A stretch of 44,032 nucleotides of DNA from NCBI GenBank assembly GCA_002691825.1, contig NZIZ01000021.1, positions 1 to 44,032 on the forward strand. The letters are read 5' to 3'. The position numbers and the translations under genes were made by a program. The notes under the pieces were generated by a model. That model did not search any database. It saw only the letters and a program-made list of their open reading frames with translations, and was not told where the DNA came from. This stretch comes from Porticoccaceae bacterium (GTDB lineage: Bacteria; Pseudomonadota; Gammaproteobacteria; Pseudomonadales; Porticoccaceae). Of the stretch, positions 1 to 44,032 are shown in pieces. Position 1 is the first letter of the stretch. Every line of letters begins with the position of its first letter.

Positions 1-1551
1 CGAGTAGGCAAAGACTACTATATTGCAACATCCACATTTGAATGGTATCCCGGGGTTCAGATCCATCATTCGCGCGATTTAGTCAATTGGACGGTTGTGG
101 CGCAGCCCCTGAATCGTGCGGAACTTCTTGACATGACCGGAAATCCTGACTCATGCGGAGTTTGGGCGCCTTGTCTTTCTTACAGTGAAGGACTTTTCTA
201 TTTAATATATACCGATGTAAAGAGGCACTGCGCAAGCTTTAAGGATGCCCATAATTATCTGACGACTTGCCCCTCAATAGACGGAAATTGGAGCCAGCGG
301 ATCTACCTAAATAGCAGTGGTTTTGACCCCTCGCTGTTCCATGATAATGGCCGCAAGTGGCTGCTGAATATGGTTTGGGATCACAGGCCAGGAAAGAATC
401 CTTTTGGCGGCATATATATTCAGGAATATGACCACAGTACTCGAGCGCTGAAGGGTCCTATAACCAATATCTTCGAGGGAACCTCGCAAGGTCTGACAGA
501 GGCACCTCACATCTACAAGCGAAATGGCTATTACTATCTCGTAACGGCAGAGGGAGGTACGGAGTATGAGCATTGCATGGTATTTGCGCGCTCAAGATCG
601 ATAACTGGCCCTTATGAGGTCGATCCTCATGGATATTTTTTGACCTCGAAAGATGATCCAGAATTAACTCTACAGCGCTCGGGACATGGGGACATAGTGG
701 AGACAGCCGAGGGTGATACTTATGTTGTTCACCTGAGCAGTCGTCCGATATCAGGGCTGAGAAGGAGCCCTATGGGGCGTGAGACAGCAATTCAGAAGGC
801 ACTTTGGGGGCATGACGGTTGGTTAAGGTTGGCTGATGGTGGTAATAAGCCCGATTTAGCGCTGCCAAGGGTCGATCTTCCTACACACCCCTGGCCAGGG
901 ATTCCTGAGCGGGAAGATTTCGATGGGGATATTTTGCCTAATCATTTTCAGTGGCTACGCAATCCAAACCCCTGTACTTTTATGGATCTATCAGCTCGGC
1001 CGGGATACCTCCGCCTGCTGGGCAAACAGTCACTAGGGAATTGTTTTGAGCAGGCGCTCATCGCAAGGCGCCAGCAGGCATTTCGTTTTACTGCAACCAC
1101 TTGTATGGACTTTTTTCCGTCAACCTTCCAACACATGGCTGGCCTTGTGTGTTACTACAATGGGCATAAATATCACTATCTATACATGTCTTTTGACCAA
1201 GAAAATGGGCGTCACCTTGCGATTATGAGTTGCGGTGGGAATGTGTCAATGGTAGCACGTTTTCCCCTTTACGACTTAGATCCCGTCGACAACACAATCC
1301 GGCTTGAGGATGACAGCCCCGTGTATTTGAGGGCAAGTGTAGATTATGCTGACCTAAAGTTTTCTTGGAGCCTAGATGGATCAACATGGCGGGAGCTAGG
1401 AATTTTGTTAGATTATAGTGTGATTTCGGATGAGGCTGGAAAAGGTGCTGGAAACAGTTTTACAGGGGCATTTGTCGGCGTTTGTTGCCAAGATATATCT
1501 GGTCAAGATCAGCCAGCGGACTTCGATTTTTTTGAGTATGTAGAGCACTGA
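1..1551 (+). CDS. GH43 beta-xylosidase / alpha-L-arabinofuranosidase, 5' end outside window
   Basis: The reading frame is open from base 1, so this is the C-terminal part of a larger gene. The codons before the first internal GTG (97) already encode the conserved start of the GH43 propeller (DYYIATSTFEWYPGVQIHHS). The first catalytic Asp, the general base, must lie just left of the window. The second conserved Asp (pKa modulator) is in GFDPSLFHD at 325-327, and the general-acid Glu is in LTEAPHIY at 499-501. After the five-bladed propeller, from about base 900, comes a beta-sandwich domain as in XynB-type (GH43_11-like) enzymes. The family removes xylose or arabinose from xylo-oligosaccharides; no signal peptide can be judged. 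The next genes, a Nudix-type regulator and a sugar symporter, fit pentoside use. Family is secure; exact substrate is inference. Confidence 0.9.
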   Translation, partial: RVGKDYYIATSTFEWYPGVQIHHSRDLVNWTVVAQPLNRAELLDMTGNPDSCGVWAPCLSYSEGLFYLIYTDVKRHCASFKDAHNYLTTCPSIDGNWSQRIYLNSSGFDPSLFHDNGRKWLLNMVWDHRPGKNPFGGIYIQEYDHSTRALKGPITNIFEGTSQGLTEAPHIYKRNGYYYLVTAEGGTEYEHCMVFARSRSITGPYEVDPHGYFLTSKDDPELTLQRSGHGDIVETAEGDTYVVHLSSRPISGLRRSPMGRETAIQKALWGHDGWLRLADGGNKPDLALPRVDLPTHPWPGIPEREDFDGDILPNHFQWLRNPNPCTFMDLSARPGYLRLLGKQSLGNCFEQALIARRQQAFRFTATTCMDFFPSTFQHMAGLVCYYNGHKYHYLYMSFDQENGRHLAIMSCGGNVSMVARFPLYDLDPVDNTIRLEDDSPVYLRASVDYADLKFSWSLDGSTWRELGILLDYSVISDEAGKGAGNSFTGAFVGVCCQDISGQDQPADFDFFEYVEH

Positions 1552-1575
1552 ATTTCGTCTAGCTAAATGGCAACA

Positions 1576-2328
1576 CTAAATTATCGAGTTATACCTCATG
1601 AAGCCCTCTTCGCTCAGTTGCTTATACCGACTAGGATTAAACTTAAATAGGGACGCTGCACGATGAGCGCCCCCGAGTTGCTTTTCGTTACAGTCAAGCA
1701 GTAATCCCGCCTTCATTATTTTTCGCCGAAAGTTTGGTTTATCAAATGACGTTCCCAAGATAGCCTCATATAGTTTTTGCAGCTCTAGGAGGGTAAATTT
1801 CTCTGGAAGAAGGTTGAGACCAACAGGCTCATGCTGCGTTTTGTAACGGAGCCGAGCAAGGGCCCACTTGAGAATCTTACCATGATCAAAAATTAGGACT
1901 GGTGTGTCTGCGATAGGAAACCATTTAACCTCAAGCTCGTCTTCGCCGAGAGCCAGCTGATAATCGTCTGGTCGAATAAGGGCGTAGAACGCCGTAGTAA
2001 TCGTGAGGTCGTCCGGATACCGGTCTATGCTACTAAAGCTCTGGAGCTGTTCGAGATGAATGTCACCCAATCCAGTCCTCGCTCTGAGCACTCGGATAGC
2101 AGCGCGTTCCAACGTCTCGTCATCTCGCAACCAATCGCCCGGCAATCCCCCCCTTCCAGAGGTTTTGCCGGATGCGTGTTTTATCAAGAGGACTTTTAGC
2201 TGTGTTCCCTCACAGCCGAACAATACATTATCGACGCTAACCATCCGCCTTGCGCCTGAGCTTGATGAGCTAAGAGTTTTAAGATGACTTTCGTCCGCAT
2301 ATTTGCCTGTTGAAGAGACCAATGACAT
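1576..2328 (-). CDS. Nudix-fold winged-helix transcriptional regulator (NrtR/AraR-like)
   Basis: The protein is 250 aa: an N-terminal Nudix-fold domain (about residues 28-160) followed by a C-terminal winged-helix part (about 165-245) with the typical KFTLLELQKLYEAILG segment. This is the layout of Nudix-related regulators, which bind a sugar or nucleotide effector with the Nudix fold and DNA with the winged helix. The Nudix box is degenerate: where catalytic enzymes have R-E-x-x-E-E-x-G, this has RVLRARTGL, so all three metal-binding glutamates are gone. Hydrolysis is therefore unlikely and a sensor role likely. It is convergent with the GH43 gene (24 bp gap) and divergent from the sugar symporter, which makes both plausible targets. 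The start could instead be the Met at residue 29 (MVSVDNVLFG), since the first 28 residues are low in complexity and not part of the domain. Confidence 0.85.
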   Translation of the reverse strand: MSLVSSTGKYADESHLKTLSSSSSGARRMVSVDNVLFGCEGTQLKVLLIKHASGKTSGRGGLPGDWLRDDETLERAAIRVLRARTGLGDIHLEQLQSFSSIDRYPDDLTITTAFYALIRPDDYQLALGEDELEVKWFPIADTPVLIFDHGKILKWALARLRYKTQHEPVGLNLLPEKFTLLELQKLYEAILGTSFDKPNFRRKIMKAGLLLDCNEKQLGGAHRAASLFKFNPSRYKQLSEEGFMRYNSII

Positions 2329-2494
2329 CGCATATCCAAGTTCGTTTATGTGGCGGCGACCCCAATTTTCGTTGTTAATGTTACTACTGTCGAGTTATAA
2401 AGAGCAACAGTTTCCGAGTTAGAGATTTTTCTTGTAAGTCTATACACTCTAACGTTCGTGAATATATTAGGATAGGAAAGAAGGGAGAGTTTTT
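2329..2494. promoter_or_regulatory. Divergent control region between Nudix-type regulator and sugar symporter
   Basis: This AT-rich 166-bp gap must hold the promoters of two divergent genes. The symporter start is set by AAGGGAGAG at 2481-2489 upstream of a TTG codon at 2495. I see no strong palindrome that could be named as the operator. Confidence 0.4.
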
Positions 2495-3898
2495 TTGAAT
2501 ACACAAGCGGATAAGGACAACAAAATATTTATCGTTATAATTAGTATAGTCGCTACGATTGGTGGCTTTCTTTTTGGTTTCGATAGTGGGGTAATTAACG
2601 GTACGATTGATGGTTTACAAGCCTCATTCGACTCAGACAATGCGGGTACCGGTTTCAATGTGGCTAGCATGCTATTGGGCTGTGCCGTTGGTGCATTTTT
2701 TGCGGGTAGGTTAGCCGATCGACATGGTCGCCGTTCTTTACTTATTTGCTCGGCCATCTTTTTTATTGTCAGCGCCTGGGGTTCTGGCGTTGCATCAGGC
2801 TCTATCGAATTTGTTTTTTATCGTATTATAGGCGGTCTTGCTGTTGGCGCGGCCTCAGTGATGTCCCCGGCATATATTAGCGAAGTAGCTCCTGCTCGCT
2901 ATCGGGGTCGATTAACCACGGTTCAGCAGATTGCAATAATAAGTGGTTTGTTTACGGCTTTTGTGAGTAATTATTTGCTAGCTGATCTTGCGGGTATCTC
3001 TACTGCTGAACTTTGGATGGGTTTTTCTGCGTGGCGATGGATGTTTTGGATAGAGCTAGTGCCTGCTGTGATATTTCTATTGGCATTACTCTTTATCCCA
3101 GAGAGTCCTCGGTTTTTAATTGCGTCGGGTCAACAGGAGGCTGGAAAAAAAGTTCTGATGAAACTTTATGGTGAGACATTGGGGTTGAGTAAAGTTAATG
3201 AAATTAAAAAGTCTCTTCAGGAGGATCACCAACCTCGGTTGGGAGATCTTATCGACTCATCTACTGGAAAAATAAGAGGTATCCTGTGGATTGGCGTCGG
3301 GCTCGCTGTTTTTCAACAGTTAGTGGGTATAAATGTAGTTTTTTATTATGGTGCGGTATTGTGGCAGGCGGTGGGTTTTTCTGAGGCAGATGCGCTCCTT
3401 ATTAACGTGATAAGTGGTGCCGTTAGCATTGCTGCATGTCTAATCACGATTGTTTTAGTAGATCGAATCGGGAGAAAACCACTGTTACTGTGGGGCTCCG
3501 TGGGTATGGCAATAACTCTAGGCATGATGGTATTTGCATTCGCTAATGGTATGGTGCTGGACTCAGGCGAGCTTGATGTGGGTCCTTGGGGTCCCTTAGC
3601 ACTCGTTTCCGCGAATGCCTATGTGTTTATATTTAATATGTCATGGGGCCCTGTCATGTGGGTAATGCTGGGAGAAATGTTTCCCAACCAGTTGCGTGGA
3701 TCAGGTCTTGCGGTAAGTGGCATGTTTCAGTGGACTGCCAATTTTGTAATTACTATGACCTTTCCAATTCTTCTGGTTGGTATTGGGCTGGCTGGCGCTT
3801 ATGGTTTTTACGCTTTGAGTGCAGCTGTTTCGGCGGTTTTTGTGATCAGCTTCGTCCGGGAAACTAAGGGTATTGAACTCGAAAAAATGGTCGGTTAG
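2495..3898 (+). CDS. Sugar porter family MFS transporter (XylE/AraE/GalP-like sugar:H+ symporter)
   Basis: A 467-aa, twelve-helix inner-membrane protein. The signatures of the sugar porter family appear in order: GFLFGFDSGVINGT in TM1, GRLADRHGRRSLL in loop 2-3, PAYISEVAPARYRGRL after TM4, PESPRFLI after TM6, QQLVGINVVFYYG in TM7, DRIGRKPLLL in loop 8-9, EMFPNQLRGSGLAV after TM10, and an ETKG motif near the C-terminus. The protein would import a monosaccharide with protons; beside GH43 the likely cargo is xylose or arabinose, but residues alone do not decide it. The start is TTG, chosen because the GGGAG ribosome binding site lies 5-6 bases upstream and the N-terminus then has the normal short cytoplasmic lead. 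It is transcribed away from the Nudix-type regulator, which probably controls it. Confidence 0.92.
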   Translation: MNTQADKDNKIFIVIISIVATIGGFLFGFDSGVINGTIDGLQASFDSDNAGTGFNVASMLLGCAVGAFFAGRLADRHGRRSLLICSAIFFIVSAWGSGVASGSIEFVFYRIIGGLAVGAASVMSPAYISEVAPARYRGRLTTVQQIAIISGLFTAFVSNYLLADLAGISTAELWMGFSAWRWMFWIELVPAVIFLLALLFIPESPRFLIASGQQEAGKKVLMKLYGETLGLSKVNEIKKSLQEDHQPRLGDLIDSSTGKIRGILWIGVGLAVFQQLVGINVVFYYGAVLWQAVGFSEADALLINVISGAVSIAACLITIVLVDRIGRKPLLLWGSVGMAITLGMMVFAFANGMVLDSGELDVGPWGPLALVSANAYVFIFNMSWGPVMWVMLGEMFPNQLRGSGLAVSGMFQWTANFVITMTFPILLVGIGLAGAYGFYALSAAVSAVFVISFVRETKGIELEKMVG

Positions 3899-3995
3899 TG
3901 TTTCGAAGATTGGCGTTGATAAGTAATGTTATCTCAAAAAGCTGAGTGAAAAGTGAGGCTCACTGTTCCTAGACGCGGTTAATGGGTGGTGCTAG

Positions 3996-4931
3996 ATGGA
4001 AGGCTGGGTTTATGTGATGTCGAATGAAAGCCTGCGACCGGGATTAGTAAAAATTGGCCGCAGTAATGACCTACGTCAACACGTGAAAGATCTATATGGG
4101 AGTGGTGTTGCCGCACCATTCAAAATCGCGTACCGGGGCTTAGTGGAGGACTATGAGGAAGTTGAAAAAAAAGTACATCGTGCATTGGAGGATTGCCGAC
4201 TAAGGTCTGAACGCGATTTCTTTGAGTGCTCGATAGCAAGAGCCATTCTGACGATTCAAGAAACAAGTCACATAATGAATGAGGATGTTTATGTCAAAGA
4301 TGAGCACCAACTTGAGAAAGAAAAAGAAGCAAAAAAACAAGGTAAGTTACTGCTGCAACATAATGAAAAAACTAAGAAAAATCGAAAGCAATATATTGAA
4401 GATGAGGGAATTTGGTTAGATAAACCAAGCTTTTATATAACCATATTTCTCGGGCTGTTAGCATTTATTTTGTTTCCGCAGATGGATGAATACTTTCGTG
4501 ATAACAGCGCTATAAAATGGTTTTTAGTGGCTATCCCTCCTTATATCTATTGGCACTTTGCGTCAAAGAAATATTCTCGGAATTATCGAGAACTGGAAAT
4601 TAAGGCCGAAAAACTTTATCCACTGGCCACCAGTTATGACTTTATAGCGACTTTAGGAAGTGGTGGTAGCAGCCCCGAGGTTGATGAAGCTGGGAAGTTT
4701 GCTGAATCTGAGAAACCGACAATACAAGACTTAACGTTTTCTGAAGGAAAAAGCACTGATGAAGCTGCTAATATCACGGTCAATGAATCTGAGGAGATGG
4801 TTGCTCAAGTAACTCAGGCGACAATCAGTTGGGTCTGTCATTATTGTGCGACAGATAATACCTCTGAGCCTGCGAATCAGGTGGTTTGTATCCGATGTAA
4901 TCGGGCTTCATCCATGGAGGATATTTGGTGA
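3996..4931 (+). CDS. Membrane-anchored T5orf172 (GIY-YIG-like) protein with C-terminal zinc finger
   Basis: 311 aa. Residues 1-90 match the T5orf172/MUG113 branch of the GIY-YIG nuclease fold: the strand WVYVMSN, then GLVKIGRS, a conserved His in the VEKKVHRALED helix and RDFFE. A highly charged Lys/Glu-rich segment (about 100-135), probably coiled, follows. Two hydrophobic segments come next (about 146-160 and 173-188), making a hairpin membrane anchor. The C-terminus has WVCHYC (Cys281, Cys284) and CIRC (Cys298, Cys301) with an Asn after the first pair, resembling a RanBP2-type zinc ribbon. The combination of a nuclease-like domain, membrane hairpin and zinc finger is unusual. The gene stands alone; a GGGTGG ribosome binding site precedes the ATG. 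Domain call is good; activity and substrate are unknown. Confidence 0.8.
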   Translation: MEGWVYVMSNESLRPGLVKIGRSNDLRQHVKDLYGSGVAAPFKIAYRGLVEDYEEVEKKVHRALEDCRLRSERDFFECSIARAILTIQETSHIMNEDVYVKDEHQLEKEKEAKKQGKLLLQHNEKTKKNRKQYIEDEGIWLDKPSFYITIFLGLLAFILFPQMDEYFRDNSAIKWFLVAIPPYIYWHFASKKYSRNYRELEIKAEKLYPLATSYDFIATLGSGGSSPEVDEAGKFAESEKPTIQDLTFSEGKSTDEAANITVNESEEMVAQVTQATISWVCHYCATDNTSEPANQVVCIRCNRASSMEDIW

Positions 4932-4974
4932 TGGTATAAATACCTAATGTCTAAATTTATGTAAGATTAGATCG

Positions 4975-5301
4975 CTAAGCTCTGAACCGCTTTTGCTTGA
5001 GCATAAAAACTTTTATAGCGTCCACATGGACGCTCAGCCAGCCACTCTCCGTGTCCATAGAGATTGTCTCTCGGGCATTGTTATCCCAATAGGTAAGGTA
5101 TATTGCATCAGCATTGGACTCGCGTATATAAACTCTGAGACTCATCGAGAGGTTTGCCTCAAAATTGAGTCGCAAAAATGCTGAGAAGTCGGTGGCAACC
5201 ATGCTCTCTATGAAAAAGCCAAGCTGTGTGGATTCGATCAGCATTTTCTCAAAACGATCATTCATGTTTCTAGCTTCGCTGTAAGCACTGACTGTGTTCA
5301 T
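4975..5301 (-). CDS. Hypothetical protein, 108 aa
   Basis: I do not recognise this protein. It is a soluble, mixed alpha/beta sequence of 108 residues without signal peptide, membrane segment or cysteine pairs. The middle (LRVYIRESNADAIYLTYWDN) and the following TISMDTESGWLSVHVDAIKVFML look like alternating beta strands with a final amphipathic helix, and the tail is basic (KQKRFRA). A GAGAG stretch precedes the ATG. It is convergent with the T5orf172 gene, 43 bp away, and has a long AT-rich region upstream. The residue pattern is protein-like, which argues for a real gene, but no function can be assigned. Confidence 0.6.
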   Translation of the reverse strand: MNTVSAYSEARNMNDRFEKMLIESTQLGFFIESMVATDFSAFLRLNFEANLSMSLRVYIRESNADAIYLTYWDNNARETISMDTESGWLSVHVDAIKVFMLKQKRFRA

Positions 5302-5587
5302 AAACTCTCACTGAGGATGTTGGACCTTGGAAACTATTACTACGATATTGGTCTATGTTTTTTTAAAATCCAAGTGTTATTTAATACAGTAGAAGATAGG
5401 CCAAAGAGCTGACTAAAAACCTACGACATTTACATAAACTTATGTTACGTCTAATGTAATCGACACATAAGCACTTTATTTTAGGTTGTGTGAGCACTGT
5501 AATTTTATTTTAGTAACTTCTTTTCTATGGATAATATATTGAGTTTTTTTCGAGCCGTTTACTGAAAATTTGGACTTTGTCAGGACT

Positions 5588-5610
5588 ATGCTGATTTTTT
5601 AATTCAGCAT
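5588..5610. repeat. Inverted repeat in flagellin upstream region
   Basis: ATGCTGA (5588-5594) and TCAGCAT (5604-5610) are exact reverse complements around a T-rich 9-base loop. It could be an operator or a weak hairpin. It lies about 360 bp upstream of the flagellin start, so a link to flagellin is only possible. Confidence 0.5.
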
Positions 5611-5902
5611 GTATTAATTATATGAAGAAAAGTAATTTAAGTATGATTTGTTGTGATCGTTTTTTATCGTGTCGCAATGATTTGTTGGCAATTATCTGCC
5701 ATTGTGCCGCTTGTAATTTGCATTGAGGATAGTTTTTTGTCGTTGCTAAATCTCGGTCTGATCATGAGCTGGGTAACTCACCTGACTTATTGGTGCATGG
5801 GACAATTTTTGGTTTCTATACAATTTGTTGAGACCGATTTCCTTCTTTTTAAAACTAATATGCCCATAGAATTTTTTTTTCGGCAAAAAGTTGCCACGTG
5901 CC

Positions 5903-5929
5903 TAAACTTTGGAAAAGTGGTGACGTTCT
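5903..5929 (+). promoter_or_regulatory. Possible sigma28 (FliA) promoter of flagellin
   Basis: TAAACTTT at 5903-5910 matches seven of eight bases of the FliA -35 element. After 11 bases comes GACGTTCT, which keeps only the start of the GCCGATAA -10 element. The expected leader would be about 35 bases before the ATG at 5972. The -35 half is good and the -10 half poor, so this is tentative. Confidence 0.35.
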
Positions 5930-5971
5930 CTTGAATATCGAAATTAAAAAGATCTTTCGGGGAAATTTTAA

Positions 5972-6799
5972 ATGGATGTAAACACGAATATTTCTGCTCA
6001 GCGCTCTGCTGGTCATGCTGCAAAAAATGAGCGTGTCGCAACAGAAGTCATGCGCAGGCTATCCACTGGAATTAAGATTAACTCGGCTGTCGATGACCCA
6101 GCTGGATGGACGATTTCGTCAAAAATGACTTCCACACTTATGAGTATGAAACAAGCGCTGAGAAATGCTTATGACGGGATATCAATGTTAGAGACAGCGT
6201 CGGGAGCAACAACCGAAATGGGTAATATGGTTCAGCGCATTCGAGAATTAACATTACAGGGAATAAGTGATAGCTCAACTTCCGCTCAAAGAGCCATGAT
6301 GCAAAATGAGGCAGCCGAGTTAATTTCGGAGATTGAGAATATTGCGAAAGATACTCAGTTCAATAGTCGAAACTTACTGGATGGGAGCAGTGAAAATATT
6401 AAGATCCAAATCGGAGATGTTGCGGGTCAAACCTTTGACGTTTCTATTTCTTCCCTCACCGTCAAGGATCTTCAACTTGAGGGTTTAGACATCATTTCAA
6501 ATCCGTCAGAAGCCTTATCCAAGGTTGATTCGGCCGTCACACAAGTTGTTGGTGCCCAAGCGAAATTTGGGGTCAATGTTGCTTTGCTCAACCAGGCTAT
6601 CGAGAGTCTATTAAATAGTTCGCTGAGCTTTGAGGCAGCGCGCGGACGCATTGTAGACACAAATTATGCTCACGATACGACAACCTTAGCGAGTAAAACG
6701 ATTATGGGCCAAGCTGCTATGGCTATGGTGTCACAGGCAAATCAACAACCAAAAGCCGTACATCATCTGTTGAAAGTAGAGTCCAACAAAAGCTTTTGA
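5972..6799 (+). CDS. Short flagellin (D0-D1 type)
   Basis: 275 aa. The N-terminal flagellin domain is clear: VNTNISAQRS, then RRLSTGIKINSAVDDPAGWTIS, NAYDGISMLETASGA and VQRIRELTLQG (residues 87-97). The C-terminal domain is also present: AQAKFGVNVALLNQAIESL, SFEAARGRIVDTNYA and QAAMAMVSQANQQPKAV. Between them, about residues 140-190, only a short beta-rich linker replaces the variable D2/D3 domains, so this is a minimal filament protein. The C-terminus runs about nine residues past the usual LL-R end (KVESNKSF). No hook, cap (FliD), FlaG, chaperone (FliS) or other flagellar gene is in the window, so this copy is isolated from a flagellar cluster. Flagellin is exported by the flagellar type III system and needs no signal peptide; none is seen. 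Confidence 0.92.
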   Translation: MDVNTNISAQRSAGHAAKNERVATEVMRRLSTGIKINSAVDDPAGWTISSKMTSTLMSMKQALRNAYDGISMLETASGATTEMGNMVQRIRELTLQGISDSSTSAQRAMMQNEAAELISEIENIAKDTQFNSRNLLDGSSENIKIQIGDVAGQTFDVSISSLTVKDLQLEGLDIISNPSEALSKVDSAVTQVVGAQAKFGVNVALLNQAIESLLNSSLSFEAARGRIVDTNYAHDTTTLASKTIMGQAAMAMVSQANQQPKAVHHLLKVESNKSF

Positions 6800-6849
6800 G
6801 AAATGACAAGGACTTACTCAGGTCAATGATAATTCCAATTTCCCGGGAC

Positions 6850-7209
6850 TTATGTCCGATAGAGTGGGAGAAATTCAAATGGAATCGATTCGTACGGATG
6901 GGAGTTTTTAATAGCGCTCTCGACCTTTTCGGCGACGGAGATTGGACACAACATTTCAATCCGGTATTCTACAACGTGATTTATGTTATTGTTGTTACCA
7001 CAAAATGGGTTGGCGTCTGAAGATGGATAGAACTGGCCGCGACCTTCCGTTTCCCAACAGCATTGCTGGTATTCTCCCTGACTGCCAGCGCCTGCGGCGA
7101 ATACGGAGCGCTTTACCGAATCCTTGTACGATTCAGGAACGAAAAAAACCAACTTTACGGTATCGGGATCTAAATACAAATAAATAGTCTCTTTAGTAAT
7201 AATTTTCAT
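6850..7209 (-). CDS. Stand-alone NIF3/YqfO insert-type domain protein
   Basis: 119 aa. Residues 18-119 match the PII/CutA-like domain found as an insert in NIF3-family proteins and as a free-standing small protein in many bacteria: VKLVFFVPESYKDSVKRSVFAAGAG, then YQQCCWETEGRGQFYPSSDANPF, and VVEYRIEMLCP followed by HPYESIPFEFLPL. The conserved Cys-Cys-Trp and Gly-x-Gly-x-Phe positions are intact. No biochemical role is established for the free-standing form. The ATG used gives about 17 residues before the domain (MKIITKETIYLYLDPDT), longer than usual, but no later start codon fits. It is convergent with flagellin, 50 bp away. Family membership is confident; function is not known. Confidence 0.85.
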   Translation of the reverse strand: MKIITKETIYLYLDPDTVKLVFFVPESYKDSVKRSVFAAGAGSQGEYQQCCWETEGRGQFYPSSDANPFCGNNNNINHVVEYRIEMLCPISVAEKVESAIKNSHPYESIPFEFLPLYRT

Positions 7210-7232
7210 CTAGTTTGCTGTTTAAACACATT

Positions 7233-7394
7233 ATGTCAAGAGTTTGTATTAAGGTATGGTTGCCTCTGGAGGAGTCAGATCGGTTTTTTGAGATATTTTT
7301 TGTTGATGTTAAAGACAAAAATACATCGACAATGCCCATGGATTGTTTGCATATCTACGACGATTTTGACACCATGATTTACTTAAACAATTAG
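7233..7394 (+). CDS. Possible small ORF, 53 aa, upstream of lipoprotein gene
   Basis: ATG at 7233, 53 codons, stop TAG at 7392-7394. The protein is acidic with a run of hydrophobics (FFEIFFVDV) and ends YDDFDTMIYLNN. Its stop codon overlaps the GAGG ribosome binding site of the lipoprotein gene that starts 13 bp later, so translational coupling is possible. There is no good ribosome binding site of its own. It could be a real small protein, a leader peptide or chance. Confidence 0.3.
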   Translation: MSRVCIKVWLPLEESDRFFEIFFVDVKDKNTSTMPMDCLHIYDDFDTMIYLNN

Positions 7395-7406
7395 AGGCTT
7401 CGCGTC

Positions 7407-8651
7407 ATGGGCTTTTTTAATCGCACAGATTTAAAACTAAATTTTGGTTTTATACTTACTGTTTTTTTTGTTTTGGCCACTGTGTCTTGTAGCGGTCCGA
7501 TAGAGTTATTGAAAGCGCCGGAGGTTGCAGAAAAAAAAGTACATCCGAAAGATCGCTTGTATGCATACGACAAAAAGATTGGTCGCGTTTTGTCCGTTGG
7601 TAGATGTATGGCAAATGGATCTCGATCCATTCAGCGGTCTTTGGAGTACACGTCCGTCGACCTTCCGTTACTTAAAAGACAATTTGAGGAGTTACGTAAG
7701 AGGCAAGAGACGCTCAATATGGATCGGCAGAGAATTCGCGATGTGGTATACAACACAACGGCTAGTCCACAAAAATTTATGCAACCTTATTCGTATTTGT
7801 CACCATATGCTGAGCTGTGGTATGAAAGTATTACGTCAAACGACTGGCGTTCAATTGATAAGCGTTATGATGAACATATTACCTTTCTCTACAAGACGGC
7901 AGCGATGGTTATAGATTTTCATGACGACATATTTTTGCAGGAGCCAGATTTGGATCGTAGCAGTCTTCTCAGGCCTATGTTTTGTAGCACAGCACTTGAG
8001 ACATTGCTATACGAAAATAAACTCGATCATCCAGCATTTTTTGAGCAGAAGTTGTTACACAATACTCTTGATAATGATATTAAAACGACACGGTGGAAAA
8101 AATATGTTCCAAACCTTTTTTCCGCCTTTAATTCTAAAATAGGCTTGGCGGGTGATTCTCACGTCAGATGGGTTAACCGGCTTGGAGCTTACAAAGATTC
8201 GTGTGACTGTTATGGACAAGTTCAACAAAAATACAAAAGATCTGGGGCCCGCTTCTTTAGTCAAAATCAAGTTTTTGGTGACCTTCTGTGTGGGTCTCTA
8301 GAAGAACAAGAGCTAAATAATCTTGAAAAATATAAGCGAGAACATATAAGTGCAGTTAACGAAGAAAAATATAAGTCCATCAGTAAGCAAAGTGACCTAC
8401 TGGATTTGTTCAAGACGGTAAAACCCGACCGCATTCAAGAGGAGCAAGCTCTCCGCCATCAAGAGCATTTGCAGAGGCAATATATCTCGTTGTTAAATGT
8501 GGCGCGTGCTCAGTTTGCAGACTCCCAGAAAAATAGGGAGCAGAGTTCCCTACAACATTCTCGAGACGCGTTGGTGTGTTTGTATGATGCACGTGCAAAG
8601 ATGCGTGGGAATCAATATTTAGCAGCTGATTTTATCAAGGAAAACGAGTGA
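7407..8651 (+). CDS. Unknown lipoprotein, 414 aa
   Basis: Not recognised. The N-terminus is a lipoprotein signal: two basic residues (Arg6, Lys10), a hydrophobic stretch, then ATVSC with Cys28 as the lipidation site; the -3 residue is Thr, so the lipobox is slightly relaxed. The mature protein is hydrophilic and mainly helical, with Lys/Glu/Gln-rich segments at about 75-110 and 310-380 that could form coiled coils. Seven further cysteines are scattered through it. A WVNRLGAYKDSCDCYGQV stretch and LEYTSVDLPLLKRQFEELR stand out as possible conserved cores. GAGG sits 9-12 bases before the ATG. It would face the periplasm from the inner or outer membrane. Neighbours give no hint of role. Confidence 0.75.
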   Translation: MGFFNRTDLKLNFGFILTVFFVLATVSCSGPIELLKAPEVAEKKVHPKDRLYAYDKKIGRVLSVGRCMANGSRSIQRSLEYTSVDLPLLKRQFEELRKRQETLNMDRQRIRDVVYNTTASPQKFMQPYSYLSPYAELWYESITSNDWRSIDKRYDEHITFLYKTAAMVIDFHDDIFLQEPDLDRSSLLRPMFCSTALETLLYENKLDHPAFFEQKLLHNTLDNDIKTTRWKKYVPNLFSAFNSKIGLAGDSHVRWVNRLGAYKDSCDCYGQVQQKYKRSGARFFSQNQVFGDLLCGSLEEQELNNLEKYKREHISAVNEEKYKSISKQSDLLDLFKTVKPDRIQEEQALRHQEHLQRQYISLLNVARAQFADSQKNREQSSLQHSRDALVCLYDARAKMRGNQYLAADFIKENE

Positions 8652-8858
8652 ACACGGTATCGGCATTCAGCAATGCTGACGCAGTAAGTTAGTTATTTGA
8701 TAAGCAATAGAATAAGTTGTTTGCGAATCGCCTATGTTTTTGTTCGGTCTGAAAACGTAAAATAGATTTGCCGAATATCGCCAGTCATAATACTATCTTC
8801 ACGTGTGCATTCGTAAATTCTTCGAAAAGTGTACCCAGCATTATAAAGAGGCTGAAAA

Positions 8859-9146
8859 GTGTTTCATGTTGGTGATAAAGAATTGTTACTAATTGATGTT
8901 CGTTCCCCTATGGAATGGTCACAGGGTTATTTGGAGTCTGCTGTCAGAGTAGAATGGCAGGACATTTCTGGCGCTATATTATCGCTCGCAGAAGCGTTGG
9001 ACCAGCCTATTGTACTCTATTGTCGGAGTGGACATCGTTCGGGCAAGGCGAAAATGATATTGGAAAATATGGGATTTACGCGAGTTGTGAACGGTGGTTC
9101 TTTGGCCGAAACTGAAGAGTTTCTTAACTCAGCGTGCTGCATATAG
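8859..9146 (+). CDS. Single-domain rhodanese (PspE/GlpE-like sulfurtransferase)
   Basis: 95 aa. LLLIDVRSPMEWSQGYLESAVRV is the typical start of a rhodanese domain and IVLYCRSGHRSGKA is the active-site loop with catalytic Cys55. NMGFTRVVNGGSL is the usual last helix-turn. The family moves sulfane sulfur from thiosulfate or a persulfide to a thiol acceptor. There is no signal peptide, so it is cytosolic. The start is GTG with AGAGG 9-13 bases upstream. A small membrane protein gene follows after 37 bp and may be cotranscribed. The catalytic loop has the six-residue length common to sulfur-specific rhodaneses rather than the longer Cdc25-type loop. Confidence 0.88.
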   Translation: MFHVGDKELLLIDVRSPMEWSQGYLESAVRVEWQDISGAILSLAEALDQPIVLYCRSGHRSGKAKMILENMGFTRVVNGGSLAETEEFLNSACCI

Positions 9147-9183
9147 AATCTAGTATCAGCTATCTTTTGCGGGGTGATGTAGT

Positions 9184-9339
9184 ATGTTACATAGTTTTTT
9201 GTTGTTACTTCTTGTTGCTATTGTTCTGATGATTGCGAGTTTATTGGTGCTCGTACACAAGGTAAAAGATGTAGAGCAGCGAATAAATAGCGGCGAAATC
9301 CAACATTGGACCGATCGTTCGGAGGATAGACAAGAATGA
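9184..9339 (+). CDS. Small single-pass membrane protein, 51 aa
   Basis: ATG at 9184, 51 codons, stop at 9337-9339. A hydrophobic helix (residues about 4-25, LLLLLVAIVLMIASLLVLV) is followed by a charged tail (HKVKDVEQRI and DRSEDRQE) that would be cytosolic or amphipathic. A good ribosome binding site, GGGTGA, lies 6 bases upstream of the ATG. It begins 37 bp after the rhodanese gene, so they may form a two-gene unit. The topology resembles PspB/PspG-like or envelope-stress small proteins only in general; no homology is claimed. Confidence 0.55.
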   Translation: MLHSFLLLLLVAIVLMIASLLVLVHKVKDVEQRINSGEIQHWTDRSEDRQE

Positions 9340-9573
9340 TTGTCTGTTGGGGACGTGAAGAAATTTGGCTCAAAAAAAATATAAACCTTTTGTGCTTTCC
9401 TAGATAGTTTAGGCGAAATAAGAGACCGGATATTTTAATGTTAACGTGTAAATGAGTATTAAATGCGCGACAGTCACGGATATTAAACTTGACAACAAAG
9501 TAATAATTTAGACTTTATGTCTGAACGCTACTAGGTAAGAAGCTGTGTGTTTTGGCAGGAGCTTGTATAAATA

Positions 9574-9975
9574 ATGTTTAAAAAAAGATATTTTGTTGTT
9601 GTTTCAGCACTCTTCATTGTGGCCTTGATGACCACGATTGCAACAATGGAGTCGCCAAATCATGGATCTGTGGTTCATCTTTCTTGTGATCGGATCGACA
9701 GGGAGGCTGATGGGACATTAAAAACGGTTATTACTATAAATTCAAAGAACAATACTATGACTTGGAATGGCGGCACATTTGACGATCTCATTGTAAATGA
9801 ACACCAGTATCAGATCAGAGCGGTGCCCCGCGATCAATGTAAAAGTAAATTAAGTTGTCCAGATGCTACCATGATTGTCAACAGAATCACGTTGGTGGCC
9901 AGTAAAGACCGATATCAAGGATTACAGCAAGATAGAAATCGGCGATACCAATGCACAAAATCTGAACGCGTTTGA
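9574..9975 (+). CDS. Small exported or membrane-anchored hypothetical protein, 133 aa
   Basis: Not recognised. The N-terminus is basic (MFKKR) and followed by a hydrophobic segment (YFVVVSALFIVALMTTIAT) that is either an uncleaved anchor or a signal peptide without a clear cleavage motif. The rest is periplasmic-looking: beta-rich (VVHLSCDRI, TLKTVITINSKNNTMTWNGG, HQYQIRAVP), with Cys in four places that could pair. A CAGGAGC motif sits about 13 bases before the ATG. The C-terminus is basic. It is convergent with another small exported protein gene, with a hairpin between them. Confidence 0.6.
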   Translation: MFKKRYFVVVSALFIVALMTTIATMESPNHGSVVHLSCDRIDREADGTLKTVITINSKNNTMTWNGGTFDDLIVNEHQYQIRAVPRDQCKSKLSCPDATMIVNRITLVASKDRYQGLQQDRNRRYQCTKSERV

Positions 9976-9983
9976 CCTTGATT

Positions 9984-10060
9984 ACTCGGGGTGTGAGACC
10001 GTGCTGAGCGGTCCCAGTGCATGCATAATTTTCTAGGGAGTATTCGGCTACTCCCCGAGT
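9984..10060. terminator. Nested inverted repeats between convergent genes
   Basis: GGGAGTA (10036-10042) and TACTCCC (10049-10055) form a perfect 7-bp stem with a TTCGGC loop. ACTCGGGG (9984-9991) can pair with CCCCGAGT (10053-10060), and GACCG (9997-10001) with CGGTC (10009-10013). The TTCGGC hairpin overlaps the last codons of the minus-strand gene that ends at 10048. There is no T-run on either side, so it is a possible bidirectional, not a classical intrinsic, terminator. Confidence 0.45.
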
Positions 10061-10401
10061 CGAGTCATGACTGAATGAGAGCAAATATCGTATAGTTTTC
10101 CTAATTTGTCACCACTAAACAAAATTTTCGAGAAAACATAGCGATCGCCGATTTCTTTGACAAATAAGCAGCATTGACCAGTTCCAGCATAAATTTTAAT
10201 GTTGGCTTCAGCGAAGGGGTAACAAATATCCTTTCCCTGTGACCAAACGCCAACCACTTTTTGAGAATTTGAACTTCCTTTGTATACATTTTTGCTCAAA
10301 AAATCATGCATCCTTACAGGAGTTGTAGAAGCATATTTTCCGCCAAGCTCTGCGTGTGCTATACCAGCAGTAAGAAGTAGTAGGATTGTTTTTTTTAACA
10401 T
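10048..10401 (-). CDS. Small secreted cysteine-containing protein, 117 aa
   Basis: Not recognised. It has a clean signal peptide: MLKK, a hydrophobic core (TILLLLTAG) and an AHA cleavage site after residue 17, giving a mature protein of about 100 residues starting ELGG. The mature part contains four cysteines (DICYPF, the pair in GQCCLFV, DICSHS), suited to disulfides in the periplasm. A strong AAAGGAGGA ribosome binding site lies about 10 bases before the ATG. The pattern VWSQGKDICYPFAEANIKIYAGTG suggests a small beta fold. It is probably a stand-alone periplasmic or secreted protein; convergent to the 133-aa exported protein. Confidence 0.7.
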   Translation of the reverse strand: MLKKTILLLLTAGIAHAELGGKYASTTPVRMHDFLSKNVYKGSSNSQKVVGVWSQGKDICYPFAEANIKIYAGTGQCCLFVKEIGDRYVFSKILFSGDKLGKLYDICSHSVMTRLGE

Positions 10402-10701
10402 AATCGAAGCGTCCTCCTTTCACAATTTTTGTCATGTCTGCGGTATCGTAAGATAAAATTTTCTGGTCCTTTTGAAAAATCCAGATCATTAGCTGTGATA
10501 GAGTATGCGCTCTAATTTATGGACCAACAAGATTATTTTTGATTGGGTGTTGAAAATACCCACTGAATTATATAATGGTTTTTTGCCATGAATCTTGAGT
10601 TCGTGTCACATAAGATTTTCACAAAAAGATCCCGAAGAGGTTGTGTCTACTCACAAAAATGTTTATAACAGCGGCTGGCTAGTAAATATTGCACAATTCA
10701 A
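10402..10701. other. 300-bp divergent intergenic region
   Basis: AT-rich spacer between two divergent genes; it must contain both promoters. I see no repeat, RNA gene or convincing small ORF in it. Confidence 0.5.
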
Positions 10702-11574
10702 ATGAAAATCAACTATAGGTTACTAAATAATGTAAACCAATTACCGCTTGACAAATTCGAGGTGAAGCCTGATGCGAGTATTTTCGAGAGCTGGGAGTTT
10801 CTTCAATTGGGGGATGGAGATTGCAGCAAATACTTCAGTCGAGGTAAGCCAGGAAATCCCAATGCTCGGGGTAAGCAGTTAAAAATTAAAATAGACCTAT
10901 CAGCTTGGCAAAATCAGGATCGGTCTAAAACATATCTTGCGATTGCTCATAAGCTAGATTTTACACGCCAATCGGAGTATGTCGGCAAAATAACTAAATG
11001 CGATGTTCTTTTCCCGGCTGAGCAGTATAATTTTGTCGCAGATAACTCTGGTAATGTTGCATGGAATCGTGAAGTAAGCACTGACACGACCGATGACGCA
11101 GCTGTGACAGTAGAAATATGCCATGTGCAAGATCATGAGTTGAACGCTACTGCAAGTGTTAAGTGTGGGTGGCAGGGTAAGTTCTTTGTAGTCTCCCGAA
11201 TCTTGGTTGATAAGGGTCTCATGGAGACGATCTCCGGGGACATAAACTCAGGAAATTTTCGATGGTTGACTGTGAGCGTCCTTATAAGCCCATGGAGACT
11301 TCTTGAAGGCACTTTTAAGAATTTGGTGCCGACTGAAGATCTAATTGATGATGAAACTGGATATGATTTTCCCCAGATATCCGAAACCTATTGTAGTGAT
11401 ATGTTTCGGTTTACTTTGGAGCCCTCGATGGAAGATAAAGAGGTTGAGGACCAAACGTTTCAGCTATCTAATCAAATCAATGAATTAGTGAAGATCATCA
11501 AACATCTGAGAACCTTTGTTGTCTTAAACTCTGCGCTTCTCCTCATTCTGGTTGTCGGCAATTTTATTCAGTAG
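10702..11574 (+). CDS. Unknown tail-anchored protein, 290 aa
   Basis: Not recognised. There is no N-terminal signal, but the last 19 residues (FVVLNSALLLILVVGNFIQ) form a membrane helix ending at the C-terminus. It is preceded by an amphipathic helix (QTFQLSNQINELVKIIKHLR) likely to be a coiled coil, so the protein is C-tail anchored with a cytosolic body. The body (about 1-240) is beta-rich and acidic, with few Cys. Segments such as FTRQSEYVGKITKCDVLFPAEQYNF, TVEICHVQDHE and GNFRWLTVSVLISPWRLLEG have the look of a sandwich fold. The 5' end has only a poor ribosome binding site, so the start may be later. Nothing nearby explains its role. Confidence 0.65.
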   Translation: MKINYRLLNNVNQLPLDKFEVKPDASIFESWEFLQLGDGDCSKYFSRGKPGNPNARGKQLKIKIDLSAWQNQDRSKTYLAIAHKLDFTRQSEYVGKITKCDVLFPAEQYNFVADNSGNVAWNREVSTDTTDDAAVTVEICHVQDHELNATASVKCGWQGKFFVVSRILVDKGLMETISGDINSGNFRWLTVSVLISPWRLLEGTFKNLVPTEDLIDDETGYDFPQISETYCSDMFRFTLEPSMEDKEVEDQTFQLSNQINELVKIIKHLRTFVVLNSALLLILVVGNFIQ

Positions 11575-11962
11575 GTGGCGGGCTGATAGCTTCTCTTATG
11601 CTAACGAATCTAAGCATTGAGAGGGCTTTTGGGGTGAGTGGATTTAGGCATTGTGAAAATACACAAACTTTTTCAACGGCTAGTCTCTTTTCTAGTCTGC
11701 GTTGAGTGCTAGATATAAATCCAATCACGGAATTAATTCGAATCAGTTAGGGCGTAAAGCGTGAATGCGACGCACCATCCGCTCCGTTGGAGGCTGAAGA
11801 ACTTTTTGCGAAATAGCGGTCCGCGCATCGGAAAATTGTTTAAGACTTGTGCGTAACTCCGTTGTTTAGCAAGATATCGCCTTGTCTAACCTACCTCAAT
11901 TATGTGGATTCAAGGTCCTATAGCAAAACGAAGCACTTTTACATAAAAAAGAGATCAATTAA
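11575..11962. other. 388-bp intergenic region before carboxylesterase
   Basis: No supported gene. Two short frames (35 codons from about 11599 and 31 codons at 11761-11856) lack strong evidence. No terminator with a T-run was seen after the tail-anchored protein gene. Confidence 0.5.
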
Positions 11963-13792
11963 TTGAATAATATAACATTATGCTGGTTTTTCATCATCAC
12001 AATTTTTATCCAAGGTTGCACATTGTCCTTGCGGGAGTCATCTATTATTTTGATTCAAACTTCTGGTGGATTGGTTTCTGGTTACGAGTCAAGCATTGGT
12101 GGAAAACCCCTTAAAACGTGGGTAGATATCCCTTATGCGCAGCCGCCCACAAATGACTTGCGATGGCGAGCCCCGCGTGCGTTGGCTGAAACTTCGAATA
12201 GAATTATTCCGCCCGAGGTAACGTTTTGTGTGCAAGAGTCCAGCACTTATGGTGCTGTTCAAGGGGATGGCATAGTCGGGAGCGAGGATTGTTTGTACCT
12301 GGATATTCGATCACCTATGAATGTGTCAAATGAACTGCTTCCTGTCATGGTCTGGATTCATGGAGGAGGAAATGTTACGGGGTCAAAAGATTACTATGAT
12401 TTCTCTCGCTTGGTTGTCGAGGAGAAGGTGGTCGTAGTGAGTATTAATTACCGGCTCGGCGGTCTTGGGTGGTTTACTCACCCAGCGATTCAAAAGTTCC
12501 AGACAGGGGATGATCAGTCTTCGAACTTTGGTACTCTAGACATAATTCAGGCACTTAACTGGATAAAGCAAAACATCGATAAATTTGGAGGAAACTCTGA
12601 AAATGTGACGATTTTCGGAGAATCGGCGGGCGCACATAATGTGTTAACTTTACTTGTTGCCCCTAACGCCAAAGGGTTGTTCCACAAAGCGATTGTGCAA
12701 TCTGGTTACACTAGCAGTGCTTCATTAGAGAGCGCCTATAATAAGCATGCTTTTGACCCATTTGTTTATCGTGGATCTTGGCAGATGGTTCGCAACCTAT
12801 TTCCACACAGTCAATCTATTTTACTTGATTCTCAAGAGGGTCGAGAACATTTAAGTGTCATCCGAAATAGTTTGAGAGCGTTGGATGCTAGAGATTTTAT
12901 TGGTGCATATGTCGAGTATCGAGATGAGGACTACATGCCTCTCACCACATCTGATGGAATTGTAATTCCAATGGAGGGTCTGGAAAAAGCTCTCAAGAAT
13001 CCAAAGTACAAAAAGGATGTGTCTGTGATCATAGGCAGCACCAAAGACGAGCTCTCATTCTGGCTTGGAACTCACAGATATTTTGTCGAAGAGTATCATC
13101 CCTACACGAGGTTACTTCCGAAAGGCTTGAGATTGAAAGATAAAAATCTTTATAACTTTTGGCGCAACATTCGGTCGCATGCATGGAAGTTGCGGGGCGT
13201 CGATCATGTTTTAAGTGCGCTAGAGATTGCTGGCTACAAATCGTTATATGCTTATCGATTTGATTGGGATGATCAAAAAAGTTCCATGTTTGCAAATATC
13301 CCGGAAATCATGGGAGCGGCACATGCTACAGATGTAGCATTTCTAACTGGGCGGTATATTTATGGCCCTATCGGAAGCTATATGTACCCTAAGGGTCGGT
13401 CTCGCGATCAAATGGAAAGAACGATGATGATGGCTTGGAGTGATTTCGCACGTTTTGGAAGCCCTGATAAAAGGCTACCGTTGAATTGGGAGAAATATAA
13501 TCAAGATCGGGGCAAATTCTTGAAGCTAGACAAAGATGAAGATCTAAAAATGGGCTTTGAGACAGAAACTATGGATTCTTTATTAAAAAAGGTTGCGGAT
13601 TCGGTTTTTTTAGGACCGATTCAAAAATGTCTTCTTGTTTGGGAGTCACTTGTGAATATCGGTGACCCAGACATCGATCGTTACAACGTTTGGGAAGATA
13701 GTGTTTGCTCGGCCTATGATATTACATTAGAGAGAAAAAGAATTTCAGCGCAATTAAAACGTGAACACGGCGGCACCTCGGTTTTTGAGTAA
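11963..13792 (+). CDS. Type B carboxylesterase, lipoprotein
   Basis: 609 aa, alpha/beta-hydrolase of the carboxylesterase/cholinesterase family. The N-terminus is a short lipoprotein signal ending IQGC (Cys19), so the enzyme is probably membrane-tethered in the periplasm. Family motifs follow: GGLVSGYE, SEDCLYLDI (about 107-115), the oxyanion-hole WIHGGG (131-136), SINYRLGGLGW and FGGNSENVTIFGESAG. The predicted triad is Ser221 (GESAG), Glu363 (in TKDELSF) and His454 (in GAAHATD). Start is TTG at 11963 after AAGAGAT; no other start keeps the lipobox. It would cleave carboxylic esters; the natural substrate is unknown. The gene is followed by an acyl-CoA dehydrogenase 138 bp downstream, possibly a separate unit. 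Confidence 0.9.
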   Translation: MNNITLCWFFIITIFIQGCTLSLRESSIILIQTSGGLVSGYESSIGGKPLKTWVDIPYAQPPTNDLRWRAPRALAETSNRIIPPEVTFCVQESSTYGAVQGDGIVGSEDCLYLDIRSPMNVSNELLPVMVWIHGGGNVTGSKDYYDFSRLVVEEKVVVVSINYRLGGLGWFTHPAIQKFQTGDDQSSNFGTLDIIQALNWIKQNIDKFGGNSENVTIFGESAGAHNVLTLLVAPNAKGLFHKAIVQSGYTSSASLESAYNKHAFDPFVYRGSWQMVRNLFPHSQSILLDSQEGREHLSVIRNSLRALDARDFIGAYVEYRDEDYMPLTTSDGIVIPMEGLEKALKNPKYKKDVSVIIGSTKDELSFWLGTHRYFVEEYHPYTRLLPKGLRLKDKNLYNFWRNIRSHAWKLRGVDHVLSALEIAGYKSLYAYRFDWDDQKSSMFANIPEIMGAAHATDVAFLTGRYIYGPIGSYMYPKGRSRDQMERTMMMAWSDFARFGSPDKRLPLNWEKYNQDRGKFLKLDKDEDLKMGFETETMDSLLKKVADSVFLGPIQKCLLVWESLVNIGDPDIDRYNVWEDSVCSAYDITLERKRISAQLKREHGGTSVFE

Positions 13793-13828
13793 TATTGCGC
13801 TGGGCATTTAAGCAGAACTTTTTGTATT

Positions 13829-13844
13829 GTAGACGAATGTCTAC
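13829..13844. promoter_or_regulatory. Palindrome GTAGAC-N4-GTCTAC, possible TetR-type operator
   Basis: GTAGAC (13829-13834) and GTCTAC (13839-13844) are exact reverse complements around GAAT, 86 bp upstream of the acyl-CoA dehydrogenase start. Many TetR-family repressors of fatty-acid and drug genes bind short palindromes of the TAGAC/GTCTA kind. The match is by appearance only. Confidence 0.4.
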
Positions 13845-13930
13845 TGGTGATAGTGTCGAAGTCAATTGGCTATTGTAATCAGTCGGAAGTTTGGATCTTG
13901 CTACGGCGCCTGAAATAATTGGAGACTCTT

Positions 13931-15709
13931 ATGGATAAATATCGAGCGCCTCAAAGAGACATTACTTTTCTTTTGGAGGAATTGGTTGGCTATGAGGAGC
14001 ATTGCAAGTTGCCGGGTTTCGAGCACGCAACGACTGATGTTGTAAATGCGGTTTTGACTCAAGGTGCAAAGTTCTTTGAGGATGTTGTTGCCCCAACTAA
14101 TTCCGTTGCGGACGAGGAGGGTGCCACTCTACTCAAGCAGGGGGTCAGAGCAGCACCGATATTTCAAGAGGTGTATAAGCGAATGATCGATGAGGGATGG
14201 CATTGTCTGAATGGCGATGTTGATTTTGGTGGTGCCGGATTACCGAGTGTTGTCGATCTTGCGAATCAAGAGATGCTGCAATCCTCTAATATGTCGCTTA
14301 GTCTTTTGCCCATGCTTTCACGCGGTGTTATTCATGCACTTACTTTGTTTGGCTCTGAAGCACAAAAGAAGAAGTATCTGGAAAAATTGATTAATGGGTG
14401 CTGGACAGGAACGATGAACCTCACTGAATCTCAGGCGGGTAGTGATCTGTCGCTAATCCAAACTAAGGCTAGGCAATGCGGAGATCATTACTTGGTTACT
14501 GGCCAAAAAGTGTATATAACATGGGGCGATCATGATCTATCAGAGAACATAATTCATCTTGTGCTAGCAAGGGTGACAGGTGCCCCTGCGGGAAATGATG
14601 GAATCTCACTATTTATTGTCCCAAAGTTTTTGGTTGGTGACGACGGCAGCCTTGGGTTACGTAACGATGTATTTTGTCTGGGCCTTGAAAAAAAACTAGG
14701 AATCAATGCAAGTCCTACCTGTACGATGTCGTTTGGAGAAACAGATGGGGCAGTTGGATACTTGGTTGGCAAGGAAAATCAAGGGTTAATGTGTATGTTT
14801 GCGATGATGAATAATGCGCGGTTGTCCGTCGGTCATCAGGGAGTAGCTATTGGAGAACGTGCATTTCAGAAGGCGGTACAGTATGCCCTTGGCAGAGTTC
14901 AAGGTGCGTTATCTGGTGGGATTGCTCCAGTTCCGATCATTAATCATCCGGATGTAAAGCGGATGCTACTGTTAATGCGTGCATTGACTGATGCTGGTCG
15001 AGCATTATCCTTTTTCACTGTGGCCGCCGAAGACAGGAGTACCCGTCACCCAAATGAATCAGTAAGAGAAAGAGATTCTAGATGGGTAGAAATATTGACT
15101 CCATTGGTCAAAGGATGGTGCACTGAGATCTCGATGGAGGTCACATCTTTAGGGGTTCAAGTTCATGGAGGCATGGGTTTTATAGAGTCGACAGGTGTTT
15201 CTCAACTTATGCGTGACTCTAGAATCTTGCCGATTTATGAGGGTACTAATGGCATTCAGGCTCTTGATTTTATTGGTAGGAAGTGTTTGCGTGATGGAGG
15301 CAGTGGGTTGTCCTCTATAGTCGATGAGATGCACAAAACTGTTGACGCTACGAAGTCAGGGAGTGAAAGGGTAATAGTGCTGATTGAATCTTTAAAATGT
15401 GCTGCGAATCAATGCACAGATGCCATTAATGAGGTTCTGACCCGACCAAGGCGAAGTCCTGAAATAGCGTATAACTTTTTGATGGTTTTTGGAAACTCTA
15501 TAAGTTTTTGGCTGCTTGTTAGGTTGGCTATCTCGGCGCAGCGTTGTATTGATGAGGGAGCTCAAGATACGCTTTATGAGCAAAAGATTGTCACTGCCCA
15601 GTTTTTCACGGATCATATTCTCAGCCGGAATGATGGGTTCCTGAAAATTATACTCTCAGAAAAGAGTACATTGAATCGAATAAGTAGCGACCATTTTATT
15701 CGGCCGTGA
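13931..15709 (+). CDS. Acyl-CoA dehydrogenase, DmdC/FadE long-type
   Basis: 592 aa from ATG 13931. I chose this over the in-frame TTG at 13919 because GGAG at 13921-13924 is a well-spaced ribosome binding site and MDKYRAPQRDITFLL is the normal start of the family. The N-terminal helical domain contains WHCLNGDVDFGGAGLP. The middle beta domain has WTGTMNLTESQAGSDL (FAD contact) and TGQKVYITWGDHDL. The C-terminal helices include EVTSLGVQVHGGMGFIE and the catalytic base in YEGTNGIQALD (Glu437). The length (about 590) and the extra C-terminal region are those of the 3-methylmercaptopropionyl-CoA dehydrogenase (DmdC) group, which also holds general acyl-CoA dehydrogenases. No DmdA or DmdD is in the window, so DMSP metabolism is not claimed. 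Confidence 0.9.
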   Translation: MDKYRAPQRDITFLLEELVGYEEHCKLPGFEHATTDVVNAVLTQGAKFFEDVVAPTNSVADEEGATLLKQGVRAAPIFQEVYKRMIDEGWHCLNGDVDFGGAGLPSVVDLANQEMLQSSNMSLSLLPMLSRGVIHALTLFGSEAQKKKYLEKLINGCWTGTMNLTESQAGSDLSLIQTKARQCGDHYLVTGQKVYITWGDHDLSENIIHLVLARVTGAPAGNDGISLFIVPKFLVGDDGSLGLRNDVFCLGLEKKLGINASPTCTMSFGETDGAVGYLVGKENQGLMCMFAMMNNARLSVGHQGVAIGERAFQKAVQYALGRVQGALSGGIAPVPIINHPDVKRMLLLMRALTDAGRALSFFTVAAEDRSTRHPNESVRERDSRWVEILTPLVKGWCTEISMEVTSLGVQVHGGMGFIESTGVSQLMRDSRILPIYEGTNGIQALDFIGRKCLRDGGSGLSSIVDEMHKTVDATKSGSERVIVLIESLKCAANQCTDAINEVLTRPRRSPEIAYNFLMVFGNSISFWLLVRLAISAQRCIDEGAQDTLYEQKIVTAQFFTDHILSRNDGFLKIILSEKSTLNRISSDHFIRP

Positions 15710-15805
15710 CCATTAAATAAGAGCGTCGGAGTGCTAATTCGGGCAAAGCAACAACAAACATTTTTTCGAACCATGTGATAGACTCACAAGCGAGAAAAAA
15801 TATCC

Positions 15806-15826
15806 AATGTATTGAGACAATACATT
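15806..15826. promoter_or_regulatory. Perfect 9-bp palindrome upstream of nfuA
   Basis: AATGTATTG (15806-15814) and CAATACATT (15818-15826) are exact reverse complements with a 3-base spacer, ending 24 bp before the nfuA ATG. The half-sites resemble those of the NO sensor NsrR (ATGYATT...AATRCAT) but the spacing is two bases longer than in the NsrR consensus, so identity of the regulator is open. A -35-like TTGAGA overlaps it. Confidence 0.5.
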
Positions 15827-15850
15827 TGACATATTGATTGGGAATCAGCA

Positions 15851-16435
15851 ATGCAAATTGTAATAATTACAGAGGCCGCTCAGGAGTATTTAGCTAGTCT
15901 GCTAGACAAACAGGATTGTGAAGACATAGGTATCAGGATGTTTATTAGTGATCCTGGAACGCCAAAAGCTGAGACTTGTATCGCTTACAGCCGACCAGGT
16001 GAGCATAATGAAGATGACCTTGTTGTTGAGTATGGTGCATTTAATGCTTATTTTGAGCAGCGTAGTATCCCATTTTTAGAAGATGCCAAGGTAGACTATT
16101 CAGCCGATAAATTTGGCGGTCAACTTACCATAAGGGCGCCCAATTCTCGTCTGCCAAATGTCAGTGATGATAGTCCTGTTGAGGATCGAGTTAATTACTT
16201 GTTATATAGTGAGATCAATCCTAGCTTGGCCGCTCATGGAGGCGAGGTATCACTCGAAAGAATAGATGATGGATTTGCAGTATTAAGGTTTGGCGGTGGT
16301 TGTCAGGGGTGTGCAGCGGTTGATATGACGCTGAAGGAGGGCGTTGAAAAAAATTTGTTAGAAAAAATACCAGAACTAAAAGGTGTGAGAGACGCTACAG
16401 ATCATAGCGACAGCACAAATGCCTACTTTAGGTAG
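15851..16435 (+). CDS. nfuA: Fe/S biogenesis protein NfuA
   Basis: 194 aa, the usual length. Residues 1-95 form a degenerate A-type (IscA-like) domain without its cysteines. Residues about 110-185 form the Nfu domain with [19 protein letters not shown]; Cys151 and Cys154 are the CxxC ligands that bridge a [4Fe-4S] cluster across the dimer. NfuA carries clusters from the scaffold to clients, including aconitase, and helps under oxidative stress or iron shortage. Its position next to acnB, an Fe-S client, is suggestive. It is transcribed alone and converges on acnB with a 79-bp gap. A palindrome in its promoter region suggests specific regulation. Identification is secure from both domains. Confidence 0.96.
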
Positions 16436-16514
16436 ACTTCCTTGCTCGTGGATGTTGATGCCTCGGGCTCAAAATCAACTTTAAATCGCCTCGATTGGCT
16501 TAATACTCTGGGTC

Positions 16515-19121
16515 TTAAACTGTTACGATCTGATTCGCGGCGATGAGTTGTCCCTTGGCAGCGGCTTTTTGAAACGACTCAATTTGATTGAAATTCATGT
16601 AATTGTAAATTTCTTTTGCCATCGGATCAATTTGAGATGCAAAAGTAAAATATTCCGCTGGGGTAGGTATTCGTCCCAGAATACCCCCGACTGACGCTAA
16701 CTCGGCAGAGGCAAGATAAACGTTTGCGCCATCACCGAGACGATTTGGAAAATTACGCGTTGATGTTGAGAGCACGGTCGCTCCCGCTAAAACTCTAGCT
16801 TGATTGCCCATACATAATGAACATCCTGGCATTTCAGTACGGGCACCGACTTTTCCGAAAATATTATAGTAACCCTCTTGCATGAGGGTATGTGCGTCCA
16901 TCCTTGTCGGTGGGCATATCCAGAATCTCGAATTCACTTCTGTGGCGTTATCAAGCAACTTTCCTGTTGCTCTGAAGTGCCCAATATTCGTCATGCAAGA
17001 ACCGATAAAAATCTCATCAACAATATCGCCTGCCACGTCAGATAAAAGTCGAGCATCATCTGGATCATTTGGGCAGCAGACAATTGGTTCCGTAATCTCA
17101 GACAAGTTTATCTCAATTACGTTAGTGTACTCAGCGGTGTCGTCAGCTCTTAGGAGAGTTGGATTTTGTAACCACTCTTCCATTTTTTGTACTCGTCGCT
17201 CAAGAGTTCTTACGTCACCATAACCCTCAGATATCATCCAGCGAAGAAGCACTACATTTGATGTTAGGTATTCAGTAACAGATTTCTCACTTAATGAAAT
17301 TGTGCAACCTGCTGCAGATCGTTCCGCGGAGGCATCAGAGAGCTCAAATGCTTGCTCAACCGTGAGCGATTCTAAACCTTCAATTTCTAAAATTCTGCCA
17401 GAAAAAATGTTCTTTTTGCCTTTTTTATCAACAGTAAGGAGGCCATTCTTTATCGCATAATAGGGAATTGCATGTACCAGATCCCTCAATGTTATCCCCG
17501 ATTGCATCACACCCTTAAAACGCACGAGAACTGATTCTGGCATATCCAGAGGCATTACACCGGTTGCTGCGGCAAAAGCGACAAGACCTGAACCCCCGGG
17601 AAAAGAGATGCCCATTGGAAATCGTGTATGAGAGTCTCCTCCTGTTCCAACTGTATCCGGAAGTAACATTCGATTTAACCAGCTGTGAATGATTCCATCG
17701 CCGGGCCGGAGCGAGACGCCTCCTCTATTAATAATGAAGTCAGGTAGAGTGTGTTGAGTATCAATATCTACGGGTTTTGGATAAGCGGCGGTGTGACAAA
17801 ATGACTGCATTACAAGGTCACTTGAAAAACCGAGACAAGCAAGATCTTTCAATTCATCTCGAGTCATCGGACCTGTGGTGTCTTGAGAACCAACCGTGGT
17901 CATTTTAGGCTCACAGTACGTTCCTGGTCGCACACCTTTTGTACCACATGCTTTGCCAACAATTTTTTGGGCTAGCGTGTATCCTTGATTGGAATCTTGA
18001 GTTTCGACTGGTTTTCTGAAAATATCGGATACTGGAAGCCTTAGATATTCCCTCGCACTGTGTGTGAGACCTCTTCCAATTATTAGGTTAATCCTGCCCT
18101 GTGCACGCACTTCATCCAGAATCACTTCTGATTTGTGTTCGAATTGAGCGAGTAGATCACCATTTTCATTAAAAATTAGACCTTCATATGGACGAATCTC
18201 AATAATATCCCCGTAGTGTATGTTGTCCACTGGCGCCTCAATGGCCAATGCTCCCGCATCCTCCATGGTATTGAAAAAAATAGGAGCGATTTTGCTTCCT
18301 ATGCAAATTCCGCCTGATCGCTTATTAGGCACTCCAGGCATGTCATCACCAAAAAACCAAAGCATAGAATTTGTTGCAGATTTCCTGGATGACCCTGTCC
18401 CAACTACATCGCCGACAAAGGCGACCGGTAATCCTTTGTTAAGTATTTCTTGTATTTGTGATAACGGGCCAGTTTCTCCGGGTTCATCTGGATTCAATCC
18501 ATCTCGGGACATCTTGTACATAGCGCGTGCGTGAAGAGGAATATCTGGTCGTGACCATGCGTCTTGCGCTGGGGATAAATCATCGGTGTTGGTTTCTCCA
18601 GCGCATTTAAATACGACGGCTTTTATGCTCTCGGGTAAAGGTTTTTTGCTTGTGAACCACTCAGCATTAGCCCAAGACTGGATTACGTCCGCAGCATAGA
18701 CATTTCCTAGGTCTGCTTTTGATGCAACATCATGGAATGCATCGAAAATCAACAAGGTTGATTTTAATTGTTCGGCGGCGAGCTCAGCTAGTTGATTATC
18801 ACCCAACAGATTTATAAGTGTTTCTACATTATAACCTCCATGCATCTGACCTAGAAGGACTACCGCCTCCTCTCGGTTGATGATAGGACAAAGCGTTTCT
18901 CCGTGGGCTATCGCAGTCAGAAATCCCGCCTTTACGTAAGCAGATTCATCAACGCCAGGCGGAACTCGGTTGGTGATAAGATCAATTAAATATTCTTCTT
19001 CCCCGGTAGGCGGATTTTTGAGCAATTCTACTAATTGAGATGTCCATTCAGGACTTAGAGGTTTCGGTGGAATACCTAAGCCTCTTCTTTCTGTGATATG
19101 CGCACGGTAAGCTTCTAGCAA
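16515..19121 (-). CDS. acnB: Aconitate hydratase B
   Basis: 868 aa, matching AcnB (E. coli enzyme 865 aa) rather than AcnA. The order is that of AcnB: N-terminal HEAT-like domain ([22 protein letters not shown], then [12 protein letters not shown]), then the swivel domain ([22 protein letters not shown]), then the catalytic domains. Fe-S ligands are Cys in [15 protein letters not shown] and the pair in [13 protein letters not shown]. Other active-site motifs such as [21 protein letters not shown] are intact. It converts citrate to isocitrate through cis-aconitate. It is oriented toward nfuA and divergent from miaE, with a palindrome in the shared upstream region. AcnB also acts as an iron-responsive mRNA-binding protein in enterobacteria. 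Confidence 0.98.
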
Positions 19122-19506
19122 AATAGTAACCTCTTATTTGTCGGAGCTGGTCGATTTAACAATATGAAACTGACGTTGTGGCAGGTAATGTTTGAGAAGT
19201 ATATCTAATCTTTCCTATGGTTAACAGAGCCTTATATCTGTGATGTATAAAATTAGACGCTGTTACTATCCTCCATCGATACTTTGCGATAATACTCGCG
19301 TTCAAAAAAAAATTTTTGAACGCAAATTCATTCAGTGTATCGTCAGTGGGCTTGCTAGATTATCGATTGGGTGCATCATGAGCCCATTAACGAACTTTTT
19401 TTAACTTTCACATGCTGGATGACCGATAGTAAAACAATTTGTTAGCGCAAAACTACACGGGGAGATGTTAGACTTCATTACATTTGTAAAGTTTTGTGAG
19501 AGTTGC
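19122..19506. other. Divergent control region acnB / miaE
   Basis: 385 bp without a gene if miaE starts at 19507. It holds a 26-bp palindrome at 19298-19323 and must hold both promoters. An alternative miaE start at 19465 falls inside it, directly abutting GGGGAG and hence badly spaced. Confidence 0.6.
19298..19323. repeat. 26-bp palindrome GCGTTCAAAAA / TTTTTGAACGC
   Basis: GCGTTCAAAAA (19298-19308) and TTTTTGAACGC (19313-19323) are exact reverse complements around AAAA. No T-run follows on either strand beyond the arms, so it is more likely an operator than a terminator. It lies 175 bp upstream of the acnB start and about 180 bp upstream of miaE. Confidence 0.55.
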
Positions 19507-20118
19507 ATGACACCGGATCTATCAGAAATTTTGACTTTTTTGCCTTGTTGCACGCCGAAAACCTGGGTTAAAAACGCAGTGGAAAATCAAGAGCTTCTCT
19601 TGATAGATCATGCTAATTGTGAAAAAAAAGCCGCAATGAACGCTATTCAACTCACTTTTCGTCACAATAGCGACTTCGGGTTCCTCAACAAAATGTCTCG
19701 ACTTGCTCGGGAGGAGATGAGACATTTCGAGCAAGTAATTGCTATTATGGCAAAGCGAAAGATTACATACCGGCACTTATCCGCATCTCGTTATGCCTCT
19801 AACTTGCATAGTATGATTCGAGATGGACATACAGAAAGGTTGGTTGATCTGCTCATTATAGGAGCTTTCATAGAAGCGCGTTCGTGTGAACGCTTTGCAA
19901 GAATTGCCCCTGAACTCGATAGTGAGTTATGTAACTTTTACTTATCCTTACTAAAATCAGAGGCACGTCATTACCAAGATTATCTCAGGCTTGCGCGACG
20001 ATTGACTTGTGAATCAATGTTGAATGAGAGAATTACTATTTTCAGACATCTCGAGCAAGAGATGATCGAAACGCCGGATGAAGCGTTCCGATTTCACTCG
20101 GGCCCTGTTTTAACTTGA
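19507..20118 (+). CDS. miaE: tRNA-(ms2io6A)-hydroxylase MiaE
   Basis: 203 aa from ATG 19507. This start is preferred over ATG 19465 because GTGAGAG lies about 5 bases upstream and homologues begin just before the EILTFLPCCTPKTWV segment. It is a ferritin-like di-iron protein; ligands appear as Glu39 (ANCEKKA), Glu70 and His73 (EEMRHFEQV), Glu123 (FIEARSCERF), and Glu152 and His155 (SEARHYQDY). MiaE hydroxylates the isopentenyl side chain of 2-methylthio-N6-isopentenyladenosine at position 37 of tRNAs reading UNN codons, an oxygen-dependent step. It is divergent from acnB and convergent with gltA. In Salmonella the modification state links to growth on TCA-cycle acids, so its place among TCA genes is notable though perhaps accidental. 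Confidence 0.94.
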   Translation: MTPDLSEILTFLPCCTPKTWVKNAVENQELLLIDHANCEKKAAMNAIQLTFRHNSDFGFLNKMSRLAREEMRHFEQVIAIMAKRKITYRHLSASRYASNLHSMIRDGHTERLVDLLIIGAFIEARSCERFARIAPELDSELCNFYLSLLKSEARHYQDYLRLARRLTCESMLNERITIFRHLEQEMIETPDEAFRFHSGPVLT

Positions 20119-20222
20119 TTGAGTTCGCGTGATCAACCTCAATTTGACCCACTAGGTTTACGACGGTGAACTATATCGAAAACTAGTTTAATCTGGTTCT
20201 CTGAAAGTATTGTCCTAAGGGA

Positions 20223-21500
20223 CTAAACCTCTGGGAATTCTCGAGTTTTTGCGCCCGTGTATAGTTGCCTTGGCCTACCTATTCTATACGGATTACTAAT
20301 CATTTCATTCCAGTGAGAAATCCATCCGACCGTTCGCCCCGTTGCAAATATTACGGTAAACATTTCGACTGGAATACCAATTGCTTTAAGAATAATACCT
20401 GAGTAAAAGTCAACATTTGGATATAGTTTTTTCTCGACGAAATAATCGTCTTCGAGGGCTATTTGTTCTAGTTTTTTGGCGAGTTTAAAGAGCGGATCAT
20501 TCTCTAGACCTAGGACAGATAGAACCTCATCACAGCTCTCTCTCATAACGGTTGCCCGAGGATCATGATTTTTGTATACCCTGTGACCGAACCCCATGAG
20601 ACGAAATGGATCTTGTTTATCTTTTGCTCGTTTGAGATATTTTGGAATGTTTTTTTCGTCACCAATTTCGTTTAACATGTTTAGAACTGCCTCATTAGCC
20701 CCACCATGAGCTGGACCCCAAAGCGCTGCTATGCCGGCCGCTATACATGCAAAAGGGTTAGCTCCTGAAGATCCGGCTAATCTGACCGTTGAGGTCGAGG
20801 CATTTTGCTCATGGTCTGCGTGCAAAAGGAAAATACGATCCATTGCCTTCGTCAATGCTGGATGAACTTCGTACTCTTCACATGGTGTTCCAAACATCAT
20901 ATGTAAAAAGTTTTCTGCATAAGATAACGAATTGTCCGGGTAGACATAAGGTTGTCCAATATAATGCTTGTGGCACATTGCAGCCATTGTTGGCATCTTG
21001 GCTATTAGCCGATGCGCTGATATTGTTCTTTGTTGTTGGTCGGTTATATCGAGAGAATCATGATAAAAAGAGGACATCGCGCCCACCAGTCCGCAAAGCA
21101 TAGCCATTGGATGAGCATCATAGCGAAACCCGCTAATGAAAAGCTCGATCGACCGATTGACCATGGTGTGATATCGGATTGTTCTTTCAAAATCTACTTT
21201 TTGGTCCGCGGTTGGTAAATTCCCTTCGAAAAGTAGGTAGCAAACCTCGAGGTAATCCGATTTTTCGGCCAAAACTTCAATGGGATATCCGCGATGTAAC
21301 AAGACGCCGTTTTCACCATCGATATACGTGATGTCAGATTGGCACGCTGCGGTAGAGGAAAATCCTGGGTCATATGTAAAGAGCCCATTACCACCGAGCC
21401 GCCCAATATCAATCACGTCGTAACCCAATGATCCCTCATGTATTGGTAGCTCAATGACCGCTTTCCCATCAACAGAAAGTTTTGCGGATCGCTTTGTCAT
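20223..21500 (-). CDS. gltA: Citrate synthase (type II)
   Basis: 425 aa from the ATG at 21500. A start five codons earlier is possible, but [13 protein letters not shown] is the usual N-terminus and GGAG lies 9 bases upstream. Catalytic residues are His265 ([10 protein letters not shown]), His306 ([15 protein letters not shown]) and Asp364 (VDFYSG), aligned with E. coli His264, His305 and Asp362. The N-terminal beta domain typical of the hexameric, NADH-inhibited gammaproteobacterial enzyme is present (residues 1-60). It condenses acetyl-CoA and oxaloacetate into citrate. It is transcribed divergently from the sdh-suc operon, the layout of E. coli and Pseudomonas. Confidence 0.98.
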
Positions 21501-21603
21501 ACATCTTATCTCCATCTTTAAATTCGCATTATTTTAACATCTGGAGCCACAACTATAGATACTCCGATTGGATTGTCAACTGGGGTGCATTTTTTCGTAG
21601 CTG

Positions 21604-21633
21604 TTGTTTGGAGTAGTATATTGCTCGTACAAT
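21604..21633 (+). promoter_or_regulatory. Candidate sigma70 promoter of sdh operon
   Basis: TTGTTT (21604-21609) and TACAAT (21628-21633) with an 18-base spacer. It would give a leader of about 220 nt before sdhC, long enough to contain the hairpin at 21789. One of several possible pairs in AT-rich DNA. Confidence 0.35.
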
Positions 21634-21788
21634 AGGTTGTATTATCCAGTCACGGTGGTGATTATTTTTTATGTTGTTATTTCCTAGAAATTTGAGTCAG
21701 GCGTAATTTTAGATAATTGAAATCCTACAATGCCGCAACTATACTCGGCGCTCATTGGGAAAGTGGTCACTGATGTGTTTAATTTGGT

Positions 21789-21811
21789 AAAAGTGTGCAG
21801 GACACTTTTTT
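21789..21811 (+). terminator. Hairpin with T-run in sdh leader (possible attenuator)
   Basis: AAAAGTGT (21789-21796) pairs with ACACTTTT (21802-21809) around GCAGG, and the T's run on to 21811. It lies about 50 bp before sdhC, where an intrinsic terminator would block the whole operon, so attenuation or a folded mRNA leader are the readings. The stem is only 8 bp and AT-rich, so it may be weak. Confidence 0.45.
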
Positions 21812-21862
21812 CAACTTTCCTTTTTTTGCATTTTTTCTCAACAGCTATACGAGGCTTTTCTT

Positions 21863-22240
21863 GTGGAAAAAAAGAGACCAATGAATCTTGATCTTGGTTC
21901 GATTAGGCTACCTATAACATCTTATGTTTCTATTTTACACCGTGTTTCTGGCGTCTTTTTGTTCTTTGCGGTTGCAGCATTAATTTGGCTATTTGATACG
22001 AGCTTGTCTTCCGAAGAGGGATATTTATTTGTGGCGGACCTCTTTAATTATCCTTTAGCTCAAATAGTAATTTTTAGCTTACTTTCAGCACTCGCATACC
22101 ATATAGCCATGGGTATTCGGCATCTCGTAATGGACTTTGGTTTTGCTGAAGATTTTCGAGCAGGTCAGATTTCTGCGCTGGCCGCACTCTTAGTTACTGG
22201 CTTTTTGATTTTTTTAACATCTTGGTGGATATACATATGA
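21863..22240 (+). CDS. sdhC: Succinate dehydrogenase cytochrome b556 subunit
   Basis: 125 aa, three membrane helices (about 30-50, 65-85, 100-122). MNLDLGSIRLPITSYVSILHRVSGV is the conserved N-terminus with the quinone-site Ser and Arg. SALAYHIAMGIRHLVMDFG carries the heme-ligand His (the His of AYH) and is a family signature. The subunit anchors SdhAB in the inner membrane and binds heme b and ubiquinone with SdhD. Start is GTG at 21863 with GAGG about 10 bases upstream; an ATG six codons later (MNLDLG) is an alternative. Its stop overlaps the sdhD start by four bases (ATGA). First gene of the operon. Confidence 0.95.
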   Translation: MEKKRPMNLDLGSIRLPITSYVSILHRVSGVFLFFAVAALIWLFDTSLSSEEGYLFVADLFNYPLAQIVIFSLLSALAYHIAMGIRHLVMDFGFAEDFRAGQISALAALLVTGFLIFLTSWWIYI

Positions 22241-22605
22241 ATGGATTAACTCTATTTTTTTTGCGTAGCGGGTCAAATAAGTGGCTCTTGCAAAGATTTG
22301 CAGCGGTTATTGTGTTGTCTTACATAGTATTCCTAATTTGCGTCTTGATAATTCGCCCTGAAATGGATTACTCCGACTGGGTTAATTTAAATAAAGCAAT
22401 TCCAATGCGCTTTTTTAGTTTCTTGACAGTGCTTTCGTTGTCTGTGCATGCATGGATCGGCATGTGGTGCGTTTTTACTGATTATATAACAGTCAGGTTG
22501 ATTGGCCCAAAGGCCGATTTTATTCGTAAAGGCTGTATATTGTTGTTAACCCTGACAGCTGCTTTTTATGTCCTTTGGGTTTTTAAGATCCTGTGGAGTA
22601 TCTAA
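22237..22605 (+). CDS. sdhD: Succinate dehydrogenase membrane anchor subunit
   Basis: 122 aa from ATG 22237, which overlaps the sdhC stop by four bases; an upstream TTG at 22222 is less likely. Three membrane helices are visible: [41 protein letters not shown] and [17 protein letters not shown]. The second contains the heme-ligand His (VHAWIGMW), followed by the TDYI segment whose Tyr helps bind ubiquinone. With SdhC it forms the membrane domain of complex II. Only 4 bp separate its stop from the sdhA ATG, so translation is likely coupled through the run sdhC-D-A. Confidence 0.94.
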
Positions 22606-22609
22606 ATAT

Positions 22610-24373
22610 ATGAGAACACTCAGTTTCGACGCGGTTATCGTTGGTGGGGGTGGGTCAGGCATGCGAGCGGCTCTTCAACTGTCCCAGTCTGGTTATAATG
22701 CGGCGGTGATCACTAAGGTGTTCCCCACCAGATCCCACACCGTCTCAGCGCAGGGAGGTATCACTTGTGCGATAGCGAGTGACGACCCTGATGATCAATG
22801 GCAGTGGCACATGTATGACACAGTGAAAGGATCGGATTTTATTGGAGATCAAGAAGCGATAGAGTACATGTGTTCGACCGGGCCTGAGGCAGTATTCGAG
22901 CTTGAGCACATGGGTCTCCCGTTCTCTCGCACTGAATCAGGTAGGATATACCAGCGACCGTTCGGAGGGCAGTCAAAAGATTTTGGCAAAGGTGGTCAAG
23001 CAGCTAGAACATGTGCGGCGGCTGATAGGACTGGTCACGCGCTGCTACACACTTTGTACCAAGGGAATCTTAAAAATAAAACTGTATTTCTTAACGAGTG
23101 GTTTGCCGTTGACCTCGTGAAAAATGATGATAGCGCTGTAGTGGGTGTAATAGCGATCGATATAGAAAGTGGTGAAGTTGTGTTCGTAAAGAGCAAGGCA
23201 ACTGTATTTGCCACTGGAGGGGCTGGGCGCATTTATGCGTCTACCACCAATGCACATATCTGTACTGGTGATGGTATCGGTATGGCGCTTCGCGCAGGCT
23301 TTCCGGTCCAAGATATCGAGATGTGGCAGTTCCATCCAACGGGTATTGCAGGTGCAGGAACTCTTGTGACTGAGGGTTGTCGAGGAGAAGGTGGATACCT
23401 CATAAATAAACATGGCGAGAGGTTTATGGAGAGATACGCTCCAAATGCGAAAGATTTAGCTGGGAGGGATGTTGTTGCGAGGTCTATGGTGATGGAAATC
23501 CTCGAAGGCAGAGGATGTGGAGAAGCCGGTGATCATGTATTTCTGAAGTTGGACCACCTAGGGAAAGACATCCTGAATGCAAAACTACCCGGCATATTAG
23601 AGTTGTCCCGCACTTTCGCGCATGCAGACCCAGTTGTAGAACCTATTCCCGTTGTGCCGACTTGCCATTACATGATGGGTGGAATTCCAACTAACGTAAA
23701 CGGACAGGCTTTGACAGCCGCCGGTGACGGGTCTGACAAAATTATTGAAGGTTTTTATGCGTGTGGAGAGGCGGCATGTGTGTCAGTGCATGGAGCCAAC
23801 AGGCTAGGAGGAAACTCCCTACTTGATTTAATAGTCTTTGGGAGAGCCTCAGGTTTGTTTATTGAGAACGCCCTCCGTGACGGCGTAGAGCTACGTGAGC
23901 CGACAAAAGAGAATATCGAATCAGCTGTAGCTGGCCTTAATGAGCTTAATTCGTCAGTTGGCCAAGAACAGGCGTCGACGCTGAGGGCCGAATTACAAAC
24001 TATCATGCAGAATTTCTTTGGGGTATTTCGGAGGGGTGACCTGATGCGTGACGGAATTGTAGCGTTGCAGTCACTAAAGCAGCGGATCGATAATGTAGCT
24101 CTTGATGACAAAAGCATGGTGTTTAACACAGCAAGAATTGAGGCCCTTGAATTAAGAAATCTATACGCGGTGGCAGAGGCAACGGCAATATCGGCAGAGG
24201 CCCGCACGGAAAGTCGAGGTGCGCACGCACGTGACGATTTTCAGGAGCGCGATGATACAAATTGGTTGTGCCACTCAATGTTCTATCCAGACGAAAAGCG
24301 CGTGGGTAAACGAAATGTTAACTTTTCGTTGAAGTCGCGAAAGCCTTTTGAGCCAGCGGTCAGAACCTACTGA
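22610..24373 (+). CDS. sdhA: Succinate dehydrogenase flavoprotein subunit
   Basis: 587 aa from ATG 22610; a TTG-type start further up inside sdhD is rejected because [17 protein letters not shown] is the normal beginning. The FAD dinucleotide motif is VGGGGSG (11-17). His43 in [11 protein letters not shown] is the covalent FAD attachment site. Active-site and binding motifs follow: [26 protein letters not shown] and [19 protein letters not shown]. The C-terminus has the usual [19 protein letters not shown] and ends RTY. SdhA oxidises succinate to fumarate and passes electrons to SdhB. It lies between sdhD and sdhB in one operon. Confidence 0.98.
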
Positions 24374-24405
24374 TGCTGATTGGGTAATGTAAGGGGATTA
24401 TTTTT

Positions 24406-25110
24406 ATGATCACTGTAAGTATATATCGTTTTAATCCAGAAACCGATGAACACCCTCACATGCAGGACTTTGAGTTCGATACGGTTGGGAAAGACCTTAT
24501 GGTGCTGGATGTTTTGGAAAAGTTAAAGGTTGAAGATCCAAGCTTAGTATTTCGCCGCTCTTGTAGAGAGGGAGTGTGCGGTTCAGATGGTATGAATATA
24601 TCAGGTAAGAATGGTTTAGCATGCATCACGCCATTGTCTGAGGCTGTCAGAAACAACAAAATTATCATTAGGCCACTGCCCGGACTTCCGGTGATTAGGG
24701 ATCTTGTGATCGATATGCAGCAGTTTTATGCGCAGTATGAAAAAATCGAGCCATACATGGTTAACGATAGCCCTGCTCCTCAAATCGAGCGGCTGCAATC
24801 CCAAGAAGAAAGGGCTAAGCTCGACGGCCTGTATGAATGTATATTGTGTGCTTGCTGTTCGACAGCCTGCCCATCGTTTTGGTGGAATCCTGAGAAATTT
24901 ATTGGTCCATCGGGCCTACTTCAGGCATATCGATTTCTGGCCGACAGTCGCGATACTTCCGCAGAGGAGAGACTATCTAAATTAAATGACCCATTCAGTG
25001 TTTTTCGTTGTCATGGAATCATGAATTGTGTTCAGGTGTGCCCCAAGGGGCTCAACCCCACGCGAGCGATCGGCCACATACGTAATATGTTGATTAGAGG
25101 AGCTACTTAG
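24406..25110 (+). CDS. sdhB: Succinate dehydrogenase iron-sulfur subunit
   Basis: 234 aa. The N-terminal ferredoxin domain holds the [2Fe-2S] ligands in RRSCREGVCGSDGMN and the later GLAC. The C-terminal domain has CILCACCSTACPSFW, giving the [4Fe-4S] ligands, and CHGIMNCVQVCPKGLNPTRAI, giving the [3Fe-4S] and remaining ligands. PSFWWNPEKFIGP contains the Trp that contacts ubiquinone. It carries electrons from SdhA to the membrane quinone site. A GGGGAT-type ribosome binding site is upstream; 72 bp separate it from sucA, compatible with one long transcript. Confidence 0.97.
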   Translation: MITVSIYRFNPETDEHPHMQDFEFDTVGKDLMVLDVLEKLKVEDPSLVFRRSCREGVCGSDGMNISGKNGLACITPLSEAVRNNKIIIRPLPGLPVIRDLVIDMQQFYAQYEKIEPYMVNDSPAPQIERLQSQEERAKLDGLYECILCACCSTACPSFWWNPEKFIGPSGLLQAYRFLADSRDTSAEERLSKLNDPFSVFRCHGIMNCVQVCPKGLNPTRAIGHIRNMLIRGAT

Positions 25111-25182
25111 GGTTTAATTTCTCATCTTCCACACCCGCTGGTGATGCGTTAGGGTTATTTTACCCCAGGGGAAAGTCTTCAA

Positions 25183-28017
25183 ATGTCTGAAAGCCTTATG
25201 GCCCAATTTCTCAGCTCATCCCATTTTTCGGGAGGAAATGCTGCATATGTAGAAGATCTCTACGATGACTATCTGCACGAACCGGCTGCAGTCTCTGAAG
25301 AGTGGCGAAGGTTCTTTGATCATCTTCCCAAGACTAATGGTTCATCTAGGTCTGATGTCTCTCATGCTACAATCGTTCAGCATTTTGAGCTGCTTGGTCG
25401 ACGGAAAGCTCGGCCAACCCCCGCTCCCGGTTCGGGTGGCATATATCTTCAGCACGAGCGAAAGCAGGTTCGTGTAGTGCAATTGATAAGCTCTTACAGG
25501 TTTCGTGGTCATCAAAAGGCAAATTTGGACCCATTGGGCTTGATGGTGCGGCAAAAAGTTCGCGATCTTGAATTAAATTTCCATGGGCTCACTCCTGCGG
25601 ATTTGGACACCACGTTTCAGACATCCCCCTTATATATTGGTAAGGAAGAAGCTCCCCTTCGGGAGATAATCGAGACGCTCGAGGAGACGTATTGCCGAAA
25701 TTTGGGCCCAGAGTTTATGCACATCACCTCCTTCGAAGAAAAGCAGTGGCTCGCTCGTCGTTTTGAAAGCGTTAGGTCAAAACCCAACTACGATAATTCC
25801 GCTAGAATCGACGTACTCAGTCGACTCACTGCGGCGGAGGGTTTAGAGAAACACTTGGACTCTAAATATCCTGGAACCAAGCGTTTTGGCCTCGAAGGCG
25901 GAGAAAGTTTGATTCCAATGCTTGATTGCTTAGTGAGAAGATCGGGTCAATATGGATGTAAAGAAATAGTCATGGCCATGGCCCACAGGGGGAGATTGAA
26001 TGTTTTGGTAAATATCTTGGGCAAAAATCCTGCCGAAATGTTTGAAGAATTTGAAGGGAAAAGACTCGTGAATACATCTGGTGATGTAAAGTATCACCAA
26101 GGCTTTTCCTCTAATGTTATGACCCCTGGGGGCGAGATTCATCTTGCACTAGGGTTCAATCCATCTCACCTTGAGATTTCATGCCCCGTTGTGGTTGGAT
26201 CAGCGAGGGCTCGGCAAGATAGACGTCAGGATGCTGAAGGGGAGCAAGTTATTCCTATTTTGATCCATGGCGATGCTGCATTCGCCGGTCAAGGGGTGGT
26301 TATGGAGACGTTTCAACTATCGCAGACTAGAGCTTATAAGACCGGTGGCACAATTCATGTTGTGATAAACAATCAGGTTGGATTTACGACCAGCCGTCAG
26401 GATGATGCTCGCTCGACCGAGTATTGTACTGATGTTGCGAAGATGGTTCAGGCTCCCATTTTGCATGTTAATGGCGATAATCCAGATTCAGTTATGTTTG
26501 CAGCTATGCTGGCAATGGATTATCGATATGAGTTTGGGAAAGATATTGTTATTGATCTCATGTGTTATCGTCGTCGCGGCCATAACGAGACCGATGAGCC
26601 GTCTTCTACTCAGCCAATAATGTACAAGGCGGTCCGAAACCATCCTACAACACGGACATTATATGCACAAAAGCTGATTCAGGAGGGTGTGTTGAGCTTG
26701 GAAAAGGCAGATGAGATGAGTAGTCATTATCGCTCTAGTCTAGATCGTGGAGAGTTTGTTGTTCATAACTTGGTTCGTGAACCTGATCATAGTTTGTTTG
26801 TTGATTGGAATCCTTATTTGGGGCATCAATGGCGAGCAGCGGGGGATACAACTTTTCCGCTAAAAAAATTGAAGAAAGTAGGAGATGTTGTCAATCGGAT
26901 ACCAGATGAGATCCATGTTCAAAGGCAGGTATCGAGGGTTTATGAGGATCGGGTAAAAATGTTGGCCGGAAAAGCTCCGCTTAACTGGGGTATGGCTGAG
27001 CTTTTAAGTTATGGCTCGTTGATAGAACAGGGGTACCCGATTAGGTTCACAGGTCAGGATGTCAGACGGGGTACATTTTCTCATAGACATGCGGTGGTCG
27101 TTTGCCAGGCCGACGGGACAGATCATATTCCCTTGCAACACATGAGTGACGATCAAGTAAAATTTGATTTGTTTGATTCGCTTCTATCTGAAGAAGCTGT
27201 TCTAGCATTCGAGTACGGATATTCCACCACAATGCCGAATGGATTGGTTATTTGGGAGGCCCAGTTTGGTGACTTTGCCAATGGCGCTCAGGTAGTAATA
27301 GATCAATTCATCACTAGTGGAGAACATAAGTGGGGTCGCCTATCCGGCTTGATCATGCTTTTGCCACATGGGTTTGAGGGTCAGGGCCCTGAACATTCTT
27401 CGGCTCGTCTGGAAAGATTTTTGCAGCTGTGCGCTGAGCATAATATACAAATCTGTATACCCACAACACCGGCTCAGATCTTCCATTTATTGCGTCGTCA
27501 GGCGATTCGACCGATGAGAAGACCTCTTATGATTATGAGTCCAAAGTGGATTTTACGTCACAAACAGGCTATTTCGAGTTTAGAGGAACTGGCGTCTGGT
27601 CGTTTCGAAAATGTGCTTTCAGATCATAATGTCGAGGCGGCAAAGACAAAGCGACTAGTTCTATGCGCAGGCAAGGTCTACTATCATTTGCTTGAAGAGC
27701 GAGACAAACGGAATATTGATAATATTGCTTTAGTTAGGTTGGAGCAATTATACCCATTTCCCAATGTTGAGTTAGATGAAATTTTGGCCTCGATGTGTGA
27801 CCTCGAGCAGGCAGTGTGGTGTCAGGAGGAACCAATGAACCAAGGAGCGTGGTATAGTAGTCAGCACCATATGCGTAATGCCTTAAAACGGCATAAGACC
27901 AACTTAGTATTGGACTATGTTGGTCGCAAGAGTTCAGCTGCCCCTGCATCTGGATATATGTCAGTCCATCTTGAGGAACAAGCCCAATTTATTGATCAAG
28001 CGTTGACAATTAATTAG
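25183..28017 (+). CDS. sucA: 2-oxoglutarate dehydrogenase E1 component
   Basis: 944 aa, normal for SucA (E. coli 933). The N-terminal E2-binding segment has [20 protein letters not shown] (about 11-30). The thiamine-diphosphate domains show [32 protein letters not shown] (Mg/TPP motif), [13 protein letters not shown] and [11 protein letters not shown]. The C-terminal part has [18 protein letters not shown] and [20 protein letters not shown]. The enzyme decarboxylates 2-oxoglutarate and succinylates the lipoyl group of SucB. A GGGGAAAG ribosome binding site precedes the ATG; sucB follows 19 bp after the stop. Confidence 0.98.
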
Positions 28018-28036
28018 AAACAACAGGAAGAGAATA

Positions 28037-29239
28037 ATGGCTACAGAGATAAAGGCGCCGAGCTATCCAGAATCTGTTCAGGAGGGGACACTTTCACACT
28101 GGCATGTGAAAGCTGGAGATTTTGTGACCCGAGATGACCTTGTAGTGGATATTGAGACCGATAAGGTAGTGTTGGAAGTTGTAGCACCTGTCACGGGTAC
28201 ATTAATTGAAGTATTTAAACAGGAGGGTGACATAGTTCTAAGTAATGAGTTGGTGGGAAGAATGGAGGAGGGTACAACAACTGATTTCCCTGTAGACGTC
28301 TCAAAACAAGAGCAGCTGGCAAGTAAAAAAGATAATGATGGGTTGGTGAATCCTGCTGCGAGGAAATTGGCGGAAGAACGAGGTATAGATTTGCTTCATA
28401 TCACAGGAACTGGGCGGGGGGGTCGAATTACAAAAGAGGATGTCGTCAATCATGACGTTAAACAGGATACCTCGGTTAAAGAACAGATCGAGGAAGAATC
28501 TCAAGAATCAAATTTAGTAGCTTTTGACGGCGGTGAGCGCGTGCAGCGTCGCGTTGCTATGACTCGAATGCGGTCGCGAATTTCAGAGCGTTTGCTAGAA
28601 GTTACCCAGACGACAGCTTCATTAACCACTTTCAATGAAGTGGACATGAGTGCTTTAATTAATTTGCGTAAGCAATATCAAGAAGAATTTACCAGGATGC
28701 ATAACGGCACTCGGCTGGGGTACATGGGTTTTTTTGTGAAGGCCGCTGTAGAGGCTTTGAAAAGGTTTCCCTTGGTAAACGCATCGATCGATGATAATCA
28801 TATCGTGTACCATGGCTATCAAGATATAGGTGTTGCCGTGTCTACCGATCGTGGTTTAGTAGTTCCGGTATTGAGAAATGCGGAAAATATGAGCATTGCG
28901 TCTGTTGAGAATGGTATCTTTGAATTTGCCGCGAAAGCTCGGGATAGTAAATTAACGATAGATGAAATGACCGGTGGAACCTTCACTATCACTAATGGGG
29001 GTGTCTATGGGTCTCTCTTATCCACGCCAATCATTAATCCGCCGCAGACAGCTATTCTTGGAATGCATAAGATACAGGAGCGTCCCATTGCGCATCAGGG
29101 GCAAGTAATTATTCGTCCTATGATGTACCTAGCATTGTCTTATGACCACCGACTTATAGATGGAAAGGAGGCAGTTCGTTTTCTTGTTACATGTAAAGAG
29201 CTTCTTGAGGATCCCGCTAAAATTTTATTAGAAATTTAA
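28037..29239 (+). CDS. sucB: Dihydrolipoyllysine succinyltransferase (E2 of 2-oxoglutarate dehydrogenase)
   Basis: 400 aa. The lipoyl domain (1-76) has its modified Lys43 in [11 protein letters not shown] peripheral subunit-binding domain lies at about 104-137 ([27 protein letters not shown] is its core). The catalytic domain ends with the SYDHRLIDG motif, His371 and Asp375. One lipoyl domain is typical of SucB. It forms the 24-mer core that transfers succinyl groups to CoA. GGAAGAG lies upstream of the ATG. It is followed after 26 bp by the E3 gene, so this operon supplies all three subunits. Confidence 0.97.
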
Positions 29240-29256
29240 AATTGGATATTGGATAA

Positions 29257-30705
<1,449 letters not shown>

Positions 30706-30772
30706 CTTCAATTTATAAGGTAAAAGCGAGCATCATCCGGTAGCTTAAATTTTCTTATTAGGATTACAAAGT

Positions 30773-31939
30773 ATGAATTTGCACGAATATCAAAGTAAGC
30801 AGCTTTTTGCCCAGTATGGATTGCCAGTCTCAGAGGGAATTACTGCACGAACGATTGAAGAAGCGCTTGGCGCTTTGGATACCATAGGAGGTGATTGCTG
30901 GGTGGTGAAGACACAGGTTCACGCCGGAGGACGAGGTAAGGCTGGCGGCGTTAAATTAGTACGGTCTGGCGTAGAGATGGAGAATTTTGCTAAAAATTGG
31001 CTCGGGAAAAAATTGGTTACTTATCAAACAGATTCTATGGGACAACCTGTTAACACGATATTGGTTGAGCCTTTCGTTGATATCTCAAATGAGATTTATC
31101 TCGGCGCGGTTATTGACCGATCAACCCAACGTGTTGTTTTCATGGCTTCTTCGGAGGGCGGCGTAGAAATTGAAAAAGTGGCTCATGAGACTCCTGAAAA
31201 AATATTGAGGGTCAGCATAGATCCAACAACTGGTGCACAACCTTATCAAGGTCGGCAGCTCGCATTCAATCTCGGGCTTGTCGGTGTTCAAGTAAGGCAG
31301 TTTGTTAATATTTTTTTGGGTCTAGCGAAAATGTTTATCGACTGCGATATGGCGCTTTTGGAAATTAATCCACTTATCATAAATGGTGAGGGAAACTTAC
31401 ACTGTTTGGATGCAAAAGTAGTCATTGATAGTAATGCGCTTTACCGACAGCCCGCGCTCAAAGCAATGTATGATCCTACTCAAGAGGACGCTAGGGAGTC
31501 CCTAGCCACCGAATGGGATCTTAATTATGTGGCGTTAGAGGGTAGTATTGGATGCATGGTGAATGGAGCAGGTCTGGCAATGGGTACTATGGATATAGTT
31601 CAATTGCATGGTGGTTCTCCCGCTAACTTTCTTGATGTCGGTGGCGGTGCAACCAAACAGAGGGTTGTTGAGGCGTTTAAAATCATTCTTTCTGATGATC
31701 GGGTAAAAGCGGTTTTGATTAATATATTTGGTGGCATTGTTAGGTGTGACTTAATTGCCGACGGTGTGATTGGAGCAGTTGAGGAGGTCGGAGTCAAGGT
31801 GCCTGTGGTGGTTCGTCTCGAAGGTAACAACGCAAACTCGGGAATACAAATGCTTGAGGATTCTGGTCTTGACATTATTGCAGCGACGAGCCTATCGGAT
31901 GCAGCCTCAAAAGTAGTAAAAGCGTCGGGAGCGAAATAA
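30773..31939 (+). CDS. sucC: Succinyl-CoA synthetase beta subunit
   Basis: 388 aa, the E. coli length. The N-terminal ATP-grasp domain is visible from [22 protein letters not shown] through [19 protein letters not shown] and [12 protein letters not shown] to [11 protein letters not shown]. The C-terminal flavodoxin-like domain has [26 protein letters not shown] and [16 protein letters not shown]. It binds ADP or GDP and succinate, and with SucD makes ATP or GTP from succinyl-CoA. AGGATT is upstream of the ATG. Only one base separates its stop from the sucD start. Confidence 0.98.
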
Positions 31940-31940
31940 A

Positions 31941-32813
31941 ATGGCGATTCTCATTGATGGCGAAACAAAAGTTATATGTCAGGGCTTTACTGGTGGACAG
32001 GGCACTTTTCACTCAAAACAGGCCATTGACTACGGCACCAAAATGGTTGGTGGGGTAACTCCGGGGAAGGGTCGGATAGAGCATCTTGGACTGCCCGTGT
32101 TCAATACGGTTGAGGAAGCGGTTTCAGAAACGTCAGCGGAAGCCTCTGTGATATATGTTCCCGCACCGTTTTGCAAGGATTCCATTTTAGAGGCGGCTAA
32201 TGCTGGAATAAAGCTTATTGTTTGCATTACCGAAGGCATTCCTACACTTGATATGTTGGAATGTAAGGTTGCATGCGATTACCTTGGAGTGCGGCTTGTA
32301 GGACCAAATTGCCCGGGAGTGATAACCCCTGGGCAATGCAAAATAGGTATCATGCCAGGGCATATCCACCTACCAGGTAAGGTCGGTATTGTCTCTCGCT
32401 CGGGAACTTTAACATATGAGGCGGTGAAACAAACCACGGACTATGGCTTTGGGCAATCCACCTGTGTTGGCATTGGTGGTGATCCAATTCCTGGATCTAG
32501 TTTTACCGATATTTTAGCTCTGTTTGAGCAGGACCCTCTGACTGAAGCGATTGTAATGATTGGTGAAATTGGTGGTACGGCAGAGGAGGAGGCGGCCATG
32601 TTCATAAAGGCTAATATCGCCAAGCCAGTAGTTTCCTACATCGCTGGTGTTACTGCCCCTTCAGGAAAGAGGATGGGTCACGCTGGGGCTATTATCTCAG
32701 GGGGTAAGGGTACTGCCGAAGAAAAGTTTGCCGCTTTGCAAGATGCTGGCGTGAAAACCGTTCGAAGCCTAGCAGATATCGGTAGCGGGTTGGAAGAAGT
32801 AGCTGGTTGGTAA
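31941..32813 (+). CDS. sucD: Succinyl-CoA synthetase alpha subunit
   Basis: 290 aa. CoA-binding Rossmann motif [19 protein letters not shown] near the N-terminus, [19 protein letters not shown], then [14 protein letters not shown], and the phosphohistidine loop [17 protein letters not shown] with His247, equivalent to the active-site His of E. coli SucD. With SucC it forms the enzyme that converts succinyl-CoA to succinate with substrate-level phosphorylation. Last gene of the sdhCDAB-sucAB-lpd-sucCD run. It converges on dnaE2 with 60 bp between; no clear terminator is seen there. Confidence 0.98.
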
Positions 32814-32873
32814 AACATTAAGAGTCTTCTCAAGTATGCTATGTGATATGACTCGAGTTAACTGCACTAATGA

Positions 32874-35800
32874 CTAACGGAAATCTCTACTGCGAATTTT
32901 AGTTTTATAAAGTAAATCACTGTGGTCTGTGAGTTCTTGAGCCACTACATGTATTACAGCTCCTTCAGTTTCTGTTACACCCTTTACTTCAAGTAGTTGT
33001 CCTCTTAATAAAGCCTGATGGCAACGTTTTTGAACGGTTTTCCAAACAATAACACTGCTATTGCCTGTCTCATCTTCTAGTGTTAGAAAAATCACACCAG
33101 ATGCAGTACCTGGACGTTGGCGACCTGTCACAAGTCCTGCTATACGTACGAAGCGTTGGTGCCCAAGAAGAGCTAGATCAGCGTGCCGTTTGCAGTGTAT
33201 GAATGTCTCGAATTGTTCTCTTAGCAAGCTCATTGGGTGGCGTCCTAGGGTTAAACCAATGCTCTCATAGTCGGCATGTAGTTCTTCTACTTCGCTTAAT
33301 TTTTTTAGACTTTGAGCACTATCATCGTTGAACTTTATAACATGCTTTTTCGCATTTATATCTGTATTATTTTCTAAAAGCGGGCCGCCAGCTCCTGAAT
33401 CAAGAATTTGCCAGTGCGCTTTTCGTCGGTCTCCTGCCAGTGTATTAAGAGCGCCTGCTGTACCTAATAAAGTTAGTTGAGATTTAGGTACCGAAGCTCG
33501 TTGGACAAGTTCCGGAATGGTAGTAAAAAAGAGTTCTTTAGAGTTATCTTGATTTCTTGCTTTTACAATTCGTTCGGCGACTGTCTTTGACATACCAATG
33601 ATCAGTCGATATCCCAATCGAAGTATTGGAGTATCTTCATTAGACGGTTCTTTTTCTAGGCTATGGTCCCAATTGCTCCGATTTATATCGATTGGTGCGA
33701 CTTTTATTCCTTTACGGCGTGCGTCTTGAACTAATTGAGAGGGGCTATAGAACCCCATTGGCTGACTGTTAAGAAGTGCACAGTAAAATGCTTCCGGGTA
33801 ATGGCATTTTAACCAGGCTGATACATATGCTAATAATGCAAAACTAGCTGAGTGTGATTCCGGAAATCCATATACGCCAAAACCTTGAATTTGTTTATAG
33901 AGACGCTGAGCGAAGTCTAATGTATAACCTCGTTCTAACATTCCATCGACTAATTTTTTTTCAAAGTGATTTAGATAGCTATTCTTACCCCAGCTACCCA
34001 TCGCTCTACGTAGCTGATCTGCTTCGCCTCCAGAAAAACCTGCAGCAACCATTGCTAAACGAATCACTTGCTCCTGAAAAATTGGAATACCCAGAGTTCT
34101 TTCGAGAACTTCTTTGATTTCTGCATTGGGATAATCGATATCTTCTAAGCCTTGTCGTCGACGTAAATATGGGTGCACCATTCCGCCCTGAATGGGACCT
34201 GGGCGAACAATAGCGATTTCAATTACCAAATCATAAAAGCTGCGTGGCTTTAAGCGGGGTAACATAGCCATCTGTGCTCGGGATTCTATTTGAAAAACAC
34301 CGATACTATCCGCGGCGCAGAGCATGTCATATGTTGCCTTATCATTTGAGGGGATTTTTTGCATTGATAGAGCTTGTCCATGATGTTCTTGAATTAATTT
34401 GAGACAACGATGGATTGCGCTTAGCATACCCAAAGCTAAAATATCAATCTTTAGGAGACCGAGTGCTTCAATATCTTCCTTATCCCATTGAATGACTGTT
34501 CGATCAGGCATACTTGCATTCTCCACCGGCACCAGAGAACTGATTGGACTATCAGTAATTATAAATCCTCCGACATGTTGAGAAAGGTGTCGAGGTGTAC
34601 CGATTATGGATTGCAACAGTAAGTAAAATTTTTTTGATAAGAGGCCACTCTGGTCTATTCCTTTTTTACTAAAGCGTTTTGTAAAATCCTCGCTCCTCTC
34701 CCACCAAGATATAGATTGGCTAAGTTGTTGGATGAAATGTGGGTCAAGTCCGAGTGCCTTTCCGACATCGCGAATTGCGCTGCGTGGCTTATAGGTGATA
34801 ACTGTTGCGGCAATGGCGGCACGTTCACGACTATATTTCTTATAGATGTATTGAATGACTTCTTCTCGACGTTCGTGCTCAAAGTCTACATCTATGTCAG
34901 GTGGTTCGTTACGTTCTTTTGAAATAAAGCGTTCAAATAACAGTGAAACTTGGTCTGGGGATACTTCAGTAATAAATAGGCAGTAACACACGATAGAATT
35001 AGCCGCGGAACCTCTCCCTTGGCAAAAGATATTACGATTCCGAGCAAAATCGACGATATCATGAACGGTTAAAAAGTAATATTCATATCGTAGTTCAACA
35101 ATAATATTTAACTCATATTCAATTTTTTCTTTTATACTCGGATGTATTCCTTGCGGCCAGCGTTTGCATATACCTATCTCAATAAGATGTCTTAGTTGTT
35201 GTATCGGTGAAACATTTCCTGGAACTACTTCTTTGGGATATTCATAACGTAATTCTTCCAAGCTAAAGTTGCATTGCATAGTAATTTTTAAGGTTTCCAA
35301 TAATAGCGCTGCCGGATAAATTTTTTTTAATTTTTCTAGGCTTCGCAAATGTCGTTCTGCATTAGAAAAACGTTTTTCTCCTAACTCCATGACTGAACAA
35401 TTATAGCGAATAGCGGTCAGGGTATCTTGTAAGGGACGAGACTGCTTTTCATGCATATGAACATCTCCACAGGCGACAAGAGGGATCTGCCATAATGCTG
35501 AAAGATTACGTAGATAACGATAATTATCTATTTCATGGCCATCAAGTAGATGCTCTACACCTATCCACAAACGACCATCGCTCCACTTTAGTAACTCTTG
35601 TACCTTGATGGTATCGCAATCTAGATTTTTGGATGGTAGCCAGATTATAAGACCAGAGTGTAAATTATGCTCTAGATCCGACCAATTTAGGATATATTCG
35701 CCTTTTATACTTCGTCTGCGTGCTAGTGTAATAAGCGTTGACAACTCAGAATAAGCGGGTCGGTCTGTGACAAGTACGATTAGCCTTTGATTATCTAGTT

Positions 35801-36002
35801 CGAATTCGCTACCGATAATCAGTTTTAAACCGCATGCTTTAGCTGCGGTATGTGCTTTAACAACACCTGCTAATGAACACTCATCCGTAATAGCTAGGGC
35901 GCTATAACCTAGGACTTTTGCAGTATTCACTAATTCTGCCGGATGCGAAGCTCCACGTAAGAAGCTATAGTGACTCAGGCAATGTAATTCAGCATATGAC
36001 AT
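32874..36002 (-). CDS. dnaE2: Error-prone DNA polymerase DnaE2 (ImuC)
   Basis: 1042 aa, the size of DnaE2 rather than the longer replicative DnaE. The N-terminal PHP domain starts AELHCLSHYSFLRGASHP. The palm has PPDIDVDFEHERR with Asp371 and Asp373 as likely metal ligands. Family segments FCQGRGSAANSIVCY, RHLSQHVGGFIITDSP, DKEDIEALGLLKIDILALGML and GFPESHSASFALLAYVSAWLKCHYP are intact, as is the C-terminal OB fold (FVRIAGLVTGRQRPGTASGVIFLTLEDETG). DnaE2 performs mutagenic translesion synthesis together with ImuA and ImuB. Here it is not adjacent to imuB, which lies 7.2 kb upstream on the same strand. A LexA box within a long palindrome fills the 56-bp gap before its ATG, so it appears to be SOS-induced on its own. 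No usual ribosome binding site is visible before the ATG. Confidence 0.96.
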   Translation of the reverse strand: MSYAELHCLSHYSFLRGASHPAELVNTAKVLGYSALAITDECSLAGVVKAHTAAKACGLKLIIGSEFELDNQRLIVLVTDRPAYSELSTLITLARRRSIKGEYILNWSDLEHNLHSGLIIWLPSKNLDCDTIKVQELLKWSDGRLWIGVEHLLDGHEIDNYRYLRNLSALWQIPLVACGDVHMHEKQSRPLQDTLTAIRYNCSVMELGEKRFSNAERHLRSLEKLKKIYPAALLLETLKITMQCNFSLEELRYEYPKEVVPGNVSPIQQLRHLIEIGICKRWPQGIHPSIKEKIEYELNIIVELRYEYYFLTVHDIVDFARNRNIFCQGRGSAANSIVCYCLFITEVSPDQVSLLFERFISKERNEPPDIDVDFEHERREEVIQYIYKKYSRERAAIAATVITYKPRSAIRDVGKALGLDPHFIQQLSQSISWWERSEDFTKRFSKKGIDQSGLLSKKFYLLLQSIIGTPRHLSQHVGGFIITDSPISSLVPVENASMPDRTVIQWDKEDIEALGLLKIDILALGMLSAIHRCLKLIQEHHGQALSMQKIPSNDKATYDMLCAADSIGVFQIESRAQMAMLPRLKPRSFYDLVIEIAIVRPGPIQGGMVHPYLRRRQGLEDIDYPNAEIKEVLERTLGIPIFQEQVIRLAMVAAGFSGGEADQLRRAMGSWGKNSYLNHFEKKLVDGMLERGYTLDFAQRLYKQIQGFGVYGFPESHSASFALLAYVSAWLKCHYPEAFYCALLNSQPMGFYSPSQLVQDARRKGIKVAPIDINRSNWDHSLEKEPSNEDTPILRLGYRLIIGMSKTVAERIVKARNQDNSKELFFTTIPELVQRASVPKSQLTLLGTAGALNTLAGDRRKAHWQILDSGAGGPLLENNTDINAKKHVIKFNDDSAQSLKKLSEVEELHADYESIGLTLGRHPMSLLREQFETFIHCKRHADLALLGHQRFVRIAGLVTGRQRPGTASGVIFLTLEDETGNSSVIVWKTVQKRCHQALLRGQLLEVKGVTETEGAVIHVVAQELTDHSDLLYKTKIRSRDFR

Positions 36003-36004
36003 CT

Positions 36005-36058
36005 AGGTAACATACCATAAATACTGTGTATATATACAGTATTTATGGTATGTTACCT
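36005..36058. repeat. 54-bp palindrome upstream of dnaE2
   Basis: Two exact 23-base arms (36005-36027 and 36036-36058) are reverse complements around an 8-base spacer (36028-36035). It starts two bases after the dnaE2 start codon region (upstream on the minus strand) and ends at the base next to the stop codon of the retropepsin-like gene. The centre is a LexA box; the arms extend the symmetry about 19 bases beyond it on each side, more than LexA needs. Confidence 0.9.
36024..36039 (-). promoter_or_regulatory. LexA (SOS) box of dnaE2
   Basis: CTGTGTATATATACAG fits the gammaproteobacterial LexA consensus CTGT-N8-ACAG, with an AT-alternating core and TA on both flanks. It lies 22 bp upstream of the dnaE2 ATG on the minus strand, as expected for an SOS-controlled mutasome gene. 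Confidence 0.88.
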
Positions 36059-37201
36059 CTACTTTTTGTCCTGAAGTAGTAATCTATTTGTTTGTTGATC
36101 AATATGGAAATTAAACATAGATAAAAAATTCATCCCAAGAAGTCCATCGAAAGGACCGCTTGAGTGTGGATTGACGGCAACCTCAATATTTTTCACCAGG
36201 TGATTTCCTAGTTGCAGACTGGGAAACCGATATAGTTCGACTAAAACTATGCCTCCTGCAGTATTCAGAGGTATGTCGCCGATATTTTCTGCGTAAATGG
36301 ATGATTTTATAAGGTCAAAAACTTCTTTTGACAGTGAACAGATGCTGGCTCCAGTATCGACTAGCAATGATACCTCGGTTGTGCCGGCAATCAGGATATT
36401 AGCTACATATTGCTGGCCTATTTTTTTGAGTTCGATTTGGCTTGTATTTTGTTTTTTAGCCAAAATCTCAGCTAAAAGTTGTTCTCCGGCTCGATTCCAT
36501 TTTGGTTCATCAAGGAGGCGAGAGGCCTCTACGCTGGCACTCACATATTTTTCCTGTTTTAAAAGAGCCTCTGCTAGGCGGAACTGGGCATATCTAAAGT
36601 CTTGGTCCATAGAGAGAACAAGCATGGTTAGTTCGGAGACATCTGACCAGTCGCCTTTGTTTAACAGTTGATCTATACATCGTCGACTTAAACTTCTTGC
36701 ATCCTGTAGCGCCAGTTGTTTTTCGTATGAGTCATAGGTTCGATATTGAATTTCGTAGATTAGACGGACTGCGGACTCGAAGTCTTCAATTAGTTCAAAT
36801 GTTATTGATTTCAATTTGAGAAATTGAATCTCATTAGGGAAGTTTGAGAGTAGTTCATTAAGTAATTCAATTGCCGAACCCACATCCCCTTCATTTAGTT
36901 GGTATTGGGCATGTTTTAGCATCAAATATTTTAGAGAATAAGTAATTTTAGGATCATTTAAATCTGCATTGATCAATAATTTTACACTTTCGTGGTATTG
37001 CCTTAATGATAGCATTTTCAATATGTTATTTTCGATATCCCGCGAGGTGGGTGAGGTTAAAGTTCTTGTAGTTGATTTAGAGATGTAAGATGTATCGTTT
37101 TTAACCTTTGTGGTTGATTCAATATCCTCACTGCACTTCGAGAGGAAACAGATATTTAGGACGACTGAGATTAATGAAATTACCAAATAGATAGGATTCA
37201 C
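36059..37201 (-). CDS. Retropepsin-like aspartic protease with TPR-like region, membrane-anchored
   Basis: 380 aa. An N-terminal hydrophobic segment (about 4-22) acts as a signal anchor. Residues about 55-250 are helical repeats of TPR type (QYHESVKLLINADLND, DVGSAIELLNELLSNFPNEIQ, EKYVSASVEASRLLDE). The C-terminal domain is a clan AA retropepsin: VSLLVDTGASICSLS with catalytic Asp282, then a second half with DGLLGMNFLSMFNFHID. One active-site motif per chain implies a dimer, as in retroviral and bacterial retropepsin-like proteases. Start is GTG at 37201 with AGGA about 8 bases upstream. It is followed by dnaE2 on the same strand but the palindrome and LexA box separate the two. Substrate unknown; periplasmic location inferred. 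Confidence 0.8.
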   Translation of the reverse strand: MNPIYLVISLISVVLNICFLSKCSEDIESTTKVKNDTSYISKSTTRTLTSPTSRDIENNILKMLSLRQYHESVKLLINADLNDPKITYSLKYLMLKHAQYQLNEGDVGSAIELLNELLSNFPNEIQFLKLKSITFELIEDFESAVRLIYEIQYRTYDSYEKQLALQDARSLSRRCIDQLLNKGDWSDVSELTMLVLSMDQDFRYAQFRLAEALLKQEKYVSASVEASRLLDEPKWNRAGEQLLAEILAKKQNTSQIELKKIGQQYVANILIAGTTEVSLLVDTGASICSLSKEVFDLIKSSIYAENIGDIPLNTAGGIVLVELYRFPSLQLGNHLVKNIEVAVNPHSSGPFDGLLGMNFLSMFNFHIDQQTNRLLLQDKK

Positions 37202-37372
37202 TGCACATCCTCACTTAATAATTCAAGATTATAATCAAACAGGAGGTCCATATGGCTTAATTTTGTAATGCCTTGAGATTTAGTATCAAAAACTAACTGA
37301 TGGTAACTTCTCTAATAAAGGACTAGTTAGGATAATGAGCCCCTTTAAAAAAATGTAGTTATGGAATATTGG

Positions 37373-39139
37373 CTATAAGCTATGCGGGTCCCCAAAACTA
37401 TTGCTTATCCAGATTGTTTGATAGGGTGTCAAGGTGACGAATGAGTCGCCATCACTGAAGTTCTCACCACTAATTAGATCACACCAATTTTGGTTATCGA
37501 TTAGATTAATTTCAGCCAAAAACAATTTCTGTTTTGAATTACTTATGTTGCTCACACAAAAAATACTTTGCTCTCGGTCAATACTTTGCCTCCAGTAGCC
37601 AAAGATATTATCTCCCAGATGTAATGTGAACTGGGTTGCATTTGGGTGAAACGCAACCTGATTGCGACGGATGTCTAGTAGTTTGCCCAATTCAGTATAT
37701 ACCTCATACTCAGTCTTGTTCTCATCGGTGATTCGCTTGATAAGCTCGTCATACTGCCACTGATGTCTGTTAATAGCACGGTTATGACCACTATTATTCA
37801 ACCTATTGTAGTCATTACGCGTCCCAACGAGGCTGTGAATATATATTGCAGGGATACCCTCAAGTCCTAACATGATAGCGTGTGCACAGATGAATCTTTT
37901 CACAGCATAATTGTCTCTACCATCGAGCGTTCCACTCAAAGCATCGAAGAGTGATATATTAATCTCATAGGCCTTACGAGTACCATCGTCCTGTGATCTC
38001 CATGATATTTTGCCTCCAAAAGCCTCCATTGTTTCGATAAGACGCTTTATTTCGATCTCGCTAAGTAACCCTTCTGCAGGACGAAGACCGATACCATCGT
38101 GAGACGCAATGAAATTGAAGTAGGCCGTACCCATTCTAGCCGGAGGCATACTCATCATCCATTGCTTTAAATATTCGCAATTTCCCGTCACGAGTGTGTT
38201 AATGAGTAAGGGTGGTAGAGAAAAGTTATATACCCAATGCGCTTCATTAGCGTTTCCAAAGTACGCTAGGTTCTCTCGGTTAGGAATATTTGTTTCTGTA
38301 ATGATAACTGCGCCTGGTGCAGCGCACTCAATAAGGCCCCGTAGAAGCCTAATAACACAGTGTGTCTCCTCAAGATTGATACATTTGGTCCCCACTTTTT
38401 TCCAGAGATATGCCACCGCATCAAGTCTAAATATACGCACCCCCATTTCGAGATATAGTTTGATGATCTTAACGAATTGTTTTAACACCTCTGGATTAGA
38501 GAAATTCAGGTCCACTTGATCATGACTGAATGTACACCAGACGTGTTTTAGGCCGCGAATGGTTGAAACTGGCTTTAGCAAAGAATTAGCGCGTGGACGT
38601 GTCACATTACTCAGATCAATATTTGGATCAATCGAAATAAAATAATCTCTACCGGGATTACGATCAGCAATATAGTTCTCGAACCAACGACTACGGGCAG
38701 AACAATGATTGATTACTAGGTCTGCCATTAAGCGATAGTCATCAGCGATTTTAGACACATCTTTCCATTCTCCAAGAGTTTCGTTAACGCTGGAATAGTC
38801 CAGCACTGAGAAACCATCATCAGAAGTAAATGGATAGAATGGTAAAATGTGTATAGTGTTGATTTTGGATTTGAGAAATTTATCGAAGAAAGTCTTCAGC
38901 GCAACTAGTGGCGCCATAGTTCTGCTTAAAACACTATCACCATATGTGATGACCACTGTATCACGTTCATCCCAATAGTTTTTGTGAGGTTCAGGGAACC
39001 GAGATGAATCGCTGATTTCCATTATGCTTAAGAAATCAGTCGAAAGCACCTTGGCTTGCGCATCATTAAGATCCGGATACAAAAAGCAAAGCTGTTCGGC
39101 AATACGTCGATTTAAACGCTCAGATGGCAGACTCTTCAT
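37373..39139 (-). CDS. GH13_18 phosphorylase, probably glucosylglycerate phosphorylase
   Basis: 588 aa, sucrose-phosphorylase-type GH13 (subfamily 18). Motifs in order: [23 protein letters not shown] (94-115), DLVINHCS (140-147), [16 protein letters not shown] with nucleophile Asp240, VIITETN with acid/base Glu282, and [12 protein letters not shown] with the transition-state Asp. Subfamily 18 enzymes split an alpha-glucoside with phosphate to give glucose 1-phosphate. The partner genes for glucosyl-3-phosphoglycerate synthesis point to glucosylglycerate as substrate rather than sucrose. Its ATG overlaps the gpgS stop by four bases, showing translational coupling. Cytosolic. Substrate is inference from context; family is secure. 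Confidence 0.88.
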
Positions 39140-40368
39140 TTAATACGTTCCATATATTCTTTATTGTCTGCTTCGACAGCCGCTAAGAGTTGCTCAAAAA
39201 TGTCTGGAACTGCACTAATAACTCGGTTCCAACTTGCGATAAATGGCCGGTCACTAGGTCTCTCTAAAAATACTTCTCCCGCTTTCATGATATTTTCGGC
39301 AAAGAGTTCTACCGCCTTTTCCTCGCTATGAACATCTAGGGTAAGTCCATTCATTATCGCATCATTGTGAGAATTTTCTACAGCGTCAAGAGCAATTCGG
39401 TAATAAGTGGCTTTAATCGATCTGAATGTTCCTCGCTCGAATACAACACCTTGAGTCGCCAGTTTTCGAAACAGTGCCTTGGCAATATCGATTGACATTT
39501 TTGAAAGGCCATTTTTTGCATCTTCCGGAGAGAGAGGCTGATGTTTGTGATCATAGCTGTTAGCAATATCCACCTGACAAACGCGACTTTTCGCGTAATT
39601 CCGATACATTTCCGATAACACACCTATCTCAAGCCCCCAATCGCTGGGAATTCTTATGTCTCTAAGTACATCCCGTCTAAATGAAAATTCTCCTGCTAAT
39701 GCATACCGGAAACTTGTCATATAATCCAGATAATCCATTTGACCTAGAATCTTTTTCAACGCGCCCAATAAAGGCGTCACCAATAACCTGCACGCTCGGC
39801 CATGCATTTTGCCATGTGCTGTGCGGGCATAATAGCCTTTACAAAACTCATAACTGAAGCTCGGATGGGCTACTGGATATATGAGCCGTGCGAGGAGCGA
39901 TCGATCATACGTCGTGATGTCGCAATCATGGAGGGCAATCGACTCTGTCTTTCCTGATGCTAGAACATACCCCATGCAATACCAAACGTTCCTTCCTTTT
40001 CCTAGCTCCTTGGGAGCTAGATCAAGATCTCTTAAGTTATCATCAATCGCCTTTAACCTTGGTCCGTCGTTCCATAGAACCTTGTGCTCTTGTGGCATTC
40101 GAGAAAAAAAATTCAGTGCATGACGATAATCTTTCTCAGCTGCCCTATCGAGTCCAATGACAATTTGGTCTAGGTAAGGTACCGTAGATAACTCACTAAC
40201 AATATTTGAAAGCGCAGGGCCCTGCAATTCAGAGTACAGCGAGGGCAATATGAGACCCATGGGTCTTTGTACAGCGAAATTAGTTAATTCGTCCTCTAAT
40301 TCGCTAGTTGGCCTATTTTGTAAATTGTGGAGTGTAGTTATAATTCCATTTTGATAGAAGTCCGCCAT
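39136..40368 (-). CDS. gpgS: Glucosyl-3-phosphoglycerate synthase (GpgS-like, GT81)
   Basis: 410 aa. [16 protein letters not shown] is the typical beginning of the GpgS group. The GT-A nucleotide-sugar site contains [11 protein letters not shown] (Asp148 and Asp150, a DxD-type motif), with [26 protein letters not shown] and [15 protein letters not shown] as other family segments. The enzyme joins glucose from NDP-glucose to 3-phosphoglycerate, the first step in making the compatible solute glucosylglycerate. AGGAAA lies 7 bases before the ATG. It is 43 bp after the HAD phosphatase and overlaps the phosphorylase, so the three genes form one operon. Mannosyl-3-phosphoglycerate synthase is the alternative, but the motif set fits GpgS better. 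Confidence 0.88.
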
Positions 40369-40411
40369 TTGTATTTCCTAATCTGTAAGTTAGTAATGAT
40401 TACTGGTGACG

Positions 40412-41362
40412 TTAGTCATTATTGTCGTTTCCAAGCTCATACTTTATTTGCCGAAGCCATTTCCGAACTCCTTGGTCCCATCCTTTTGGTCCCTCATGCT
40501 CACTGATGAGTACATTTCTCTCACGCCTCAGTGATGGAAGAGCCCTATCTTTTGCCCTAATAAGTAATGCCCAACTGGCAACATCAAGCATGCTCACGTC
40601 GTTGGCACTGTCCCCAACTGCCAGAGAGATAATTGGTAGCTCAAGGATTGACTTATAAAAACTACTGAGTTTCTTTAACGCGCTTCCTTTGTCAAAATCA
40701 CCGCCAACGGTTAGAAACCTCCCTCCTTGAAGCGGATTGGCACCGACATTCCTCAATTCTTGTATAAACTGAATTTTCCTTTCTTCGTTTCCCTCCCAGA
40801 TAAGGGGCTCCGTATAATCTCGTTTGTTTGCATTTTTTGCCGACTGGAGGCTTAATCCCGTGACCTCACGAATACCGGCGGCACCATCCCGATTAAAAAT
40901 ATCAGAAAAACCCCTAAACTCATTTTGGTATCTTTGATCAAAATCATGCAAAATCTTACGCCAATAGTCTCGGGATGGAGCTTCAGAAATCCTGATATAC
41001 TCGTCGACTGTATCACAATTTTTTACAACTAAATTTTTTGAAAAATATTCCTTGGGAATATAAATAGCTGCCCCGTTTTCAATTATAAATGGGTGTTTAT
41101 TTTCGAGATCTTCCCGGAGTGGAATAACCTCTGAGGCGGTTTTACTAGTAACAGCTATCACTGGCAATTTAGAGATTTCTAGAAGCTTTAATAGTTGCGA
41201 AGCGGGACCACTATTATAGGTATTATGATCCAATAAACTGCCATCGAGGTCAGTGAAGATCAATGCGTAAGGGTCGCCTTGAGCATGGCGATATTTCTCG
41301 TTTATGATATAGTTATTCAAGATTAGGTTTGCCCTTAAAAATATACTAGCCTCATGTTGCAC
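40412..41362 (-). CDS. Mannosyl/glucosyl-3-phosphoglycerate phosphatase, HAD superfamily
   Basis: 316 aa. HAD motif I is IFTDLDGSLLD (Asp38 nucleophile, Asp40), motif II VTSKTASEV, motif III around GGDFDKGSALKKL, and motif IV AVGDSANDVSML. A C2B-type cap with FSDIFNRDGAAGIREVTGLSLQSA is that of the MPGP family. With GpgS it would remove the phosphate from glucosyl-3-phosphoglycerate to give glucosylglycerate. The start is GTG at 41362, giving about 30 residues before the HAD core, longer than usual; no ATG offers a better choice. First gene of the three-gene operon and divergent from the acyl-CoA ligase with 259 bp between. Confidence 0.88.
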   Translation of the reverse strand: MQHEASIFLRANLILNNYIINEKYRHAQGDPYALIFTDLDGSLLDHNTYNSGPASQLLKLLEISKLPVIAVTSKTASEVIPLREDLENKHPFIIENGAAIYIPKEYFSKNLVVKNCDTVDEYIRISEAPSRDYWRKILHDFDQRYQNEFRGFSDIFNRDGAAGIREVTGLSLQSAKNANKRDYTEPLIWEGNEERKIQFIQELRNVGANPLQGGRFLTVGGDFDKGSALKKLSSFYKSILELPIISLAVGDSANDVSMLDVASWALLIRAKDRALPSLRRERNVLISEHEGPKGWDQGVRKWLRQIKYELGNDNND

Positions 41363-41621
41363 TATTCCAGTGCGAGCTCTTGATTTAAGCCCCGATGGAT
41401 GTTAGCAAATCTGTTATGGATGTAAATTTCAGGAGATTATTTTGTGGCCTTCTAAAATCTCAGTAAATCAGAGGTGAAATAAAGCATATTTCGTGCCATA
41501 TCAAATAATGCCGATCCTTGGCTTGATATAGCATTTTGACAAGTTTGCAAATGAATGCCTATTTAGTTATAACCTTATCAGAAAAATTTCAAAGAAGTTG
41601 CCAAACCATTTGGGGGTAGAA

Positions 41622-43154
41622 ATGCATATGGCTAAAAGTCCAGACATTGGTCTAGGACAAACTATATTAAAACGAGCTGAGATTTCGCCACTGGAAAGGG
41701 CCATTACATTTGAGGGTCATTCGTTAACTTATTATGAGCTTTCACTAAGAGTTCGCAAGATTTCAGCAGTGCTGAAGGATATGGATATCAATAAGGGAGA
41801 TCGTGTTGGTTATATTGGACTTAATCATCCGTCATTCCTTGAGGTTCTTTATGCGTGTGGATGCTTAGGAGCTATATTCGTTCCAATTAATTTCCGCTTG
41901 ACTGGATCAGAGATAAGATTTATCGCAAATGACGCCGGTTTAAAGGTAATGTTTGCGGATCAAACTATGACTTCACTGGTCGACGATGAGCGCTCATATC
42001 TTCAATGTGGTCGGTATCTGAATGTTGAGTCAAAAGCGTCAAATTGGGAGTTTTTTCCAGAGTTAATAGATAATAAAGATCCACTCGAACATTTTGGGCA
42101 AGTCTCGGCAGATGACATTGCACTGATAATGTATACATCTGGCACAACAGGTCTACCTAAAGGAGCGATGTTGACCCATGGTAATCTCTTTTGGAATGCT
42201 GTTAATGTTGCTTTTAGTGAAAATAATATGCAAACAGCAACGTTGACTTGTGCACCATTGTTTCATATCGGTGGTTTAAATGTGACGACACTGATTTCTT
42301 TGGCGTGTGGGATAGAGGTAATTCTTCATCGTAATTTTGAGCCCGGACAAGTATTGAAGGACTTGGAGAAATATCGTGTTTCAACAATGTTTGGTGCGCC
42401 GACTATGTTCCTGCTGATGTCGCAGCATGAAAACTTTGCCACTACTGATTTAAGTCACATTTTGTCAGTCACGGTCGGTGGTGCCCCTGTACCAGTTCCC
42501 TTGATTGAAACTTATGGAGCCCGAGGAATAAGTTTTTGTCAAGGATATGGGCTTACTGAGACCGCGCCATATGCAAGTATCCTTGCCAGCCATCTGACTA
42601 GTGAAAAAATAGGATCTGCCGGTCGTTCTCCACTCTATACCGACATTTGTATAGTAGATTCTGAAAATAATCCTTTATCTGCTGGTGAGCGAGGAGAGGT
42701 ATGCATTAGAGGACCAAATGTGATGAAGGGTTATTGGAATCGACCTGAAGCAACTGCTGAGGCAATTGATGAAAACGGGTGGTTTCACAGCGGAGACATA
42801 GGGTACCTGGATAACGATGGCTTTTTATACCTTTGTGATCGTCTTAAAGATATGATTATCTCAGGAGGAGAGAATGTTTATCCTGCTGAAGTTGAGAATA
42901 TTCTATATGCGCATGAAGCCATTGTCGAAGTTGCCATTGTCGGTCAGCCTGATCCAAAGTGGGGGGAGGCTGTGGTTGCTGTGGTGGTGCTTCAACCAGA
43001 TGCAGATTTGCAATTAGAAGAATTGCGTGACTTTGCAAGTTCGCAACTCGCTCGATTTAAGTTGCCAACGCGATTATACTTTGTTGATGTTTTACCGCGC
43101 AATCCTGCTGGAAAAGTGCAGAAGTTTGTCCTCAGAAAGCAATTGGTTAAGTAG
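41622..43154 (+). CDS. Acyl-CoA ligase (AMP-forming), medium/long-chain FadD-like
   Basis: 510 aa from ATG 41622. A TTG frame start at 41598 is rejected because GGGGG lies 6 bases before 41622. The ATP-binding loop is IMYTSGTTGLPKGAML, later motifs are QGYGLTETAP, GWFHSGDIGYLD, DRLKDMIISGGENVYPAEVE and the C-terminal catalytic Lys in NPAGKVQKF. It activates a carboxylic acid with ATP and CoA. The sequence type overlaps fatty-acyl, 3-methylmercaptopropionyl (DmdB) and aryl acid ligases, so the substrate is not decided. The neighbours (glucosylglycerate genes, imuB) do not help; it may work with the acyl-CoA dehydrogenase at 13931 but there is no direct evidence. Confidence 0.9.
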   Translation: MHMAKSPDIGLGQTILKRAEISPLERAITFEGHSLTYYELSLRVRKISAVLKDMDINKGDRVGYIGLNHPSFLEVLYACGCLGAIFVPINFRLTGSEIRFIANDAGLKVMFADQTMTSLVDDERSYLQCGRYLNVESKASNWEFFPELIDNKDPLEHFGQVSADDIALIMYTSGTTGLPKGAMLTHGNLFWNAVNVAFSENNMQTATLTCAPLFHIGGLNVTTLISLACGIEVILHRNFEPGQVLKDLEKYRVSTMFGAPTMFLLMSQHENFATTDLSHILSVTVGGAPVPVPLIETYGARGISFCQGYGLTETAPYASILASHLTSEKIGSAGRSPLYTDICIVDSENNPLSAGERGEVCIRGPNVMKGYWNRPEATAEAIDENGWFHSGDIGYLDNDGFLYLCDRLKDMIISGGENVYPAEVENILYAHEAIVEVAIVGQPDPKWGEAVVAVVVLQPDADLQLEELRDFASSQLARFKLPTRLYFVDVLPRNPAGKVQKFVLRKQLVK

Positions 43155-43174
43155 AGCTTTTTTATAATTACTCT

Positions 43175-44032
43175 TTAGGCAAATATTCCATGTAGGTGCC
43201 ATCTCTTGCTCTGTTTTTCCCAATATAACCAGTAACGTGATCCTTGAGAATCATGCGCGATATAATAATCGCGCTGTTGCTCACCTTGCCACCAGTTGTC
43301 AGATAAGCGTTCAGGCCCACGTAACAGCGTCAAGGGTTTGTTCCAGTAAGGTTGATTATCGAGGTTTTGTAATCGTAAAGGTGTATTTGTCAGCCACAGT
43401 GGTTGTAATGGCAAATGTCTACCACTTGATGTTTTGGGAGAGCATATGTCGGCAGCTAGATTAGCTTTTTCTGGTAAGTACTCTGCCTGAAAGCAGGGTT
43501 GATATATAGTATCAGCTCCTAACTTAGCTGTGACCTGATCTAAAAAATGAACTTTCTTTATATATTTTTTAGTAAGAAAAAAATCTAAGTTTTCATTAGT
43601 ATTAATAATGAATTCCTTGCTAGATAAAACAATTCTTTCGATACTATTTGGTAAATTAATTCGTTCAAGTTGCAAACGACTGAGAGTGAAAAAAATGTCA
43701 GAGCCATGACATGGATGTGATAATTTAATGACCATAGATTTTGGTTGTCCTTGCATTGGAGAGAATTGCCAATAAATCTTTTTGCAGTTTACCTGATGAG
43801 TGCGGAGATGCTTTTGGAGTCGTGCCAACAATATTTTCATTGGTTTATATAAATCTTCTTTGCTATAAAATCCGCTAGGATTTTCTAGCATATCTTTGAA
43901 TTTTTTAGGTGCTATATATCGTTCTTGCAAATCATTTTGAGCAGTTAAGAGACTTATTTTGTAGAGTATTTTATTATCAAATCGACGGCATATTGAGGTG
44001 CTTGGTAGAGTTAGAAAATCACCTACAGTGAT
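43175..44032 (-). CDS. imuB: ImuB, Y-family polymerase-like protein, 5' part outside window
   Basis: The minus-strand frame is open to the right edge, so the N-terminal part is missing. Going upstream from the apparent TTG at 43930, the frame reads ITVGDFLTLPSTSICRRFD, the helix-hairpin-helix thumb of Y-family polymerases. The visible end carries the ImuB signature: PLWLTNTPLRLQ, LLRGPERLSDNWWQGEQQRDYYIA, then RYWLYWEKQSKRWHLHGIFA. ImuB lacks polymerase activity and links ImuA and DnaE2 to the beta clamp in mutagenic repair. It should be followed by dnaE2 but is separated from it here by 7.2 kb. Convergent with the acyl-CoA ligase, 20 bp away. Catalytic residues cannot be checked because that part lies outside. 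Confidence 0.92.
   Translation of the reverse strand: MTVGDFLTLPSTSICRRFDNKILYKISLLTAQNDLQERYIAPKKFKDMLENPSGFYSKEDLYKPMKILLARLQKHLRTHQVNCKKIYWQFSPMQGQPKSMVIKLSHPCHGSDIFFTLSRLQLERINLPNSIERIVLSSKEFIINTNENLDFFLTKKYIKKVHFLDQVTAKLGADTIYQPCFQAEYLPEKANLAADICSPKTSSGRHLPLQPLWLTNTPLRLQNLDNQPYWNKPLTLLRGPERLSDNWWQGEQQRDYYIAHDSQGSRYWLYWEKQSKRWHLHGIFA

Follow-up and report, generated by a model that had tools for sequence, protein, structure and literature searches.

The dnaE2 gene of the window (here, the whole 44,032-nucleotide stretch of Porticoccaceae DNA that was analysed) follows a LexA operator that is ordinary as an operator and unusual as an evolving sequence. It is a LexA site with recurrently perfected arms that keep no fixed letters, and template switching by DNA polymerase is the leading cause. 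We give a probability of about 55% to the reading that the long arms were made and re-made by such switching (quasipalindrome correction), judging from comparisons among operators.

Palindrome at the dnaE2 operator

The palindrome spans positions 36005 to 36058 (unstranded) and has an 8-nt centre flanked by two exactly matching arms of 23 bp each. The arm adjoining dnaE2, which is the downstream arm for that gene, lies at 36005 to 36027 (+ strand). The arm adjoining the stop codon of the upstream gene lies at 36036 to 36058 (- strand) and is the exact reverse complement of the first. The AT-rich centre (36028 to 36035, unstranded) reads GTATATAT. Three of its four pairs are symmetric; the outer pair (G/T) is mismatched and the inner three match. 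Over the whole palindrome, 26 of the 27 possible pairs match. The initial annotation had called the symmetry perfect over 54 bp, which is right for the arms and slightly overstated for the centre.

The symmetry is centred exactly on a LexA box, TACTGT-N8-ACAGTA, at 36022 to 36041 (unstranded), which is the conserved core. The LexA-type operator described earlier is therefore present in exact form, and the gene behind it matches NF004225 (1369.8 bits). The E. coli-type LexA box is CTGT-N8-ACAG, according to excerpts of PMC3323433.

On the - strand, the gene order is an aspartic-protease-like gene (37201 to 36059), the 54 bp of palindrome, 2 bp and dnaE2 (36002 to 32874). The upstream stop codon, TAG (36061 to 36059), abuts the palindrome and bounds it, and the dnaE2 ATG (36002 to 36000) is 2 nt from its other end. 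The palindrome fills the whole intergenic gap, as first described. No Shine-Dalgarno-like sequence was seen by eye before dnaE2, in agreement with the earlier remark that no ribosome binding site is visible.

Gene content around the operator

The regulated gene, dnaE2, encodes an error-prone DNA polymerase of 1042 aa. The upstream gene is co-directional and has weak TPR matches; the models matched are TIGR02281 (below cut-off), PF13975 and PF13650. The nearest named relative of the window's genome (G000) is a Porticoccaceae metagenome genome (L042) with a DnaE2 identity of 99%. In G000, a LexA box also lies 73 bp upstream of recA (L003).

The mutagenesis cassette is split. A match to imuA (NF033429, 147.0 bits, just below the cut-off of 150) lies further along the contig of dnaE2, in the region G000:C32:43900-50000 (L005, - strand), with other genes occupying about 7 kb between this region and dnaE2. 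The imuA gene has its own LexA box at C32:45423, with arms of only 7 bp. An open reading frame at 43175 to 43930 (- strand) resembles the C terminus of ImuB by eye and matches no family model; undetermined bases lie beyond it.

On sequence grounds, the palindrome is a LexA operator that serves dnaE2, a gene standing alone here, and LexA would bind it. Excerpts of PMC3323433 describe a mutagenesis cassette regulated by LexA, and the window's operator shares with the operators described there the core motif, the regulated gene and the position beside the start codon. It differs in that the symmetry extends 15 bp past the usual 7 to 8 bp per side, with unconserved letters. It also differs from that cassette in that dnaE2 is apart from imuA, with an operator of its own.

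Search for other copies

This palindrome is the only perfect inverted repeat in the 44-kb window with arms of at least 14 bp and a loop of at most 12. With up to three mismatches, the arm pattern matched only its own two arms in the window and had no match in 100 shuffles. Among 14 genomes of the same genus, the arm with up to three mismatches was present in 3, only at the dnaE2 operator. The exact 22-base form of the arm was present in no viral contigs.

Mobile and dispersed elements often contain long inverted repeats, and the footprint of such a repeat that carried in the LexA site had been offered as an alternative. Against this stand the confinement of near-matches to one operator, the lack of further copies in the window and the absence of the exact 22-mer from the viral contigs. 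We consider this origin highly improbable, with the caveat for the dispersed-copy search that G000 is rated 73% complete.

A phage origin was rejected. Matches were found in 18 phage records with a best E value of 5e-3, and each covered less than half of the 81-base query and was centred on the LexA core. An intrinsic terminator of the upstream gene was also rejected. The combination of stem and T-run is absent on the - strand, and the one match is on the + strand only.

Operators within the genus

Genes for dnaE2 were found in 12 of the 14 same-genus genomes. The LexA box lies 20 to 21 bp from the ATG in all 12 operators, and one half-site in L010 is CTGG. The arms are at least 12 bp in 9 of the 12 and 21 to 24 bp in 7 (L009, L011 and L016 to L020; the arms of L019 have one undetermined base each). 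The palindrome of L010 is long and imperfect, L015 has arms of 13 bp, and L012 to L014 have arms of 5 to 9 bp. L010 is from the closest relative (G010, 98.3% dnaE2 identity). In L012 to L014, the arm region is one base shorter on each side of the centre than in L009 to L011, by eye.

The arm letters beside the box are GGTAACATACCATAAA in the window, TTAGCTTAGCACAAAG in L016 and L017, TTATTCTACCAAAAT in L018 and TGTGATTCTATCAAATT in L020. Arm sequences differ between subclades, and both the core and its spacing from the ATG are conserved. The symmetry therefore returns with other letters. The initial annotation had reasoned that arms varying freely around a conserved core would point to chance or to a recent event. 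The search of the genome and its relatives found a conserved core and a turnover of arm letters, yet the symmetry itself recurs, which is a third outcome.

The long arms are most probably not a recognition sequence, and LexA would act through an ordinary 20-bp box. Binding of the arms by LexA or by a second protein, with a longer footprint, would fit a symmetry centred exactly on the box, but the arm letters are unrelated between subclades that share box and spacing. Such binding is very unlikely. DnaE2 identity within the genus is 69 to 74% where the symmetry persists, and symmetry that outlasts so large a divergence could reflect selection.

Survey of operators

We collected 247 dnaE2 loci, which gave 143 distinct operators after removal of 26 loci without a box within 300 bp, 72 duplicates and 6 without upstream sequence. 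In this set, which favours long arms because the most symmetric box was kept if several lay within 300 bp, arm length peaks at 5 to 8 bp. It is at least 12 bp in 30 operators, at least 15 bp in 24 and under 12 bp in 113.

Over pairs 9 to 20, at least 8 of 12 matches were found in 24 dnaE2 operators (about 1.1 expected with right arms permuted) and in 3 of 74 imuA operators (0.5 expected). Chance symmetry was rejected on this excess, on the shuffles and on the uniqueness of the repeat in the window, and its probability is practically negligible. The symmetry beyond the LexA footprint that the initial annotation had pointed out is neither chance nor unique to the window. On the DnaE2 tree, the long-arm state changes at least 16 times, compared with 27.6 for shuffled labels. 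The trait is therefore inherited, yet repeatedly gained or lost.

For the counts per gene, every box was included. Arms of at least 12 bp occur in 28 of 139 distinct dnaE2 boxes, 10 of 78 imuA boxes, 18 of 40 imuB-like boxes and 3 of 15 integron-integrase boxes, so that the last three have the same long-arm tail as dnaE2. They occur in 0 of 9 recA boxes (a poor control, all from the window's genus, with none listed from 30 second-family recA loci), 1 of 49 lexA boxes (mostly tandem and weak, also a poor control) and 2 of 22 other exact boxes. One of the last two is yebG (PF07130). Integrase identity was confirmed for two loci (TIGR02249 in L058 and L280), and the imuB-like protein of L087 carries an IMS domain (PF00817).

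Taken together, such arms occur in 59 of 272 mutasome and integrase boxes and in 3 of 80 elsewhere (P 8e-5). A purely mutational model must attribute this excess to seed strength. When the boxes are restricted to exact TA..TA, the counts are 50 of 225 and 2 of 26 (P 0.12), which weakens the proposal that mutasome operators are distinguished by long arms. The gene preference may reflect seed strength, as mutasome boxes are stronger dyads from the start. Many long-armed sites first classed as other proved to be imuB-like or integron-integrase operators. When imuB and intI operators were counted as other, the contrast was reversed (arms of at least 14 bp in 13 of 74 versus 27 of 177).

Integron-integrase genes lie near upstream of dnaE2 in some relatives, and their LexA boxes have arms of 17 to 21 bp (L058:763-782, L278 and L280). 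In the imuB-like operators of L087 and L095, palindromes with 19-bp arms include the imuB-like start codon, and other imuB-like operators of this group differ by paired changes. Many of the second-family lexA loci (L392 to L421) have two weak boxes about 17 to 19 bp apart, mostly without extended arms.

The fetched loci contained 2.1 Mb, overlaps included. Distinct perfect inverted repeats of at least 14 bp numbered 46 with a LexA box and 11 without, a count biased toward box-bearing repeats because the loci were chosen for LexA-linked genes. Two of the 11 are LexA boxes with one altered half-site.

Template switching as the probable cause

According to excerpts of PMC7202029, quasipalindromes are hot spots of mutation, at which the nascent strand serves the polymerase as template and the repeat is made perfect. 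Template switching also homogenises arms and inverts spacers (excerpts of PMC8604942), and it can create and maintain perfect stems by several simultaneous paired changes (excerpts of PMC8794818). The same three sources document template switching in E. coli, yeast and RNA genes (PMC7202029, PMC8604942, PMC8794818).

At the operators surveyed here, the seed would be the LexA box, whose short half-sites form an inverted repeat around an AT-rich centre of 8 nt. On the box, the nascent strand would fold back, and one flank would be rewritten as the reverse complement of its partner. Switching events that hit the upstream gene or the start codon would be lost by selection. Such purifying selection at the stop and start codons would explain why the palindrome fills the non-coding gap.

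Perfected arms without conserved letters, by which template switching is recognised, occur at the dnaE2 operators. For a single switching event at any locus, the signs would come from comparisons of extant sequences, and no one sign is decisive alone. In L110, two adjacent arm bases are AA (not TT) and fit the other arm, unlike in its four nearest relatives (92.7 to 93.5% identity); one of these is one base shorter at that place, and the comparison was made without ancestral reconstruction. L295 and L296 differ by four consecutive paired changes. Paired A-T to T-A swaps, which are unreachable by any single G-U step, separate L009 from L011, L018 from L020 and L265 from L268. Paired changes outnumber unpaired changes 34 to 6, a biased count in which both members had to be long-armed and not all pairs are sisters. 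L019 and L020 have centres that are reverse complements of each other, a weak sign in AT-rich 8-mers, and the same two centres are also found in distant pairs. The sequences of G000 and G010 disagree at 8 of the 54 palindrome positions and at 41 of 1042 dnaE2 third positions (P 0.002). G000 and G002 have no such excess, with 7 of 54 palindrome positions and 121 of 1042 third positions (P 0.67).

Of 30 arm types listed by hand, 22 end between -4 and +6 nt from the start codon, compared with 16.2 expected by permutation (P 0.003). Arm length is only weakly related to the distance from the start codon (Spearman 0.31, P 0.11; median gap P 0.29). At dnaE2 of L114 and L156 and at the imuB-like operators of L087 and L095, the arms extend into the start codon. 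This is expected if a coding flank overwrites a non-coding flank, and a hairpin that hides the start codon predicts the same.

The operators share with the quasipalindrome and template-switch products in excerpts of PMC7202029, PMC8604942 and PMC8794818 the perfected arms, the paired and multi-base changes and the rapid turnover. They differ in being seeded at a repressor operator, repeatedly, in orthologous and related operators, by events that we infer.

RNA folding and promoter position

RNA across the palindrome folds at -42.1 kcal/mol (z -6.99), and 0 of 200 shuffles were as good. The very long hairpin proposed earlier is therefore possible in RNA that crosses the palindrome. In silico, RNA starting at the dyad centre is less structured than shuffles (z +1.8), and with this putative start site a stable stem at the start codon is predicted only in the long RNA.

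Among second-family imuA operators, 60 of the 64 distinct ones have a TTG that is separated from the TACTGT downstream of it by exactly one 17-bp spacer. The left half-site is therefore probably the -10 element, and transcription probably starts in the dyad centre. No promoter was recognised on the dnaE2 strand within the window. The SOS-induced message would probably not contain the hairpin, since transcription appears to start in or just past the dyad centre. Inverted repeats are under-represented immediately ahead of start codons in E. coli, and the authors who describe this propose an RNA-based reason (excerpts of PMC6060812). This depletion suggests that the functional dnaE2 message likely does not contain the whole hairpin.

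These results also bear on a two-stage lock under selection. LexA would block the SOS promoter, a hairpin in read-through RNA would mask the start codon, and the SOS transcript would start inside the dyad, without one arm, and be translated. T4 gene e and IS10 transposase are precedents for a hairpin lock on read-through RNA. The fold across the dyad, the weak structure of centre-started RNA, the imuA TTG spacing and the arm ends near the start codon are consistent with this lock, and the regulated genes promote mutation or recombination.

Mismatches inside the arms do not support the lock. Across the surveyed operators, no G-U bias was found (7 G-U versus 11 A-C, small numbers; background 212 versus 203). 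Nor are long arms confined to co-directional read-through settings. The nearest upstream open reading frame is co-directional at four long-armed loci (L009, L039, L049 and L017) and divergent at seven (L043, L051, L076, L104, L114, L091 and L110), by mechanical calls of frames of at least 150 aa, with L059 ambiguous and too little upstream sequence for L016 and L020. Both results weigh against selection for an mRNA hairpin as the general explanation. The weak relation of arm length to distance, the lack of a recognised promoter on the dnaE2 strand of the window and the presence of arms in just 30 of 143 dnaE2 operators also count against it. We hold the two-stage lock as a tentative and rather unlikely alternative. 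The suggestion in the initial annotation that an RNA hairpin insulates or blocks translation keeps its stable fold in long RNA and is otherwise doubtful.

As with the translation-blocking hairpins of T4 gene e and IS10, RNA that crosses the dyad would hold the start-codon region at a stable stem; RNA started in the dyad would not. Unlike those systems, the window operator has no G-U signature and no Shine-Dalgarno sequence to hide, and long arms also occur beside divergent neighbours.

Cruciform extrusion of the perfect arms under negative supercoiling could hide the promoter or compete with LexA. Arms that are Watson-Crick perfect without G-U, an AT-rich centre and independence from the direction of the upstream gene would all suit a cruciform, but most orthologous operators (113 of 143) have arms under 12 bp. 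We regard extrusion as quite improbable.

Implications

No published description of extended arms at LexA operators was found in the literature searched, from which subscription journals were mostly absent. Template switching remains the preferred reading of the arms, and it may also be joined to selection. The SOS operators of mutator genes (dnaE2, imuA, imuB and integron integrase) would then be self-extending, with the LexA dyad as a template-switch hot spot and letter-free palindromes selected as a second lock, RNA hairpin or DNA cruciform, escaped only by dyad-born transcripts. This combination is speculative, and we would not favour it at present.

A repressor operator that keeps the symmetry of its flanks without keeping their letters recurs at orthologous and related SOS operators of two marine families. 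If the cause is mutational, template switching in wild bacteria has left a natural record in these operators, and symmetry that reaches past a protein footprint should not be taken for function. If the arms are selected, mutagenesis genes carry a second lock that does not depend on particular letters. In both cases, natural variants offer a test of whether a long perfect palindrome in front of a gene can be assumed to be a regulatory RNA.
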